Shown: piece by piece, positions 1 through 64,000 of the stretch | Layout of the letters: every line of letters begins with the position of its first letter | How positions within the stretch are numbered: the stretch's first letter is position 1 | Assembly (NCBI GenBank): GCA_021651055.1 | Contig: JAJHOH010000001.1 | Location: forward strand, 620,001-684,000 | Direction of reading: 5' to 3' | DNA from: Candidatus Manganitrophus morganii | Lineage (GTDB): Bacteria; Nitrospirota; Nitrospiria; SBBL01; Manganitrophaceae | Length of the DNA: 64,000 bases | Made by a program: the position numbers and the translations under genes | The notes under the pieces: generated by a model | What the model saw: only the letters and a program-made list of their open reading frames with translations | What the model was told of the DNA's origin: nothing | Databases searched by the model: none

Positions 1-565
1 AAATGACAGGGAAAATGGCCTTTTCTCCAAAGGGGAAGGGATGGGGATAGAGGTTTCCGACCGCAAACAACCCAATGCTGACGGCCATCACGACCGTGTC
101 TTGCCCTTTTTGGAGGAGATACAAAATAGGAATTGCCAGGAGGAACAGAGGGATAAATGTCGGAAGGATATGAAGCAGTTGGACTTGATTTAGAAAAAGA
201 AGTGATTTGGTCACAAACACCCAAACGGAGTCCGCCTTCGTTATCCGTGATCCAACGAGAAACGCAAGAGGAATACTGATCGTCAATACAAAGAGGTAGT
301 ACACTTTTAAAATCTCAATGACTCTTTCGATAAGCCTTCTTATGACTCCTGCTTTGTCTTGCTTAAATTGACCGAAGTAGTGCTGACCTACGGCAAAACC
401 GGCGATGAGCGTAAACCCTTCGATGGCAAAATCGGAATACCGGATGACCCTGCTCAGGTTGATGTCGGGCAGCAGATTCAAAAAGTCGCTGTAATGCACC
501 AGGATCATATCGAAGATCGAGAGGCCTCTCATAAAATCGAGCATGTCGTTCCGGCTCTTAGGCAT
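1..565 (-). CDS. Integral-membrane acyltransferase (OpgC / acyltransferase-3 type), C-terminus beyond window
   Basis: Partial gene running off the left edge; 188 codons are visible. The N-terminus reads MPKSRNDMLDFMRGLSIFD, followed by MILVHYSDF. This is the basic, RGL-then-histidine start typical of acyltransferase-3/OpgC-family membrane proteins, which move acyl or succinyl groups onto extracytoplasmic glycans. Several hydrophobic segments follow, around residues 40-60, 85-105 and 120-165. The start ATG lies inside the end of the upstream O-antigen ligase gene with an 8-base overlap (ATGCCTAA), so the two are translationally coupled. By context it decorates the exopolysaccharide made by the rest of the locus. 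The family is a moderately firm call; the substrate is unknown. Confidence 0.7.
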   Translation of the reverse strand, partial: MPKSRNDMLDFMRGLSIFDMILVHYSDFLNLLPDINLSRVIRYSDFAIEGFTLIAGFAVGQHYFGQFKQDKAGVIRRLIERVIEILKVYYLFVLTISIPLAFLVGSRITKADSVWVFVTKSLLFLNQVQLLHILPTFIPLFLLAIPILYLLQKGQDTVVMAVSIGLFAVGNLYPHPFPFGEKAIFPVI

Positions 566-1874
566 ATACCCGCTCTCTAATCGGAACCGGACTCTCCGAC
601 GGGAGAGTCCTTCGACTACTTTCATAAGCCAGATAATTCAGAATTAAAAGATCCCAGACCCAATGGTAATACACGATATTATAAAAAATACCGTTTAACA
701 GAAAAGTCACCATCGCCGCCTGCAGGGCGAGGGCAAAGTAATTGTATTTTCTGTTCCGAGAAATCAACTTTTCTTCCTTTTCATGCTGCCGATGCGGATG
801 TTTAAGAGAGCGTTGGTACACTTTCTGGATGGCGTTGTTCTTTCTCCAGAAGATGCCGATCATCATTGCGAAAGTGATGACCCCCAATGAACCCTGCTCG
901 GCAAGGATTTGAAGATAGACATTGTGGGTATCCCTTCCGTACAGATGACCGAGTTGAACACCTCTTTCTCCTGCCTCCTGATCGGTCGTCACGGTGACCA
1001 GCGCGATACCGTAATTAAAAGGACCCACCCCGACAAGGGTATTTCCAGGACTGTCAAAGAAGATTTGGAACGCTTTCTTCATTAAAAAATGCCTTCCCTC
1101 AGATGCTTCGTCCACCACGGATTCACGGACCGATGCAATCTCCTTCCAGTATTCGCCCCCTTCAAAAAAGAGACTCGTTGAGATTAGGACAAATGCAGCA
1201 AAAACGCTACCAATTCCCATCAGCAACATTTTCCTTTTCGACCGGTACCAGATGAAGAGGATCCCCGCGCAAAGACTCAAAAAAGCGCCTCTTGCATCCG
1301 AAGCGATTAATCCCAGGGTGCAGAGCAATCCGACGATAAGATAGCCGTACCTGACCTTTCCATCCTTTACCGAGAGAAGCAATCCCATCACAACGCCAAG
1401 ATCCATGAAAGGCCCGAATGCATCTTCATCACTGAGAGCAACATGGAAAGGGACCACCGCCCCGTTCCCCACCCCTTCCCTCATGTGGATGATTCCAGCA
1501 AAGAAATAAAAAACCATTGCAGCCATATAGAAATTAAAAATCCGCTCGATTTCTTCATCTTTTTTAATCAAAACGGCATTTAAAGCAAAGAAGATCAGGG
1601 TGTCCAGCATGCCGAAAAAGGCGTCACGGGCTCGGCCGGTATTCATCGCAAATACCGTTGAGACCGCAATCGACAGGAAAAAGACAAAAACCCCCGTATC
1701 AATTTTTAATTTTTGTCCACGAACAAAAATCACATAAAGGAGCAGAAGATATAAGAATAGTGTCGGCAGCCCTCTTATGACTCCGGTACCCGGCACATAA
1801 TAAGCGATGATCCATTCTGGCTTAAAAAGGCGTAGGAACCAAATAATGTATATAAGGCTAAATGCTTCTTTCAC
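558..1874 (-). CDS. O-antigen ligase / Wzy-type polymerase family membrane protein
   Basis: 438 residues, almost entirely hydrophobic, with about 10-12 membrane segments and one large periplasmic loop between about residues 230 and 320. The loop ends in HNVYLQILAEQGSLG near residue 318, the conserved histidine and E-x-G pattern of the Wzy_C (O-antigen ligase) domain. Family members join undecaprenyl-linked glycans to an acceptor or to each other in the periplasm. Its place in an exosortase A locus suggests the exosortase-associated O-glycosylation ligase subgroup, which would glycosylate sorted proteins or polymerise the EPS. I cannot separate ligase from polymerase by eye. It overlaps the next gene by 8 bases. 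Confidence 0.8.
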   Translation of the reverse strand: MKEAFSLIYIIWFLRLFKPEWIIAYYVPGTGVIRGLPTLFLYLLLLYVIFVRGQKLKIDTGVFVFFLSIAVSTVFAMNTGRARDAFFGMLDTLIFFALNAVLIKKDEEIERIFNFYMAAMVFYFFAGIIHMREGVGNGAVVPFHVALSDEDAFGPFMDLGVVMGLLLSVKDGKVRYGYLIVGLLCTLGLIASDARGAFLSLCAGILFIWYRSKRKMLLMGIGSVFAAFVLISTSLFFEGGEYWKEIASVRESVVDEASEGRHFLMKKAFQIFFDSPGNTLVGVGPFNYGIALVTVTTDQEAGERGVQLGHLYGRDTHNVYLQILAEQGSLGVITFAMMIGIFWRKNNAIQKVYQRSLKHPHRQHEKEEKLISRNRKYNYFALALQAAMVTFLLNGIFYNIVYYHWVWDLLILNYLAYESSRRTLPSESPVPIRERVYA

Positions 1875-1907
1875 AACATCTCCGAGAGGCAGACATGCAA
1901 GAGCCGC

Positions 1908-2660
1908 TTATGATTTCGGACTTTCAATTTCGCGATGAATCGTGGGCTGATCAGAAAGTTTCCCGATATCTCGTGAAACCGGTCTCGCCGGATTACCGGC
2001 ATAAATCGAGTTTTCCATTACGTCTCTTGTGATCACCGCGTGTGCCGAAATAATCGAATTATCGCCGATGGTGACCCCTTTTAAAATAATGCAATGCGCG
2101 CCGATCCAGACATTATTTCCGATCTTGACGGGACGGACTTCTTCTTTTTCAACCGGCATCCCTAAAAGCCTTTTTTGAGGATCGATGGGATGATCATCAC
2201 TGTCCATAATGATGCAACCTGGGGCAATCATACAATTGTCGCCGATGATCACTTCTTTCGCCACACTGATCGTCGTTCCATAACCCAGCGAACTATTATT
2301 TCCAATTTTCAGAACCGGCTCATCAAAAACCTTGCTCGCCCCAATAGTGGACCTGCCAATGCTGACATTATCGCCCAGGAAGATTTTTAAATGGCCTCCC
2401 ACGATGTATGGTATTCCATTCGGCAGGCGCAGGTTCCTGCCGACTTTTTCGCACCTCGCTCTAAAAAGAGGGACCGCCCAAAAAACGCTGATGAACCATC
2501 TCAATCCCTCTTTTACAAGATGGTCCAGATGATACAACGGAAGGTGTATCGGTTTAATCGATGGAACATTAAAGGAAAGAACAAACTTTCCAAGATCATA
2601 CAAGAAAGAATAAAAGGAATTTTCTTTCCGCTTAATTTTTAAGATCACTTGACTCAACAT
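1908..2660 (-). CDS. Hexapeptide-repeat O-acetyltransferase (left-handed beta helix)
   Basis: 250 residues. From about residue 90 onward the chain consists of imperfect hexapeptide repeats, for example IGNNSSLGYG, IGDNCMIAPG, IGNNVWIGAH and IGDNSIISAH. These build the trimeric left-handed beta helix of acetyl-CoA-dependent acyltransferases. MDSDDHPID, around residue 152, resembles the loop carrying the catalytic histidine in the sugar O-acetyltransferase group. It ends in the common YAGNPARPV cap. The first 90 residues are alpha/beta without a recognised domain. In an EPS locus the likely role is acetylation of a lipid-linked or nucleotide-linked sugar in the cytoplasm. The substrate cannot be read from sequence. 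Confidence 0.8.
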   Translation of the reverse strand: MLSQVILKIKRKENSFYSFLYDLGKFVLSFNVPSIKPIHLPLYHLDHLVKEGLRWFISVFWAVPLFRARCEKVGRNLRLPNGIPYIVGGHLKIFLGDNVSIGRSTIGASKVFDEPVLKIGNNSSLGYGTTISVAKEVIIGDNCMIAPGCIIMDSDDHPIDPQKRLLGMPVEKEEVRPVKIGNNVWIGAHCIILKGVTIGDNSIISAHAVITRDVMENSIYAGNPARPVSRDIGKLSDQPTIHREIESPKS

Positions 2661-2763
2661 TTCTTACATTCCTAACTTGGACGTTGTTTTTTCTCGTGTT
2701 GGATTTCGATCTTCCGATAAACGGGCAGGGCCGATAGGGAGTGCCAAAAAGATGAATCGTATT

Positions 2764-3798
2764 TCAAGACGACGATTTATCCTTCACGGCAGTCGCCAGG
2801 AGAAGCCCGCCTAATTGATTCAAGATTGGGACTTTTTCCGCAAGCCTTGAGAAAAATACCCTGCCTGGTTTAAACCGGCTGATGTAAGGGACCCAAATGA
2901 TGACTGTTTTCATCTCTATTGCTGAAAAATATTTCTCCAACTCCCGTCTCAGAGAACCCCTTGTAAATCTTTGGAAAAAGATTCCATTTTCGTATTCTTC
3001 CGCCGTGCTGACCCCTCTTAGGATTTCTCGAATGTCATGATGATGCGTGCTGACGACGTATTTTCCATTTAGTTTCAGCGCCCGGGAAACCGATTCGTTC
3101 GCTCGAGAGCGAATCTGGGCAGAAGGAAGATTGGAATAGGCCGTCGAGAAAGCCAGGTCGAAACTTTCCTCCTTTAATTTCAAGTTGCCGGCATCCGCCC
3201 GAACAAACCCCACGTTCCGGTCTTCGGGCAAAGACCTTGCATTTGCGAGCAGTGACTCTTTTGAAAAATCGACGGCCAAAAGAGAATTGCAGCGCTCGGC
3301 CAACGGTCTCGTGTATCTTCCGGTTCCGCAACCGATTTCCAGCAGAGATCTACCGTCTGTCTTTCCCAGCTGCCCCAGTGTCGTTGGAAGCTCCATCCGA
3401 TCGATTTCAGAGAGGGCCGTAATCTCATTTGATTCAACCCGTTTATGGGCTTCAACATCCCGGGTCGCCATTTCAAACTGATTGCGCTCATCCAATGGCG
3501 CAGCGTCTTCAAGCATCTCCAGAATTCCATCCTGGATTTTATAAACGACGCCGCACTTCTCACAATGGAGCTTTCCCTCGGCGATGGAATCCACCCCCTC
3601 TTCCGACCTATCCAAACGAAGACGCCCTCCGTCCTTAGTACATCGGACCGTATCGATCAATCGGACGGGAAACCCTTTGATGACCGCCGCGAAAAGAATA
3701 AAATTCCGAACGCGACGGCCGTACTCCGAATCTTTTTCCAGCATTTCGGGAAACAACAAAAACAACGGACTGAATAAAGCGACCACGAGAATCATCAT
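2764..3798 (-). CDS. Class I SAM-dependent methyltransferase with N-terminal zinc-ribbon-like segment
   Basis: 344 residues. A hydrophobic N-terminus (2-20) precedes a Trm112-like segment with C53 and the pair C79-x2-C82. The partner of C53 is missing (CTKD), so metal binding may be degenerate. The methyltransferase core has motif I LLEIGCGTG at 152-160, then the acidic motif II (AVDFS) and FVRADAGNL. A strong GGGAGG ribosome site 5 bases upstream supports the start. It lies 39 bases after the NodB-type deacetylase in the same direction. The most likely role is methylation of a sugar or lipid carrier intermediate of the EPS; this is inferred from context only. Confidence 0.75.
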   Translation of the reverse strand: MMILVVALFSPLFLLFPEMLEKDSEYGRRVRNFILFAAVIKGFPVRLIDTVRCTKDGGRLRLDRSEEGVDSIAEGKLHCEKCGVVYKIQDGILEMLEDAAPLDERNQFEMATRDVEAHKRVESNEITALSEIDRMELPTTLGQLGKTDGRSLLEIGCGTGRYTRPLAERCNSLLAVDFSKESLLANARSLPEDRNVGFVRADAGNLKLKEESFDLAFSTAYSNLPSAQIRSRANESVSRALKLNGKYVVSTHHHDIREILRGVSTAEEYENGIFFQRFTRGSLRRELEKYFSAIEMKTVIIWVPYISRFKPGRVFFSRLAEKVPILNQLGGLLLATAVKDKSSS

Positions 3799-3837
3799 GG
3801 AAACCTCCCTGCAAATGAACGGTCTTTGTATTTACCG

Positions 3838-4716
3838 CTACGGCTCCCTCGGCATCATGCCGGCCGGCACCTGCGGGAGCGCTGTCTTCGAGGTAAGGAA
3901 ATTGATTTTCATTGCACCCTTGTAGTAGGTCATGAAATTGTCGAGTTCCATGAGCATCTCCGTAATCGTCGGATACATGGAGACCCGCTCCAGATTGTAT
4001 CGATCGCTTCCGGTCGTGACCTTGCCTCCGTAGTCCGAACAACAGCAATCAAAACCGGCCGCGCGCACGATGTCCAATACGTCGTCGCGAATGGCATCGG
4101 CCCTTCCGAAGGGAAAGGCAAACGCATTAATCCTTTGGCCGATTTCCTTCTCAATTTTCTCTTTGCAGCCGACGACCTCTTCCCGGGCCGTCTCGATCGA
4201 AGCCGTCCCGAGATCGACGTGATTGACGGTGTGTCCGCCGATCTCGAACCCCATCCACGCAAGTTCTCTCACCTCATCCCAGGTCATCAGCGGGTGCTTC
4301 ACGGGGGATTCTTCATCCCAGGGAAAAACGCGCTCCGTATCAATGTATCCGCTGGTGACAAAGAAGGTGGCGGGAAGAGCATACTTCTTGAGGATCGGCG
4401 CCGCGTTGAGAAAATTATCTTTGTATCCATCGTCGAAGGTGATCGCAACGGTGTTCGGCTCAAACGGTTCCCCCTTTTTCACTCTCTCGATGAGGGTCTG
4501 CAATGAAATCGGATTGTATTCCCGCCGGACAATCTGCATCAATCGGTCGAACACGTCCACCCGGACCGTGAGTGGATCCGGATGCGGCTCATTGTTATTC
4601 ACACGGTGGAAGCAGAGGATATTCGCGTAATTGAGCGCCTGGTTTCTGAGGCGCAAGAATCCGACCGTTTTTGCCAATCGATAGCCGCCGAAGAGAACCT
4701 GTCTTTTGATGTTCAT
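3838..4716 (-). CDS. Polysaccharide deacetylase, NodB homology domain (carbohydrate esterase 4)
   Basis: 292 residues. The NodB signature TFDDGY lies at 93-98, with D95 the expected catalytic base and D96 a metal ligand. GGHTVNH supplies the two metal histidines H162 and H166. FAFPFGR near 200 is the next conserved block. The family removes N- or O-acetyl groups from polysaccharides, usually with Zn or Co. No clear signal peptide is visible, so it may act on cytoplasmic or membrane-associated intermediates. It starts 3 bases after the first SGNH-like gene ends. It is distinct from the XrtA-type deacetylase at 17287-18204, so the locus carries two deacetylases. Confidence 0.85.
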   Translation of the reverse strand: MNIKRQVLFGGYRLAKTVGFLRLRNQALNYANILCFHRVNNNEPHPDPLTVRVDVFDRLMQIVRREYNPISLQTLIERVKKGEPFEPNTVAITFDDGYKDNFLNAAPILKKYALPATFFVTSGYIDTERVFPWDEESPVKHPLMTWDEVRELAWMGFEIGGHTVNHVDLGTASIETAREEVVGCKEKIEKEIGQRINAFAFPFGRADAIRDDVLDIVRAAGFDCCCSDYGGKVTTGSDRYNLERVSMYPTITEMLMELDNFMTYYKGAMKINFLTSKTALPQVPAGMMPREP

Positions 4717-4719
4717 GGT

Positions 4720-5358
4720 TTATTTGGCTCCCGACAATACCGGCACCACGATCGGGTCCAGCAAAGCATACGCTTTCGGGTTTAAATGAAGACCGTCTCC
4801 GTTGGTCAAATCGGCCCGTAACCTCCGGTCCGAATCACTTCTCCTCAAAGCCGCTTCCAAATCGAGAAGAGAAAGGCCTTTCTCCTTCGAATATTTTTTA
4901 ATCCAGTCATTGTATTCGACAATAAAGCGGAGCCGTTTTTCGAGATCGACTTTGCCCAACGGAAGCACCTTTTTCAAAACATCCTTGAAATAAGGGACGC
5001 TCAAAAAATCGGGGGAGGTCACCGGCACCACCGTCGTCGGGATGGGGACGATGTTATTCTTTGACAACTCCTCGATCCACCCCTGCATCAGCCGCTTCTG
5101 TTTTTCGAAATCACCCGGGAAATAGGCGGCGCACTCTTTCAGGAATACCGCGAACGGTTTATCCGAGGTTCTTTTCACGATCTGACCGACCGCTTCGCTT
5201 TTGTCGAACTCGTATTCACCGATGAACTCGAACGTGTAGCCGGTGACGCCGATCCGCTTCGGCAGCTCCGCGATATTCCAGGCGTGCCCCACCGAAGCCC
5301 CGACAAGAATGACATGTTTCGCCTCAGAGCCTATCGCATAGTTCAGGTCTATTCCCAT
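4720..5358 (-). CDS. SGNH/GDSL-like hydrolase, short paralog without signal peptide
   Basis: 212 residues from the ATG at 5358, which has a good ribosome site (GGGGAG, 8 bases upstream). The open frame continues to 5484, but the extra 42 residues show no homology to the paralog. Block I reads HVILVGASVGHAW, with serine in a GAS rather than GDS setting. Near the C-terminus NGDGLHLN provides the D-x-x-H pair of SGNH esterases. It matches the neighbour at 5526-6242 along its whole length (for example YTFEFIGEYEFDKS against YTFEFVGEYVFDKS), so the two arose by tandem duplication. This copy lacks a secretion signal. The esterase or acyltransferase role in EPS modification is inferred. Confidence 0.7.
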   Translation of the reverse strand: MGIDLNYAIGSEAKHVILVGASVGHAWNIAELPKRIGVTGYTFEFIGEYEFDKSEAVGQIVKRTSDKPFAVFLKECAAYFPGDFEKQKRLMQGWIEELSKNNIVPIPTTVVPVTSPDFLSVPYFKDVLKKVLPLGKVDLEKRLRFIVEYNDWIKKYSKEKGLSLLDLEAALRRSDSDRRLRADLTNGDGLHLNPKAYALLDPIVVPVLSGAK

Positions 5359-5403
5359 CCTCAATACTCCCCAAAACGGATGATTATTTTCCTTAATTGA
5401 AGC

Positions 5404-5425
5404 TCCCCGCCGCAAGCAGCGGGGA
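5404..5425. repeat. REP-like palindrome 1 between the SGNH paralogs
   Basis: TCCCCGC at 5404-5410 pairs perfectly with GCGGGGA at 5419-5425 around an 8-base loop, followed by AAT. It sits in the 167-base gap between the two SGNH-like genes. It has no T-tract, so it is not a standard terminator. The GCGGGGAAT end resembles that of palindrome 2. Confidence 0.45.
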
Positions 5426-5472
5426 ATCTTCGACCCGAAAGGAGAAAAATCTATTTGTATTCGCGCGTCTAA

Positions 5473-5496
5473 CCCTCGCCCCAAGGGGGCGGGGAA
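5473..5496. repeat. REP-like palindrome 2 between the SGNH paralogs
   Basis: The CTCGCCCC arm and the GGGGGCGGGG arm pair around a two-base AA loop, with one bulged G at 5489. It is followed by AAT, as in palindrome 1 about 70 bases away. The shared GGGGAAT end suggests a small repeat family rather than chance. Confidence 0.4.
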
Positions 5497-5525
5497 TGCG
5501 ACGCGCGTGCGTGTTCAACCGGTAA

Positions 5526-6242
5526 TTACTGTAAGGCGATTTTTGTTTGATCTTGATGCATCGCCGCGCTTTTTACCACCGTGGGGACCACGATCTTATC
5601 CAACAGCGAATAGGCGTCCTGATTTAAATGCATCCCGTCGCCGCTGGTCAGCTCGGGTTTTAATCTGCGATCGGCATCGCTCCTCCGCAGAGTCCCTTCC
5701 AAATCGAGAACGGCGAGACCTTTCTCATCGGCATATTTTCTGACCCAGTCGTTAAACTCCGCGACATAACTTTGTCTCCTTTCGATCGGAATCTTTCCGA
5801 TCGGAAGATACTTTATCAAATTCTTGACGTACTGCAGGGTGAAGAACCGAGGAGAGGTGACCGGAACGACCGTCGCCAGAATAGGGATAATTCCATTTTT
5901 TTGAAGCGCCTCCGTCCACGTCTGCATCAGCTCCTTCTGTTCCTCAAACTTGCCGGGAAAATAGGTGGAGCATTCCTTTAAAATAACGGCATACGGCTTG
6001 GGATTCCTCGTCAGGATTTCGTTCAACGCCTTGCTTTTGTCGAAGACATACTCGCCGACGAACTCGAAGGTGTATCCCTTCGCGTCGATCCGATTCGGCA
6101 ACGCCCCGAAGTCCCATGCGTACCCGATCGAAGCGCCGACAAGAACGATATGTTTTGTTTCCGGCGTTTCCGCCCGGCCGACCGCACCCTCCCCTATAAA
6201 CAGAAAAGACAAAACGGCAAAGGCACAGATGAATATTTTCAT
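5526..6242 (-). CDS. Secreted SGNH/GDSL-like hydrolase
   Basis: 238 residues from the ATG at 6242. This start overlaps the stop of the upstream glycosyltransferase by 4 bases (ATGA) and follows a GGGGG ribosome site; longer in-frame starts are unlikely. A signal peptide covers about residues 1-24 (basic MK, hydrophobic core, then GRA before ETPE). Block I is IVLVGASIG with S38 the candidate nucleophile. SGDGMHLN gives D202 and H205. The protein should act in the periplasm as a deacylase or acyl-transfer enzyme on the polysaccharide. It is a close paralog of the gene at 4720-5358. The function is inferred from fold motifs and location. Confidence 0.75.
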   Translation of the reverse strand: MKIFICAFAVLSFLFIGEGAVGRAETPETKHIVLVGASIGYAWDFGALPNRIDAKGYTFEFVGEYVFDKSKALNEILTRNPKPYAVILKECSTYFPGKFEEQKELMQTWTEALQKNGIIPILATVVPVTSPRFFTLQYVKNLIKYLPIGKIPIERRQSYVAEFNDWVRKYADEKGLAVLDLEGTLRRSDADRRLKPELTSGDGMHLNQDAYSLLDKIVVPTVVKSAAMHQDQTKIALQ

Positions 6243-7426
6243 TTTACCCCCATCGATGGTTTGTTGTTTCCCAGACCCTCGCGCGCGGTGGTCCAGGTGG
6301 TATAGGTGTCTCCCTTCATATATTTGATCCAGCCCGTTAAAATGGCGGCGTTCACCACCACAAAAGTATGGGCCATGGAGATCAGTCGGGAGAAATCTTT
6401 CAGCCATCCCCAATGTCCCAGAGCACTCAGACCATAAAGGGACAACTGAACAAATAAGGCGGCGATATAAAGCGTTCCCTGTCTCAGAAGGAAGAGGTTT
6501 AAAATAAACGCGCTCAACAAAAAGAAGGGAACGAGCAGCTTACAGAGTTTATGCGATGCAAGTTCGAATGCAAAGAAACCGTATTGAAATGGATTCAGCA
6601 GGTCTCTTTGATTCACCACCGCCCGAATGGTCCGGTTGGTGATTCTGACCTGGCGGTTGAATTCCCCTTTGGTCCCCTTCGCAATTTTTTCGATGCAGAA
6701 GGCGTTTTCATCCAAGATGCCTCTAAATCCTTTTCGGATGATATTCAGAGGAATCACAAAATCATTGATGTCGACACTCTGAAGCGGCTGATACAGGCTT
6801 TTTCGAATGGCGAAAATGGCGCCGTCCGCGCCGACGCAGGAGCCGGTTCGGCTCTCCAGGCGCTTGGTCGCTTTTTCGATCTTCGAGTAGATCCCGATCG
6901 AGTCGAGCATCTTCCCGCCGTCTTCCGAGATGTACTTCGTCCCCCCGGTGACAAAACCGATGTGAGAATCGGAGAAATGCGACACCAACCTTTTGATCGC
7001 CTCTCGATCGTATTTCGAATTCGCATCGGAGAAAACAATGATCTCCCCCTTTGCCAGCGGCGCCGCATTGTTTAAGCAGGCGGTCTTTCCGATCCGTCCC
7101 TCATACGACCGAAGCAGAACCCCTTGTTGGGCATATCGGGCGACGATCTCATCGGTCCGATCGGCGGAGCCGTCCGAGATCACGACCACTTCCAAGCGGT
7201 CTTTCGGATAGTCCAACGCGAGCGAGTTTAAGAGCTTCTCTTCGATGACCGCTTCTTCGTTATACACGGAGATGAAGAGCGAAACCTTCGGAGCCATATT
7301 CCCCGACTGAATCCCATGTTTAGCCGATTTCACGAGAGAAATCAACCAAAGGAAAAGGGGATACCCCGCGTACGAATAAAAAACGATGAACAGACAAAAC
7401 CAGAATAAAAATTGAATGAGTATCAT
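6239..7426 (-). CDS. Family 2 glycosyltransferase, membrane-anchored
   Basis: 395 residues. One membrane helix lies at about 5-25, then a GT-A domain with VSLFISVYNEEAVIEEKL, the nucleotide-binding VVVISDGSADRT and the DxD-like IIVFSDANSKYD. Two or three membrane segments near 290-365 close the protein. This layout is that of processive or polyprenyl-linked GT2 enzymes, which build polysaccharide at the inner membrane from nucleotide sugars. It overlaps the secreted SGNH gene by 4 bases and starts 21 bases after the aminotransferase gene. Acceptor and donor are not deducible. Confidence 0.85.
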   Translation of the reverse strand: MILIQFLFWFCLFIVFYSYAGYPLFLWLISLVKSAKHGIQSGNMAPKVSLFISVYNEEAVIEEKLLNSLALDYPKDRLEVVVISDGSADRTDEIVARYAQQGVLLRSYEGRIGKTACLNNAAPLAKGEIIVFSDANSKYDREAIKRLVSHFSDSHIGFVTGGTKYISEDGGKMLDSIGIYSKIEKATKRLESRTGSCVGADGAIFAIRKSLYQPLQSVDINDFVIPLNIIRKGFRGILDENAFCIEKIAKGTKGEFNRQVRITNRTIRAVVNQRDLLNPFQYGFFAFELASHKLCKLLVPFFLLSAFILNLFLLRQGTLYIAALFVQLSLYGLSALGHWGWLKDFSRLISMAHTFVVVNAAILTGWIKYMKGDTYTTWTTAREGLGNNKPSMGVK

Positions 7427-7447
7427 AGAACCATCAATCCAAGTGAT

Positions 7448-8674
7448 CTAACGATTTCCGATCGAACAATCCGCAGCCCATCCGAGATCTTGCGAGGGGG
7501 ACGCCTTGGCAAGAAGCGCACAAATCTCTCTCTTGTCCCGCTCCGAAAGATACGGATGGGTCGGCAATGCGAAAAGGGTCTCCGCCATCTTTTTCGCGAC
7601 GGGAAAGTCGCTCCCCTTGAAATCGTCCTTGATCTCTTCGATTTCATTGATCGGCGCCGGATACATCAGGCTGAGGCCGTAACCCTGCTTTCGCGAGAGG
7701 GCATAAAGCCGGTCGCGCTCTTCACGGCGATTCATCAGGATCGGCAAACGGAGATAGGGAATATCCTCTTTCTTCGATGTCTTCAATTGCAAATGTTCTC
7801 TGAAATAGGCCGCCGTTTCCGCTCTCTTTTGATTGGATCGTTCCAGACGCTCCCGCCAATTTCGTAGGAGGCCGGCTTTCGCCCCCGACAACCGCTTCAC
7901 CGGAAAGTCCCGGTGGAAAAAAGTCTCCCCCAGTTTAAGAAAAGGAAGCCCGGCCGGAAACCAGTAAAAGACCGGCCGAATAAAAAGGGCCATCAACATC
8001 AGCTGTAGAAGCTCGCCGAGCGTTTCACCCATCCGCGGGGCTTCAAGGCCATGATCGTGCCGGCGGATCGCCTCGGCGATTGAATCTGAATTTGTGACAA
8101 TAATCCCGCCCGAACCGCAGGTGATGTTCTTGCCGCGACCGAGACTGAAAAAGCCGACATCTCCGAGTGTGCCGAGTTTTCCCCCTTTGTAGGTCCCCCC
8201 CATCGCCTGGGCGGCATCTTCGACGACATAAACGCCCTTCTCCCTGCAAATCGCATTGACCCGGTCCATCTCCGATGGAATACCGAAAAGGTGGCTCGGA
8301 ATTACACAGAGGGTCTTTTCATTCACCGCCGCTTCCAGAAGTCTGTAATCAAAATCGAATGTCGACGCATCGAGATCACACAGCGCCACATCGAGTCCGG
8401 CTTTCACGACGGCCGAAGGAACGGAGAAACAAGTATACGCCGGAATCACCACCTCTCTCTTCGGAGAGAGCGACTTCAGCGCGAGCAAGATCAACGTCAG
8501 CGCGGCTTTTCCGGATGAAACGAGGAAGAGATGCTTCACGCCGAAATAGGCCTTCATCTCGGCTTCAACCCGCCGAGCCGAAACACGATTGGAAAACAGA
8601 CCGGTCACCCCTCGTCCAAGGTCTCGCCAATCGAGCGGGGCCGCCGCCGGAGGGATCGTCCGCTGTATCTTCAT
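7448..8674 (-). CDS. DegT/DnrJ/EryC1/StrS family PLP-dependent sugar aminotransferase
   Basis: 408 residues with the family's usual fold-type I layout. VSSGKAALTLILLAL binds the cofactor phosphate. VVEDAAQAMGG carries the aspartate that contacts the pyridine nitrogen. FSLGRGKNITCGSGG holds the lysine expected to form the Schiff base with PLP. These enzymes aminate keto-sugar nucleotides to amino sugars such as perosamine or bacillosamine. The start ATG overlaps the stop of the FemAB gene by 4 bases. With two acyltransferases upstream, it probably supplies an amino sugar that is then N-acylated. That assignment is contextual. Confidence 0.85.
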   Translation of the reverse strand: MKIQRTIPPAAAPLDWRDLGRGVTGLFSNRVSARRVEAEMKAYFGVKHLFLVSSGKAALTLILLALKSLSPKREVVIPAYTCFSVPSAVVKAGLDVALCDLDASTFDFDYRLLEAAVNEKTLCVIPSHLFGIPSEMDRVNAICREKGVYVVEDAAQAMGGTYKGGKLGTLGDVGFFSLGRGKNITCGSGGIIVTNSDSIAEAIRRHDHGLEAPRMGETLGELLQLMLMALFIRPVFYWFPAGLPFLKLGETFFHRDFPVKRLSGAKAGLLRNWRERLERSNQKRAETAAYFREHLQLKTSKKEDIPYLRLPILMNRREERDRLYALSRKQGYGLSLMYPAPINEIEEIKDDFKGSDFPVAKKMAETLFALPTHPYLSERDKREICALLAKASPSQDLGWAADCSIGNR

Positions 8675-9702
8675 GGAAGATTCCTCACGATCGAAGGGCC
8701 GATCAGTTTCGTTAAGCCGACCGGAAGCTTTTTCCAGAGCTGGATCGCCGCCGCATACTTCGGATTTTTGGGGTTCAATTCCGGAAGCGCCCCCTCATTT
8801 TTCATCCAGTAGTGCCAATACAACGGAACCGCTTTGGCCCCCCACTGTTCTTTAAATTTGTAAGTCCCTTCCCCCGGCGTCGAACGGCCGAAATCAAAAA
8901 GCCGATATCCTCTCTCGCAAGCGAACCCCAGCGCGGCCCAGTAAAGAAGCATGTTCGGACTCGATCGGCTATACGCTTTCAATGAAGAGGCCCAGGGGAT
9001 TTCAATCATTTCTCTGAACCCGATCAAAAACCCGGAAGCGACCGGAAGCGACCCTTGGTAAACCGTGCAGATCCAACTCGTTTCCGGAAACGTCTCCAGG
9101 ATATTTTTGAAAAATGCTTTCGGATAAACGGGGGTTCCGAGGTCGCGCATATTTTCGGAGAAGACGGCATAGAAGCTGTCGAGCTCGTCGCGCTTTCCGA
9201 TCTTCGAAATCATTCCATCTTTCGTCGGTCTTCGCACCTGGCTTCTAAGCTTGGCATCAAACGTCTTAAAGAGCGCATCGCTGTTCGCGGGAAGGCTCAG
9301 CCGCATCGACACCTTTGCGGTTTTGTAAGGGAGACCGATATTCAAAGGGGCTTCCTGCCTCAACTCGATATGGGACATTCCCTCTTTCTCGGCGCATCGG
9401 GCCGCTTCTTCCAAAAAGGCGGCCGTCACCGAATCCTCCTCGGCGCAGATACCGCCGTAATTGAAATACGGAAGGGAGACCATAAAATTCCCGAAGAGAA
9501 AGCTCTTGAGGTGAACGGCGGGGAAAACCCCCCGGATATGGCCGAGCCGGTCTTCCGCATACCAATAATATGTTTTCTGGCCGAAACTCTTCTCAACGAT
9601 CTCCTTCCAACCGATATGATGATAAAGGGTCGATGCGGGAGCGCTTTTGACATACTCCTCCCATCGAAGCCGATCTTTCGGTTGGTATAAGCCGATCTTC
9701 AT
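8671..9702 (-). CDS. FemAB-like acyltransferase, XrtA/PEP-CTERM-associated type
   Basis: 343 residues from the ATG at 9702, 5 bases after the upstream acyltransferase stop. The longer open frame to 9774 lies inside that gene. It has the double-GNAT FemAB fold. Recognisable blocks are STLYHHIGWKEIVEKSFG near the start, then SPNMLLYWAALGFACERG and FDFGRSTPGEGTYKFKEQWG near residue 300. The last blocks are typical of the FemAB family tied to exosortase A loci. FemAB enzymes usually move aminoacyl groups to amines; here the likely acceptor is an EPS sugar amine. The donor is unknown, though the nearby ACP and acyl ligase are candidates to supply it. Confidence 0.8.
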   Translation of the reverse strand: MKIGLYQPKDRLRWEEYVKSAPASTLYHHIGWKEIVEKSFGQKTYYWYAEDRLGHIRGVFPAVHLKSFLFGNFMVSLPYFNYGGICAEEDSVTAAFLEEAARCAEKEGMSHIELRQEAPLNIGLPYKTAKVSMRLSLPANSDALFKTFDAKLRSQVRRPTKDGMISKIGKRDELDSFYAVFSENMRDLGTPVYPKAFFKNILETFPETSWICTVYQGSLPVASGFLIGFREMIEIPWASSLKAYSRSSPNMLLYWAALGFACERGYRLFDFGRSTPGEGTYKFKEQWGAKAVPLYWHYWMKNEGALPELNPKNPKYAAAIQLWKKLPVGLTKLIGPSIVRNLP

Positions 9703-9707
9703 CGAAA

Positions 9708-10805
9708 CTATCTCACCCAAATTTTGGCGATCGATTTTAAAAATCGAACCGTCAGCCAGATCAGCAGAGGCCATCTTCGTTTATAAAAAAAGAGGTGGAG
9801 CGAGCGGTCCCCTTGGTCGGCCCAATAAAACTTGTACTCCTCGTTCCCCTTGAGAAAGTTGTATTCGGAAAATCCTTCCGCCATCGCCTTTTCAATCGAT
9901 CGTCCGACCAGAATATTGCCGATGCTGATGGTTTTATTGAAGGTGTGATCCACCGTCATCAGGTAAAGCGAAAGGCTCTCCCCATACCGTAAATGAAGAA
10001 GTCCCGCCACCATTCTTCCGTTGACATTCAAAAGATCGAGTTGAACCTGATCCCCCCCTTGAAAACGGAGGAGCGCCTGCTCCAGGAAAAGGAAGAGGGG
10101 GTCCGAATCGGTCCACCGCTTCTGGTAAAGCGCTCTGAATTCCTTCAGCGCCAGCCCCGACTCCAATTTAATGGAGTCATGTCGGACATCCCCTTCCTTT
10201 TCTAGAATTCTGGAGTCCCTTAAATAGCGCTGTCTTCGGCTGTAAGAGAGTTTCGCCAAAAAGTCTTCGCGGGTTTTTGGAAGGGCAAAAATCGGGCAAA
10301 AGGCCCCCGCTTCCACCTCCAGATACTTTCCATCCTCCTGCATCAGCTCCATGAAGTGAAGAAGGAATAAAGAATCGGAAGGGATATCGAGAAACCCGAA
10401 ACAGTCCCACTGAGAAGCCCCCACGCCAAAAAGAAAATGATAAATCGATCGGGCGACCTCTTTTTCTTTCCCCTTTTTTGCAAAGACGTCGAGATAATCC
10501 GATCCGGTTTCGGGCGTTCCGAGAAATTCGATCCGCCGCATCGGAAAGCCTGCGTATCGCGCTTTCCGTATGCACCAGGGGGCGATCCCGATAAGGGTCT
10601 TGTCATTGTAAACCGTCAGGATATAGAGCGCGCGGTCTTCTTTAAGGAAACACTCCGCCCAGGAGTAAAGCCATTCCGATGTGAGAAAAACGCGGTTCGA
10701 CCCCGACCGGTGAAGGAGATCGTTCCACTCTTTGGAAAGCTCCCTCCACTGCTCCATCGAAGTGACAACGTTTATTTTGTTGTCTATTTTATTTTCGCGG
10801 CTCAT
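9708..10805 (-). CDS. GNAT-superfamily N-acyltransferase (Acetyltransf_6 / BioF2-like)
   Basis: 365 residues. Conserved pieces are VFLTSEWLYSWAECFL near residue 40, FCPIFALPKTREDFLAKLSYSRRQRYLR in two halves near 175-200, and the C-terminal FSEYNFLKGNEEYKFYWA block. These are characteristic of the CelD/BioF2-like GNAT group common in EPS clusters. The start overlaps the exosortase stop by 4 bases (ATGA), so it is co-translated with it. It probably adds an acyl group to an amino sugar using acyl-CoA or acyl-ACP. It is a distant relative of the FemAB gene that follows, giving two fold-related acyltransferases side by side. Confidence 0.8.
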   Translation of the reverse strand: MSRENKIDNKINVVTSMEQWRELSKEWNDLLHRSGSNRVFLTSEWLYSWAECFLKEDRALYILTVYNDKTLIGIAPWCIRKARYAGFPMRRIEFLGTPETGSDYLDVFAKKGKEKEVARSIYHFLFGVGASQWDCFGFLDIPSDSLFLLHFMELMQEDGKYLEVEAGAFCPIFALPKTREDFLAKLSYSRRQRYLRDSRILEKEGDVRHDSIKLESGLALKEFRALYQKRWTDSDPLFLFLEQALLRFQGGDQVQLDLLNVNGRMVAGLLHLRYGESLSLYLMTVDHTFNKTISIGNILVGRSIEKAMAEGFSEYNFLKGNEEYKFYWADQGDRSLHLFFYKRRWPLLIWLTVRFLKSIAKIWVR

Positions 10806-12355
10806 TGGGGTAAGAATTTGGGAAGCAGAGGTCGGATCACCTCTATAAATGAGGCACTGTGTGCGGATGCCTTCTCAAGATCCTCCGGATGAGACAGGTC
10901 GGCCGTGACCATGACGACGGCGCCGTGGGTCCTTCCTCTGAACAAAGACTGAATCGTCATCTCTTTTTTTGCCTGATACCAATCCGAGACGTCGCTCCCG
11001 TACAAATGGTACCAAAAGAAGGTGACCTTCTTTGCATTTTCGTCCACGACGCGATTCACCTCGATGACGTTGCGACCGTCGACGCCGGCTTTTATTTTTT
11101 CCGCCTTCCGATGAAGTTCAAGCATTTTATAGTGAACCAGCTCTTTCCCATGGTCCTGGTATTGGTAATATCCGATATAAAAACGAACAGACTCGCCGAA
11201 AATAGTACGGTAGCTCCTCGAAAGCTCCTGATCCACGCCAAAATTGTCACTGAAGGAATCGTCCGGTGACGTTTCTTTCCCGATCCAGCCTCCGACCTGA
11301 ACGGGAAAATCCCCCAGGCTTCGCTTCAACGGAACCGACGACCGTTGATAGAAATGAAGATAACTCCCGGCCAACAATAAAACGGCGCAGACCGACAGGC
11401 CGAGGTACATCGTCTCCTGCTTCAGAATGGGGAGCCGACGCGATTCCGGCGCCGGAGCCTTTCCAAAGGATTCCGCCGGAGTCGCAGGATGCGAGAGAAA
11501 CCACACCCCCGCAAAAATGGCCCCATAGCCGATCATGGAGACGGAAAGTCCCTGCAGGATGTGGAGGGGGCCGTGAAGGTCTCCTGCAATTCCGTAATAA
11601 GAAAGGGTTCCGATCAGCGCCACCCGCAACACGTTGCTGAAAGCCGCGATGGTGACCGAAAATCCGATCAGAACCGCTTTTCGCCACCACCCGTTGAGAA
11701 AAAGATTGGCCATCGGGATCCCGATCGCGATCACGGCGATCAGGTAGTTGACCCCGCTGCATGCATTCGCCACTTCCAAGATAATATTCGGCAACTCGAT
11801 ATAGATTCCATTCCGATAAGCCGGAATCCCCCCGAATTGTAAAAGCTTTGTCCCCAGATTCGCCGAAAAAAGCTGAAAGGGGAGATGGAGCCGTTCCGTA
11901 ATGAACCCCCAAACGGGGATCATAAAAAGAAGATAGGCGATCGGAAGCCACAAGCGATAAAGAAACCGCTTTCCCAGGAGCAGAAGAACCCCACCCGCCA
12001 GAGTGACAATCAACGAGAGCTCTTCCAGCAAGGCAATCCCGCTGGCCTGACCGAGCGCCAGGATCATTAAACCGGCCAGAAGTAAGAGACCCCCTTTCAA
12101 AAGGTCCGGGGCCGGCGCCATCACGCGCAGCTTCTCTCTTTGAACCCAGACCAGATAAAGGCTGATCCAGGGGATAAGGAAGCCATACGAGTAAATGTCG
12201 TTGTTCCACCAGAGACGGACCAGGGTCACAAACACCTGGGCATAACAAAAAGCGAGGGCGAAAATGAGAAAACCTGCCAAACCGAGAATCTGCCCATTGA
12301 TTAAAAAATTCTCTTTGGCATTCGCAAGAATGACTGATTTGCTTGTAAGTTTCAT
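10802..12355 (-). CDS. xrtA: Exosortase A fused to an EpsI domain
   Basis: 517 residues. The first 300 hold about eight membrane helices with the exosortase catalytic set: ANACSGVNYL with C199, SNVLRVALIG with R244, and DLHGPLH with H261/H265. Exosortases are membrane cysteine transpeptidase-like enzymes that cut proteins near a C-terminal PEP-CTERM motif and attach them to the cell surface or EPS. From about residue 320 a periplasmic EpsI (DUF3485) domain follows, with GDFPVQVGGWIG and RFYIGYYQYQDHGKELVHY. Fusion of the two domains is common in XrtA systems. No protein with a PEP-CTERM tail is encoded in this window, so its substrates lie elsewhere. Confidence 0.92.
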   Translation of the reverse strand: MKLTSKSVILANAKENFLINGQILGLAGFLIFALAFCYAQVFVTLVRLWWNNDIYSYGFLIPWISLYLVWVQREKLRVMAPAPDLLKGGLLLLAGLMILALGQASGIALLEELSLIVTLAGGVLLLLGKRFLYRLWLPIAYLLFMIPVWGFITERLHLPFQLFSANLGTKLLQFGGIPAYRNGIYIELPNIILEVANACSGVNYLIAVIAIGIPMANLFLNGWWRKAVLIGFSVTIAAFSNVLRVALIGTLSYYGIAGDLHGPLHILQGLSVSMIGYGAIFAGVWFLSHPATPAESFGKAPAPESRRLPILKQETMYLGLSVCAVLLLAGSYLHFYQRSSVPLKRSLGDFPVQVGGWIGKETSPDDSFSDNFGVDQELSRSYRTIFGESVRFYIGYYQYQDHGKELVHYKMLELHRKAEKIKAGVDGRNVIEVNRVVDENAKKVTFFWYHLYGSDVSDWYQAKKEMTIQSLFRGRTHGAVVMVTADLSHPEDLEKASAHSASFIEVIRPLLPKFLPQ

Positions 12356-12385
12356 AAGTCGTGTCTAACGAAAGGGATCGGCCCC

Positions 12386-13375
12386 TCAGATGAGAATCTC
12401 GCCGACCTCTTCAACCAGTAATGGTTTGGAATGCATATAGCGGGTGGCGTTTCTTTTGGCGTCGATATCCCGATAGACCCGCTCCACCTGCTGAGCGGTT
12501 AAGCCGATCTCCCCCGCCACCTCGGCGGCGGAGACACCTGCGTTCTTCGCATAGAGACAGAGGTCCATCTTGTCATAGGGGAGCGAGAAGTAAAACTCCT
12601 CCTGCGATTGCGGCAGTGAATAGGTATCGGTCGTCGGCGGCCGCTGGCGAATTTCGGCGGGAACCCCCAAATAGGCGGCCAATTGGTAAACCTGGGTTTT
12701 ATAAAGATGGGCGATCGGCTTGATATCCGCGGCGCCGTCGCCGTTCTTCACGAAAAAACCTTGATCATACTCCAACCGATTCGGCGTTCCCGCAACCACA
12801 TATTGGAGCCGATCTGCATGGTAGTATTCGAAAAACTTTCTGGCCCGTTGTTTCATATTGGTGGCGGCGACGATCCCGAGATAGGACTTTACATTCAAAC
12901 GGACCGTCTTCCTCTCCCCCTTGTCCGACTCGACGACCAGGTGGAAGAAATTAAAGCCGTCTTTCTCCAAAATATTGGCCAAGACGATCTTCGACTTATA
13001 CCCTTTTCGATATTCTGGGACTTGCGCCCGGATCGCTTCGTCTCTTCTTCGATAACAGCCGGCCGCCTCCAGAAGCGGTCCGATGTCCTCGACAACGCTC
13101 TCGACTCCGAGAGCATCGGCCAAAAGCCGGCCGAGCTTCATGCTGTCGTCGGAGGAGTCGAGCTCCGGCATGAATAACCCCAAGACACGCTCACGCCCCA
13201 ACGCCTTAGTGCAAAGGGCCGCAGTCACGCTGCTGTCGATGCCGCCCGAGAGGCCGACGACCACTCCTCTTCTTTTCAATTGAGCGACCTGTTCCCGCAA
13301 GGCTTTCTCGATCTTCTCGGTCACCTCGGCGGCATTGATATTTAAAACATCCTTGGAAAATTTCTTCATCGACAT
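12386..13375 (-). CDS. nadE: NadE-like NAD+ synthase / PP-loop amide-forming enzyme
   Basis: 329 residues, cytoplasmic. The PP-loop SGGIDSS at 43-49 binds ATP. GTPNRLEYDQGFFVKNGDGA, then IKPIAHLYKTQVYQLA and PPTTDTY, are recognisable NadE blocks for deamido-NAD binding. There is no glutaminase domain, so it would use ammonia. A C-terminal helix-turn-helix-like stretch (VSAAEVAGEIGLTAQQV) and about 50 extra residues make it longer than the usual 250-280 residue form. It sits between the acyl ligase (8-base gap) and the exosortase, all in one direction. It may be the cell's NAD synthase, or a derivative making an amide for the EPS; sequence alone does not decide. Confidence 0.75.
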   Translation of the reverse strand: MSMKKFSKDVLNINAAEVTEKIEKALREQVAQLKRRGVVVGLSGGIDSSVTAALCTKALGRERVLGLFMPELDSSDDSMKLGRLLADALGVESVVEDIGPLLEAAGCYRRRDEAIRAQVPEYRKGYKSKIVLANILEKDGFNFFHLVVESDKGERKTVRLNVKSYLGIVAATNMKQRARKFFEYYHADRLQYVVAGTPNRLEYDQGFFVKNGDGAADIKPIAHLYKTQVYQLAAYLGVPAEIRQRPPTTDTYSLPQSQEEFYFSLPYDKMDLCLYAKNAGVSAAEVAGEIGLTAQQVERVYRDIDAKRNATRYMHSKPLLVEEVGEILI

Positions 13376-13383
13376 TTTTACTC

Positions 13384-14895
13384 CTAATGGGCCGTTCGCA
13401 CCGGTGATTTAAACACCGTCCGGCTGATTTCGCGAAGCTCCTGCCGCAACACCTTGCCGGAAAAAGATTTGGGAAGCTCCTTCACCAGACAAATCACCTT
13501 GGGCCTTTTATAAGGGGCGAGATGGCGGGCGCAATGGGCGAGCAGCTCCATGTCGGTCGGTTGATGCTCCTCTTTTGGAGCGACCACGCCGCAGATCGCC
13601 TCTCCTAAAATGGCATCATCGACGCCGACGACCCCGGCCTCTTTCACCGCCGGATGGCGGAGGAGCACCTCTTCAATTTCGACCGGGCTGATGCGATAGG
13701 CGCCCGATTTGATCATCTCGCTGTTGCGGCCGACAATGGTCAGATATCCCTCTTCGTCCAAATGTCCCATATCTCCGGTCCGTAGCCATCCTCCCTCCAA
13801 CGCTTTGGCGGTCGCCTCCGGATCGTTCCAATACCCCTGCATGATATTCTCCCCGGACGCATAAACCTCCCCGGTTTCACCGGGACGGGCAACCGCTCCC
13901 CCCTCTTTTACGATTTTCAACGCGACGCCGGGGACGGGTCTCCCCGCGGACCCGGCTTTTTGAGAAAGCGCATTCGGAGGAAGATAGGTCAACCGCGCCG
14001 TCGCTTCGGTCTGGCCATACATGACATAGATCTCTTTTTCCGAAAAAAGAGAGCGCAGCCTGCCGAGGAGCCCGGAGGGCATCGGACCGCCGGCATTCGT
14101 CAAGTAACGCAACGCCGGAAATGAGTCCGCCTTGAGATTCGATTGATTCAACAGAAGGGTATAGGTTGACGCAACACCGGAGAAGCCGGTGACCCGCTCC
14201 TTTGAAATCCGCTCCAAAATCAGGTTTGGATAGACGAAACTGTTTTCGATTACGATTTTTCCACCGACGAACAAATGGGTGAGCATGACCGAATTGCCGT
14301 AAGCGTAGACAAACGGAAGAACCGCTACGATGGAATCTTCCGAACTCAACTGAAGATAGGCTAGGATGGATCGGGTATTCGAAATCAGATTTTGGTGAGA
14401 AAGCATCACCCCCTTCGGCCGCCCCGTCGAGCCGGAGGTGTAGATGATTTGAGCCAGGCCGGCCGGACTTTTTTCCATTTCACCGGCACCATGGCACCGG
14501 ATCGTCTCATCGTCCCTGAGGATGAACCGCAAACAGGTCGACTCGAACTCACCCGAAGTCCATGCCCGGATCAAAGGAGAGACGATTAAACCGGCCGCGC
14601 CGACATGGGTGATGATCCGAGAGACCTCGGAGATGGACATCTGCGGGTGCAGCGCGACGACGCCCCCTCTCAGCCCCATCACCGCCAGATAGGCGGCAAC
14701 ATACTCTGCAGAATTCTCCATCCATAAAACGGCCCTGTCTCCTTCGGAGAATCCCGCCTTGGACAGCTTCTTTTTAAGCTCGGCCGCACGCGCTCCCACC
14801 TCGGCATAGGTCCAGCTTCGGTCTTTATGGACGATCGCCGTGCGGTTTGGCCAGCGCTCGATTGTCTGAGCGATCACCTCTTCCAATCTCATCAT
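13384..14895 (-). CDS. AMP-forming acyl-CoA/ACP ligase, exosortase A-associated type
   Basis: 503 residues of the ANL adenylate-forming family. The ATP loop YTSGSTGRPKG lies at 152-162. YGQTEATARL, the hinge GRNSEMIKSGAYRISP near 400 and the catalytic lysine K481 in SFSGKVLRQ complete the set. These enzymes activate a carboxylic acid as acyl-AMP and pass it to a thiol. The start overlaps the stop of the acyl carrier protein gene by 4 bases, strongly suggesting the ACP is its acceptor. This pair is a known accessory of XrtA loci. The acid substrate is unknown. Confidence 0.87.
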   Translation of the reverse strand: MMRLEEVIAQTIERWPNRTAIVHKDRSWTYAEVGARAAELKKKLSKAGFSEGDRAVLWMENSAEYVAAYLAVMGLRGGVVALHPQMSISEVSRIITHVGAAGLIVSPLIRAWTSGEFESTCLRFILRDDETIRCHGAGEMEKSPAGLAQIIYTSGSTGRPKGVMLSHQNLISNTRSILAYLQLSSEDSIVAVLPFVYAYGNSVMLTHLFVGGKIVIENSFVYPNLILERISKERVTGFSGVASTYTLLLNQSNLKADSFPALRYLTNAGGPMPSGLLGRLRSLFSEKEIYVMYGQTEATARLTYLPPNALSQKAGSAGRPVPGVALKIVKEGGAVARPGETGEVYASGENIMQGYWNDPEATAKALEGGWLRTGDMGHLDEEGYLTIVGRNSEMIKSGAYRISPVEIEEVLLRHPAVKEAGVVGVDDAILGEAICGVVAPKEEHQPTDMELLAHCARHLAPYKRPKVICLVKELPKSFSGKVLRQELREISRTVFKSPVRTAH

Positions 14896-15161
14896 GCAGA
14901 TCCTGTGACGACCCCTGTTTTCTTCTGAACGAACTGGGCGAGCCGAGAAATGGTATCGAAATTTTCCGGAAGGATCTCTTCATCATTGACGGTGATTCCG
15001 AAAGCCTCCTCGACATAAGAAACCAAATGGACCACCCCGGTCGAATCGATGATCCCCTTTTCCAAGAAAGAATCTCCGTCGTTTAACGCTTTCGACGTAT
15101 CTCCGAAAAGGAAATTGTCTGTAATAAATTCACGCAACTTCTCGTTAATTGTGTTCCCCAA
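14892..15161 (-). CDS. Acyl carrier protein
   Basis: 89 residues if it starts at the TTG at 15161, which has an excellent ribosome site (GGAGGG, 6-base spacing). An ATG at 15203 would add 14 residues without a good site. The four-helix ACP pattern is clear. GIIDSTGVVHLV carries S40, the serine that accepts phosphopantetheine, followed by VEEAFGITVNDEEI. It overlaps the acyl ligase by 4 bases. It probably carries an acid activated by that ligase to the GNAT or FemAB acyltransferase, outside fatty-acid synthesis. This is inferred from the gene pairing. Confidence 0.85.
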   Translation of the reverse strand: MGNTINEKLREFITDNFLFGDTSKALNDGDSFLEKGIIDSTGVVHLVSYVEEAFGITVNDEEILPENFDTISRLAQFVQKKTGVVTGSA

Positions 15162-15273
15162 GTATATCCCTCCGGTTCCTATATGTTTTAAGTATACCCT
15201 CATTTCACACCCGAGGCTGATCCCCGCCTCTTATCGAAGGGTAAATATATCTACTTAAGATAGCCCTTCGATT

Positions 15274-17238
15274 CTATTGAAGCACTCCCCTTGCGCCTGT
15301 TTCTACTTTCCCCTTTACAAACTGCTTGTATAACAATTGAACCGACAATGACCCCACCAACGCCATCCCATCTTTTATTCCCATTTTCTCCTGACGGCGG
15401 CATTTTGCAAGAAGCGTGTTGAGTGGTTTCGCAGAAAAAAATCCGGCCTCTTCAAGTCGTTCCGAGGAAAGGGCTTCATCCACATAGTCGAACCCTTTTC
15501 CCTCCGGAAAAAGCGCGGCCTGATCCGGGGCGCGATAAGGCTGTTTTTCTCTATTCAAAATAGCTGGAGGGAGTAACCCCTCCGCCCCTTCACGTAGAAT
15601 ATGTTTTTCTCTTAAGCGTTTCAACTTAAAAATTGGCGGAACATTCGCCGCAAATTCGATCACCCGGTGATCTAAAAATGGATACCGCCCTTCGACGCCG
15701 TGCGCCATCGCCATCCGGTCCCCTTGAGAAGCGAGAATATACCCGGGAAGAAGATAGGCCGACTCCAGATATTGCGCTTGCGAGAGGGGATGCCATGTCG
15801 AGAAGGCCGACGGCAATTGGTCGCGAAGCTCGGCGATCGGGTCGTATCCCTTTAACTTCTCCCTCATGCCTTCCGAATAAAGCCCTTTGATCGGGGAGGT
15901 CACCCGCCAACGGGGAGCGTGGGAGTAAAACGGGTCGTTCGTCTCCTCCAAGCCCTGGCCAAAAAACGCAGTCAGATAAGCGGCGGCTTGTCCCTTCATA
16001 TCGGAAAGGTAAGGGTAAAGACGCCGGAGCAGAAGCGGGCGCATCCGAGACTGCGGAGCGCGGGCCCAGAATCGCCTTACCTTCGCCTCTTTGAAAATGT
16101 CATACCCGGCCAACACTTCATCGGCCCCCTCCCCGGTCAGAACGACTTTGATCCCCGATTCCCGGACCCCTTTGGCCAAAAGCATCATCGGAACCGGCGC
16201 CGTCCGAATGACCGGCCGCTCCATGTGCCACACCGCCGCCGGGAACGCCGCCCCGATCTCCGTGCTGAGGCATCGAAAGGCGCGGTGTTCCGTCCCAAGA
16301 TGGCGAACGACCTCCGATTGGAAGGCGGTTTCATCGAAGTCCTCCGCCTCGAACCCGATCGAGAATGTTTTGAGTTGATCGTTGATCCGGCGTTTGGAGA
16401 GGGCCGTGATCACGGACGAGTCCAGCCCCCCGCTTAAGTAAGCGCCAACCGGCACATCGGCGCGAAGGCGGATTTGAATCGCTTCATCCAGGAGCGCCAT
16501 CAGCCCTTCGGTATACCACTTTTCGGGACGAGGACTCGGAACACGCGATCCTTCGATCGCGGGAAATTCAAGCTTCCAGTACTGATTGATCCGCGTTCTC
16601 TTCTCGCTCACCGTCATCGTATGCCCGGGGGGAAGTTCGTTTACACCGGCGAAGCCGGTCCGGGGCGGAATCGGGAACCAGAAGGTGAAGACCTGATCGA
16701 CGGCAAACGGATCGATTTCCCGCGGCAATGTCGGATCTTCAAAGAGGGCTTTGATCTCCGAACCGAAAAGGAAACGTCCATTGTGTTCGGCATAAAAGAA
16801 AGGGCGGACCCCCATCCGATCTCGCGCGATAAAAAGTTCGCGACGTTTCCCATCCCATAGTGCAAAAGCGAACTGGCCGTTGAATGCCCTTACACACCCC
16901 TCTCCCATCTCTTCATAGGCATGGACGATCACTTCCGTATCGGAATGGGTTTTAAACGTATGCCCTTTATTGACTAAAGCCGCTCGAAGCTCGGGATGGT
17001 TATAGATCTCCCCGTTAAAAACCACCCAAATCGACCCGTCCTCGTTGCACATCGGTTGATGCCCGCCGGAGAGATCGACGATGCTCAGCCGGGTATGGCC
17101 CAGCCCGACGTCGCCCGAAAGGTAGATCCCCGAATCGTCCGGACCGCGGTGATCCAGCGTATGGACCATCCGCCCCAACAGCGCCGGATCAACCGGGGCC
17201 TTCGATTTAAAATTCCAAATTCCTGCGATACCACACAT
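15274..17238 (-). CDS. Asparagine-synthase-like glutamine amidotransferase, XrtA-associated
   Basis: 654 residues from the ATG at 17238. The protein begins MCGIAGIWNF, exposing C2 as the class II amidotransferase nucleophile. The upstream GTG of the longer frame lies in the GGAG ribosome site. The N-terminal glutaminase (LGHTRLSIVDLSGGHQPM, FNGEIYNHPELR) covers about 1-210. The synthetase half has the PP-loop SGGLDSS near 265 and GEGADEVLAGYD near 375. It transfers glutamine nitrogen to an adenylated carboxylate. In exosortase A loci this subfamily is thought to amidate a sugar acid or EPS building block rather than make free asparagine. A 112-base gap separates it from the downstream ACP. 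Confidence 0.88.
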   Translation of the reverse strand: MCGIAGIWNFKSKAPVDPALLGRMVHTLDHRGPDDSGIYLSGDVGLGHTRLSIVDLSGGHQPMCNEDGSIWVVFNGEIYNHPELRAALVNKGHTFKTHSDTEVIVHAYEEMGEGCVRAFNGQFAFALWDGKRRELFIARDRMGVRPFFYAEHNGRFLFGSEIKALFEDPTLPREIDPFAVDQVFTFWFPIPPRTGFAGVNELPPGHTMTVSEKRTRINQYWKLEFPAIEGSRVPSPRPEKWYTEGLMALLDEAIQIRLRADVPVGAYLSGGLDSSVITALSKRRINDQLKTFSIGFEAEDFDETAFQSEVVRHLGTEHRAFRCLSTEIGAAFPAAVWHMERPVIRTAPVPMMLLAKGVRESGIKVVLTGEGADEVLAGYDIFKEAKVRRFWARAPQSRMRPLLLRRLYPYLSDMKGQAAAYLTAFFGQGLEETNDPFYSHAPRWRVTSPIKGLYSEGMREKLKGYDPIAELRDQLPSAFSTWHPLSQAQYLESAYLLPGYILASQGDRMAMAHGVEGRYPFLDHRVIEFAANVPPIFKLKRLREKHILREGAEGLLPPAILNREKQPYRAPDQAALFPEGKGFDYVDEALSSERLEEAGFFSAKPLNTLLAKCRRQEKMGIKDGMALVGSLSVQLLYKQFVKGKVETGARGVLQ

Positions 17239-17286
17239 TTGTTTCTCCACTCGAACCCATGAGCGTCCGAGGAAATAAATCGGGAG

Positions 17287-18204
17287 TTAACCTCGATTCT
17301 CGATCGGAACGCTCTGCTGCTTTTCCGGTTCTGCAGGCCGATTTTGGTCTTCGATCTCTTCCTTCAGCCGCCGCAGCGGCGCGAAGCGGAAATCAAGGAG
17401 AAGTTGTCGGAGACGCGATTCCGTCTTATCAAGATTAAGATAATGCCGAAACTGCGAAAGCCGTGAACCGTTAATCCGCGGTTGGCTTGGGTCGATTTCC
17501 CACGGATGCAGATAGATATTCGCCGGCGCGTTTTCCCGTTCGTTGATTTGCCGGATTCCCCACTGAATGAACCGATAAGGGAAAAGGCGAAGATATCCTC
17601 CCCCCGCAATCGGGACATTGCGCCCCATAAACCGGACCGTCGACAATGGAAACTCTAACAGTTTTCGTCCCTCCGAAAGCATATGGTAATAAGGGAAGCG
17701 GGACGCGTCCGGAATTCCATAGCGGTCGTGGTGGATCGGGAAGATACTCGAATCATATTGAAACCCTAATTCGTGCAAGACATCCAGTGCCCAGAGGGTC
17801 TCTTGGATGATCGAATAACTCGCCGCCCGATAACCGACGACCGGCACCCCGCAGAGGTCTTCCAAAACCCCTTTCGACCGTTCGGTGTCCTGCCGAAACT
17901 CCTCCCGGCTCATGTTGTAAACGAGGCGGTGTCGGTAGCCGTGAGAGGCGATTTCATGGCCCTCTTTATGGATGGCAAGGACAACCTGGGGATATCGCTC
18001 CGCAATCCACCCGAGGGTGAAAAAGGTGGCCTTCACCCGATGAAAATGAAGCATTTCAAGAAGACGCCAGGTGTTTCCGACCACCCGGCTCTCATAATCG
18101 GGCCACTGCTCGAACCGTATGTGAGACTCAAAACCGGAGACCTGATAATAATCTTCAACGTCTATCGTCAGTGCGTTCAACCGACCGTCCATCGCTTGCC
18201 CCAT
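17287..18204 (-). CDS. XrtA-type polysaccharide deacetylase
   Basis: 305 residues. LTIDVEDYYQVSGFESHI near the start carries the catalytic and metal aspartates. EIASHGYRHRLVYNM supplies the metal histidines. YRAASYSI, then FQYDSSIFPIHHDRYG and NIYLHPWEIDPSQPR, are signatures of the exosortase-A-associated NodB deacetylase subgroup. Length matches that group (about 280-305). It lies 13 bases after the outer-membrane protein gene and 48 bases before the amidotransferase, so it is in the EPS operon. It would remove N-acetyl groups from the growing or exported polymer. No signal peptide is evident. Confidence 0.88.
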   Translation of the reverse strand: MGQAMDGRLNALTIDVEDYYQVSGFESHIRFEQWPDYESRVVGNTWRLLEMLHFHRVKATFFTLGWIAERYPQVVLAIHKEGHEIASHGYRHRLVYNMSREEFRQDTERSKGVLEDLCGVPVVGYRAASYSIIQETLWALDVLHELGFQYDSSIFPIHHDRYGIPDASRFPYYHMLSEGRKLLEFPLSTVRFMGRNVPIAGGGYLRLFPYRFIQWGIRQINERENAPANIYLHPWEIDPSQPRINGSRLSQFRHYLNLDKTESRLRQLLLDFRFAPLRRLKEEIEDQNRPAEPEKQQSVPIENRG

Positions 18205-18217
18205 CCTCGTCTCTATT

Positions 18218-19486
18218 TTACTGCATGATCCTCAACGGCGGCGCCGCGGCCGTCAAGGTAACCAACACCATATTCCTCCGGGCGCCCCGATCAGTCCCCC
18301 CCCCTTCCGTCCGCTGGTTCAAATAGGAATAATTCACCCCTCCGCTCAGCCAGGAGAGGAGGCTTACCTGCATTCCTATCCCGACCTCCTGGGTGGAGAT
18401 CTCCAGAGGGGACCCGGAAAGGGCTTCGTTGGCGCCATAGCCGAGACGGAGGGAGACCGATGCCGACCGTCCCAAGGTCTGCGTGACCTCGGCCACCAGA
18501 TTTTGGGTGAGGGTCGGCGTCGTCGTCACCCCGCCGCCGGTTCCGATTCCGCGGTTGTATTGAAGCAAGAGGCTTCCAAGCGGACCGGCCTTCTCTATCC
18601 CCGCGCTCAATGTCCACTGCGTCGAGTCCCCTGGAAGGAGTGCGGCGCCCGCCCCGATATTCACTCTAAAAGTCGGACTGAACTGATAAAGCTCTCCGAT
18701 GTCAAATCGATGCGCCAGGACCGAATCGGCGCCTTCATAATCGTTGAGGGAAGACGAATAAGAGACCCTCCATTGAAGGTTTCGAGATGCCTGGTAGTGA
18801 CCGCTGAGCCCCCCTTCATGGACGACATAATCCTCCAGAGCCCCTCCCTGATACCGGTTGATGAGATGGGAATAGGAAAGAGCCGTGCTGAAGAGAGGGG
18901 TCCAGCCATAATCGAGGGTCACCCCGGCGCGGTTTCGAAACGTGTTGATTCGGCCGACCTGAATCCCCTGGTTGGCTTCCGGCGAGAGAGGATCACCGCT
19001 CCGACCGAAAGAAAAAGCGGGAAGCTCCGGCACATAAGCGACACTTTCAGTGATGCGGACATCGAGCCCTCTGACCCGCTGTGAAACGAATGGAAGATGA
19101 AGATCGACCCCAAGCGTTTGCCCATACTGGTTCTCTTCCGGATGGCGCCCATGAAACTCCGCAGTCCCCTCATACCTTGCAGATAGATTCCAATTCCTTT
19201 CGTTGACAGTCAACGTCAATTGCGGACCCACCATTGTCGTGAAATCACCTTCTCGATTGGCCTCTATTTCCGAGAAGAAAAAATTGTCGCTGTATCTTTC
19301 CGAAAGGGCGAGAGAAGGGGAAAGCGTGCTGATCCCCTCGGCGTTTTCATGAAAACCGATGAGGAGAACCAAAACCGGTGTGATCCATCGAACCCACCCT
19401 CTGAAGCGTCTTGAGAAAAAAAGGCGGTGTCGGGTATTGGGCGCCCTCAATCGGTTCCCCGTTCTCCGGCTCGCTCCCCTCCACAT
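18218..19486 (-). CDS. Outer-membrane beta-barrel protein of the XrtA/PEP-CTERM system
   Basis: 422 residues. A basic N-terminus precedes a hydrophobic segment near 36-46 and a cleavage region around ENAEG, consistent with secretion. The rest consists of alternating amphipathic strands rich in Y, S, G and aromatic ends, such as LSLRLGYGANEAL and LSGGVNYSYLN. ALSERYSDNFFFSEIE near residue 60 is typical of the PEP-CTERM-associated TIGR03016-like outer-membrane family. It likely forms the outer-membrane part of EPS secretion. The gene is 10 bases downstream of the sugar transferase. The barrel assignment is firm; its role as the pore is inferred. Confidence 0.8.
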   Translation of the reverse strand: MWRGASRRTGNRLRAPNTRHRLFFSRRFRGWVRWITPVLVLLIGFHENAEGISTLSPSLALSERYSDNFFFSEIEANREGDFTTMVGPQLTLTVNERNWNLSARYEGTAEFHGRHPEENQYGQTLGVDLHLPFVSQRVRGLDVRITESVAYVPELPAFSFGRSGDPLSPEANQGIQVGRINTFRNRAGVTLDYGWTPLFSTALSYSHLINRYQGGALEDYVVHEGGLSGHYQASRNLQWRVSYSSSLNDYEGADSVLAHRFDIGELYQFSPTFRVNIGAGAALLPGDSTQWTLSAGIEKAGPLGSLLLQYNRGIGTGGGVTTTPTLTQNLVAEVTQTLGRSASVSLRLGYGANEALSGSPLEISTQEVGIGMQVSLLSWLSGGVNYSYLNQRTEGGGTDRGARRNMVLVTLTAAAPPLRIMQ

Positions 19487-19496
19487 CCGCGCCGCT

Positions 19497-20831
19497 TCAT
19501 CGTCCCTTTCCTCCCAAGATCACCTGAATGGTCTCCATCACGATGGTCAGGTCAAAGAAGGGAGAAAGATGCTTGATGTAGTAGAGATCATATTGGAGCT
19601 TCTCAAGGGCGTCTTCTTCGGTCGATCCATATTGATATTTAATCTGAGCCCAGCCGGTGAGTCCGGGCTTGACGGTAAAGCGAAGGTCATAATAGGGGAT
19701 TTTCTTCCGAAGCTGGTCTACGAAGACCGGCCTTTCGGGCCGCGGGCCGACAAAGCTCATTTCTCCCTTGAGGACGTTGATCATCTGAGGAATCTCATCG
19801 AGACGGAGCAACCGCATGATCCTTCCCAGTCGCGTCACGCGCGGGTCGTTTTCACTGGCCCAGACCGGCCCCGTTTTTGTCTCGGCGTCCTGGCGCATCG
19901 AGCGGAATTTAATCACCATGAAGGTTTTTCCCTTTTCTCCCACCCGCTCCTGGCGATAAAAGATCGGCCCCCTCGAATCGAGCTTGATCAAAACGGCAAG
20001 GATCGCAAAGATCGGCAAGGAAACGATCGAGCCGATGGAGGCAAGAAAGATATCCAGCGCGCGCTTCGATAGGTGCATAATCCTCATCCGGTTGAACCCT
20101 TCGCTGAAGATCAGGCTGCTCGGCCGAAGGGGTTTCACAAGGATCTTGCCCGAAATCTGCTCATAAAAAGAAACGCCTTCGATCACCTCGACCCCTTGCA
20201 CCCGAAGGTTGAGGAGCGCCTCGACCGGAAGCTGCCTCCGTCGATCATTCAATGCGATCACCACCTTGCGGACCTGATGCATCCCGAGCACATTTCCCAG
20301 TTTTTCCCATTCTTCTCCCAGCTTATCCGGGGAGCCTAAATCCCATTTGAATTGAACGGGCCGATAACCCAAATTCCGGTGTCGAGTCAGCGTATCCATC
20401 AAAAGGGTTGCAACCTGTCCCGAACCGATGATGAGAACAGGGGTCTCCCATCGTCGCACGGCGACCAGCGCCTGGTACCCGAGGCGAAGTCCGATCAGGA
20501 TGAAGGGGGAAAAAGCCAGATGCTTCCAGAAACGGGCTGTCGATGCGATCTCAACAGGGGTGACCAGGTAAATTCCGAAGAGAATTCCCCCCGCCAGCAG
20601 GATCGACTGAAGATGCTTTACCCAGAACTCTTTCAGTGAAAATCGGGGGAAGGAGGGATGCAGTTCATTGTAATAGAGACAAACCTGGACGACGAGCGGG
20701 ACCAGGATTAAATTGGGCCACCCGCTTTTCATGGTCGTAGACCACATCAGGAAGAGAAGGATGAGGGCATTTTCCAAAACGAAGTAAACGGTATCCCGAA
20801 TCGGGAGATAACGATTAAAAATCCGAATCAT
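19497..20831 (-). CDS. Initiating sugar transferase (polyprenyl glycosylphosphotransferase), XrtA type
   Basis: 444 residues. Four membrane helices lie in the first 130. A Rossmann-like domain follows (PVLIIGSGQVATLLMD near 150). The C-terminal bacterial sugar transferase domain starts at about 245 with KRALDIFLASIGSIVSLP. It contains FYRQERVGEKGKTFMVIKFR in order, then RLLRLDEIPQMINVLKGEMS and FVGPRPERPVF. It transfers a sugar-1-phosphate from a nucleotide sugar to undecaprenyl phosphate, the first committed step of EPS assembly at the inner membrane. Length and layout match the TIGR03013 group of exosortase A loci. Confidence 0.9.
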   Translation of the reverse strand: MIRIFNRYLPIRDTVYFVLENALILLFLMWSTTMKSGWPNLILVPLVVQVCLYYNELHPSFPRFSLKEFWVKHLQSILLAGGILFGIYLVTPVEIASTARFWKHLAFSPFILIGLRLGYQALVAVRRWETPVLIIGSGQVATLLMDTLTRHRNLGYRPVQFKWDLGSPDKLGEEWEKLGNVLGMHQVRKVVIALNDRRRQLPVEALLNLRVQGVEVIEGVSFYEQISGKILVKPLRPSSLIFSEGFNRMRIMHLSKRALDIFLASIGSIVSLPIFAILAVLIKLDSRGPIFYRQERVGEKGKTFMVIKFRSMRQDAETKTGPVWASENDPRVTRLGRIMRLLRLDEIPQMINVLKGEMSFVGPRPERPVFVDQLRKKIPYYDLRFTVKPGLTGWAQIKYQYGSTEEDALEKLQYDLYYIKHLSPFFDLTIVMETIQVILGGKGR

Positions 20832-20911
20832 TTTCCAAATCCACCAGAAAGAAGGTCAAAATGCTTGAAAAACCGACAACGCGATGTTCTGATGCCCGTT
20901 ACTGCTGTCTG

Positions 20912-21622
20912 CTAATATCCATACTCATAATACCGGGAAGGCCAATCCATCTTGGCTCTGTTGAGAACGCTTCCGATAATCTTCGAAGAACCGAGTGATT
21001 TGATTGCCTGGGCAAGAACCTGCTCGGGAACCTCCCCGGCTCGGACCACAATCAGGGTGCCGTCGACCGAATCCGAAATGAAGCTCATATCAAAAAGGGG
21101 AAGAATCGGCGGGGCATCGATCCAAACGTAATCAAACCAAGCCCGCACTTCGGTCAAAACATGCTTAATCTCTTCCGTCGTCCATATATTATTCTCTTTG
21201 CCCGATCGGTGTCCCATCGGGAGAATGGCCAAATTCTCGACCGGCCCTCTTTTCAGCGCGTTTCCAAGCTGGACCTTTCCCTCGATGACGTCGATCAAAC
21301 CCGATTCGTCCGGCATGGCGAACTTTTTTGCCAACGTCGGGTTTTTAAAATCGCCGTCAATAACCAGGCACCGCTTCCCAAAGTCCCGGGCAGCCACGAC
21401 CGCGAGATTGGCTGTGGTGGTTGTTTTTCCCTCCCCTTTGATCGAGCTGGTCAGCGCGATCAACTTTTTCTCCGGTGTACGGCAGAGTTGATCCACCTTT
21501 GCAAAAAGCATTCGGTACCGGTCGGAGGCAAGGGAAGCCCGTCGGGTCAAGGTCACCAACTCCTCCCCCTTTCCTTCCTGAAAATCAGGTATGACTCGTT
21601 TCGCCATTTGTTTTCTCATCAT
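20912..21622 (-). CDS. BY-kinase-like P-loop ATPase of the XrtA polysaccharide system (CpsD/Wzc-C type)
   Basis: 236 residues, soluble. Walker A is SSIKGEGKTTTTANLA near residue 60, Walker A' is CLVIDGDFKNP near 95 and Walker B is FDYVWIDAPPILPL near 168. The tail SRYYEYGY is a tyrosine cluster as used for autophosphorylation by bacterial tyrosine kinases. The gene overlaps the chain-length regulator by 38 bases. In Gram-positive-style split systems, this ATPase pairs with that membrane protein to control polymer length and export. The start could also be an ATG 12 bases further in. Confidence 0.88.
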   Translation of the reverse strand: MMRKQMAKRVIPDFQEGKGEELVTLTRRASLASDRYRMLFAKVDQLCRTPEKKLIALTSSIKGEGKTTTTANLAVVAARDFGKRCLVIDGDFKNPTLAKKFAMPDESGLIDVIEGKVQLGNALKRGPVENLAILPMGHRSGKENNIWTTEEIKHVLTEVRAWFDYVWIDAPPILPLFDMSFISDSVDGTLIVVRAGEVPEQVLAQAIKSLGSSKIIGSVLNRAKMDWPSRYYEYGY

Positions 21623-23234
21623 TCACCGCGGTTTTGCTCAAGTACTTCTCAGTGATCATCAGTTCTTCGTCGAAATCCGGAATCGAGGCAAGGACCGGCA
21701 CGGACGTAATCCGTTCCACTTCCTCCGGCTTGCGGATGGAGCTGTCGAGTTTCTCGCGAATAAAAGCAAGCGCAACGCCCAACCCCAGCCCGCCGGCAAT
21801 TCCCATCAAACCAATTTGAAGCGGAACCGGCTTGAAAGGTCTTTCCGGAAGATTGGCCGGATCCAGAATACGGAACTGCTCTCCCTTTTGCCGCTTTTCG
21901 AGGTTTTCGGAGATTTGTGCGTTTAGCTTCTTGTCCAGGAGCGACTCATAGTTTTTCTTGGTGTTTTCATAGTCTCGCTCCAAAACAGCGAGTTCCTGCT
22001 CCCGGGCCGGCACACTTTCGACCCGTCTCTCATAGAGTTGAATCTGTCGTTGAAGTCCGATCTCTCGCTCTGTCAGTGTGTTCAGTTCCACTTCAATCGC
22101 CTGAATCTGCCTTTGGCTTTCGGCGATGTGCGCCCGCTCCAGCTCAAAGCCCATCGGCACCCTCAACGGCGCTCTTCTTCGATCATTCTGGTTGCTTTGG
22201 CCCGGCTCTCTCAATCCCGCCGGGAGCGTTCCCGCCTCGCTCATCTCGGTGAGGGCGACTTGATCCTCCAGCTCTTGAATCTCCCGCTTCAGCATAATAA
22301 TATCGGGATAAGTCTCCTTATATTCCGTCTGCAGATTGGCAAGATCCATTTTCTTTTGGATCAACTTAAGCATCTGCTGAGAGGGGGCTCTCTCTGTGGT
22401 AGGAGGTGCGATCCCCGATTCGAGAAGGGCATTGTCTTCGATTCCCCGTTCCTGATTGGCTGCCCTCTCGATCCGCTGCCGCGTCAGTTCGATTGTTTTC
22501 TCAAGAACCAGTTTTCGGTCTTGTGCGGATCGTTTGGCCAATTGAGTCGCCAGAAGGTCCGACTGAATCCGATCGAGCGAACGAAGATTCGCCTCCAGCT
22601 GCTGGGGAAGTTCTCCCATATTCATCCGTTTGAACTCCCCGATCCGGGCCTCCTGCCGCTCCAGCGTCTCTTTCAAGTTTTTTAACTCGTTATCGAGAAA
22701 TTCAGTGGTCCCCTCCACCAACTGCTCTCGGATCTTCAGATTCTCCTCGATAAAAAGAGAGGCGAGCTCGTTGGTCACATTCATCACCATCACCGGATCT
22801 TTTCCCTGAAAAGAAAGGGAAAAGGCTTCGATATTGTTGTTCCTCGCCACAGTCGTTCTGACTTCAATATTGTTTCGCATCCTTCCGATCGCTTCTTCCG
22901 TGATCACACCGTTGGAATTTTCCGGATAGAGCCCAAACTTATTGATAATTTTTTCAATAAGGCTCCGGCTCATGATCTGCTGCTGGATGGTCGAGAGGCG
23001 GCCTTCCACCGTCCCGGAGACGGCCGACTTGACATACTCCTCCGGAACCTTCTGCGCTTCCACTAGGATGAGCGTCGTGGATCGATAGATTTTGGGCAAT
23101 TTCACGATCAGAACGCCGGCGATGAGGATTCCTCCGATCAGCGGAAGGATGATCCACATTTTTTGGCGCCAAATCATCCCAAGGTAATCGCGTACAAGCT
23201 GTAGAAGATCTTGGTTCGTCTCTTCCATCTTCAT
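21585..23234 (-). CDS. Wzz-family polysaccharide chain-length determinant, XrtA type
   Basis: 549 residues. Membrane helix 1 is around 33-52 (WIILPLIGGILIAGVLIV). A long periplasmic part with extended coiled coil runs from about 180 to 450. The second helix near 475-495 (LMGIAGGLGLGVALAF) is preceded by the proline-rich FKPVPLQIG typical of Wzz/GNVR proteins. The cytoplasmic C-terminus has no kinase; that activity is the overlapping downstream gene. It spans the periplasm and sets EPS chain length together with the export protein. The first 30 residues carry a basic amphipathic start common to the TIGR03007-like group. Confidence 0.9.
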   Translation of the reverse strand: MKMEETNQDLLQLVRDYLGMIWRQKMWIILPLIGGILIAGVLIVKLPKIYRSTTLILVEAQKVPEEYVKSAVSGTVEGRLSTIQQQIMSRSLIEKIINKFGLYPENSNGVITEEAIGRMRNNIEVRTTVARNNNIEAFSLSFQGKDPVMVMNVTNELASLFIEENLKIREQLVEGTTEFLDNELKNLKETLERQEARIGEFKRMNMGELPQQLEANLRSLDRIQSDLLATQLAKRSAQDRKLVLEKTIELTRQRIERAANQERGIEDNALLESGIAPPTTERAPSQQMLKLIQKKMDLANLQTEYKETYPDIIMLKREIQELEDQVALTEMSEAGTLPAGLREPGQSNQNDRRRAPLRVPMGFELERAHIAESQRQIQAIEVELNTLTEREIGLQRQIQLYERRVESVPAREQELAVLERDYENTKKNYESLLDKKLNAQISENLEKRQKGEQFRILDPANLPERPFKPVPLQIGLMGIAGGLGLGVALAFIREKLDSSIRKPEEVERITSVPVLASIPDFDEELMITEKYLSKTAVNDEKTNGETSHT

Positions 23235-23287
23235 TCTATCCTTCGCTACGGATTGATTCTTGTTTTTACGTCGTGAGCCGTGGAAAG

Positions 23288-23911
23288 TTATGGAACTAAA
23301 ATGGTATCCCCTCGACGGAGAAGAACATTTCCGTCGGGATTCCTGCCATTGACGATGTCTTTGTAGCGGACGCGGATCCGCGTCTCACCACCCCTCTCTC
23401 TCCGCAAGAGGAGAATATTATCCGGATCTGCATACTGGGTGAACCCGCCCGATAAGGACAAGGCCTGAAGGAGGGTCGTCTCGCTTCTAAGCTGAAGTTT
23501 TCCGGGACGGGCGACCTCTCCCAGGATAAAAACGGCCAGACTGTTGACTTCTCGGATGATGACCGAGACCTCGGGCGTCTCTTTGAACTCCTGCAGATGT
23601 TCTTTGATTGAATCGCGCAACTGCGTTGCGGACAAGCCGGCCGCCTGTAAATCACCGATAATCGGAAGTGAAATCTTACCATCGGGACGGATCGACACCG
23701 TCCGGGAAAGCGCTTCATTTCTCCAAACAAGGATCTCTACGACATCTTCCGCGCCAAGAATATATTCTTCAGAGGCTGAAATGGTCGATTCCTGCATCTC
23801 CGCCGTTTGATTCTCAGATTGAGAAACCGTTCCTTGGCGTTTGGCGCAGGCGCCATTCGTCAGTAGAACCAACCCTAAAAAGATCCCGATGAAATACTTT
23901 CCGACAGACAC
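23288..23911 (-). CDS. Polysaccharide export protein (Wza/EpsA type), probable lipoprotein
   Basis: 207 residues from the GTG at 23911, which follows GGAGG at 4-base spacing. Longer in-frame ATGs (23926, 23980) lack a site. A signal sequence (GKYFIGIFLGLVLLTNGAC) ends in a cysteine with an imperfect lipobox. The poly-export domain (YILGAEDVVEILVWRNEALS, then VSIRPDGKISLPIIGDLQAA) is followed by one SLBB domain (VFILGEVARPGKLQL). It should form the periplasmic or outer-membrane channel for EPS. It is the first gene of the long EPS operon, and a terminator-like hairpin lies directly before it. Confidence 0.88.
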   Translation of the reverse strand: MSVGKYFIGIFLGLVLLTNGACAKRQGTVSQSENQTAEMQESTISASEEYILGAEDVVEILVWRNEALSRTVSIRPDGKISLPIIGDLQAAGLSATQLRDSIKEHLQEFKETPEVSVIIREVNSLAVFILGEVARPGKLQLRSETTLLQALSLSGGFTQYADPDNILLLRRERGGETRIRVRYKDIVNGRNPDGNVLLRRGDTILVP

Positions 23912-23930
23912 ATTTCCTCCAGTCATAAAC

Positions 23931-23972
23931 AAAAATCCCCTCGTCCAACTCGCGGGTGCGGGAGGAGGGGAT
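23931..23972 (-). terminator. Intrinsic-terminator-like hairpin just before the EPS export gene (candidate attenuator)
   Basis: On the minus strand ATCCCCTC (23972-23965) pairs with GAGGGGAT (23942-23935) over 8 base pairs. A short CTC/GAG stem can also form inside the loop, and a T-run (ATTTTTG) follows immediately. Only 19 bases separate the T-run from the GTG start of the export gene, too few for a promoter. Transcripts reaching the export gene must therefore read through this hairpin. That points to attenuation or conditional antitermination of the EPS operon. It could also be the end of the PilZ transcript with an unusual promoter arrangement. Confidence 0.5.
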
Positions 23973-23973
23973 A

Positions 23974-24003
23974 TTGACACAGGTCTTTATATCGTGATAT
24001 ACA
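23974..24003 (+). promoter_or_regulatory. Promoter of small RNA A
   Basis: A perfect -35 TTGACA (23974-23979), an 18-base spacer and TATACA (23998-24003), with an upstream TG giving the extended form TGATATA. The -10 overlaps an inverted repeat TATATC-GT-GATATA (23989-24002) that could be an operator. The same TTGACA/18/TGATATA arrangement recurs before small RNA B. Confidence 0.5.
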
Positions 24004-24009
24004 GCACCT

Positions 24010-24106
24010 GTATCTCCCCCATCGTGGAGATACCCCGCCTTATGGGACGATCAATCTTAAGGAAACTGAAAGGGTAGCGATCTGGCCATCGCTGCCCTTT
24101 CCTTAT
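24010..24106 (+). ncRNA. Putative small RNA A (copy 1 of a two-copy family)
   Basis: The predicted transcript starts at the G seven bases after the -10. Hairpin 1 pairs GTATCTCC (24010-24017) with GGAGATAC (24026-24033). A weaker stem pairs CCTTA (24038-24042) with TAAGG (24058-24062). Hairpin 3 pairs AAAGGGTAGCGAT (24069-24081) with ATCGCTGCCCTTT (24088-24100), then a T-rich tail. The only non-Watson-Crick pair in hairpin 3 is G-U on the plus strand; it would be an A-C mismatch on the minus strand, which favours plus-strand RNA. It lies antisense to the gap between the PilZ stop and the EPS export start. It contains no credible coding frame. Its homolog is at 24580-24676. Confidence 0.5.
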
Positions 24107-24412
24107 TTATAAGAGAAAACGAAGGCCGACCCAATATCCCTTTTGCTTCTTCAGCCCCTCTACCCAACACACCTCTGCCAATGTGGGCGACATCGCGTTT
24201 ACTTTTGGGATAGGGATGCTTACCCGTATGATCTGGGATTGCGATAGAGGTGTTTCTGTCTTCAGACAAAACCCCCCACTGCTGATATTGATCGTTCTTC
24301 CAGCATGCACCTTTTCTTTAAGGTCCAGTCCCGCGGAGGGCTCATACATTACTTTTGTACGAAGCCCATACCGCTCTGATTCCCTCCGTTCTCGATCGAT
24401 TTCTTTCGCCAT
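24107..24412 (-). CDS. PilZ domain protein
   Basis: 101 residues from the ATG at 24412, preceded by GGAAGG at 7-base spacing. The frame is open to 24511 without a good site. RERRESERYGLRTKV holds the RxxxR c-di-GMP-binding motif. INISSGGFCLKTE is the second PilZ motif (D/NxSxxG, here N-I-S-S-G-G). VCWVEGLKKQKGYWVGLRF is the C-terminal strand pair. PilZ proteins bind c-di-GMP and control exopolysaccharide or motility systems. It lies just upstream of the EPS export gene in the same direction, so it is a plausible direct c-di-GMP receptor for the EPS machine. A 31-base hairpin begins shortly after its stop codon. Confidence 0.85.
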   Translation of the reverse strand: MAKEIDRERRESERYGLRTKVMYEPSAGLDLKEKVHAGRTINISSGGFCLKTETPLSQSQIIRVSIPIPKVNAMSPTLAEVCWVEGLKKQKGYWVGLRFLL

Positions 24413-24542
24413 GCTTGCCCTTCCTACATGGTAGTTCGTTAATCGTGGCATAATAATACTCTGTCTCACAGGGTTCGAAGCACGGCTCCGATAAGAGCCT
24501 CTATACTTCACAGGATTGTTTCAATTTCAAAAGGAGGGAATC

Positions 24543-24572
24543 TTGACAGGCATTCCTGAAAGATGATATATG
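24543..24572 (+). promoter_or_regulatory. Promoter of small RNA B
   Basis: A perfect -35 TTGACA (24543-24548), an 18-base spacer and TATATG (24567-24572), with the same TGATATA extended -10 as copy A. Predicted start is the G at 24580. No gene on the plus strand follows, so the promoter makes sense only for a short RNA. Confidence 0.5.
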
Positions 24573-24579
24573 AATAAAT

Positions 24580-24676
24580 GTATCTCATCCACCGGGATAC
24601 CCTCCTTAACAAGAAGCGTTTACCACCACTCAGGGGAGGTAAAAGGGTAGCGATCCGTCCATCGCTACCCTTTTTC
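24580..24676 (+). ncRNA. Putative small RNA B (copy 2 of a two-copy family)
   Basis: It has the same order of elements as copy A. Hairpin 1 pairs GTATCTC (24580-24586) with GGGATAC (24594-24600). The middle stem pairs CCTCC (24601-24605) with GGAGG (24635-24639). The terminator pairs AAAGGGTAGCGAT (24642-24654) with ATCGCTACCCTTT (24661-24673) and is followed by a T-run through 24675. Outside these stems the two copies differ, which argues against a recent copy and for conserved structure. The CCTCCTTA stretch resembles the anti-Shine-Dalgarno of 16S rRNA and could pair with ribosome sites. It is antisense to the 5' leader region of the PilZ gene. Not matched to any RNA family I know. Confidence 0.5.
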
Positions 24677-24723
24677 TTGCCGAAACATTGTTACAATCTA
24701 AGCGATAATCGTCCAAATATCAA

Positions 24724-24743
24724 TCCCCCCAAAAGAGGGGGGA
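24724..24743 (-). terminator. GC hairpin downstream of the LuxR-type gene
   Basis: TCCCCCC (24724-24730) pairs with GGGGGGA (24737-24743) around a 6-base loop. On the minus strand it is followed by ATTGATATTT, a weak T-rich tail. It lies between the LuxR-type gene end and small RNA B. The remaining bases to 24929 show nothing clear. Confidence 0.35.
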
Positions 24744-24929
24744 CCCGCTTCTTATCATGTATTTCCAGTGATCCATTCGGTTAGACACCACCAAAAGATT
24801 CCATGCCGCACGGGGGCACTGCAAGCATCTGTTACATCACTCCGCTTCTCAACCCGACGGATGATTAGATTTAATCTATATCACTATTCGGAAGGTCAAG
24901 GATAAATCTTGAGATCCTAGGAATGCTAC

Positions 24930-26093
24930 CTATGATTGGGTAGGGAGGTGTTGGTGAAGAATTTTCGCCACAATGCCGGCTCGCGTCGTTACGTTTAATT
25001 TTTTCATGATTCTTTTGACATGATCTTTGACGGTATACTCCCCGATATTCATACACGATGCAACTTCTTTATTCGTTTTCCCTTCAAGAAGGAGCCGCAC
25101 AACAGCCTGTTCGCGCTCGGTCAAGTTTGTCGACTGTACAAACTGATCAATCCGAACCCCTTGGGATACTTTTTCGATTAATACCATAATATGCATGGAG
25201 TCTCGACTGGTTCCTTGCTTCTGTAAAAGAAGCGCCCGGAAAAGAAAGACCACCCCCTCATGGATGCAAACTCGGTTGACCGTCGGCATGGACGACCCAA
25301 GCAAATCCGGGCCTACACTGTTGATGTTTTCCTTAAACTGGGTATAAAGTTGATAGACGATTTGAGGAAGCGGACTATGATTCGGAGAGGGTGAAGGGCT
25401 TTTCGCTGTAAGCGCTTCTAGAAGACTTTTGGCATCCTGGTTCACATAAAGAATGTGGCCGTCCTGATTCAATATAAGGATACCGGGTTGGGCCCGCCGG
25501 CGAACAAGCTGATGGAGCTCCTCCTCACTGATCTCAGAAACGATTGAATTCTTTTGAAAAATAGGCATTCTCTCTAAATGGGCTCCGATGATCGGGGAAA
25601 CAAGGCTTAATACTTTAAGATTCTCCTCAGTAAAGTCGCCTTTATTCTTCTCTCTCCAAAGAGTAATGTACCCTCTACACTTCTTCTCACTATCCAGAAG
25701 AATAAGGATAAGGGCAAAGTGAAGCTGATTGGGTTTCAATACTCTCTGATATATAGGATGGCTGCTGAGACGAGAGGGGCTCCACCACTCCTCTCCCCGC
25801 ATACAGAGCGCCCCTTTTTGCAGCAGTTGTCGAACGGTCGGGAATAGCGACGAGCCAGGATTCGCGCCGTTCGTTTCCGGAGGAGCCACTCCGTTCCAGA
25901 TCTGCCGAGCAGATTCGATTAGTTGCAACGTATTCGGACTCGTTTGAAAAAACCATCCCGCCCGAAATGGAATCTCTTTTTTGACTTCTGAAAAGATCTC
26001 GTTGAAAAGGGAGTCGAGGTCAAGATCATTCGAATTGATTTTCTTAAGCCGGGCCGCAAGCCGCTTTTGATTAGAAATCATGGAACCAACCAT
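24930..26093 (-). CDS. LuxR-family transcriptional regulator with N-terminal sensor region
   Basis: 387 residues. The C-terminal LuxR helix-turn-helix (about 320-385) has LTEREQAVVRLLLEGKTNKE, then VKDHVKRIMKKLNV. A PAS-like segment near 200-245 (GILILNQDGHILYVNQDAKS) and a GAF-like region at about 30-180 (PFRAGWFFQTSPNTLQLIES, GYITLWREKNKGDFTEENL) precede it. There is no receiver domain, so it probably senses a ligand or redox state directly. It sits upstream of the PilZ and EPS genes in the same direction and is the best local candidate for their activator. The usual PrsK/PrsR pair of such loci is absent from this window. Confidence 0.82.
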   Translation of the reverse strand: MVGSMISNQKRLAARLKKINSNDLDLDSLFNEIFSEVKKEIPFRAGWFFQTSPNTLQLIESARQIWNGVAPPETNGANPGSSLFPTVRQLLQKGALCMRGEEWWSPSRLSSHPIYQRVLKPNQLHFALILILLDSEKKCRGYITLWREKNKGDFTEENLKVLSLVSPIIGAHLERMPIFQKNSIVSEISEEELHQLVRRRAQPGILILNQDGHILYVNQDAKSLLEALTAKSPSPSPNHSPLPQIVYQLYTQFKENINSVGPDLLGSSMPTVNRVCIHEGVVFLFRALLLQKQGTSRDSMHIMVLIEKVSQGVRIDQFVQSTNLTEREQAVVRLLLEGKTNKEVASCMNIGEYTVKDHVKRIMKKLNVTTRAGIVAKILHQHLPTQS

Positions 26094-26398
26094 CTCAGAA
26101 CCTGAGGAATATACCTAAATAACATGAATCCGGGTCAAAAGTCAATTTTTTGACGCCGAGAGGCTCCATGATCGAAATTCAGGTCATCTAAAGAAATGAA
26201 TTTTAAGTTTTCATTAAAAAACAGCGGCTTGAAAGAAGACCGTCGCTCTTGACCGGATCTCACTCGATCTTGGCATTACGAATTTAATTCATTTATCCTA
26301 CAATAACTAATAATAAATAATCGACCTTACCCAAAAATAGATTGGCAGTAAGTTAGCAGAACCATCCAACGCCTCATCGACGTCGATTCGGAACGGCA
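26094..26398. other. Gene-free stretch upstream of the LuxR-type gene
   Basis: 305 bases of AT-rich sequence. An inverted repeat GTCAA-TTTT-TTGAC lies at 26141-26154, about 50 bases before the regulator start, and could be a binding site. On the minus strand TTGACC and TATATT about 19 bases apart give a weak promoter candidate close to the start codon. I see no gene, terminator or repeat in the rest. Confidence 0.4.
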
Positions 26399-28696
26399 CT
26401 ATAGCTCGTTCAATGTCCTTTCCGCCTCATCGGCGCCGGGAAATTCCTTTCCGAGTTTTAATGATTCGGACAACTCCTTTTTAGCGAGTCCATTCTGGCC
26501 GCTTTTGTAATAGGCCATTCCCAGATGATAACGAACAACCGGGTTCTTGGATAACTTTTGGGCGCTCTCCTCCAATAAAGAAACCGCTTTCAGAAAGGCA
26601 TTCTTTTTATAATAGATCCAGCCGAGGGTGTCGGAAATGGCAGGATCATCCGGGTATTTCTCTTTGGCCATTTGCGCCAAGGTCAGCGCACGATCAATGT
26701 TGCCCCCATGTTCGGCATAAATCCAGGCTAAATTATTCGCGGCCGGCGCAAAGTTGGGATCAATCTGCAGCGCTCTCTCATAGTCGGCTCTCGCCTGATC
26801 ATGCTTTTGCTGCGCCTCATAGATCGACCCCCGTGTCATATAGATTTGGGGGAGGTTCGGATTAACCTTGATCGCCTCATCCAATTTTCGGATCGCCTGA
26901 TCAAACTGCTTCCCTTGAACATAAAGGTTCCCAAGATCAACATAGGAAGCAAGATAATCCGGGTCGAGTTCGATTGCCCTTTGATAACTCTCTTCCGCCT
27001 TCTTGAACTCTTTTTTTGCGATATAAACTTTTGCCAGCAGGTTATAAAAAGCCGGGTTTCTCGGCGATGCATCCACCTGCGTCGTGACCCGTTTTAGCGC
27101 TTTTTCCGAATCCCCTCTTGAGAAATCGATCGTAACGATCTGCGCCAAAGCATCGACATGGTCCGAGTTGAGCGATAATGCCTTCTCGAAAAACGTCAAC
27201 GCTTCCGGGTCCCTTTTCTGTCCGCGCCGGAGGAGACCGAGCCTGTAATAGCCGATCGGCTCATCCGGCGCCAATTTGATGATCTGCTGATAAGAACTCT
27301 CCCCTTTTTTGATCTCCCCCTTCGATGCAGACGCATCCCCCAAAATCAGGAGCGCTTTGATATTGGAAGGATCCAATTCAATCGCCCGTTCAGATTCCGT
27401 CATGGCAAGATCAAACGACCGCGCTTGGAGGTGGAGCTCCGCGATCGCCGTTCGGGCGCGGACGTCTTTTGGATTCTGGTTGAGCGCCTCTGAAAAAGCC
27501 GACTTCGCCTGCTGAAGATCATGATCTGCAAAATGAGCCAGTCCGAGGAAGTAATGACCTGAACGAAGAGCGGGTTCCGACTGAATCGCCTTCCGGATGA
27601 GGGTCACGGCCTCGCCGCTTTTATTCTCCGCCAGGAGAAGACGTCCCTTTAGTAAAAGCCCTTCCGGATCGTTCGCATTGTTCGTCAAAAGCTCCTCAAT
27701 GATCCCTCCCGCCTCGTTCTTCTTCCCTTGATTGAGGTAAAAATCGGCCAGCCGCTTCCGGCTAAACATTCCGTCCGGCTTGGCATCCGTCGCCTGCCGA
27801 TAGGCACGCTCCGCCTCTTGCATCTTACGGTGGCCGACATAAAAATCACCAAGCGCAACAAAGGGTTCGGGATCTTTTCCATCGAGTTGACTCGCCTCTA
27901 CGAGTTTGGTTTCCGCCTCCGCCGTCCGTTTTTCAATCGTATAAAAATTCGCAAGGGCAAAATAGAGCGATTTGTTCTGAGGGGAAAGGGCGAGCGCTTT
28001 TTGATAAAATGCCTCGGCCTCGGCCGGCTGCCGGTTATAATGATAAAACCGGGCGAGAGTGACATGGCTTTCAACCGATTTGGAATCGATCGCGAGTGCC
28101 TTCTGGAGAAGCGCCTCGGCCGATGCGGGATCCTTCTTCAGCAACTGAAGGCCGGCAAACTCATAGTAGGTCAACAGCCGCTTCGAATCAAGATCGAGAA
28201 GTTGACGATACGTTTTCTCCGCATCGTCCAGACGGCCTTCCCTCTGCTCGATTCGGGCCTTCACCAAAAGGGCATCGACACTGTTTGGCTCTTTTTGGAG
28301 GACCAGGTCGGATTTTTCCTTTGCCTTGCTCAGGTCGTTCGACGCCAAATAAAGTCCGGCCAGTTTGATTTGCGCATCGATGAGATCCGGTTTTCTTTCA
28401 ACCGCCTCATTCAACATCTTAAAAGCATTGCGTAGATTGGCCGGTCCGCCCATTTTCAGATAGGCAAGCCCCAGGTGATACTTCGCATCAACATGATTCG
28501 GATCGAGTTGGAGAACATTTTTAAACTCGACGACCGCCTCAGAGTACTTCTCTTCGGCCACATAGTCCTGTCCCCTTTGATAGTGCTTCTCCCGCTTTGC
28601 CTCCACCGATGTGCAAGACGACAACACAACGAAATAGAGAACAAGGAGCATCGGGACCCAGGGTCCTCCGGTCAGGCGCATTGAACGATTCTCCAT
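26399..28696 (-). CDS. prsT: PrsT-like TPR lipoprotein of the XrtA/PEP-CTERM system
   Basis: 765 residues. The signal peptide ends in VVLSSC with C28 as the lipidated cysteine. About twenty tetratricopeptide units follow from residue 36 to the end, with repeated cores such as AVVEFKNVLQLDPNHVDAKY and AEESYQRAIELDPDYLASY. It matches the PEP-CTERM system TPR lipoprotein family in type; length is somewhat below the longest members. As an outer-membrane or periplasmic scaffold it probably links the EPS secretion parts. It is transcribed toward the regulator and EPS genes, but the 305-base gap suggests a separate unit. Confidence 0.88.
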   Translation of the reverse strand: MENRSMRLTGGPWVPMLLVLYFVVLSSCTSVEAKREKHYQRGQDYVAEEKYSEAVVEFKNVLQLDPNHVDAKYHLGLAYLKMGGPANLRNAFKMLNEAVERKPDLIDAQIKLAGLYLASNDLSKAKEKSDLVLQKEPNSVDALLVKARIEQREGRLDDAEKTYRQLLDLDSKRLLTYYEFAGLQLLKKDPASAEALLQKALAIDSKSVESHVTLARFYHYNRQPAEAEAFYQKALALSPQNKSLYFALANFYTIEKRTAEAETKLVEASQLDGKDPEPFVALGDFYVGHRKMQEAERAYRQATDAKPDGMFSRKRLADFYLNQGKKNEAGGIIEELLTNNANDPEGLLLKGRLLLAENKSGEAVTLIRKAIQSEPALRSGHYFLGLAHFADHDLQQAKSAFSEALNQNPKDVRARTAIAELHLQARSFDLAMTESERAIELDPSNIKALLILGDASASKGEIKKGESSYQQIIKLAPDEPIGYYRLGLLRRGQKRDPEALTFFEKALSLNSDHVDALAQIVTIDFSRGDSEKALKRVTTQVDASPRNPAFYNLLAKVYIAKKEFKKAEESYQRAIELDPDYLASYVDLGNLYVQGKQFDQAIRKLDEAIKVNPNLPQIYMTRGSIYEAQQKHDQARADYERALQIDPNFAPAANNLAWIYAEHGGNIDRALTLAQMAKEKYPDDPAISDTLGWIYYKKNAFLKAVSLLEESAQKLSKNPVVRYHLGMAYYKSGQNGLAKKELSESLKLGKEFPGADEAERTLNEL

Positions 28697-28830
28697 GATT
28701 ATTCAATTAATTCATATCGATCATGAAGGTATCCGAGAAGAGTACAAATGTCAAATCCTGGAGCGGTCTTCCTGAAGAGATATCGGACATGCCAGGCTTC
28801 TCCCGGTTTGGTTCTGCAAAAAAGGACAAC

Positions 28831-30126
28831 CTATGTTCGATTCTCTCCGGGACCATCGGGAAGCCCGCCCCAAAGATGGAGCGCTCTCCAACGATCGGTT
28901 AAATGGAAGGGGCTCTCCTTTAATCCCGCGATCGTCATCAGGATTTTATCATGGAGATCTCGTTTGCAATGGATCGACCGGAAGATCCGATCTCGCGCCC
29001 AGGTGACCGGAGGAAAACCGCTGTTCCAGAGCCAGGTCAGCTCGTCTCCAAGCCGTTGGAGCGCCTCTACGGAAGGTCGCCGCCGTGATTCGTAGTCCGA
29101 AAGCGCTTCCGCCGAAAAATCTCCCTTCTGGAAACATTCCTCCAGAACCTCCGCGAGAACGATTCCATCTTCCATCGCCGTATTTCTCCCCTGCGCCACA
29201 TGAGGGTTCATCGCATGAGCGGCATCCCCGATCAGCGCGGCGCCGTCCGTGACCCATCGCCGGCATCGAACCAGAAAACAGGGCATATAGGAGGTTTCCT
29301 TCCAAGAAGAAACCGCTTTGAGCGGTGCGTCTAAAACGGAACGGGTGGTGGGGTGGAAGGAGAGGATTTTCTCTTTAAATTGCTCAAAGCTCCCCTCGCG
29401 AAGCCTCTCTAAACGGCCGGAAGGAACCATATAAAATAGATAAATTTTTTCCTTTGAGACCGGAAAGGCGCCGAAGATTGCCCGGCGGCCGAGATAATAA
29501 CGCGTTTCCCCCTCGAACCCGGGGGGGCGATCTACGACCATCGTCAAATAACCATCCTTATATTGATGAAGCCGATGCTCGATCTGAAGCGCCGTCCGAA
29601 TCGCGGAGCGGACGCCGTCTCCCCCCACGATCACCGGCGCGCGCAATGTTGTTTTCTCCCCGTTCCAGTCGACCTCTACCCCGGTCCGCTTCGTCCCTTC
29701 ATATACGAAACCTTGGAAAGTGGTCCCCCAAAAAAGAGAGACATTCGATCTCTGAGCGATTTTCTTTAAGAGAAGGTCCTGTGCAACCTTGGGGAGAAGG
29801 ATCAAAGAATAGGAATAAGGAGCAGAGAGGAGACGATAATCGACGGTGCAGAGAAGCGGTCCTTTTTTTTGAAAGAAGTCCACACGCTCATTTCGATAAA
29901 TATCCGAGGCGAGAAGTTCCGGAAGAAGGCCGAGCCGGTCGAGAAGGCGGAGGCCGTTCGGCTGGATGATCTCCCCCCTCGGAAGGGAACCGGGATGCGG
30001 CTGCCGGTCGAGGATTGCGATCTGAAGCCCCTTCTTCGCCAGCTCCAGCGCAAGAACAAGCCCCCCCGCCCCGCTGCCGACGATGATCAGATCCCATTTT
30101 TGGGGTCTTACCACAACTCCCTCCAT
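28831..30126 (-). CDS. FAD-dependent monooxygenase (PHBH/UbiH-like group)
   Basis: 431 residues. The three FAD motifs are present: IIVGSGAGGLVLALELAKKG at residues 13-32, the GGDGVRSAIR motif near 165, and LIGDAAHAMNPHVAQGRNT near 300. This is the class A flavin hydroxylase fold using NAD(P)H and O2 on aromatic substrates or polyprenyl quinone precursors. The HVAQGRNTAMEDG stretch fits quinone-type hydroxylases and halogenase-like relatives equally. The gene faces away from the di-iron protein gene at 30284, with 157 bases between, so the two may share control. The substrate is unknown. Confidence 0.82.
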   Translation of the reverse strand: MEGVVVRPQKWDLIIVGSGAGGLVLALELAKKGLQIAILDRQPHPGSLPRGEIIQPNGLRLLDRLGLLPELLASDIYRNERVDFFQKKGPLLCTVDYRLLSAPYSYSLILLPKVAQDLLLKKIAQRSNVSLFWGTTFQGFVYEGTKRTGVEVDWNGEKTTLRAPVIVGGDGVRSAIRTALQIEHRLHQYKDGYLTMVVDRPPGFEGETRYYLGRRAIFGAFPVSKEKIYLFYMVPSGRLERLREGSFEQFKEKILSFHPTTRSVLDAPLKAVSSWKETSYMPCFLVRCRRWVTDGAALIGDAAHAMNPHVAQGRNTAMEDGIVLAEVLEECFQKGDFSAEALSDYESRRRPSVEALQRLGDELTWLWNSGFPPVTWARDRIFRSIHCKRDLHDKILMTIAGLKESPFHLTDRWRALHLWGGLPDGPGENRT

Positions 30127-30171
30127 GAGGCCCTACTCTACTTGAGCCCACGTGACCCGTCAAGTTACCAT

Positions 30172-30200
30172 TTGACGATCGCCCGATATTTGAATACACT
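30172..30200 (+). promoter_or_regulatory. Candidate promoter for the HDO-type gene
   Basis: TTGACG (30172-30177), a 17-base spacer and TACACT (30195-30200). The -35 overlaps an inverted repeat GTCAA-N8-TTGAC (30159-30176), a possible operator lying between two divergent genes. Confidence 0.4.
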
Positions 30201-30283
30201 CATTTAGGATGGAAGCCGGTGATCCCTTTTCAGACGGGATCGTTGATTCACTTTGTATAGAACCGCTGTCATAAGGAGGAACG

Positions 30284-31033
30284 TTGAGTCGGCAAGATCG
30301 GTGGACGGATGAGCATTTCAGGGAGCAGCTTCTATCCATTATGGACGGGAAAAATCATTGGGCGTGGACCCGCTTCTCCGGTCCCAAAATCAGCAAAGCG
30401 CAATTGAAGATTCATTATCAACAAGAATATGCGGTCTACGTTCGGGATTTTCCCATCTTTCTCGGACGGCTTTATTCAAAAACCCCCTCGGCCGAAGCCC
30501 GGCGTCCCCTCGCCACCAATTTATATGAAGAAGAGACCGGCGGCTTGAGCCTCGGGAAGCCCCACCCGGCGCTTTTCCTAAAAATGATGGAAGCGCTCGG
30601 ACTTCAGGAAAATCACTTCCAGCGCATCTCTCTTCTGCCGGCCAGCCGTCGTTACCGCCGCTGGCTGGATGAGGTCACCCTCTCCCCCTCCTGGTTGGAG
30701 GGAACCGCCGTCATCACCATTTTTGTCGAGGGGAGCATTCACGATCGAAAAGAGATCGGCGACAATCCCCCCGCCGCTCCCCCCATCGAAGAGGTCCTAA
30801 GAAATCATTTTCTGGTCCGCCATCATCAACTCGATTCCTCGGCGCTCGATCTGATTCGGGCCCACTACCTGGTGGAACATGGTCACCGGCTGGATGCCTG
30901 GCAGATTGTGCTCCAGAATGCAACTTCCCCCGCCTCACGGAAGCGGGTTTACGACCATCTCCATCGCTCTTTGGAACTCTGGCTTGCCTATCGAGAAGGG
31001 GTCGCCAAAGAAGCCGGGATCCGCCCCTCTTGA
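30284..31033 (+). CDS. Heme-oxygenase-fold di-iron protein (TenA/PqqC/CADD-like)
   Basis: 249 residues from a TTG start with a very strong ribosome site (AAGGAGGA). All-helical. The ligand pattern of heme-oxygenase-like di-iron enzymes is visible: the glutamates of NLYEEETGG (82-84), H94, E149 in FVEGS, then H194-x3-E198-x2-H201 in RAHYLVEHGH. The last triple has the same spacing as the CADD ligands H174/D178/H181. Such enzymes use O2 for unusual oxidations, such as p-aminobenzoate synthesis in CADD or N-oxygenation. Classical TenA thiaminases lack this metal set. It lies directly upstream of a HAD phosphatase and is divergent from a flavin monooxygenase. The reaction is unknown. Confidence 0.78.
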   Translation: MSRQDRWTDEHFREQLLSIMDGKNHWAWTRFSGPKISKAQLKIHYQQEYAVYVRDFPIFLGRLYSKTPSAEARRPLATNLYEEETGGLSLGKPHPALFLKMMEALGLQENHFQRISLLPASRRYRRWLDEVTLSPSWLEGTAVITIFVEGSIHDRKEIGDNPPAAPPIEEVLRNHFLVRHHQLDSSALDLIRAHYLVEHGHRLDAWQIVLQNATSPASRKRVYDHLHRSLELWLAYREGVAKEAGIRPS

Positions 31034-31064
31034 CGGTCCTGCGATAAAGTATGAGGCCCTCCGG

Positions 31065-31715
31065 ATGATCGAATGGAATCAGATCGATTCCGTCCTGCTC
31101 GACATGGACGGAACCCTCCTCGACAAACATTTCGATGATTACTTCTGGGAAGAGTTGATCCCGGAGAAATTTTCGGAGTTAAAAAAGATTCCGCTCGATG
31201 AGGCCAAACGCCAACTGCTCGCCGCTTATCGCGCGGAGGAGAAAACGCTGAACTGGACCGATATCGAATACTGGTCGCGGCGGCTCGGCATCGACATCGT
31301 GGCGCTGAAGGAGAGCATCTGCAGCCGGGTTCAGGTTCATCCCGGCGTGGAGCCGTTCCTCCATTTTCTCAAGCAGGAGGAGAAGCAGATCGCCCTGGTG
31401 ACCAACGCGCACCCCAGAACGGTTCAAATCAAGCTTGGCCAGACGATCCTGACCCCCTACTTTGATGTGATCCTCTGCTCCAGCGATATCGGCTTACCGA
31501 AAGAAGAGGTCCATTTCTGGAGAGGAGCCCAGCGGGTGCTCCAGTTCGATAAGGAACGCTCGCTCTTTATCGACGACAACGAAGAGGTCCTTCTCGCCGC
31601 ACATGCCTTCGGGATCAAGTACCTCTTCTTTAAAACCCACGCCAGCAGCCGGGTCCCCCGCGACGACTCCAAAAACTTCCCCTCCCTCCGGCACTTCGGC
31701 GAACTTTTGCCTTAG
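31065..31715 (+). CDS. HAD-superfamily hydrolase, GMP/IMP nucleotidase (YrfG)-like
   Basis: 216 residues from the ATG at 31065, which has GAGG upstream; the frame is open further 5' through the previous gene and that part is not coding. HAD motif I is LLDMDGTLLD at about 9-18, with the first aspartate the nucleophile. Motif II is IALVTNAHP, motif III the lysine of GLPKEEVHFW and motif IV LFIDDNEEVL. WEELIPEKFSE and TLNWTDIEYWSRRLG in the cap resemble the YrfG/YjjG-like nucleotidases. It dephosphorylates a small phosphorylated metabolite in the cytoplasm. It follows the di-iron protein by 31 bases and is likely co-transcribed. Confidence 0.8.
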   Translation: MIEWNQIDSVLLDMDGTLLDKHFDDYFWEELIPEKFSELKKIPLDEAKRQLLAAYRAEEKTLNWTDIEYWSRRLGIDIVALKESICSRVQVHPGVEPFLHFLKQEEKQIALVTNAHPRTVQIKLGQTILTPYFDVILCSSDIGLPKEEVHFWRGAQRVLQFDKERSLFIDDNEEVLLAAHAFGIKYLFFKTHASSRVPRDDSKNFPSLRHFGELLP

Positions 31716-31765
31716 CTTTTTTCATTCTGCCTACATGCAGAGAACTCCAATAGAACCTCCCGTTC

Positions 31766-32395
31766 TCAAGCCGACTTCCGCCTCTGTTGATCTCGGGCTC
31801 GAGCGGGTTGAGAGAAGCGTATCCAATTTGAGGGGCGAACATCTGCTTTCAGCAGGCGCTTCATCATTCGAAGCGCCTGCCGGTTTTCAGTTTCGCTGTG
31901 GGAGGTCACGCAGTCGGAGGGAATGATCAGGTAATAATCGCGAAGATACGCATCGTTCGCGGTAAAGAGGACGCAGTTATCCCCTGTGATGCCGGTGAGA
32001 ATCAAGGTTTTCACATTCAGATAATGGAGAAGAACATCCAGGGTGGTGGAGTAGAAGCCAGAGTTCTTCGGCTTTAATACAAAATAATCCTCCGGCTCAG
32101 GCTTTAAATTCTGGACCAGAGGTCCTCCGCAAACGTCATCGTCAAGACAATGGGCCACCAGCCCTTTGAAGTCCGACCGCCACTTCCCGAAGTTGTCATT
32201 GATGTAGACGACGGGAACATTCGCCCGTTTCGCCCGCTTCTTCAGCTGCGCAATCTTTTCGGCGACCCGCAATGCCCGTTTGAGAAGCGCACGCCCCTCC
32301 TTAAACTCCAGGTCGTTGATCACGTCGATCAACAGCAAGGCGACGTCCGCTTTGTCCGGAACATTGCCGTGCAGATCGGGATTCCGAGCCGGCAT
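31766..32395 (-). CDS. Isochorismatase-family cysteine hydrolase
   Basis: 209 residues. The catalytic triad is visible: D24 in ALLLIDVINDLEF, K108 in FVLKPKNSGF, and C141 in TGDNCVLFTANDA preceded by the usual cis-peptide TGI. ASP/LYS/CYS enzymes of this family hydrolyse amides such as nicotinamide, N-carbamoylsarcosine or ureidoacrylate, or isochorismate when the cysteine is absent. Here the cysteine is present, so amidase-type activity is more likely. A basic C-terminal tail is unusual. It lies downstream of Ku on the same strand after a 111-base gap; no functional link to repair is evident. Confidence 0.82.
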   Translation of the reverse strand: MPARNPDLHGNVPDKADVALLLIDVINDLEFKEGRALLKRALRVAEKIAQLKKRAKRANVPVVYINDNFGKWRSDFKGLVAHCLDDDVCGGPLVQNLKPEPEDYFVLKPKNSGFYSTTLDVLLHYLNVKTLILTGITGDNCVLFTANDAYLRDYYLIIPSDCVTSHSETENRQALRMMKRLLKADVRPSNWIRFSQPARARDQQRRKSA

Positions 32396-32506
32396 CTCCC
32401 ACCCCTTCTGTTGTTCATGAGAGCACGACGCTTGAGCCGCCGCCCCTTCTATACTTCCATGGTACCGAAAACCGTCCTTTGATACAATCCTCTGCTCAAT
32501 CTGTCC

Positions 32507-33325
32507 CTATCCCGCCTGCGGTAACTCCGTTTTCTTTCTCCCTTTTGCTTTTTCTCTCGTCCGCTTCAGGCTCGCCTTGAGCGCCTCGGCCAGATCGATG
32601 AGCGGGGCCTCGGCCTGCTTCGAGATCGTCACCTCCCTCCCCTCGATCTTGTTATGAATGATCTCAAGCAGCTGTTCGCGATGGGTGTCGTGATACGCCT
32701 CCGGATCAAACGGGGCGGACAATTGCTTCATCAATTCAACCGCCATCTCCAGCTCCTTCGGCTTCAATTCAATTTTTTTCGGAAGCTCTTTTGAAAGGGT
32801 GTCCACCGTCCGGACCGATTCAGGGTAATAAAGGGTCTCCAATCCGATGGCGTTTTCGATCGGCCGCAGGAGGGCCAGATGTCCCTTCTGTCGGAGCGCA
32901 ATCCGGCCGACCGCGGCGAGATTCATCTTTTTCATCGCCTCGCGGAGGAGCGTATAGGCTTTCGCACTCCCCTCTTCGGGGACGGCGTAATAGGCCCGAT
33001 CGTAATAGACCGGATCAATTTCCTGAATGTGGACGAAGTTGAGAATCTCGATCGTTCTCTCCAGTTGTTCGGCCGCTTTCTCAAAATCTTTTTCATCCAG
33101 CAGGACAAACTGTTCCTTCGAGTATGGATAACCTCGGATGATCTCTTCCTGTGCAATCTCCTTCTTGCAGCTCGGGCAATATTTACGATATTGAATCCGG
33201 GAATGACATTCTTTGTGGAGATAGTGGAATTTCAACGGACGATCTTCCGTGGCGGTGTACAGCCGGACGGGAATGTTCACCAGTCCGAATGTAATAGAAC
33301 CCTTCCAAAATGAGCGAAATGCCAT
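32507..33325 (-). CDS. ku: Ku DNA end-binding protein of bacterial NHEJ
   Basis: 272 residues, the normal size for bacterial Ku. It begins MAFRSFWKGSITFGLVNIPV, the standard Ku core start. A zinc-like group (HKECHSRIQYRKYCPSCKK) and YYAVPEEGSAKAYTLLREAM follow. The C-terminal basic tail (REKAKGRKKTEL) is the segment that binds DNA and recruits LigD. Homodimeric Ku rings load onto double-strand breaks. LigD lies immediately upstream on the same strand, 15 bases away, so a two-gene NHEJ operon is clear. Confidence 0.95.
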   Translation of the reverse strand: MAFRSFWKGSITFGLVNIPVRLYTATEDRPLKFHYLHKECHSRIQYRKYCPSCKKEIAQEEIIRGYPYSKEQFVLLDEKDFEKAAEQLERTIEILNFVHIQEIDPVYYDRAYYAVPEEGSAKAYTLLREAMKKMNLAAVGRIALRQKGHLALLRPIENAIGLETLYYPESVRTVDTLSKELPKKIELKPKELEMAVELMKQLSAPFDPEAYHDTHREQLLEIIHNKIEGREVTISKQAEAPLIDLAEALKASLKRTREKAKGRKKTELPQAG

Positions 33326-33340
33326 TGTGATTCTCCTTGC

Positions 33341-35806
33341 TTATTGGAGCTTCTTTAGAGCCTCCATCGGATCTTGCGCCGACTTGAGGATTCCCTCCCA
33401 GAGGTCGCCCGATTTTGTCAGCAAATCGGGGACCGACTCCATCGTATAATCAAGGGGAGAGACGCGCCGGAGCGCTTCCCATTTGATCGGGAAGGAAACG
33501 GTCGCCTCCGGCACCGCGCGAAGCGAATAGATGGAAGCAAGCGTTTTCCCCGCCGCATTCTGATTAAAATCGATCAACACCTTCTTTCCCCGTTGCTCCT
33601 TCTGCCAGGCGGTTGTGATCTGCTTCGGATGCTCGGCCTGAAGCTGCTCGGCCATGGCGCGCGCAAACCGGCGGGTCTGGGTGTAGCTGTAGATCGGAAT
33701 GATCGGCACAAAAACATGGAGACCCGATTTCCCTGTCGTCTTTACATACGGCTGTATCCCCAACTCCGCCAACTGGCGATTCAGCCAAAGGGCGACCTCC
33801 GCTCCCTGTTCGAATCGTTTCCAATCCACCGCTTCTTTCCCTTCGCGCTTCGGAGGATCGATGTCGAAAACGATAAAATCGGGGGGGGCGAGAACCGCTT
33901 CCGGATCGACCCGGCTATACGAGGGATGCAGCTCGATATTCCCGAGGTTGGCGAGCCAGACCAGGGTGGAGGCATTGTTGCAGACGATCATCCTTCGATG
34001 CGTTTCCTCCTCGGTTTCAATCGTCACCCGGTTGACCCAGGGGGGAGCCGCTTCTTTCCAATCCTTCTGATAAAACGACTCCCCCTCGATCCCCTCCGGA
34101 AATCGAATTAACGTCAACGGACGATCATGTAAATGAGGGAGGACGAAGGGGGCGACCTTTGAGTAATAGTCGATCAGATGGGCCTTGGTATATCCACGCT
34201 TCGGCCAGAATTGTTTGTTCAGATGGCCCAACTCCAGCCGATTCCCCTCGAATTGAACGGCGACGCGCTCGCCGATCCAGATCTCTTTTTTTTCTTTTTT
34301 CTGCGGGACGACCTCCTCTGGATTCACGCGCGGCTCAAACCGGCACTCCTCCGGCGCGATATCGTCCCGGAGCCCCAGCAGGATCGGCGCGCGAAGATGG
34401 CGGTCTTGGGTCCAGTGGGTGAACTTCACCCGGACCACCAGACGCGGCGTCACCCAATGGGGGCGGGCATTGGTCTTCGGCCGGGTTGAAAAGGGGCATT
34501 GATCGATTTCAAGCGGGCGGAGCTTTTTTTCGACCTGCCGCAGCATTTCCGCATCGAATCCGCTTCCGGTGTGCGAGATATAGTGGAGCGCCTCCCCTTC
34601 GTAGAGACCCAGAAGGAGCGCTCCGATTGTATGCGACCGGTTCCCCCTCCCCTCCGTCCATCCCGCCACGACACAATCGAGTTCTTGAACCAGTTTGAGC
34701 TTGATCCACTCTCGGCTCCGTCTCCCTGGAGAATAGACCGAGTCTTTTCGTTTGGCGACGATTCCCTCTCCTCCCTCCGCGCGAAGGCTCTCAAAAAGAG
34801 CGACCCCATCTTCATAAGCAGGACTCAACCGAAGCGTTCCATGAGGCAAGGCGAGCGAAGCGAGCAGCTCGCGCCGGTAGATGAGAGAAGCCGTCATCAA
34901 TGATTTACCGTTCATATAAAGCAGATCGAAAAGAAGATACGTCACCGGAACGTCCTTTCGCACCACCCGGATCTCTTCTGAATCGGTCAGATGCATCCGA
35001 TGCTGAAGGAGCTGGAAAGAGGGCTTTCCTTTTTCGTCCAACGCCACCACCTCTCCATCCAGAATCAGCGATCGGATCGACCCGTTCGCTGCCATCAGCT
35101 CACACAATTGTTCGACCACCTCCGGATACTGCGAATCGAACCGGGAGAGATTTCTCCCCCAGAGATCGATCCGAATCGATTCTCCCTCCCGAACCATCTT
35201 CGCCAGAGCGCGAACCCCGTCCCACTTCTCCTCAAAAACCCAATCGGGATCGACAAACGGCTTCTCACCGAGCGCGGCGCGCATCGGAACAAAGGGAGAG
35301 AGAATGGGATCATTCCCCTCGGGAAGGGGTGATCCGCTCTTCATGATCAGCCAGGCCTCCTTCTCCCCTTTCCGATCCGTTCGGACCAGCGTGTATCGGC
35401 CATGATGACGGCGACCCGACACAACGAACGTCAGCTTTCCTTTCTCCAGATCGCCGGAGACGACTTGATAGGTTCCGATCTCCCAAAGGAACACCTTCCC
35501 TGCGCCGTAATTTCCTTCCGGAATCACCCCCTCGAAGTCGAGATAATCGAGCGGATGATCCTCCGTTCGGACCGCCAAACGCCGCTCCTCCTCCGACACG
35601 GGAAGCCCCTTCGGGATGGCCCATGATTTGAGGACCCCCTCCATTTCCAGACGGAGATCATAGTGGAGCCGCCGCGCATGGTGCTCCTGAATTGAGAAAC
35701 GATTATCTTGGGAAGGGAACGGCGCGGGTGTTCGAACCCCGCTCGGCTCCGGTGTTTGATGAAAGTTTCTTTTTTGCTGATAGACTGAAAGCGGGTTCTT
35801 TTTCAT
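33341..35806 (-). CDS. ligD: Three-domain DNA ligase D (phosphoesterase-ligase-polymerase)
   Basis: 821 residues. The 3'-phosphoesterase domain (about 35-160) has FSIQEHHARRLHYDLRLE with its metal histidines. The ATP-dependent ligase (about 180-500) has EEKWDGVRA with K194 as the adenylated lysine and EGIVAKRKDSVY as motif IV. The archaeo-eukaryotic primase-type polymerase (about 530-810) has FIVFDIDPP with the metal aspartates and KTTGKSGLHVFVPI. The order PE-Lig-Pol is that of Pseudomonas LigD, not the mycobacterial order. With Ku it processes and joins double-strand breaks without a template chromosome. Length is standard. Confidence 0.95.
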   Translation of the reverse strand: MKKNPLSVYQQKRNFHQTPEPSGVRTPAPFPSQDNRFSIQEHHARRLHYDLRLEMEGVLKSWAIPKGLPVSEEERRLAVRTEDHPLDYLDFEGVIPEGNYGAGKVFLWEIGTYQVVSGDLEKGKLTFVVSGRRHHGRYTLVRTDRKGEKEAWLIMKSGSPLPEGNDPILSPFVPMRAALGEKPFVDPDWVFEEKWDGVRALAKMVREGESIRIDLWGRNLSRFDSQYPEVVEQLCELMAANGSIRSLILDGEVVALDEKGKPSFQLLQHRMHLTDSEEIRVVRKDVPVTYLLFDLLYMNGKSLMTASLIYRRELLASLALPHGTLRLSPAYEDGVALFESLRAEGGEGIVAKRKDSVYSPGRRSREWIKLKLVQELDCVVAGWTEGRGNRSHTIGALLLGLYEGEALHYISHTGSGFDAEMLRQVEKKLRPLEIDQCPFSTRPKTNARPHWVTPRLVVRVKFTHWTQDRHLRAPILLGLRDDIAPEECRFEPRVNPEEVVPQKKEKKEIWIGERVAVQFEGNRLELGHLNKQFWPKRGYTKAHLIDYYSKVAPFVLPHLHDRPLTLIRFPEGIEGESFYQKDWKEAAPPWVNRVTIETEEETHRRMIVCNNASTLVWLANLGNIELHPSYSRVDPEAVLAPPDFIVFDIDPPKREGKEAVDWKRFEQGAEVALWLNRQLAELGIQPYVKTTGKSGLHVFVPIIPIYSYTQTRRFARAMAEQLQAEHPKQITTAWQKEQRGKKVLIDFNQNAAGKTLASIYSLRAVPEATVSFPIKWEALRRVSPLDYTMESVPDLLTKSGDLWEGILKSAQDPMEALKKLQ

Positions 35807-36003
35807 CCTAGTTTTATCCTAGAATGATTGAATCCCGCGGGTCAATTCCGTCGCCGTGTCTAATCCAAAAGGAGTAAATTGGCCCGAATACGCTTAAAGG
35901 AGTAGACGACTCGGCTGGAAAACTAGAGAAAACTAGTATTGTTTGTTTCTTTCTGCTTTTATTTTCGGATATAATAGCCTGAACTTCTAGGAGAGGGTGC
36001 GCC

Positions 36004-36498
36004 GTGGAAAACGATCTGATCAAGGAGCGCGTACAGAAAGCGCTCGACTGCGTTCAAGGATTGGATGAGCCGTATCGCGGGATTGCCTTTCAGGTGATTC
36101 TAAAAGAATTGCTTCGAGAAGGGAGTGTGCCGGAAGTGAGGCGCATTCAACGCTCGGATCATCCGCCGAAATCATTTCCTCCGATCAACGAGTTCTTCTC
36201 GGCGGTGCACCCCAAGGCCTATACCGATGCCGTGATCACGATCGCCTATCATCTCCTTCATGGCGAAAAGGTCCAATCGTTCACGATTCAGGATATCGCG
36301 GAATCTCTTTCAAAGTGCCGCGCCGAGAAGCCGAAGAACCTCTCCGATGTCTTGGCCGGCTGCGCGCGAAACGGTTGGCTGGCGGAGGGGAATCAGAAAC
36401 AGCGGGGAATGAAAAGCTGGTATCTGACCTCGACCGGAGAGAAGTACTTTCAGTCAAAATTAAATCCGGCGGGAATGGGCGGGGTTTCCGTAGGGGCG
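36004..36498 (+). CDS. Hypothetical protein with winged-helix-like C-terminal half
   Basis: 165 residues from a GTG start (AGGAGAGG upstream). A perfect -10 TATAAT lies at 35970-35975, although no clear -35 is visible. The C-terminal half (FTIQDIAESLSKCRAEKPKN, LSDVLAGCARNGWLAEG, then SWYLTSTGEKYFQ) looks like a winged helix-turn-helix, so a DNA-binding role is possible. The N-terminal half is helical and unrecognised. The last residues (about SVGA) and the stop (36499-36501) lie inside a twin-hairpin repeat, so the natural C-terminus may have been altered by that insertion. No confident family. Confidence 0.65.
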
Positions 36499-36545
36499 TG
36501 ATTGATCACGCCCGCCCGGAGGGCGCAATAAATTGCGCCCCTACG
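36489..36545. repeat. REP-like twin-hairpin element with terminal inverted repeat
   Basis: 57 bases bounded by CGTAGGGGCG (36489-36498) and its exact complement CGCCCCTACG (36536-36545). Inside, two perfect 9-bp hairpins face each other: GGGCGTGAT/ATCACGCCC (36494-36513) and GGGCGCAAT/ATTGCGCCC (36521-36540), split by GCCCGGA. Nested outer repeat plus two hairpins is the form of REP/BIME or small MITE-like elements. It covers the stop codon of the 36004 gene and lies 10 bases from the end of the convergent small gene. Confidence 0.75.
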
Positions 36546-36555
36546 TTTGATCGGT

Positions 36556-36786
36556 TTAGCCCTCCAGCAGGGCGGCGAGATCTTTCTCCATCGCCGGCAG
36601 CCAGGCCTCGATCGGCTGATCGGCGTCGACGGTGATCTCGAACTTTCCATTGGGAAGGCGGCGGACCCGCCCCGGGGAGGCCGGGCCGAGCGGGACGACA
36701 ATCGCTTCTCGCGAGATGCCGAGCCGGTCGGTCACGCTGAAAATCGCATTCATTTCGTTCATTCCAATGATCTTGATCGAACCCAT
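36556..36786 (-). CDS. Small hypothetical protein
   Basis: 76 residues from the ATG at 36786, which has an excellent ribosome site (GAGGTGAT). The frame is open to 36846 but without such a site. No signal peptide or membrane helix. It reads as a short beta-rich protein (MGSIKIIGMNEMNAIFSV, then GKFEITVDADQPIEAWLPAM) with an acidic helical end. I do not recognise a family. It converges with the 36004 gene, with the REP-like element between them. Confidence 0.6.
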   Translation of the reverse strand: MGSIKIIGMNEMNAIFSVTDRLGISREAIVVPLGPASPGRVRRLPNGKFEITVDADQPIEAWLPAMEKDLAALLEG

Positions 36787-36895
36787 ATCACCTCTTTTAA
36801 AATTTTGTTGCCTGACATAAATGACGAAACGCTTGAAGTATAACATCGCAAAATGTTAATTTCTACTTATTGCTTACCTGTCGTATCGGAGAAAA

Positions 36896-37243
36896 ATGAT
36901 CCCTGAAGCGACCGACCATTCATTCGATCGAATCATCGAGAACAGCCCGACGCCGGTTTTGGTGGAATTTTGGTCCCCGACCTGTCGAAATTGCAGAGCG
37001 TTATTATATGAGCTCGATCGGCTCTCAGAGGAAAGAGGGGATGAAATCGCCATTTACAAAATGGACGTCACGGAAAACTACCAAATCCCGTCCGAGTACG
37101 AGATCTCCAGCCTGCCGGCCCTGGCCCTTTTTTCAAAGGGAAAGTTCGTTCAGTTCATCGGCGGGATGGGAAAGAAGAGCGCCATCCAGTCGGCCGTCCA
37201 AAAAGCCCTCACCCTTCGCGAGCGGTCGGCCAACATCTTATAA
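36896..37243 (+). CDS. Thioredoxin-family protein with CRNC active site
   Basis: 115 residues. The fold is intact: VLVEFWSPTCRNCRALLYEL with the redox pair C30/C33, IYKMDVTENYQIPSEYEI, and the cis-proline in SLPALALFSKG near 80. The active site CRNC differs from the canonical CGPC, which usually shifts redox potential. It has no signal peptide, so it acts in the cytoplasm as a thiol-disulfide reductase. It stands alone, with convergent neighbours on its 3' side and the 76-residue gene diverging on its 5' side. Confidence 0.85.
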   Translation: MIPEATDHSFDRIIENSPTPVLVEFWSPTCRNCRALLYELDRLSEERGDEIAIYKMDVTENYQIPSEYEISSLPALALFSKGKFVQFIGGMGKKSAIQSAVQKALTLRERSANIL

Positions 37244-37263
37244 CCGAGAAAGTCCAACAAAAA

Positions 37264-37293
37264 AGGTCCTCGACCGGCCTCGGTCTCGGACCT
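37264..37293. terminator. Hairpin between convergent thioredoxin and RskA-like genes
   Basis: AGGTCC (37264-37269) pairs with GGACCT (37288-37293), and GACCG with CGGTC inside, around a GCCT loop with a 2x2 internal loop. An A-run precedes it (37258-37264), giving a T-run on the minus strand, so it would end transcripts of the minus-strand gene best. Confidence 0.55.
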
Positions 37294-37323
37294 CTCTTGT
37301 CATTTCTCATAACGTCTTTAGAA

Positions 37324-38220
37324 TTAAGACGGTGAGACTTCCGCAAACTGTCCCTTCAGATAGGCCGGCCCGGTCGGTTGCGCCTTCCCTCCCGCCGGCT
37401 CGATCGTAACGGAAAACGCCTTCAGCCCTTTCGGGTTGATGATCTTTGGGACCTTCATCACCGCTGTGCGGTCTTTGGAGGGTTGGAACATCCCGGCGCT
37501 CACCGGAGCCTCTCCGATGGTCCAAAGCTGGTAGATCTTCCCCGCCGGCAGCTTCGGCAGCTCAAAGCCGTAGAAGGCCGCCGCCTGTGTTTCAGGGTCG
37601 AAGAGAAGAAGCCCTCCCGCCCCTCCGGCCTCTTTCGATCCGGTCATCCGGACAAGCTCGGCTGTCGGCGATGAAAGGAGCCGGAGCCATTCCGTTTGGT
37701 TGGTCATCGCATTTTGGAGGGAGGCGTTTTCGAGCTGTTTTTGAACGAGCTGCGACTGTAATTCCCGCGTCTTTTTCGGCAGCTTGGCGCCGAACTGGGC
37801 CGTCTGCTGAAGCCGAGAGATCTGGCCGTCCCTTTCCATCAGTGCCAGCCGCATCGATTCGACCTGTCCCTTTAATTGATTGGCCTCTGCACGCGCCTGC
37901 TGGAGGGAATCTTCACGGCCTTTCACCTCCCCCGTCAGCGCGGCGACGGTTTTCTCCTGGGCCGCCGCCTCCGTCCGAAGGCTCTGAATCACCGTATGCA
38001 TTCCCCGGATCTCTTCTTGAAGCTTGAAATAGCTCAAACCGCCGAAGCCCGCCAAGGCAACCACCAGAACGGAGATCAACACCGACTGATAGGACCGTCG
38101 GCTCGTTTTCGCCGGTTTGGCTTTCTTTTCAACCGTCGCCTTTCCCGGAGTCGCCTTGAGAGGATCGATATCCCCAAACGTGCCGATCTGCGTTTCCCCT
38201 TCGATTTCAGAGTGGTCCAT
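37324..38220 (-). CDS. Membrane protein with coiled coil and RskA-type anti-sigma C-terminal domain
   Basis: 298 residues. A short cytoplasmic part (1-42) precedes one membrane helix at about 47-64. A coiled coil spans about 66-185, and an RskA C-terminal domain runs from about 190 to the end (LLLFDPETQAAAFYGFELPK, GKIYQLWTIGE, then VTIEPAGGKAQPTGP). In anti-sigma-K proteins that domain is extracytoplasmic and regulated by proteolysis. The zinc-containing anti-sigma helix bundle normally found at the N-terminus is missing, and no sigma factor is adjacent. It may therefore sense the periplasm in another way. Domain call is good; function unknown. Confidence 0.72.
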   Translation of the reverse strand: MDHSEIEGETQIGTFGDIDPLKATPGKATVEKKAKPAKTSRRSYQSVLISVLVVALAGFGGLSYFKLQEEIRGMHTVIQSLRTEAAAQEKTVAALTGEVKGREDSLQQARAEANQLKGQVESMRLALMERDGQISRLQQTAQFGAKLPKKTRELQSQLVQKQLENASLQNAMTNQTEWLRLLSSPTAELVRMTGSKEAGGAGGLLLFDPETQAAAFYGFELPKLPAGKIYQLWTIGEAPVSAGMFQPSKDRTAVMKVPKIINPKGLKAFSVTIEPAGGKAQPTGPAYLKGQFAEVSPS

Positions 38221-38422
38221 CCGTCCCTCCGTATTTTAGAATAATTAGAGTAAAAGGTAGACGAGGTTTGGAAACCTGTCAAGGAACCCCCCCACTGCAT
38301 TATCCCTCTATGGATTACTTCGGCGGCCCGGATCGTTGTCAATTTCCGTATTTACAAACCGATCCCGGACGATTTAAGATGACCCCAAGAGACTTCAATC
38401 CTAAGAGAAAAGGACGGAACCG

Positions 38423-40501
38423 ATGGAGCAGCCGAAGCACACCAATCGCCTCATTCACGAGACCAGCCCTTATCTCCTCCAGCATGCCCACAATCCGGTC
38501 GATTGGTACCCCTGGGGGGAAGAGGCCCTTAAAAAGGCCAAAAATGAAAACAAGCCGATCCTCCTCTCCATCGGTTACTCCGCCTGTCACTGGTGCCACG
38601 TGATGGAACACGAATCGTTCGAGGATGAAGAGACCGCGCAATGGATGAATGAGCACTTCGTCAACATCAAAGTGGATCGCGAGGAACGGCCCGATCTCGA
38701 CCAGATTTATCAGAATGCCGTTCAGCTCTTCATCCGGCGCGGCGGGGGATGGCCGTTGACGATGTTTCTCACCCCCGAGAAGGTTCCCTTTTACGGCGGG
38801 ACCTATTTCCCCCCGGAGGACCGCTACGGCCTTCCCGCTTTCTCCAAGCTGCTGGAAATTGTCACGAACACCTACCGCGAAAAACAAGACGAGATCGTGA
38901 AGACGGCGGAGCAGGTCCGGACGGCGCTGGGGGAGATGTCGGGAGGCAAAGCCGCCCCCGCAAAACGAGAGATCGACCCTCATCTTTTGGAAGGAGCGGC
39001 GGAGAGCCTCGGCCGGATTTTCGACACCAAACAGGGCGGATTCGGAGGCGCCCCGAAGTTCCCCAGCACACCGGCGCTGAACCTCTTCCTGCGATACTAC
39101 CAACAAAACGGCGAAGAGACCTATTTGACGATGGTCACCTATACCCTCGGGAAAATGGCCTGGGGAGGAATCTACGATCAGCTCGGCGGCGGATTCCATC
39201 GCTACTCCACCGATGATCACTGGTTGGTCCCCCACTTCGAGAAGATGCTCTATGATAATGCTCAGCTCGCCCGTCTCTATTTCGCGACATACCAGGCAAC
39301 CGGCCAACCGTTCTATATGAAAATCGGCGAGGAGATTCTCGAATATGTCCTCCGCGAGATGACCGACCCCCTCGGCGGATTCTACTCCACACAAGATGCC
39401 GACAGCGAAGGGGAAGAAGGGAAGTTCTTCGTCTGGACCCCGCAGGAGATCAAAGCGGTCGTCGGAGAGGAAACAGGCGCGTTGATCTGCCGGCACTACG
39501 GGATCACGGATGCGGGCAACTTCGAGGGGAAAAACATCCTCCACATCCGACAACCGCTCGACAATCTTGCCAGGGAAATGGGGAAAACGACGGAGGAGCT
39601 GGAGCGGATCGTCGGCGAGGCGAAGAAAAAGCTCTTCCTGGAACGGGAAAGAAGGATCAAACCGTTTCGGGATGAGAAGGTGCTGACGAGTTGGAACGGC
39701 CTAATGATCGGCGCCTTTGTGGATGGATACAATGTCACCCGAAATGAGCGTTACCTGGCCGTCGCTCAGAAGGGGGCCGATTTTCTCTGGACCCGCCTCT
39801 ACCAAGAAGGGCGATTGCTTCGCACTTTCAAAGAAGGGGTCGCCAAGCTCAACGGTTATCTCGACGATTATACCTTCACCGTCGACGCCTTACTCGACCT
39901 ATATGAGGCAACCTCCGATGCAACGCATCTCGATCGGGCCCGGGGTCTGACCACCCGCTTGATCGACCAGTTCTGGGATGACGCTCAGGGGGGGTTCTTT
40001 TTTACCTCGAAAGATCACGAACCGCTCATTGCCCGGTCCAAATCGTCGGCCGACCAATCGATCCCTTCCGGAAATGCCGTCGCTGCGCAAAGTCTTCTCC
40101 GGCTCTTCTACCTGACCGGGGAGGCCTCTTATTTTGACAAAGCAGAAAAGACCCTCCAATTTTTCTCCGAAGCGATGGAGGAAAACGTCTTTGCCACCGG
40201 CAACATGATCGCCGTCTCCGACTTCTACCTGCGAAAACCGAAGGAGATCGTCGTCATTGGAGACACAAAGGCTCCCGAGACGGAGCGGCTTCTCGCCGGC
40301 ATTCAGCGGCTTTACCTCCCGAACAAGGTTCTCTTCCGCGTCGACCCCGGTCAACCGCAGGAGACTCCCCTCCCCGATCCGGTCAAAGGGAAGAAGATGA
40401 TCGACGGAAAACCGACCGTCTACATTTGCCACCACTTTACCTGTTCTCCGCCGCTCACCGATTGGGAGGCGATCCGGGCGCAGCTCATCGCAAAGGATTA
40501 G
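38423..40501 (+). CDS. YyaL/SPATA20-type protein: thioredoxin-like domain plus (alpha/alpha)6 barrel
   Basis: 692 residues, the usual length for the family. The thioredoxin-like N-terminal domain (DUF255) starts with [20 protein letters not shown] and has the C55-H-W-C58 pair in [14 protein letters not shown]. From about residue 180 an (alpha/alpha)6-barrel of the N-acylglucosamine 2-epimerase type follows ([40 protein letters not shown]). The family is conserved from bacteria to man but its reaction is not settled. It is the first gene of a two-gene unit with clpS, which begins 2 bases after its stop. Confidence 0.9.
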
Positions 40502-40503
40502 CT

Positions 40504-40800
40504 ATGGGCACGGAAGTTCTCGATCTTCCCGAAGTCGAAACCATCTCGGAGGAGGCGACGCAGGTTGATCTTCCCTGGAATGTCATTCTTTACAATGATG
40601 ACTTTCATAGCTTCGATGAAGTGATCCTCCAGGTCCAAAAGGCGACCGGCGTCTCCCTGGAGCGCGCCGCCGAGATCACGCTGGAGGCCCATCTCAAAGG
40701 CCGCGCGGTCTGCTTTACCGGCCCGCTCGAACGTTGCGAGCATGTTGCAGTTATCCTCCGGCAAATCGAGCTCACAGCGGAGATCGAGCGGGCCGTATAA
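40504..40800 (+). CDS. clpS: ATP-dependent Clp protease adaptor ClpS
   Basis: 98 residues from the ATG at 40504, two bases after the stop of the YyaL-type gene. The ClpS core is clear: PWNVILYNDDFHSFDEVI carries the N-degron-binding residues. TGVSLERAAEITLEAHLKG and the GPLERCEHV strand follow. It binds N-terminal bulky residues of doomed proteins and hands them to ClpA/ClpC. No Clp ATPase is in this window. A strong bidirectional terminator follows. Confidence 0.93.
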   Translation: MGTEVLDLPEVETISEEATQVDLPWNVILYNDDFHSFDEVILQVQKATGVSLERAAEITLEAHLKGRAVCFTGPLERCEHVAVILRQIELTAEIERAV

Positions 40801-40831
40801 TTCCGACGAACATCCATTCCGCCTTCAAGGC

Positions 40832-40867
40832 AAAAAAATAGACCCGCCGACGGCGGGTCTATTTTTT
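40832..40867. terminator. Bidirectional intrinsic terminator after clpS
   Basis: GACCCGCC pairs with GGCGGGTC around a GAC loop, and the stem is extended by TAT/ATA and flanking A- and T-runs of six to seven on each side. It serves clpS on the plus strand and the PilB/GspE-type ATPase on the minus strand. Confidence 0.9.
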
Positions 40868-40884
40868 CAGATGGAAACCTGGGA

Positions 40885-42774
40885 TTATCTCTCCTTCTTA
40901 CAATAGGGGCAGACCAACCAGTCGGCTTTCAGGTGTCTCTTGCAACAAGAACAGTTTGATTGAATCTCATGTCGGCAATGAGGACAGATCACGAAATCGA
41001 GATGGATCGCCTTTTGGCACCCGGGGCACAGAATGCGAATCTCCTCTTCCACTTCGATCACACGGAGAACCTCCTCCAGCGTAGTCACCCCTTGCTTGAC
41101 CTTGGTCAGCCCGTCCTCTCCCATCGTCGTGACCCCCTGCCCCTCGATGGCCCAACGGATCTCTTCTTCCGTTCCGCCCGAGGCGATCATCTCCCGGATT
41201 TTGGTGCTGAAGGGAAGAACTTCAAAAATTCCGGTCCGACCTCGGAATCCGGTGAAATTGCACTGGGCGCAGCCTTTCCCCCGATAGGAATCGGAAGGGC
41301 TCAACGGGGAGGCCCGCTTGCTCAATTTCCGAATCCCCTCCTCGAAAACCGGCGCCGCCTCCTTGCATTTTGAGCAGATCTTTCTGACGAGCCGCTGGGC
41401 CACGATCCCCACCAGCGTGTTGGCGATGATGTATCTCGGAATTCCCATATCGAGCAGCCGGACGATGGTCGCAATCGCGTCGTTGGTATGGATGGTGCTG
41501 ATCACAAAATGACCGGTCATCGCCGCCCGGAAAGCGATCTCCGCGGTCTCCAGATCCCGGATCTCTCCGACCAGAATGACATTCGGATCTTGCCGGAGGA
41601 TCGATCGGAGACAATTGGCGAAGGAGAGTCCGATATCGGGTTTTACCTGAATTTGATTCAATCCCTCGATGTTGTACTCGATCGGATCTTCCACCGTCAT
41701 GATGTTGATCTCTTCGGAACGGATCTGATTGATGAAGGAATAGAGCGTTGACGTCTTCCCGCTCCCGGTCGGGCCTGAAACGAGAAGGATGCCTTGCCGT
41801 TTCTGAGAGAATTGGAGAAGCTGTTGGTAATCCTTCTCGGACAGTCCGAGAATCTCCATGTTCACGGGGGTCGCCGACTGGTCAAGGATCCGGATCACCA
41901 CCTTTTCGCCATACTGCGTCGGGAGGGTGGCGATTCGAAGGTCGATGTCATGGTTATCGAGCCGGACGCGGATCGCGCCGTCCTGAGGAAGGCGGCGTTC
42001 GGAGATATCGAGAGAGGCGAGAATCTTGATCCGGGAGACAACCGCCCCCTGGACCCATTTGGGGAGACTCATCTCCTCCTTCAAAATCCCGTCGACCCTG
42101 AACCGAACGGAAACTTTGTTCCGCTGCGAATCGATGTGGACGTCGCTCGCCCGCGCTTTCATCGCCTTAAGAAGAATCAGATTGAAGAGCCGGATAATCG
42201 GGGCCATCTGGCTCTTATCCCTGAGATCCTCGGAAGGGGCCACTTCCGATTGCGAGATGACCGGGACAATTTCAAGATACGAATCTTTGAAGGCGTCGGT
42301 GGTCTCTTCGACGATATTCTCCACCGAGTCCTCCAGATGGTAGTGCTGCTCGATCGCCTTGACGATCTCTTTTCGGGTGGAGATCAGCGGTTTTACTTCC
42401 AAGTTGGTGTTGAAGCCGATATCTTTGATGCATTCATAATCGAGGGGATCGACCATCGCCACCGAGAGTTGCCTTTTATCGACGTTGATCGGGACACAGT
42501 GATATTTGCGCGCCAGATTCTCCGGGACGATGGCGATCGCCTCCGGCTCGATGGGGGTGCTTTCGAGCGAGATGTATTGAATGCCGAGTTGATGGGCGAG
42601 GGTATTTGCGATATCAAACTCGGTCACAAGCTTCAGTTCGATAAGGGTGACCCCCATCCGCTTGCCGGTCCGTTTCTGCTCCTCGACCGCCATCTGAAGG
42701 TCGGCCTCGGTGATCAGTCCGGAAGAGCAGAGAAGATCGCCAATACGTTTTTTTGTGAACGACGGCTCTTTCAT
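40885..42774 (-). CDS. GspE/PilB-type assembly ATPase with C-terminal double zinc ribbon
   Basis: 629 residues from the ATG at 42774; the frame stays open to 43161 but that part overlaps the divergent gene and is not coding. The N-terminal MshEN domain (RIGDLLCSSGLITEADLQMA) covers about 1-150. The ATPase core has Walker A SGPTGSGKTSTLYSF, the aspartate and histidine boxes (LVGEIRDLETAEIAFRAAMT) and the tetracysteine loop (CSKCKEAAP, then CAQCNFTG). It powers pilus or type II secretion assembly. The last 50 residues add four CxxC pairs (CPGC, CPHC, CSCC, CPYC), a double zinc ribbon that ordinary PilB and GspE proteins lack. No other pilus gene adjoins it. Confidence 0.87.
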   Translation of the reverse strand: MKEPSFTKKRIGDLLCSSGLITEADLQMAVEEQKRTGKRMGVTLIELKLVTEFDIANTLAHQLGIQYISLESTPIEPEAIAIVPENLARKYHCVPINVDKRQLSVAMVDPLDYECIKDIGFNTNLEVKPLISTRKEIVKAIEQHYHLEDSVENIVEETTDAFKDSYLEIVPVISQSEVAPSEDLRDKSQMAPIIRLFNLILLKAMKARASDVHIDSQRNKVSVRFRVDGILKEEMSLPKWVQGAVVSRIKILASLDISERRLPQDGAIRVRLDNHDIDLRIATLPTQYGEKVVIRILDQSATPVNMEILGLSEKDYQQLLQFSQKRQGILLVSGPTGSGKTSTLYSFINQIRSEEINIMTVEDPIEYNIEGLNQIQVKPDIGLSFANCLRSILRQDPNVILVGEIRDLETAEIAFRAAMTGHFVISTIHTNDAIATIVRLLDMGIPRYIIANTLVGIVAQRLVRKICSKCKEAAPVFEEGIRKLSKRASPLSPSDSYRGKGCAQCNFTGFRGRTGIFEVLPFSTKIREMIASGGTEEEIRWAIEGQGVTTMGEDGLTKVKQGVTTLEEVLRVIEVEEEIRILCPGCQKAIHLDFVICPHCRHEIQSNCSCCKRHLKADWLVCPYCKKER

Positions 42775-42921
42775 TACGTTTATTTTATCCGAGGATGGGA
42801 TAATGCGCAACTTCACGGGATACGGGGAAAGCGGATATTTCCCTTGATCGATCCCGATCGCTTGGATATAGTGACTATTCACCCTCTTACGTTTCGCCAA
42901 TCTTTCTTTTTCAGGGACAGA

Positions 42922-43719
42922 ATGGGGATTCCAATCGCTCAAGTCGACGCCTTTACCGATCAGCCTTTTTCGGGCAATCCCGCGGCTGTCTGTCTTCTCG
43001 ACGAGCCGATGGAGGCCGGCTGGATGCAGAAGGTCGCCCGGGAGATGAATCTTTCCGAAACCGCCTTCCTTCTCAAAGAGGGAGTGCTGTTTCAGCTCCG
43101 CTGGTTCACGCCGACGGTCGAAGTCGATCTTTGCGGCCATGCCACGCTCGCCGGCGCCCACATGCTCTGGGAATGGGGAATCCTGAAGCCGGATGAGCAG
43201 GCCCGTTTTCAGACAAAAAGCGGCCTTCTGACCGCCGACAAAAAAGAGGGGTGGATCGAGCTGGATCTCCCGGCCGAGCCAGAAAAGGAGGCGCCTCCTC
43301 CTCCCGCCCTTCAGAAGGCGCTCGGGATGGCGCCGAAATACATCGGCAAGAATCGTTTCGACTATTTGATTGAAGTCGAATCGGAAGAGGTCCTGCGAAA
43401 ACTTCAGCCCGATTTCGGACTGCTCGCCACCGTGCCATGCCGCGGGGTGATCGTAACGAGCCGGTCGGATTCGGACCGGTTTGATTTCGTCTCAAGGACA
43501 TTCGCGCCGCGGGCCGGCATCAACGAAGATCCGGTGACGGGGTCGGCGCATTGTTGCCTCGGTCCTTTCTGGAAAGAACGGCTCGGCAAAAACACTTTCC
43601 TTGCTTACCAGGCCTCCGCGCGAGGAGGGGTCGTCCGGGTCCGTTCGGCCGGAGATCGTGTATATCTCGGCGGAAAGGCGGTCACCGTTTCGCGCGGGAC
43701 GCTCCTCTCGCTCCCTTAA
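42922..43719 (+). CDS. PhzF-family isomerase/epimerase
   Basis: 265 residues from the ATG at 42922 (AGGGAC upstream); longer in-frame starts would overlap the divergent ATPase gene. It has the two-lobed PhzF layout. IAQVDAFTDQPFSGNPAAV at the start is followed by the catalytic glutamate E46 in MNLSETAFL, then DLCGHATLAGAH, and INEDPVTGSAHCCLGPFW in the second lobe. Family members isomerise small acids, as in phenazine biosynthesis, but most genomic copies have unknown substrates. There are no phenazine genes nearby. It ends 4 bases into the convergent VanZ gene. Confidence 0.9.
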   Translation: MGIPIAQVDAFTDQPFSGNPAAVCLLDEPMEAGWMQKVAREMNLSETAFLLKEGVLFQLRWFTPTVEVDLCGHATLAGAHMLWEWGILKPDEQARFQTKSGLLTADKKEGWIELDLPAEPEKEAPPPPALQKALGMAPKYIGKNRFDYLIEVESEEVLRKLQPDFGLLATVPCRGVIVTSRSDSDRFDFVSRTFAPRAGINEDPVTGSAHCCLGPFWKERLGKNTFLAYQASARGGVVRVRSAGDRVYLGGKAVTVSRGTLLSLP

Positions 43720-45197
43720 GGTTCTTTCATCCTCCCCTGCGCCGATTTTCCCAGAAGGACCCCCAAAAGGATTGCGAAAGCCGGGACGAGGATGGTACCT
43801 CCGGTGAAAAACAGAGGATCATGCCGGCTTTGCAGAAAATGGATCACCATGAGGACAACCAATCCCGCCAGGGCGACCGTCAAGAACCTTGTTGTCGATT
43901 GGACGCGAGTAGAGAGCGCCGCGAAACAACCGACGGGAAGAAAGAGGAGGAATCCGAATAAGCCCCGCTCGCCCTCGACCGTCGTTCTCAACGCAAGAGA
44001 GTCGGTCAGGAGGAAGAGACCGTCGGTTAAAATGGCCGCGGCCACCTGTACCTCATTCAAATAGAGCCGTATCTCCCCTCGATCGTAGACGGAAATAAGA
44101 TGGACCGGCCCGGACTGAAACGGCAATTGGGTTGTTTCGATATCTCCCAGGTTTGGAAATCCGGTCTTGACGCGGTTTCGAACCTCAAAACCCAAATCGA
44201 TTCCCTGCTGCTGCAGCAAGAAGTAATCGAGATCGGGCGTCTTGGCCAATGAGATCAGCCGTCCTACATCTCCATAACGAATCTGTCCCATCTCAACCCA
44301 GGCCTCTATCGTAAATTGATGTCTGTTTGAAATTCTCTGCCGGATCTTTTCCGCCGGTTCCCGGCTGATGAACGCGGCCGACCGGTTGAACGCATAACCA
44401 AATGGAGAGAGCCACCTTCCTCTGCCGGAATTGGATAATTCCAGATCGAGCGGAGGGAGTACTCCGGCGCGGTCATGAAGGGTGCTCCCCTTCCCCTCAT
44501 CGAAGGGATAGAGGACGATCGGGTTTTGCTGAAGATGGATCTCAGACCGAAAAGAAGCACCGGTCCGGTAATGCCGTTCGATCGTCGCCGGATCAAACGC
44601 CTGATCATAAACAGCCAAGAAAAAAACTTTCCCTTTCCAGCCGTCTTCCATTTCCGGGTCGACACCGACCCAGAGGAGTGCCCCCGGATCCCATCGGTCC
44701 AGCTTTTCCCATGAGAATGCCGCCAGAAAAAGGAGAAATCCGGCATAAAAGAGAAACCCTAGCTGCGCCAATCGCCGTCGATAATCCCAAATCCAATCGA
44801 GCCACCCTCGATCGGCCATCGTCTTGAACAAAAGAAAACCGGCCCCTCCTCCAAGGGTATTGGAGAATAGGTCGCTAAACGAAGGAAACCGCTCCGGTAG
44901 AAAGAGCTGCATCGTCTCCACTGAAAGGCTGACCGCCGCGGAGATCAGGAGCGCCGGCATCAGACGAGACCGACCCGGCCGGGCCGGAAGGAAACCATAA
45001 AGCAATCCTCCTAAAGGAAGAAAAAGAAGGAGGTTGACCGCGACATCGGAGGATGAAAAGAGAACTGATTTTTCCCATCGGTGGGGCTGCGAGATGAACT
45101 GAAAATCAAAAGGGGCAAGGGTCACCGCCCCGATGTAGAGGAGGTAAAAAACCAAGCCGATCAACCAGACTCTACGCATCGATTCGTTCCTGTCCAT
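43716..45197 (-). CDS. VanZ-family membrane protein with inserted LamG-like domain
   Basis: 493 residues. Residues 1-155 form a VanZ-like unit of four or five helices (TLAPFDFQF, DVAVNLLLFLPLGGLLYGF, SVETMQLFLPERFPSFSDL with its conserved acidic and aromatic residues). A periplasmic concanavalin/LamG-like domain covers about 165-410 (PIVLYPFDEGKGSTLHDRAG, FTIEAWVEMGQ, SVYDRGEIRLYLNEVQV). Three more helices end the protein. VanZ proteins modify cell-envelope interactions and often sit near EPS genes; LamG domains bind carbohydrate. The combination suggests an envelope glycan-binding protein, but no activity is established. Confidence 0.8.
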   Translation of the reverse strand: MDRNESMRRVWLIGLVFYLLYIGAVTLAPFDFQFISQPHRWEKSVLFSSSDVAVNLLLFLPLGGLLYGFLPARPGRSRLMPALLISAAVSLSVETMQLFLPERFPSFSDLFSNTLGGGAGFLLFKTMADRGWLDWIWDYRRRLAQLGFLFYAGFLLFLAAFSWEKLDRWDPGALLWVGVDPEMEDGWKGKVFFLAVYDQAFDPATIERHYRTGASFRSEIHLQQNPIVLYPFDEGKGSTLHDRAGVLPPLDLELSNSGRGRWLSPFGYAFNRSAAFISREPAEKIRQRISNRHQFTIEAWVEMGQIRYGDVGRLISLAKTPDLDYFLLQQQGIDLGFEVRNRVKTGFPNLGDIETTQLPFQSGPVHLISVYDRGEIRLYLNEVQVAAAILTDGLFLLTDSLALRTTVEGERGLFGFLLFLPVGCFAALSTRVQSTTRFLTVALAGLVVLMVIHFLQSRHDPLFFTGGTILVPAFAILLGVLLGKSAQGRMKEP

Positions 45198-45341
45198 CCT
45201 CGCGTCGACCCTTCACCGGCAAACGATGAATTTCTCGCAACAATACTTCTCACTCGAAGCGAGCGCAACAAAATAAAAAAATCTTTCGTTTAGGGAGTTG
45301 TAACAGACAAAAACAGGAAGGTAAAGTGGATCGGACACTCC

Positions 45342-46157
45342 TTATTCAATCGTCACCTCCACTTTCAAAGATCCCTCGGCGGGAGGCGGTTTTTTGGAAA
45401 TCTCTTTGAGCAGTCCAAGCGATTGGAGCGATCGGGAAAAGCGCTCATAACGTTCGGCGGGGATAAGCAGCACCACCTTGGCCTCCATCTCATCCCCTTT
45501 TTTGCTGAGCACTTTCCCCTGAGAAGCCACCGCATCGGCCGCCTCTTTAATGCTCCTGGAAATCAGGAGCAGCTTGACCTCGGACGGCTGCGGAAGTGCG
45601 GCCTGCCGACGGGCCTCCATCGAAAGGGGTTGGGCCGTTTCGTTGTGAACCTTCATCGGCATCGGGGCCGGCGGATCGGCCGGCGCGGTTTGCGATGATG
45701 GAGGGGGAGAGGTCGGCGTTTCCTTCTCCTGTGTACCTCCGTGGTTTTCGGCGGGAGCGGAGAGGGCCACCGTCTCTGCGGCCGGCGCAGCGCCATTTTC
45801 CGTCATTGAGAAATCGGCCTTCAGATCGGACGCTCCCCGTTGATAGAGGAAAAGGGTCCCGCCGATCAACACGATCGTCACAGTTATCTCAACGGGGCGA
45901 TGCCACAGAGCGGAGAGCATTCCAGAAGTGGATGGAAAACCGGAGGAGCGCTCCTGCGGGGGAGAGACCATCTTCTCCGACGAAATTGCAACCTCCTTCG
46001 CCTTTTTTGGACCCCCTTTCTCCGCCTTCAAGGCCGCAATACGGCTCCGACATTTTTTACACCCCTTCAGGTGCGCCTTAATCGATCGGCAGAGGGCTGG
46101 ATCGGCCTCTTCAGCAAGATAGGCGGAGAGGTCTTCCTCAATCTCTCGGCACTTCAT
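45342..46157 (-). CDS. zf-HC2 anti-sigma-like membrane protein
   Basis: 271 residues. The N-terminal zinc-binding anti-sigma domain reads MKCREIEEDLSAYLAEE, followed by HLKGCKKCRSRI, giving the H-x3-C-x2-C motif. A membrane helix lies near 95-112 (EITVTIVLIGGTLFLYQRG). The periplasmic part starts with a low-complexity P/A/S/E stretch, then a folded C-terminal region (VKLLLISRSIKEAADAVAS, PAERYERFSRSLQSLG) resembling DUF4349-like envelope domains. zf-HC2 proteins usually bind an ECF sigma factor, but none is next to it here. An anti-sigma role is inferred from the N-terminal domain only. Confidence 0.75.
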   Translation of the reverse strand: MKCREIEEDLSAYLAEEADPALCRSIKAHLKGCKKCRSRIAALKAEKGGPKKAKEVAISSEKMVSPPQERSSGFPSTSGMLSALWHRPVEITVTIVLIGGTLFLYQRGASDLKADFSMTENGAAPAAETVALSAPAENHGGTQEKETPTSPPPSSQTAPADPPAPMPMKVHNETAQPLSMEARRQAALPQPSEVKLLLISRSIKEAADAVASQGKVLSKKGDEMEAKVVLLIPAERYERFSRSLQSLGLLKEISKKPPPAEGSLKVEVTIE

Positions 46158-46207
46158 CTTTTATCCCAGCGATGCCTGAACGGCTCATTGTCTTCCAGAC
46201 TTTTAAG

Positions 46208-46993
46208 TCAATGTTTTTCGGAAGTTTCCGCGATAAATTTCTCTATTTCACCCGCCAGTTCCATCGGCCGCTCCGCCGGAACGGCATGGCCGGTTTCCCT
46301 AAAGACCGAGAGCTTTGATCCAAGTATACCCGAATGGAGACGTTCTTGGTATATCGCCGGAATCGCCCGATCGTGGTCGGCACTAATAATTAAGGTCGGC
46401 ATCCGGATCTCGTGAAGCCGGTTGTGAAGCTCCGGGACCACTTTTTTTCGTTCAACCAGACCGGCAAGGGCCCGAGAAGACCGGAGGATCTCCTCTCTCT
46501 CCGCCGGCGTCAGTTTATGTCGGGCCAATTTTTCTCGAATTTCCGGGCGATGATAAAATCGATTGAGGATCTCTTTGAAATTCATCCCGGACGGGCTGAC
46601 GATCGGAACTCCGGGAAGACGTCCGCCGGAAGCGGCGATCAGGATGAGGGTTTGGAATCGCTCCAGGTGGGAGAGGGCCAAAAGCAGACCAATCCATCCG
46701 CCGAGGGAAAATCCGACCAGATGGCAGCGCTGAAGGCCGACGGCATCCATCCAATCGATCACGAACCTCGCGAGATCTTCGGTCCCCTCAATGGAAGGGA
46801 GGGAATCGGATTGGCCGAAGCCGGGATAGTCGAGGGCATAAACATGAAACGCTTTTGAAAGAAGCGGAAGGACCTCCCGGTATTCGGCGGCACGCCCGGC
46901 GGCGGAGGGAAGAAGAAGGATCGGTTCACCTTCTCCTCCTTCCAGATACCGAATGGACCCATTCCGCAATCTAATTCTTCTTTCAATCATCAT
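46208..46993 (-). CDS. Alpha/beta hydrolase
   Basis: About 261 residues, starting at the ATG at 46993; an ATG at 47008 is also possible. Classic fold: YLEGGEGEPILLLPSAAGRA (oxyanion region), YALDYPGFGQSD, and the nucleophile elbow HLVGFSLGGWIGLLLAL with the serine. The aspartate is in LIISADHDRAIP and the histidine in ETGHAVPAERP. Such enzymes cleave esters, amides or C-C bonds in small molecules. Nothing in the surroundings tells the substrate. It is the last minus-strand gene before the VOC/PilZ pair. Confidence 0.87.
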   Translation of the reverse strand: MMIERRIRLRNGSIRYLEGGEGEPILLLPSAAGRAAEYREVLPLLSKAFHVYALDYPGFGQSDSLPSIEGTEDLARFVIDWMDAVGLQRCHLVGFSLGGWIGLLLALSHLERFQTLILIAASGGRLPGVPIVSPSGMNFKEILNRFYHRPEIREKLARHKLTPAEREEILRSSRALAGLVERKKVVPELHNRLHEIRMPTLIISADHDRAIPAIYQERLHSGILGSKLSVFRETGHAVPAERPMELAGEIEKFIAETSEKH

Positions 46994-47112
46994 TGGCCAC
47001 TCTAACATCGACCCAGGGGTTTTTCAACACTTAGGCAGCCTGTCCTCTTAACCGCCAACTTTAAATTGACATGCTATACTACGGGAAGTAAGATGGCGGC
47101 TTGGAGAAGCTC

Positions 47113-47517
47113 ATGCAGAAGGATCATCCCTTCCAGATTCACCACATCGCTATCCAAACGGCCGACCTGGAGCGCTCCGCCGCCTTCTACGGCGAGACCC
47201 TCGGTTTGGCCCGGATCAAAGAAGAGAAAAGCCCCAAAGGGAGAAAAATTATTTGGTTTGATTCCGGAACAGGACGGATCGAGCTTTACAGCGGCAAGCC
47301 GGAACAAGCGCTGATCAAACCGTGGAGTCCCAATTCAGTCGGTCCGATCTCGATCGGTTTTCGGGTAAATAATTTAGAGGAGGCGGTCCGGCGCCTCATG
47401 GAAGCAAACGTGCCGGTGATCAAACCCCCCTATGAGCCGGTCCCGGGGGAGCGGGCTGCGATGATTCAAGGCCCCGATGGAGAAGAGATCGTTCTCTTAG
47501 AAAAAGAGGTCGGTTGA
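47113..47517 (+). CDS. VOC-family (glyoxalase/dioxygenase fold) protein
   Basis: 134 residues from the ATG at 47113, with GGAG at 6-base spacing; an upstream TTG at 47101 lies in that site. One beta-alpha-beta-beta-beta pair: IHHIAIQTADLERSAAFYGE at the start and ISIGFRVNNLEEAVRRLMEA in the second half, ending IQGPDGEEIVLLE. The metal positions expected in glyoxalase I (H in IHHIAI, E in RIELYS, E in GEEIVLLE) are present. Its reaction is unknown; methylglyoxal detoxification is one possibility. A PilZ gene follows 19 bases later. Confidence 0.82.
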   Translation: MQKDHPFQIHHIAIQTADLERSAAFYGETLGLARIKEEKSPKGRKIIWFDSGTGRIELYSGKPEQALIKPWSPNSVGPISIGFRVNNLEEAVRRLMEANVPVIKPPYEPVPGERAAMIQGPDGEEIVLLEKEVG

Positions 47518-47536
47518 CTTCCAAAAAGAGGAGAAG

Positions 47537-47875
47537 ATGAAACAGCGGAAGCTAAGAAGATACAGTATTTTTGTCGAAGCGAAGATCGAATCGAACGATT
47601 TCCGTCTCCATGTCGTCGCGGTCAATTTCAGCTACAAAGGGATCGGCGTCTGCTGCCTGACCCCGCTTGCCGTCAAAAGCGAAGTCTCGCTGACGTTTTA
47701 CTTCAATGATGAGCAGGGTAAGGTCCACTCGGAATCGATTAATGGGATCATTCGGTGGGCCAAAAATTTCGGCCACCTTCAGACCGGGGGGATCGAGTTT
47801 TCGGAAGAGCTCTCGGAAGAGAACCATTTCGTCATCCTCTCACATATCGAAATGGCTAAGGAGTTTGAGGGGTAG
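47537..47875 (+). CDS. PilZ domain protein (second copy)
   Basis: 112 residues with GAGGAG just upstream. KQRKLRRYSIFVEAKIE contains the RxxxR-like arginine group, VNFSYKGIGVCC stands for the D/NxSxxG motif (N-F-S-Y-K-G), and IRWAKNFGHLQTGGIEF closes the barrel. It probably binds c-di-GMP, although the first motif is less regular than in the 24107 PilZ. Its 3' end overlaps the convergent mtgA by 20 bases. With two GGDEF proteins nearby it adds to a c-di-GMP network. Confidence 0.75.
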   Translation: MKQRKLRRYSIFVEAKIESNDFRLHVVAVNFSYKGIGVCCLTPLAVKSEVSLTFYFNDEQGKVHSESINGIIRWAKNFGHLQTGGIEFSEELSEENHFVILSHIEMAKEFEG

Positions 47876-48653
47876 TCGCCGTCTCCACCCCTTCCGGTCC
47901 CTCTGAGTTTTCTATCGTCCTTTCTTTTGGAATTTCCTTTTCCATCGCCATCCGGGTCTCCGGATAGCGTTTTTGCATTGCCTGAAGAATGGAATCGATC
48001 CGCTTTCGCAGATAAGGGGTCGACCGGCGATTCTGGTAATAACGGGGGGCGGGAAGAATCGCCGCCAGAAAAGCCGCCTCTTGAGGGGCCAACTCCGCCG
48101 CAGGCTTGGAAAAATAATGGTCGGCGGCCGCCTCCGCGCCATAAATCCCCCCTCCCCACTCCACCACATTGAGGTAAACCTCCAGAATGCGCCGCTTTTT
48201 CAACTTCGCCTCCATCACCGACGTGATCAACGCTTCCTTGATCTTTCGAATCGGGCTCTTCTCCGAAGAGAGATAGAGGTTCTTGACCAGCTGCTGGCTG
48301 ATCGTGCTCCCGCCGTATTCGAACGATTTCGCCGCCCAATCCCGCTCGGCCGCCTCCACGATCGCCTCCCAATCAAATCCCCCATGCTGGTAAAAACGCG
48401 CATCCTCCGCAACGATGACGGCGCGCTGAAGGTGGGGCGAGATCTGGCGAAGGGGCCGCCAGCGCGCGGCGAGCGAGATCGACGCCTCTTTTTTTCCCTT
48501 CGCCCTCCGCGCTTCGATCAGGGCCGTCGTTTTCGGATTGGTTTTGGCCAGCCGCTCCACCTCCGGCCAGTAGGAGAAAAGATAGGCTCCTACGGAGAGG
48601 GGGATAATGAAGAGACAAAGAAAAACAAACGATCGAAACCTTACCCGTTTCAT
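47856..48653 (-). CDS. mtgA: Monofunctional peptidoglycan transglycosylase MtgA
   Basis: 265 residues. A signal-anchor helix lies near 7-28. The GT51 domain has the catalytic glutamate in IVAEDARFYQHGGFDWEAI, then GGSTISQQLVKNLYLS, KIKEALITSVMEAKLKK and VYLNVVEWGGGIYGAEAAA. It polymerises lipid II glycans on the periplasmic side without a transpeptidase domain. The C-terminal tail of about 30 residues is acidic and unconserved. Length is close to the family norm of about 240. Confidence 0.93.
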   Translation of the reverse strand: MKRVRFRSFVFLCLFIIPLSVGAYLFSYWPEVERLAKTNPKTTALIEARRAKGKKEASISLAARWRPLRQISPHLQRAVIVAEDARFYQHGGFDWEAIVEAAERDWAAKSFEYGGSTISQQLVKNLYLSSEKSPIRKIKEALITSVMEAKLKKRRILEVYLNVVEWGGGIYGAEAAADHYFSKPAAELAPQEAAFLAAILPAPRYYQNRRSTPYLRKRIDSILQAMQKRYPETRMAMEKEIPKERTIENSEGPEGVETATTPQTP

Positions 48654-48678
48654 GTTGATCTCACCGGACGTGAACGCG

Positions 48679-49335
48679 CTATAACTTCGCGATCTCTTCC
48701 ATTATTGTATCAACAATTCGCTGGGAAGTTTCGACCGTATCGGGGAGGGAATAATAAGGCGAGAGGTCGATCGGAGGTCCATAGGCAATGGTCGTCTTCT
48801 TTCCGATTCGGGGAAGGATCTTCCCGACCGGTAAAACCTGATCGACCCCCCGCACCCGGACCGGAATCACCTTTCGCGGGCGCGCGTCGTAAAGGATCTT
48901 TCCGACACCGGCCCGCCCCGGCTGGAGCGCGCCGTCGGAAGAACGTCTCCCCTCCGGCGCGATCACCACGACCGAATGCGACAGCATTTCCGCCATTTTT
49001 TGCATCGCGACCAGATCGCGTTTTCCCCGCCGGACCGGAAAAGCCCCCCAGGAGGAAAGGATCGTCCGGACGATCGGAATGTCGAACAGCTCTTCCTTCC
49101 CCGGGGCGCGCCACCAGACGGGGGAGAAAAAAGGCATGCTGGTGGCTCCCACCAGAAAGGGATCGATCGCCGAGATGTGGTTGTACAAAAGCATCACCCC
49201 CTCCTCTCCCCGTTTTGGGATATTTTCTTCGCCGAAGACCTCGACGCGATTGATCCACTTGAAGACAAAATGCCAGAAGGAAAGTCCGAGGAGGTGCCAC
49301 AGATTTAAAAAGAAGCCGGGACCGTATTGCATCAC
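48679..49335 (-). CDS. Lysophospholipid acyltransferase (PlsC family)
   Basis: 218 residues. The HX4D catalytic motif is NHISAIDPF near 52-60. The glycerophosphate-binding block VIAPEGRRSSDG and the hydrophobic VIPVRVRGVDQVLP follow. It acylates lysophosphatidic acid, or a related lipid, at the inner membrane. One membrane-associated helix is at about 8-25. The start is 25 bases upstream of mtgA on the same strand, so the two envelope genes may be co-transcribed. Confidence 0.88.
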   Translation of the reverse strand: MMQYGPGFFLNLWHLLGLSFWHFVFKWINRVEVFGEENIPKRGEEGVMLLYNHISAIDPFLVGATSMPFFSPVWWRAPGKEELFDIPIVRTILSSWGAFPVRRGKRDLVAMQKMAEMLSHSVVVIAPEGRRSSDGALQPGRAGVGKILYDARPRKVIPVRVRGVDQVLPVGKILPRIGKKTTIAYGPPIDLSPYYSLPDTVETSQRIVDTIMEEIAKL

Positions 49336-49388
49336 TTATGGAGGGTGTACGATGGATGGAAGCGATAAAGCTGATCGAAGAAGGCCGA

Positions 49389-50654
49389 TCACCGGCCCCT
49401 TCTCGGCCTTGAAGAGGAAGTCCGTCCCTTGGTCGGGCGCGAAGGGGGATGGGCCGGCCGCGTTCTTTGTATCCGCTCGGAATGAGGGATCGATTTGGGC
49501 TGAACGAAGAGATCGTCTTCCGGCCATTCGACCGGAATCTTCTGTCCGATGTACTCCTCGATTTCCTCCAGGGCCATGACATATTCCTCATCGGCCAGGC
49601 TCAACGCCTTGCCCGCCGCGCCCGCGCGGGCGGTCCGGCCAATCCGGTGGACATAAGCCTCCCGGTCTTGGGGAAGATCGTAATTCACGACGAGGCTGAC
49701 CCCCTCGATATGCAGCCCCCGCGAGGCGACATCGGTGGCCACCAGGATCGGCACCTTCCTCTCCTTGAATTGCTCCAACGCCTTCATCCGCTGTTTTTGA
49801 GGCAAGTCGCCGGTGATCGCCCGAGCCGGATACCCTTGCTCGGTCAGCCGGTTCGCCAACACCTCCCCCTGGTTTTTGGTATTGACAAAAATCAACACCC
49901 GCTCCCAAATTTCTCTCTTGAGCAAACCGAGCAGGAGAGGGATCTTCTTTGTCCGCTCCACATGGAACAGGACCTGTTCCACCTTCTCTGCGGTGATCTG
50001 TTCGGGAGAGACTTCGATCTTGATCGGATTATTCATATGTTCATAAGCCAGCTCCATCACACGCTGCGTGAGGGTGGCGGAAAAGAGCATCGACTGCCGC
50101 TTATGATAAGGAGGAAGACGCCGCATCATAAAACGAAGGTCGGCGATAAATCCCATATCGAACATCCGGTCGGCCTCATCGATCACGAGGACCTCCACAC
50201 GGCGAAGGTCGTAGACCTTTTGCTTATAATAATCGATCAGTCGTCCCGGCGTTCCGATGAGAAGATCGACCCCTTCCCCCAGCATCGATCGCTGCTTCTG
50301 ATAATCGATTCCGCCGTAGACGGCCTGGATGTTAAACGGGGTCTTCTGTCCGAGCAGGGTTGCTTCTCTGGCAATTTGAATCACCAGCTCCCGCGTCGGG
50401 GCAATGACGATCGCCCGCGGGGAAGAGAGCTTGGAGGAAGGGGAAGGCTCGGTTTTGAGAAGGCGGGAAAAAATGGCGATGAGAAAGGCGGCGGTCTTTC
50501 CGGTCCCGGTCTGGGCCTGACCCGCGACATCCTTACCGGCAAGCGTGATCGGAAGGGTCCCCTCCTGGATCGGAGTACATTCTTTAAAACCGAGAGACTC
50601 AATCCCCTCAAGAACAGAAGGAGGAATCGGCAACGATCGAAATTCAGTAGGCAT
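49389..50654 (-). CDS. DEAD-box RNA helicase, RhlB-like
   Basis: 421 residues. Q motif GFKECTPIQEGTLPITLAGK, motif I AQTGTGKTAAF, motif II DEADRMFDMGF, motif III SATL and motif VI HRIGRTARAG are all present. The stretch RRLPPYHKRQSMLFSATLTQ and AYEHMNNP are close to RhlB. The C-terminal 60 residues are basic and disordered (RPTKGRTSSSRPRRGR), typical of RNA-binding tails. It unwinds RNA duplexes in ribosome assembly or mRNA decay. It is unrelated in function to its neighbours. Confidence 0.92.
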   Translation of the reverse strand: MPTEFRSLPIPPSVLEGIESLGFKECTPIQEGTLPITLAGKDVAGQAQTGTGKTAAFLIAIFSRLLKTEPSPSSKLSSPRAIVIAPTRELVIQIAREATLLGQKTPFNIQAVYGGIDYQKQRSMLGEGVDLLIGTPGRLIDYYKQKVYDLRRVEVLVIDEADRMFDMGFIADLRFMMRRLPPYHKRQSMLFSATLTQRVMELAYEHMNNPIKIEVSPEQITAEKVEQVLFHVERTKKIPLLLGLLKREIWERVLIFVNTKNQGEVLANRLTEQGYPARAITGDLPQKQRMKALEQFKERKVPILVATDVASRGLHIEGVSLVVNYDLPQDREAYVHRIGRTARAGAAGKALSLADEEYVMALEEIEEYIGQKIPVEWPEDDLFVQPKSIPHSERIQRTRPAHPPSRPTKGRTSSSRPRRGR

Positions 50655-50910
50655 ATCGTTGATATATTACCCTGCCGTTTGCGAAAATGCAAGGACCGAT
50701 TGACCTCGGCGAAACTCAAACAGACGCGCCGGACAAGTTTTGTTTTTATGTTGCGGAGGGGGCGTTCAATAATTCTGGTTGCGCGGCTTCCTTCTTTCAT
50801 GCTACATTTTTAACTGGATGTAGAATGAATCCCCGATCGCGTACCGTGAACTTGTAGAGTTCTTTTCTCATATTCCAATAGGGTAAACGTAGAGTTGAAG
50901 GAGGAAATGA

Positions 50911-51093
50911 ATGGCCGATATCTTGGTGGTAAGTTCGAAAATTAAGAAGTACATTCGAGAGAAATCTGAATTCAACACCTCCGCTGAATTTCTCCAGGCG
51001 CTCAGTCAGCGTGTTGAAAAACTCGCGATGGAAGCGATTGAACGCGCCAGAGCGGACAAAAGAAAAACGGTCAAGGAGAGAGATCTCCCCTGA
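50911..51093 (+). CDS. Bacterial histone (single histone fold)
   Basis: 60 residues with a very strong ribosome site (GAAGGAGG). It matches short bacterial histones such as the Bdellovibrio and Leptospira proteins: ADILVVSSKIKKYIREK, then FNTSAEFLQALSQRVEKLAM, and the ending ADKRKTVKERDL, the conserved RKTV-x-x-RD motif of the histone fold. Such proteins are nucleoid proteins that bind or bend DNA. Length equals that of the known examples. The last codons and stop lie within a 12-bp hairpin (51067-51097). The 255-base region before it has one inverted repeat (CTACAT/ATGTAG, 50802-50823) and no gene. Confidence 0.85.
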   Translation: MADILVVSSKIKKYIREKSEFNTSAEFLQALSQRVEKLAMEAIERARADKRKTVKERDLP

Positions 51094-51097
51094 CCGT
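51067..51097 (+). terminator. Hairpin overlapping the 3' end of the histone gene
   Basis: ACGGTCA (51067-51073) pairs with TGACCGT (51091-51097), and GGAGA with TCTCC above it, around a GAGA loop with a small bulge. It spans the last codons and the TGA stop. No T-run follows, so it may protect the mRNA end or act on translation rather than terminate. Confidence 0.45.
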
Positions 51098-51225
51098 TCG
51101 ATAAAGGCGCTTCGAGCAGGCGGCCCTCCTTAGCAGCGGCAATGCGGCCCGAACCGCCTCCTCTTGAATGATCTACAAAAATGATCTACAAACCGATGTC
51201 GTTCCGATGAGTTCAGGGGGAGGAG

Positions 51226-52917
51226 CTATCTTTGCAGTAGCCCTCCCAATCCCTCTTTTTCCAGCCTTTCTGTCAGTCTTTCCCGAAGCTGCTTCGCCGC
51301 CGTCTCCTTCAGCGCTTCCTCACGGAGGGCAAGGCGGGCGCCTTGAGGGGTCCCTGCAATTTCGATCGGGACCTCCAACTTCTCCTCCTCCATCGGGAGG
51401 AGCGACCCGACCGGCGTGCTTCGAATTTTCTGTGTAACCGACTCGGCCAGCCTCATCTCGCCGAGGAGGCGGTAAACACCGTCCAATCCGACCTCCCCTT
51501 CTCCCAAAAGATCAAAAAGAGGATTCTCCATGGAAAGACGGCTCAGCCCGATGCGGCCGGCGTCGATCTGAAGCCCCCCTTTTGCGGAAGAAAATCGGGT
51601 ATTCGGCTCCAGCGGGAGTTGAACCTGATCGAGGACCTGAAGCGTGGCGAGAGCCTCTCTCAAAAGGTTCACATTCTTAATCTCCCCTTCTCCGACTTCC
51701 CATTCCCCCTTCCCCGTCAACGTCTTTGAAAGCGCTCCCCAGTTTCCTCCACTCCCTTGCAACGTCACTCCGATCGAAGTCGTCCCGCTGAAAATGCCCG
51801 GATCGATCGGCACGAACTGCTTTACGACCGATCCGAGAGAGGCCTTTTGAAGCGCAAAGTTTGTTGTGAAGGGGAAGGCGCCGCTCGATAAGTCGACCCG
51901 GCCGCTCCCCGTAAAATGGCCCCCCCAGATATTGCCGTTTAAATTTTCGAGCGCGCCGACTTTTCGATTCAGCCTCGCTCGACCCGAAAGATTCGAGACC
52001 TCCATCCCTTTCACCTGAACCTCTTTCACAGTGAAATCGACCTCCATCGGGGTCGTTCCCGGAGAGGAAGGAGGGGGTCCCGGAGGAGGAGAGGTCTTCT
52101 GTGGAGGAGACCCCTCTTGCGGCAGAAGGAGCATCAATTCGTCAAGATCGACCTGCTCCGCATTCGCCCTCAAGAGAAGGCGCCCTTTTTGGTATCCCCC
52201 CTGGAGGTGAAGATCGCTCCGCCCGACGGTTCCCGAAAGATCAATCGTTTCCGGTTTGAGCGCCGTGGTCAGCGGTCCAACCCGTCCTTTCAAACTTGTC
52301 TGCTTCCCCTGCGGTTCAATCCGTGTCTCCAGATCGATCGAAGCGATCTCACCCAACTGAAGGTTGGACAGTTTAAGATCGAAGTCTTCAGCGGAAGTTG
52401 ATAACGGCGGCCCTCCCTTCACACGACGAACGTGTGTGATCCGCCCGTTTTTGACGATCACTTCATCCGCAAGAATTCCGATCGGACGTTGCTCTTGCGG
52501 GGATGTTGTCCCCCCCGGCGGGGATTTCTCGCCGCCGCCGAGGGTCGATGTGTTCCATTTTCCGTTCGCATCCTGGATCAGTTGGAGCGCCGGGCTTTGA
52601 ATAAGAAGCTCCTCCACTTCCACCCTTTTCTGCAAGAGCGGAAGAAGCCGGAAGCTCACAACGACTGAATCGGACCGGAAAAAATCTTCGGGGGAGAATT
52701 GAGGATCATCCCGGACAACGACTTTTTTCAATTGAACGCCAAGCGGCCAGAGCGAGAGGCGAACGCTCTCGACGTCGACCGACCGTCCCAATGCCGCTTC
52801 AACTTGGGGCAAATAACGCGATTTAACAAAAGAGAGGTCGACCAAAAACGGAGCCAAAAGAAGGATGAGGATCAAAACCAGAACAATCCCCCCCAGAATA
52901 ACCGCTATTTTCTTCAT
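51226..52917 (-). CDS. AsmA-family envelope protein
   Basis: 563 residues from the ATG at 52917; the frame is open to 52974 but the added residues precede an obvious signal-anchor. One membrane helix is at about 3-25 (IAVILGGIVLVLILILLLAP). The AsmA start (GRSVDVESVRLSLWPLGVQL) is followed by repeated beta-strand segments of the AsmA/DUF748 type, and the C-terminal AsmA_2 part (GKGEWEVGEGEIKNVNLLRE). A proline-rich linker lies near 275-300. AsmA-like proteins form beta-taco bridges that carry phospholipids to the outer membrane. This supports a diderm host. Confidence 0.85.
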   Translation of the reverse strand: MKKIAVILGGIVLVLILILLLAPFLVDLSFVKSRYLPQVEAALGRSVDVESVRLSLWPLGVQLKKVVVRDDPQFSPEDFFRSDSVVVSFRLLPLLQKRVEVEELLIQSPALQLIQDANGKWNTSTLGGGEKSPPGGTTSPQEQRPIGILADEVIVKNGRITHVRRVKGGPPLSTSAEDFDLKLSNLQLGEIASIDLETRIEPQGKQTSLKGRVGPLTTALKPETIDLSGTVGRSDLHLQGGYQKGRLLLRANAEQVDLDELMLLLPQEGSPPQKTSPPPGPPPSSPGTTPMEVDFTVKEVQVKGMEVSNLSGRARLNRKVGALENLNGNIWGGHFTGSGRVDLSSGAFPFTTNFALQKASLGSVVKQFVPIDPGIFSGTTSIGVTLQGSGGNWGALSKTLTGKGEWEVGEGEIKNVNLLREALATLQVLDQVQLPLEPNTRFSSAKGGLQIDAGRIGLSRLSMENPLFDLLGEGEVGLDGVYRLLGEMRLAESVTQKIRSTPVGSLLPMEEEKLEVPIEIAGTPQGARLALREEALKETAAKQLRERLTERLEKEGLGGLLQR

Positions 52918-53003
52918 CACCACACTCGGATTTATGTTTCTTTTATTATAGGGAATCCGAAGCGGGTGAAGCAAGTTGGGCGGATGGATGAATCGAAATC
53001 CGT

Positions 53004-54107
53004 TCAGGCGGGGGGGGCCACGCAGATGCGGTCTTTTCCCTGGTCTTTTGCAACGTACATCGCTGCATCCGCCTTACGGATCAAAAGATGGCGGATATTG
53101 CTGTTCGAAGTGCCGTTGCCGACATGTTTCTTCAAAGAGGCCAGCCCGATGCTGCAGGTCAGCCGTCCCTGAAGGGTTTCGGCTTTCGCCTTTTCATTGA
53201 TCGGCACGGTGGAGAAGGGGAATTTCTTGATCGCGGTCCGAATCCGATCGGCCACCTGCACCACTTCCTCCAGCGTGGTTTGAGAGAAGATGATGACAAA
53301 TTCATCGCCGCCGTAACGGGCGACCGTTGTCCCCCGGGCCGGAACGACTTTCCGGAGAACGTCGCCGACCTCTTGAAGAATATGGCTTCCGGTCAGATGA
53401 CCGAATTGATCATTGACCCCTTTGAAGTGGTCCATGTCCAAAAAAAGGAGGATCAGGTCATGCTGGCCCCTTCGGACCTGCCGCACCTCCCGCTCGAGAC
53501 GGGTGTGAAAATAGCGGTCGTTATAGAGTCCCGTCAATCCGTCTCGCTTCGCCAGCTCGATATGTTTGCGGGCGTCCAATACGTTTTGAATCAATGTCGA
53601 TGTATACCCGGCGAAGATCTCGAGGAGTTTCAACTCTTCTTCGGTAAAATTGGGCTTCCCTTTGCGATTGATTAATTCAATGACGCCGTAAATCGAATTT
53701 TCCACGATGATCGGCGCACAGATAATCGAACGGGTGCTGAATCGACTGATCTTGTCGATTTTGGCGTAGAACATCTTATCCCGCTTGACGTTCTTGCTTA
53801 AATACGGCTTCCCGGAGAGATAGGTCGCCCCGGCGATGCCGGTGTTGATCGACAGCCGAAGGCCCGGAAGCTTCGAGGAGCCCGGCCCGAAACAGGCGAC
53901 AAAAACCAGCTCTTCCCGTTCTTTCTTTCCGATCGGATCATCCAACAAAATGGAGCCGGCCTCCGACGGGACGAATTGATTCGCTTTTTTCAGGATTTCC
54001 TTCAACATTAGATCGAGGGCAGGCTCGTCCCGATCGGGCGCTCTCTGTTTTCGCTCGCGTCCCAGCAGGACGTTCAAATGTCGGTGATCGAGAAGATGGA
54101 GCTTCAT
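53004..54107 (-). CDS. GAF-GGDEF diguanylate cyclase without an inhibitory site
   Basis: 367 residues. The GAF domain spans about 30-178 (PSEAGSILLDDP, TRSIICAPIIVENSIYGVIE). The GGDEF domain starts at about 188 with AKRDGLTGLYNDRYF and carries the active-site motif GGDEF at 266-270. The RxxD inhibitory site normally five residues before it is not present. It makes c-di-GMP from two GTP in the cytoplasm and is not feedback-limited in the usual way. No membrane helix. It likely feeds the PilZ receptors controlling the EPS; the link is inferred. Confidence 0.9.
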   Translation of the reverse strand: MKLHLLDHRHLNVLLGRERKQRAPDRDEPALDLMLKEILKKANQFVPSEAGSILLDDPIGKKEREELVFVACFGPGSSKLPGLRLSINTGIAGATYLSGKPYLSKNVKRDKMFYAKIDKISRFSTRSIICAPIIVENSIYGVIELINRKGKPNFTEEELKLLEIFAGYTSTLIQNVLDARKHIELAKRDGLTGLYNDRYFHTRLEREVRQVRRGQHDLILLFLDMDHFKGVNDQFGHLTGSHILQEVGDVLRKVVPARGTTVARYGGDEFVIIFSQTTLEEVVQVADRIRTAIKKFPFSTVPINEKAKAETLQGRLTCSIGLASLKKHVGNGTSNSNIRHLLIRKADAAMYVAKDQGKDRICVAPPA

Positions 54108-54190
54108 GAGAATTTAAGATAACCTCTAATCAAAAGCATGTCAACGACGTAGTGAAAAATCCCTCCTTTCTCAGGAGGCCTTGAAATGAC

Positions 54191-54219
54191 TTGACAATGG
54201 AACGAAAAAAAGATAGTTT
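54191..54219 (+). promoter_or_regulatory. Promoter of the DUF4321 gene
   Basis: A perfect -35 TTGACA (54191-54196), a 17-base spacer and TAGTTT (54214-54219, weak -10). The start codon at 54228 is only nine bases beyond the -10, so the transcript would be nearly leaderless. Confidence 0.5.
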
Positions 54220-54227
54220 TCTCAGCG

Positions 54228-54497
54228 ATGGCTCTTTTAAAAAGAACACCCTGGTTGCTTATTTTCTTCATCTTGGCGGGAGGCCTGTTAGGTGGAGTGA
54301 TGGGAGAGATTCTACTTCTCTTCTCTCCTTCCGGCCTTCTTAAAGATGTTTTTCTCAAAGGGTACCATATCGGCATTACCCCTCCGTTTACCTTTGATCT
54401 TCATTTGGTGACGTTTACCTTCGGCTTCACCTTCCGAATCAATCTCCTCAGTCTCCTCGGCATTATTCTGGGAATCTATACTTACAAACAGGCATAA
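54228..54497 (+). CDS. DUF4321 small membrane protein
   Basis: 89 residues. The first helix is LLIFFILAGGLLGGVMGEIL, a second segment lies near 55-68, and a final helix reads INLLSLLGIILGIYTYKQA. The pattern, with the middle TFTFGFTFRINLLSLLG, is that of DUF4321, seen in Nitrospirota, Firmicutes and deltaproteobacterial lineages. No function is known. There is no Shine-Dalgarno before the ATG, and a promoter ends nine bases upstream, so translation may be leaderless. Its 3' end meets uvrB head-on. Confidence 0.8.
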   Translation: MALLKRTPWLLIFFILAGGLLGGVMGEILLLFSPSGLLKDVFLKGYHIGITPPFTFDLHLVTFTFGFTFRINLLSLLGIILGIYTYKQA

Positions 54498-54506
54498 GAT
54501 CGGCGT

Positions 54507-56498
54507 TTAACGGATGACTTGCCCCTCCTTGAGCCGCTTGATGCGATCGCGAATCTCCGCCGCTTTCTCATATTCAAGGCGTTTTGCCGCATCGCGCATC
54601 TCCCGTTCCAGGCTCTGCAGAACCCGCGGCAGCTCTTCTTCCGGGATATACATCTCCCCCTCCTCCGCGGCGATCGGAACCGTGTAATAGTCCGCCTCGA
54701 CCGCCTCGCGAAGGGTTTCGGGAATCACCTTTCGGATCGATTCGGGGGTGATGCCATGTTCTATGTTGTACGCCGCCTGGATCTGACGACGCCGGTTCGT
54801 CTCATCGATCATCATCCGCATCGACTTCGTCATCGTATCGGCATAAAGGATCACCTCTCCCGAAACATGCCGGGCCGCCCGCCCCGCCGTCTGGATCAAT
54901 GAGCGGTGGGAGCGAAGGTAGCCCTCTTTGTCGGCATCCAAAATCGCCACCAGCGACACCTCCGGAAGATCGAGCCCCTCGCGAAGAAGGTTGATTCCGA
55001 CCAGGACATCGAACTTTCCCAGCCGGAGATCGCGGATGATTTCCATCCGCTCCATTGTTTCGATGTCGGCGTGGAGATAGCGGACTTTGATCCCGATCTC
55101 TTGATAATACTCGGTCAGATCTTCGGCCATCCGCTTGGTCAGGGTCGTAACCAAAACCCGCTCGGATCGGTCGACCCGTTTTCGGATCTCCTCCAGCAGA
55201 TCGTCCACCTGGCCTTTGGCCGGCCGGATGACCACCTCCGGATCCATCAGGCCGGTCGGACGGATCACCTGCTCGACGATCCGGCCCTGGGCCCGCTCAA
55301 GCTCATACGGACCGGGCGTCGCCGAGACATAGAGAACGGTCCGCATGAATTGTTCGAACTCCTGAAACTTCAATGGACGGTTGTCGAACGCCGAAGGAAG
55401 CCGGAATCCATACTCCACCAGGTTTGTCTTGCGGGCCCGGTCCCCCTCCTGCATCCCGCCGATCTGCGGGACCGTCGCATGGCTCTCGTCGATGATCAGG
55501 AGAAAATCGTCGGGGAAATAATCGAGCAGGGTCGGCGGCGGCTGCCCCGGCGCTCGGCCCGAGAGGTGGCGCGAGTAATTCTCAACCCCCTGGCAGTATC
55601 CGATCTCCCGGATCATCTCCAAATCGAAGACGGTTCTCTGCTCGATCCGTTGCGCCTCCAGAAGCATCTGCCGGTCCCGAAAAAACTTGATCCGATCGTG
55701 AAGCTCTTCCTCAATCCCTTGCAATGCGACATGGAGCCGATCGGGCGGGATCACGTAATGGCTCCCCGGATAGACGGCAATCTTCGGAAGGCGTTGAATG
55801 ATCGTTCCGCGGAGGGGATCGACTTCATAAATCGCATCGACTGTATCGCCGAAAAATTCGACGCGGATGCAGCGGTCTTCCGATGACGCCGGAAAGATTT
55901 CGATGACATCTCCCCGCACCCGGAAGGTCCCCCGATAAAAATCAAAGTCGTTCCGCTCGTACTGGATTTCGACCAGCTTCTTCAATACCTGATCCCGCTC
56001 GATCTCTTTCCCTTCCTCCAGATAAACCAACATGTCATGATAGGCCTCCGGCGATCCAAGGCCGTAAATGCAAGAAACCGACGCGACGATAATGATATCG
56101 TTCCGCTCCAGGAGGGATCGGGTCGCGGAATGCCGCATCCGGTCGATGGCATCATTGATGGAAGAGTCCTTTTCGATGAAGGTATCGGTGTGGGGGATAT
56201 ACGCCTCGGGCTGGTAATAATCATAATAGCTGACAAAGTACTCGACCGCGTTTTCAGGGAAAAAGGTCTTAAACTCGTGGTAGAGCTGCGCGGCCAAGGT
56301 CTTGTTGTGGGCGATCACGAGCGTCGGCTTCTGGACCTGCTCGATGACATTGGCGAGCGTATATGTTTTTCCTGAGCCGGTGACACCTAGGAGGACCTGG
56401 TGCGGCTCCCTCCGACGGACCCCTTCAGAAAGGGCACGGATGGCGTTCGGCTGGTCTCCCCTCGGCGTAAAATGCGAATGAAGCTTGAATGGATTCAT
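54507..56498 (-). CDS. uvrB: UvrABC system protein B
   Basis: 663 residues from the ATG at 56498 (GAGGGT upstream). Walker [18 protein letters not shown], the damage-probing beta hairpin region [33 protein letters not shown], the helicase motif [20 protein letters not shown] and a C-terminal UVR domain ([20 protein letters not shown]) are all in place. It is the DNA-damage verification helicase of nucleotide excision repair, acting with UvrA and UvrC in the cytoplasm. Neither partner is in the window. Confidence 0.97.
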
Positions 56499-56558
56499 GT
56501 AAAACACCCTCGAAGATGGCATGATAACACACCTGGATAAATCTTACTATCTTTTGGC

Positions 56559-56588
56559 TTGACTTCGAAAAGTGTATCGGACTATAAA
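56559..56588 (+). promoter_or_regulatory. Promoter of the PocR-GAF-GGDEF gene
   Basis: TTGACT (56559-56564), an 18-base spacer and TATAAA (56583-56588). A close match to the sigma-70 consensus on both hexamers. The mRNA leader would be about 60 bases, with GGACAGG near 56642 as a modest ribosome site. Confidence 0.6.
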
Positions 56589-56658
56589 GGGCAGGTGAAA
56601 AAAGGCGAATCTGGTCGCTTTCAATGGCTTCTTCATCCAATGGACAGGCAATCTATTT

Positions 56659-58683
56659 ATGCAACGAACCCTAGATTTAAACAGGCACAAGTGGGAAGAG
56701 ATACAGCATTCTCTATCGTCTTTAACCGGCTTATCCCTTTTTATCTACGATCCCTCTAAACACCGGCCCTGTACAGCGATCACGCGTGAGCATCTCCTTT
56801 GTCACCTGGTTCATCAGACCGAGCGGGAGACCCTTTGCCAGAATGCGTTTGCGCAACAGGTTGATCTTGCGATTCAGACGCAGCAGATCTCTTTTTCCAA
56901 ATGCCAGGCCAATCTGAACTATTTTGTCATTCCGATCCGGCTCTCGAACGAGATGAGTTATGCCATGATCGGCGGGAAAGTGTATCAACATCCCGATGAA
57001 TATGCCCATTTCAAACAAAATGCATCCGAGTGGGGCATTTCATCCGAGAAGCTGCCGGTCGACGTCGATCTCTCCTGCCCCGGCGCGCAAGAAGGGTTTC
57101 AACAGGTCGCCTCCTATCTCCAAGTCGTCGCCACCGCCCTGTTGGAGAACATCTACCGTCGCGGTCAATACCAGGGAAAGGCGGCCCACCTGACGACCCT
57201 TCTCAATGTGGGAAATCAGTTCAAAAGCGTCAGCAATATTTCAATCCTTCACAGCACGCTACTGAATACGCTCGGCATTCTCTTCAACTTGAAAAGCGCC
57301 TGCATCTTCCATCAAACAAAAAAACAAGGAGCTTACCGCGGCGTCGCCGTTTTCGGGGAGAAGAAGGAGCGGTTTAACCAATTGGAGGCGTCCCTGGACA
57401 TTCTCTTTCAGAAAAGAAGCGGGGGCGATCCGTTCGTCTTCAACGACGTGACATTTGACCTGCTGAAGTCGAAACTTCCGCAAGACGTGACCTCCTGCTA
57501 TCTCTTCCCCCTTTACCAAGGCCGGAACGCAACATCAACCCTGGCGATATTCGACACCATCCTCACGTCGGAAGAGACCGCGATGATCTCTTCGTTCTGC
57601 AGCCAGGCGGGGTCTGCCGTTGAAAATATCGAGCTTCAAAATCAATTGGCGGAACAACGGAAAATCATGATTGCCCTCTCGAACCTCACCCTCATGATCG
57701 ATTCGCCCCTTTACCTTCATCACCTTCATCATAATATCTTGGAGCAGACCCTTCAGCTCCTGCAGGCGGAGCAAGGATCGTTGATGGTCCTGGACGAGTT
57801 CAAAAATGAGCTCTCCGTGAAAGCGATGAAGGGGATCAATCGGCCCGTTTATGAAATGTTCAACTCGAAGCCGGGGGAAGGCATTGCGGGATCGGTCTAT
57901 GAAACCGGCGTCCCGCTTCTGGTTCAAGATCTCAACCACGATCCTCGCGTACAACAGGGGGCCAAGCCGCGATATCGCACCCCTTCCTTCGTCAGTGTTC
58001 CGCTCAAATTGAGAAACCGAACCCTCGGCGTCATCAATCTGGCGGATAAAATTACCGGAGAGGTCTTCTCGGAGGAAGATCTCCAATTGTTGCAGGCGAT
58101 CGGCAGCTACATCTCGATTGCCATCGAGCGGTCCGAATTGTACGAGAAAACGGAAGAGCTGAAACGGATCTCGATCACCGACGCCCTGACCGGCCTTCTG
58201 AACCGCCGCTACTTTCAAGAACGCTTGACGGAGGAGATCGAGCGATCCCGGCGCCACCGGATCCCCGTCTCCCTCATTATCGTCGATATCGATAATTTCA
58301 AAGGCTTCAACGATACCTTTGGTCATTTGGGAGGCGACGAGATTCTGGTTTTGCTCGGACAGGCCCTTCGAAACTACATCCGGGCAATCGACGTCGCCGC
58401 GCGCTACGGCGGGGAGGAATTCACCATCATCCTTCCCCAGACGAATAAGGAAGATGCGCGAATCATTGCAGAGAGGTTGTGCAGGGAAATCGAGCGGAAC
58501 GAAACGCTACAAAAAAAATACTCCGATTTGGCCCGACTGACCGTCAGCGTCGGTCTTGCCACTTTCCCGGATGATGCCGAAACGTTCGAAGAGCTGATCC
58601 GAAATGCCGACCGCGCCCTCTACCAGGCGAAACTGCAGGGAAAGAACAGGGTCATTACATTTGATAATGGACTCTTCTCTTAA
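56659..58683 (+). CDS. PocR-GAF-GGDEF diguanylate cyclase
   Basis: 674 residues, no membrane segment. The N-terminal PocR-like sensor (about 8-165) has HKWEEIQHSLSSLTGLSLFI and CPGAQEGFQQVASYLQ with several cysteines. Two GAF-type regions cover about 190-330 and 345-490 (GEGIAGSVYETGVPLLVQDL, FVSVPLKLRNRTLGVINLAD). The GGDEF domain (from about 505) has GGEEF at 584-588 and the inhibitory RxxD (RAID) at 575-578, so product feedback is expected. It makes c-di-GMP in response to a hydrocarbon-like or metal-bound ligand, judging by the PocR domain. It has its own strong promoter. Confidence 0.87.
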   Translation: MQRTLDLNRHKWEEIQHSLSSLTGLSLFIYDPSKHRPCTAITREHLLCHLVHQTERETLCQNAFAQQVDLAIQTQQISFSKCQANLNYFVIPIRLSNEMSYAMIGGKVYQHPDEYAHFKQNASEWGISSEKLPVDVDLSCPGAQEGFQQVASYLQVVATALLENIYRRGQYQGKAAHLTTLLNVGNQFKSVSNISILHSTLLNTLGILFNLKSACIFHQTKKQGAYRGVAVFGEKKERFNQLEASLDILFQKRSGGDPFVFNDVTFDLLKSKLPQDVTSCYLFPLYQGRNATSTLAIFDTILTSEETAMISSFCSQAGSAVENIELQNQLAEQRKIMIALSNLTLMIDSPLYLHHLHHNILEQTLQLLQAEQGSLMVLDEFKNELSVKAMKGINRPVYEMFNSKPGEGIAGSVYETGVPLLVQDLNHDPRVQQGAKPRYRTPSFVSVPLKLRNRTLGVINLADKITGEVFSEEDLQLLQAIGSYISIAIERSELYEKTEELKRISITDALTGLLNRRYFQERLTEEIERSRRHRIPVSLIIVDIDNFKGFNDTFGHLGGDEILVLLGQALRNYIRAIDVAARYGGEEFTIILPQTNKEDARIIAERLCREIERNETLQKKYSDLARLTVSVGLATFPDDAETFEELIRNADRALYQAKLQGKNRVITFDNGLFS

Positions 58684-58697
58684 ATCAGGGCGGGTCC

Positions 58698-59624
58698 TCA
58701 CTCCTTACTGCTTTCAAAAAGTCCCTCTGCAAACGACTCGATGTTGAACGGGATTAAATCGTCCACCTCTTCGCCGACGCCGACGTAAGTGACCGGAACC
58801 GAAAGGGCCTCGACGATCGGGACGATGATTCCCCCCTTTGCCGTCCCGTCCAGCTTCGTCAGGATAATCCCCGTCACCCCGATCGTCTCATGAAAAAGCC
58901 GCGCCTGGGAGAGCGCGTTCTGGCCGGTAGTGGCGTCGAGCACCAGGATTCTCTCATGGGGGGCATCGGGAATCGCCTTGGCGATGACCCGCTTAATCTT
59001 CTTTAACTCTTCCATCAAATTGCTCTTCGTCTGGAGACGGCCGGCGGTATCGATCAAAACCGCATCGATCTTCCGCGCAAGGGCGGCGCTCACGGCATCG
59101 AAGGCGACCGCTGCGGGATCGGCCCCCTCCTGATGCCGGACGACCTCGGCGCCGACCCGGTCTCCCCAGATGGCGAGCTGCTCTCCGGCCGCCGCCCTGA
59201 AGGTGTCGGCCGCCGCAAGAAGGACCGTTTTCCCCTCTCGCCTCAATTGAGCGGCCCGCTTGGCGATGGTGGTGGTCTTGCCGACCCCGTTCACCCCGAC
59301 GAAGAGGGAGACGACCGGCGTCGTCTTCGGCGGTTCCTGCGGAACCCCCTTGTTCAGGATGACGACCAGATACGACTTCAGCTTTTTTTTGAGGGAGGCG
59401 AGATTGGAGATCTCCTTTCGCTCGACCGAGGCCCGAAGCCCGATCATCAACCGGTCGGTCACCTCCATTCCTAAATCGGAACCGATGAGGAGCTCCTCCA
59501 ACCTGTCCAATGTTTCCTGATTGATGTTCGGCTGATCGAGAAAAACCGCCTCCAATCCGGACGACAAGTATTCCCTTGTTTTCGCCAATCCCTTCCCAAG
59601 TTTTCCCCAAAACCCTTCCGCCAT
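58698..59624 (-). CDS. ftsY: Signal recognition particle receptor FtsY
   Basis: 308 residues from the ATG at 59624 (GGAAGGAG upstream); one GTG earlier is possible. It has the NG domain: an N-domain of about 90 residues, then FVGVNGVGKTTTIAKRA (G1), AADTFRAAAGEQLAIWGDRV, LIDTAGRLQTKSNLMEELKK and TKLDGTAKGGIIVPI. The acidic A-domain of E. coli FtsY is absent, as in many bacteria. It docks SRP-ribosome complexes at the SecYEG channel. It is downstream of the Roadblock protein on the same strand. Confidence 0.96.
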   Translation of the reverse strand: MAEGFWGKLGKGLAKTREYLSSGLEAVFLDQPNINQETLDRLEELLIGSDLGMEVTDRLMIGLRASVERKEISNLASLKKKLKSYLVVILNKGVPQEPPKTTPVVSLFVGVNGVGKTTTIAKRAAQLRREGKTVLLAAADTFRAAAGEQLAIWGDRVGAEVVRHQEGADPAAVAFDAVSAALARKIDAVLIDTAGRLQTKSNLMEELKKIKRVIAKAIPDAPHERILVLDATTGQNALSQARLFHETIGVTGIILTKLDGTAKGGIIVPIVEALSVPVTYVGVGEEVDDLIPFNIESFAEGLFESSKE

Positions 59625-59665
59625 CACTCTCCTTCCAACCCGCAGGAGAGGCCGCTTCGCCTCCC

Positions 59666-59989
59666 CTAAATCTCCTTTTGAATTTCAGCCGCCGCCCAAC
59701 GGAGCCAACGCCTCGCCTGGCCGATCCCTTCCGAGGGATTCACCAATAAGAGAACCATATATTCTTTCTGCACCGGCCGCATCAGGCAGATTCCCTTCTC
59801 TGCCGCAAAAATCGCTTCCGCCGCGGAAGAGGCAAGGTGACGAGATACCATCGCCTTCATTTCAAGCCAGACGATGCCGTAATGCGCCCCCATCAATTTC
59901 ATTTCATCTCCCGAAAGACTTGTGTAATGGGCGATCTCCTCTCCCTCGCGATCAAGAAAGATGGCGCCAACCGCTCCTCGGGTTTCCAC
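59666..59989 (-). CDS. Roadblock/LC7 domain protein
   Basis: 107 residues from a GTG. METRGAVGAIFLDREGEEIA, the helix MKLMGAHYGIVWLEMKAM and the strand KEYMVLLLVNPSEGIGQARR fit the Roadblock/LC7 (MglB-like) fold. These small proteins bind Ras-like GTPases such as MglA and often regulate motility or polarity. Homology to the fold appears to begin in the eight codons before this GTG, still open after the ybeY stop, but that stretch has no ATG, GTG or TTG. The N-terminus is therefore uncertain. It sits between ybeY and ftsY in one direction. No MglA-type GTPase is nearby. Confidence 0.72.
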   Translation of the reverse strand: METRGAVGAIFLDREGEEIAHYTSLSGDEMKLMGAHYGIVWLEMKAMVSRHLASSAAEAIFAAEKGICLMRPVQKEYMVLLLVNPSEGIGQARRWLRWAAAEIQKEI

Positions 59990-60022
59990 AACGGCTCTCT
60001 TGAGGATCTGATTAAAAACTAT

Positions 60023-60466
60023 CTACTCCTGATGATAAATGCGTTTGAACAGAAGCCGTTCTCGACGTTGCATTCGACGCTCCTCCTTCGGAGATCGTTC
60101 GTGGTCATACCCGAGGAGATGGAGCACTCCATGAATGAGGAGAATCAGCAACTGTTCGCGGCGGGATCTCCCATACAAGATCGCTTCTTCCGCCGACCGC
60201 TCCAACGAGATCATCACATCACCGAGAAAATCAGGATGAAGCTCCCCTCCGACCCCCTCCCGCATCGGAAAGGAGAGGACATCGGTCGGCTGATCTTTTT
60301 TTCTATAATCACGATTATAAACGCGGATTTGACGATTATTCACCAAAATAATTCCCATCTCAGCGTGATCCAGCTTCTGCAGAGATAAAATTTGGCGGGC
60401 CCACCTCAGGAGATTCTTTTGGTTCACCGGGTAGGTCCGCTGCCGGTTTTGCATCGAAATTTGCAT
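60023..60466 (-). CDS. ybeY: Endoribonuclease YbeY
   Basis: 147 residues. The zinc motif HGVLHLLGYDHERS (H-x3-H-x5-H) is exact. PTDVLSFPM and FLGDVMISLERSAEEA, the conserved upstream blocks, are present. YbeY matures the 3' end of 16S rRNA and takes part in ribosome quality control. The phoH-ybeY order is classical and is kept here, but a terminator hairpin separates the two. Its stop leads within 33 bases into the Roadblock gene. Confidence 0.96.
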   Translation of the reverse strand: MQISMQNRQRTYPVNQKNLLRWARQILSLQKLDHAEMGIILVNNRQIRVYNRDYRKKDQPTDVLSFPMREGVGGELHPDFLGDVMISLERSAEEAILYGRSRREQLLILLIHGVLHLLGYDHERSPKEERRMQRRERLLFKRIYHQE

Positions 60467-60513
60467 AATAAATTAAATAGAAGATCGGAAGATCGGGTCA
60501 ATCGATAAGGAGC

Positions 60514-60529
60514 CGCCGACAAGCGTCGG
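60514..60529. other. Short hairpin upstream of ybeY
   Basis: GCCGAC (60514-60519) pairs with GTCGGC (60524-60529) around AAGC. It has no T-run and could lie in the ybeY leader. No role can be assigned. Confidence 0.3.
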
Positions 60530-60561
60530 CAGATTCTACCTGTTGATGGAAACAAGAACAA

Positions 60562-60599
60562 GAAATAAAAATGACCTCAGAAGAAAAGTGAGGTCATTT
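60562..60599 (-). terminator. Intrinsic terminator after phoH
   Basis: AAATGACCTCA (60569-60579) and TGAGGTCATTT (60589-60599) form an 11-bp stem with a 9-base loop. On the minus strand it is followed by TTATTTCT, a T-rich tail, so it would end phoH transcripts before ybeY. Confidence 0.75.
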
Positions 60600-60619
60600 G
60601 GCGTGATCATGGAGGAATG

Positions 60620-61603
60620 CTATTTTTTCTTTGATTTCCCCACCTTTCCCTCATACCGCTCGTACGCTTTCACAATCTCCTGGACCAGACGGTGCCGGAT
60701 GACATCGCGCTCGCTGAAATAAACGAACTTGATCGCGGAGACCCCTTCTAAAATCCCCTGGATTTCGATCAGCCCGGAGGTCCGTTCGACCGGGAGGTCG
60801 ACCTGCGTAATATCTCCCGTGACGACCGCTTTCGACCGGAACCCGAGACGCGTCAGAAACATCTTCATCTGCTCCGACGTGGCGTTCTGGGCCTCATCGA
60901 GGATGATAAACGAGTCGTTGAGGGTCCGCCCGCGCATGAAGGCAAGCGGGGCAATTTCGATATCCCCCCGCTCCAGGAGGCGCGTGGCGCGATCGACCTC
61001 CATCATGTCGTAGAGGGCGTCATAAAGGGGCCGCAGATAAGGGTTCACCTTTTCAACCAGATCCCCCGGAAGAAACCCGAGCTTTTCACCCGCTTCGACC
61101 GCCGGACGCGCCAAGATGATCCGGCTCACCTCTTTCTTGAGGAAAGAGGAGACTGCCATTGCCATGGCGAGATACGTTTTTCCCGTCCCCGCCGGACCGA
61201 TCCCGACCACGATATCGTGCTTTCGGATGCTTTCGATATACTCTTTTTGGGAGGGTGATTTCGGGGCGATGAGCTTCTTTTTCCCGAAAACCGGAATGGC
61301 GTCTTGATAAATTTCCCGGACGGAAGCGGGGGCGTTTTGTTGGGAAGATTGGATGGCGTAGTTGACATCTTCCGCCGTGACCCGGAACCCGTCTCTGGAA
61401 AGATTCGCGAGATCGGCGATGACCTTCTCAACCTGTTGAACCTGCTCTGGCTCCCCTTCGATCGTAACCTCTTCCCCTCTCGCCGTCATTCGAACGTTGA
61501 AGGCCTGCTCAATCATCTTGATATGGCGATCGTAGCTTCCGTAGAGGGCCGAGGTATCGGTTCCTTCTTGTAAATTAACTTTTCCGATCAGGTTTTTTTT
61601 CAA
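60620..61603 (-). CDS. phoH: PhoH family ATPase
   Basis: About 327 residues from the TTG at 61603 (residues KKNLIGKVNLQEG follow); the frame is open to 61660, giving 19 more residues without similarity. The N-terminal KH-like domain (about 1-85) is followed by the PhoH NTPase: IGPAGTGKTYLAMAMAV (Walker A), LARPAVEAGEKLGFLPGDL, FIILDEAQNATSEQMKMFLT (Walker B) and VVTGDITQVDLP. PhoH-type proteins are linked to RNA metabolism with YbeY. The true start is uncertain because no strong ribosome site stands out. Confidence 0.92.
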   Translation of the reverse strand: MKKNLIGKVNLQEGTDTSALYGSYDRHIKMIEQAFNVRMTARGEEVTIEGEPEQVQQVEKVIADLANLSRDGFRVTAEDVNYAIQSSQQNAPASVREIYQDAIPVFGKKKLIAPKSPSQKEYIESIRKHDIVVGIGPAGTGKTYLAMAMAVSSFLKKEVSRIILARPAVEAGEKLGFLPGDLVEKVNPYLRPLYDALYDMMEVDRATRLLERGDIEIAPLAFMRGRTLNDSFIILDEAQNATSEQMKMFLTRLGFRSKAVVTGDITQVDLPVERTSGLIEIQGILEGVSAIKFVYFSERDVIRHRLVQEIVKAYERYEGKVGKSKKK

Positions 61604-61737
61604 CGAATAAAACTTCTCTAAAATAATAACGGCAAAGACAATGTCATTATAACAACCCAATCTTCAAATTACAAGGAAAAGCCCTTAATCGATCAAAGCC
61701 AAGACAAAAGCGTGTCGTGCGACGCCGACGGCGCGCT

Positions 61738-62736
61738 TCAGCGTCCTCCGATGATCAATCGTTGAATCGCTTTTCCTCCCTTTGCATCGTCCACCTCAAT
61801 CACGGCATTGACCCTTTTGTCGAGAGTATCCGGTTTCCAGGTCAAAAGTCCCGAGGCCGGATCGAGGGTCATTCCGGGAGGGCCTTCGACGAGTTGAAAA
61901 CGAAGCGGGTCGTCATCAGGGTCGTTCGCAGACACTTGATAAACATATTGCCCCTCCTTTATTTCTTCCGGCGGTATCGAAGAAATTTTCGGAGATCGAT
62001 TCGCGACAAGGATCGGCTTGCTGATCCGGGCCTCCCCCTCCGAGCTGTCGGCCGGAGTCACAACGGCATAAATTGTATCTCCGCTTCGGAACAGCTTCCC
62101 ATCCAAAGCCTCCCCCTGATCTCCGTCGACGAGTTTGTTGTTCACATACCATTGATAGCGATACTCGACAAAGTTCCCATCGGCGTCGAACGATTCTGCT
62201 GCGACCCGGACCGGCTCGCCTACGGTCGGTGCGTCCGGAACCAGTTTGAGGGCCGTTAACTTTGGCGGACGGTTGCCGATTCGAACAGGCATACTACGGA
62301 CAGGAACTCCAACACTGGTTCCGCTTGTGGGAACAACCTCCACTTCAACAAGGTCTCCTTGCCGAAACCCCGCTAACGGAAGAACCGGCTGATCGCTTAC
62401 CTCTTTTCCATTCACCCGCCAGAGGTAGCGATACAAGACCTCTTCTTGACTCGCGTGCTCGCTTGTGATCTCCGCTTGTAGAACCGAACCAAGGTCGGGC
62501 TCGGCGGGGAAAACCCGAATCTTTCCGAGTCTTGAGAGGGCAATCAAATTCGACGCCCCGGCGGCCTCCTCCCTCTCCTCGTTTATCGGAAGATCCTTTT
62601 TGCTTACGGAAGCGTTTTCTCCTCCTCTTGGTAGAACGAAGAAGAGAAGCAGGAGCAAGAGTCCTCCCATCATTGCCAGACGCACTTTACCCTTCATCAC
62701 CCCTATCTTCCCTTGCTGACTTCTCTCCGGGCTCAT
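61738..62736 (-). CDS. Secreted or anchored protein with Ig-like repeats, next to PilY1
   Basis: 332 residues. A membrane or signal segment lies at about 22-36 (MMGGLLLLLLFFVLPRG). Repeated Ig/PKD-like beta domains follow with the joints VRIGNRPPKLT near 155 and ILVANRSPKIS near 245. A putative-Ig (He_PIG) domain comes last (SANDPDDDPLRFQLVEGPPG, then MTLDPASGLLTWKPD). The start overlaps the pilY1 stop by 4 bases (ATGA), so the two are made together. It is likely a periplasmic or surface partner of the pilus tip protein. No enzyme motif is visible. Confidence 0.72.
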   Translation of the reverse strand: MSPERSQQGKIGVMKGKVRLAMMGGLLLLLLFFVLPRGGENASVSKKDLPINEEREEAAGASNLIALSRLGKIRVFPAEPDLGSVLQAEITSEHASQEEVLYRYLWRVNGKEVSDQPVLPLAGFRQGDLVEVEVVPTSGTSVGVPVRSMPVRIGNRPPKLTALKLVPDAPTVGEPVRVAAESFDADGNFVEYRYQWYVNNKLVDGDQGEALDGKLFRSGDTIYAVVTPADSSEGEARISKPILVANRSPKISSIPPEEIKEGQYVYQVSANDPDDDPLRFQLVEGPPGMTLDPASGLLTWKPDTLDKRVNAVIEVDDAKGGKAIQRLIIGGR

Positions 62737-64000
62737 TCTGCCGATATCTCCTTAAAGACCTTTGTCCCCTGCCGGACGGAGCTACTGGTCTTGATATCAT
62801 TGATCTGTAGAATCTCTCCCGTGCTACTCTGGACGAACCCGGTAATCGTATTGTCGCTGACGACGACGTTCACCTTGGATGCAACCCCCGTCCCCAGGTC
62901 TAATTTCCGTTTAACGGTGGTGCCGTCCGACTCTAAACCGATGATGCTGGTCGCCGTCGAGCCGGTAAAAGCGGTTCCTGTTTGGAAATACATCGCATAG
63001 AGGGCGTTTGTCCCCTGGACCGAACAGACATCTGTCGCGTTCGGCTTAAAGGTGGTCGCCGCGACGATCCCTCCCAGGATGGTCGCTTCATGGAGCACCC
63101 TTTCCCCTCCTGTGAGGGTGATATACCATCCCTGCTTTGATGCCATCGCAGTCACCAAACTTGTCAAGGTCGTCGCGCTACCGCAGGACGCACACGCGCC
63201 TCCGACGGAAATGGACGCGCTGGTTGCATCGAAGAGATCGGTCGACGGCACCGCGGTGGTGGGACAAGATGGCTCCCAATCACTTCCGTCCCAACACCCA
63301 TTTGTTCCGCTTTCCTTGATTCCGTAAAGCCCATGATTGCTGGTGTCGGTTTGATCGCTCGACGTCCCGGTGCTGAAATATCGGCCGGTGCCAAAAAAGA
63401 TCCAGAGCCGGTTGTTGTTATCCATCGTCGCCGTCGGCTTGGATAGGACCGGCTGTCCCGGATTATACAAGACGTTTAAATCATAGGATGAAAAGTCGGC
63501 CGATTTCATGACAAGGCGGTAGACCTTTCCTTTCCACCCGCTTGAATAGTAGGTCTTCCCGATGTAGAGAACATCGGTATCGTAATCGCGCGGAAGATCA
63601 AAGGATGAGGGATCTCCCATGAATGCATTCGTATCGGCCGACGAACCGTCCGCCTGAATTTTTTTGACCAATGCACCGGTCTTCAAGTTGACGATATAAA
63701 TCCAGCCTTTATCGCTGATGGTCGTCTCAAATTTGTTTGTCGATCCGCTGGTAGCCCGCTCTCCTCTGTACGTGGTCGGACCCGATCCGAAGGCCGCGTA
63801 CCAGACCGGGGTGCCCGAATTATCCATCCGAATGACTGCCGGCCAACTGCCGGTAAAGCCCATGTCTCCTTCTTTGTAAACCCAAAGGAGCGTCGGGGTC
63901 GCCTCCGGATCGGTGATATCCAAAGCAAAATAGGCGGAGCGGAACCGATTCTCGCCTGCATCGGTCGTGTCTCCATCTCCATTCAGATCGACCTTGAGTA
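62733..64000 (-). CDS. pilY1: PilY1-type pilus tip adhesin, C-terminal part (N-terminus beyond window)
   Basis: 422 codons visible; the frame is open to the right edge. It has the PilY1 C-terminal beta-propeller: SAYFALDITDPEA, WVYKEGDMGFTGSWPAVIRM, GWIYIVNLKTGALVKKI, LWIFFGTGRYF and YAMYFQTGTAF. A calcium-loop-like VDLNGDGDTTDAGENR lies at the window edge. PilY1 caps type IV pili, promotes extension and adhesion, and can signal surface contact into c-di-GMP pathways. The PilB/GspE-type ATPase in this window may serve the same pili. The TTG seen at 63923 is internal, not a start. Confidence 0.88.
   Translation of the reverse strand, partial: LKVDLNGDGDTTDAGENRFRSAYFALDITDPEATPTLLWVYKEGDMGFTGSWPAVIRMDNSGTPVWYAAFGSGPTTYRGERATSGSTNKFETTISDKGWIYIVNLKTGALVKKIQADGSSADTNAFMGDPSSFDLPRDYDTDVLYIGKTYYSSGWKGKVYRLVMKSADFSSYDLNVLYNPGQPVLSKPTATMDNNNRLWIFFGTGRYFSTGTSSDQTDTSNHGLYGIKESGTNGCWDGSDWEPSCPTTAVPSTDLFDATSASISVGGACASCGSATTLTSLVTAMASKQGWYITLTGGERVLHEATILGGIVAATTFKPNATDVCSVQGTNALYAMYFQTGTAFTGSTATSIIGLESDGTTVKRKLDLGTGVASKVNVVVSDNTITGFVQSSTGEILQINDIKTSSSVRQGTKVFKEISAE

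Follow-up and report, generated by a model that had tools for sequence, protein, structure and literature searches.

Our results support firmly that a 60-codon gene of Candidatus Manganitrophus morganii is a genuine, single-copy bacterial histone. It lies in the window, the whole stretch of 64,000 nucleotides that was analysed, within a host genome of 4.29 Mb assembled as a single contig. The best explanation, which we consider very probable, is a chromosomal and mainly vertically inherited alpha3 histone of the HBb type, putatively a DNA-bending dimer that acts beside proteins of the HU/IHF family.

50911-51093, plus strand: histone gene, single copy, encoding an HBb-like alpha3 histone (open reading frame, Pfam, PDB search, homologues and AlphaFold2 model).

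This open reading frame encodes 60 amino acids, MADILVVSSKIKKYIREKSEFNTSAEFLQALSQRVEKLAMEAIERARADKRKTVKERDLP, and closes with RKTVKERDLP, in which RKTV-KE-RD occupies residues 51-58. A preliminary description of this DNA had pointed to the 60-residue frame and its RKTV-x-x-RD ending and had called the product a bacterial histone; both the frame and the ending are there, and Pfam, the PDB search, the AlphaFold2 model and Foldseek all bear out the call. The Pfam family CBFD_NFYB_HMF matched the protein with 21.9 bits, slightly above the cut-off of 21.4. When PDB sequences were searched with phmmer, residues 1-59 found their best match in HBb (Bd0055) of Bdellovibrio bacteriovorus (8fvx and 8cmp, E about 2e-15), followed by HLp (E 1.7e-6) and HTkC (E 3e-6). 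The AlphaFold2 model, a monomer built from 25 homologues, is of moderate confidence (mean pLDDT 80, pTM 0.51) and places helices at residues 2-19 and 25-48 and a single turn at 56-58. The model thus has the histone helix layout, whose absence would have spoken against the original call: alpha1-alpha2-short-alpha3, with a truncated alpha2 and alpha3, in a stand-alone singlet of about 60 amino acids. Foldseek searched with this model returned HBb in its first five matches (about 51% identity), then HLp and HTkC. A DUF1931 pseudodimer histone was rejected, the score being 19.5 bits against a cut-off of 21.8 and the chain 60 amino acids long against a two-fold profile of 138 positions.

The preliminary description had proposed a comparison with the Bdellovibrio and Leptospira histones, and HBb proved the nearest relative in both sequence and fold, with HLp next. 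Like HBb (PDB 8CMP, 8FVX, 9EZZ, 9F0E), which it resembles in length, the Manganitrophus histone is without an extra domain, and S9-K10, K12, T23-S24, D49-R51 and RKTV-x-x-RD are found in both. It differs from HBb, at about 51% identity, by R45 instead of S45 and K50 instead of G50, and by its host, a chemolithoautotroph of the Nitrospirota. HLp of Leptospira perolatii, a bacterial face-to-face (FtF) histone (PDB 9QT0), shares the alpha3 fold, the Arg at the tetramer position and the RD clamp, but the identity is 36% in the Foldseek alignment, Asn53 stands in place of Asp49, the C-terminus differs and the Manganitrophus protein lacks an N-terminal tail. With HTkC of Thermococcus kodakarensis, an archaeal FtF histone (PDB 9F2C), it has in common Arg45, an acidic residue 49 and RKT in loop 2; the similarity is lower, however, and HTkC carries His at the position of the clamp Asp. 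Pairwise scores strongly favour HBb, around which a group of bacterial dimer histones has been defined by sequence clustering (PMC11390915), while a tree of 60 columns, intended to place the protein relative to HBb and the FtF histones, was mostly unresolved for want of columns.

The RKTxxxRD motif, the RD clamp and S9-K10 are all present in the Manganitrophus histone, and V7, S9, K10, S24, L31, R51, K52, T53, R57 and D58 are invariant in 25 Nitrospirota homologues. Crystals of HBb have been used to describe its DNA-contact residues and the RD clamp (PMC11317129); with that study as reference, the invariant residues cover most of the contacts as well as the clamp. The histone would pair as a head-to-tail homodimer and touch DNA phosphates without sequence preference, through T23, S24, K52, T53 and R57 of loops L1 and L2, and S9, K10 and K12 of helix alpha1 may contact phosphates too. 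Such a dimer might bend DNA alongside the HU/IHF-family proteins of the cell.

The gene, which is probably transcribed as its own short transcript, is accompanied by the following features.

50897-50904, plus strand: Shine-Dalgarno site with core GAAGGAGG, a 7-nt match, similar in the orthologues.
50779-50808, plus strand: inferred promoter, TTGCGC, 18 bp, TACATT, from the congener alignment.
49389-50654, minus strand: DEAD-box RNA helicase, divergent neighbour, by reading of the sequence.
51226-52974, minus strand: AsmA-like protein, convergent neighbour, by reading of the sequence.

The strong ribosome site noticed earlier, GAAGGAGGAAATGA ahead of the histone ATG, is real and conserved, the orthologues that were read having a purine-rich site directly before the start. 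Its match is 7 nt long, and none of the longer open reading frames of the window, whose starts are roughly set, exceeds 6 nt. The high expression that had been expected from this site was not borne out by codon usage, which is ordinary. Measured against a set from the ribosomal-protein operon, the codon adaptation index is 0.63. This value falls under the window median, 80% of the compared window frames exceed it, and it is no higher than chance for this protein, in a comparison based on a short sample of 60 codons, on rough gene calls and on part of the genome. Codon usage thus fails to show high expression, yet it does not show low expression. Further upstream, a block at about 50768-50811 (ATAATTCTGGTTGCG...CTTCTTTCATGCTAC.TTTT) is almost unchanged in the congeners, and the intergenic DNA flanking it on both sides is much less conserved among them. 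This block is probably the promoter or a regulatory site; the consensus promoter scan did not list the inferred promoter at 50779-50808.

The 3' end of the gene carries a further element.

51066-51098, no strand assigned: hairpin spanning the histone stop and the codons just before it (fold, terminator scan and congener comparison).

A 12-bp hairpin had been reported across the stop codon, with the suggestion that it could stabilise the message. The hairpin does lie over the stop, but its stem is interrupted: 13 pairs form, leaving a single base unpaired in one arm and two in the other. The hairpin ends at 51098, one base further than first given. It spans 33 nt with -17.8 kcal/mol, and about 4% of 81-nt segments taken at random from the window contain a hairpin as strong. 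The 63-nt stretch centred on the hairpin, which was chosen around it, gave z = -3.4 on the plus and -4.7 on the minus strand, and an 81-nt stretch containing it gave z = -1.4. On the minus strand a U-rich run, TTTTTCTTTT, comes after the hairpin, which the terminator scan picked up on this strand and which lies 127 bp past the stop of the convergent AsmA-like gene. Since the run is found on this strand only, the hairpin, if functional, more likely ends the convergent gene; the run may also be accidental, because it is the complement of conserved Lys-Arg-Lys codons.

It is doubtful that the hairpin works at the 3' end of the histone message to stabilise or terminate it. A 3' hairpin is common among the orthologues, and in several of them strong, unrelated hairpins stand just past the stop, for example at loci of the same order (L010, L018, L019, L031) and of the class (L037, L039), but many other orthologues have no strong hairpin at the stop. 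On the plus strand, moreover, no U-run follows, and one arm sits in conserved codons, those for KRKTVKERD. Among the nearest congeners (L003, L028, L029) one stem base differs and the fold is weaker, while in the more diverged G183 and GW715 genomes the hairpin over the stop has either disappeared or been outranked by another local fold. Stabilisation of the message thus finds little support in a form that is kept only in the closest, near-identical congeners and has its U-rich tail on the other strand. The hairpin is probably no part of the histone's function, and either fortuitous or an aid to termination of the convergent gene. A perfect 16-bp hairpin directly follows the stop codon of L010, the orthologue in genome G255 that encodes Arg45 and Asn49.

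Residues 45 and 49 bear on the oligomeric state. In FtF histones the contact between dimers is made by an Arg and an Asn (R49 and N53 in HLp), and bacterial dimer histones are said to have neither (PMC11390915, PMC12701072). In the Manganitrophus histone the Arg is present (R45) and the Asn is replaced by D49, so that of the FtF signature R45 and RxTxxxxD are found and the full Arg/Asn pair is not. A face-to-face tetramer wrapping DNA, as with HLp or HTkC, instead of an HBb-like dimer is in our view unlikely, even though residue 45 is the FtF dimer-dimer Arg where HBb has Ser, and G255, from the same order, has both Arg45 and Asn49. Nor is Asn essential at residue 49, since the solved HTkC tetramer has Glu at this position (PMC11390915, PMC12701072). 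Against a tetramer, the sequence and fold are overall far closer to HBb, and the two proteins share Asp at position 49. Moreover, the chain extends at least two residues beyond the clamp Asp, whereas HLp and haloarchaeal FtF chains stop one residue after it, with a terminal carboxylate that has been described as part of the Arg salt bridge. Residue 45 itself varies across the Nitrospirota: Lys is frequent there, and Asn, Gln or His occur in some sequences. We favour the dimer over the tetramer, although the sequence does not settle the state. The Nitrospirota histones may form a lineage with an HBb-like DNA surface and a partial FtF contact, some members of which would tetramerise and record a step between dimeric bender and tetrameric wrapper, an idea to which we give little weight.

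There are many histone-fold proteins with functions other than DNA packaging, but such a role, for example as a transcription factor or as part of a protein complex, is very improbable here, where the checked HBb DNA-contact positions are retained, no domain is added, and the gene is isolated in a genome that encodes no partner histone.

The host genome encodes five members of the HU/IHF family, and a whole-genome search with the histone protein as query found neither a second histone nor a DUF1931 doublet; an earlier search with the PF00808 profile had missed even the window histone and was repeated in this form. The histone is thus one nucleoid protein among several. Bdellovibrio also has HU besides its histone (PMC12701072), and in this coexistence with HU-type proteins Manganitrophus is like Bdellovibrio and unlike Leptospira.

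Within the order, 14 of 18 genomes carry the histone; the corresponding figures are 26 of 270 for the class and, in a sample across the phylum, 14 of 296. The orthologue of Ca. Manganitrophus sp. GAC4 is 98% identical, and the neighbouring proteins are about 88-100% identical. Comparison with one congener indicated purifying selection (dN 0.08 versus dS 1.4), and the order helicase-histone-AsmA is kept within the genus, including the convergent orientation. In G293 and G175, which represent two further genera of this order, the histone gene adjoins a GGDEF gene, with UvrB beyond it in G293. The distribution, the conserved gene order and the large excess of synonymous over replacement changes indicate that within the order the gene has been inherited mainly vertically, with purifying selection acting on it. 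A mobile or phage origin was rejected: no phage record matched, and the plasmid matches were all below 60% identity, those listed being haloarchaeal.

Relatives with 41-46% identity occur on four viral contigs. HBb-like histones are encoded on large viral contigs of 187-190 kb (L054, 1872-2180; L056, 1803-2180), where the open frame continues upstream through a Cys-rich stretch, CIPCPDGCGEPWCPDCQVHYADCDCPGP; should translation begin there, this stretch might form a zinc-binding N-terminal domain. Ca. Manganitrophaceae GW715_bin.13 (G300, L034/L006) carries another histone copy, which shares 73% identity with the window histone and is interrupted at codon 33 by an in-frame TAG; either this paralogue is decaying or the assembly is wrong here. 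G293 likewise holds a divergent second histone (L022, G293:C84:8242-8415), with about 50% identity, His45 and Ser49.

The histone family, its fold and its mode of DNA binding are already established, and the Manganitrophus histone implies no new mechanism. Nitrospirota are absent from the main texts of two surveys (PMC10627809 and PMC11390915), whose supplements may list them, and no paper found in our literature search reports a histone from Nitrospirota (Nitrospirae) or Manganitrophus. On that evidence, the kind of protein is known, an HBb-type histone, and what is new is its host lineage, the Nitrospirota. Manganese-oxidising and related Nitrospirota thus join the lineages with Bdellovibrio-type histones. 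As enrichment cultures exist for the Manganitrophus group (PMC9040806), and the mostly vertically inherited histone coexists with HU/IHF proteins, its place in the nucleoid is open to testing.
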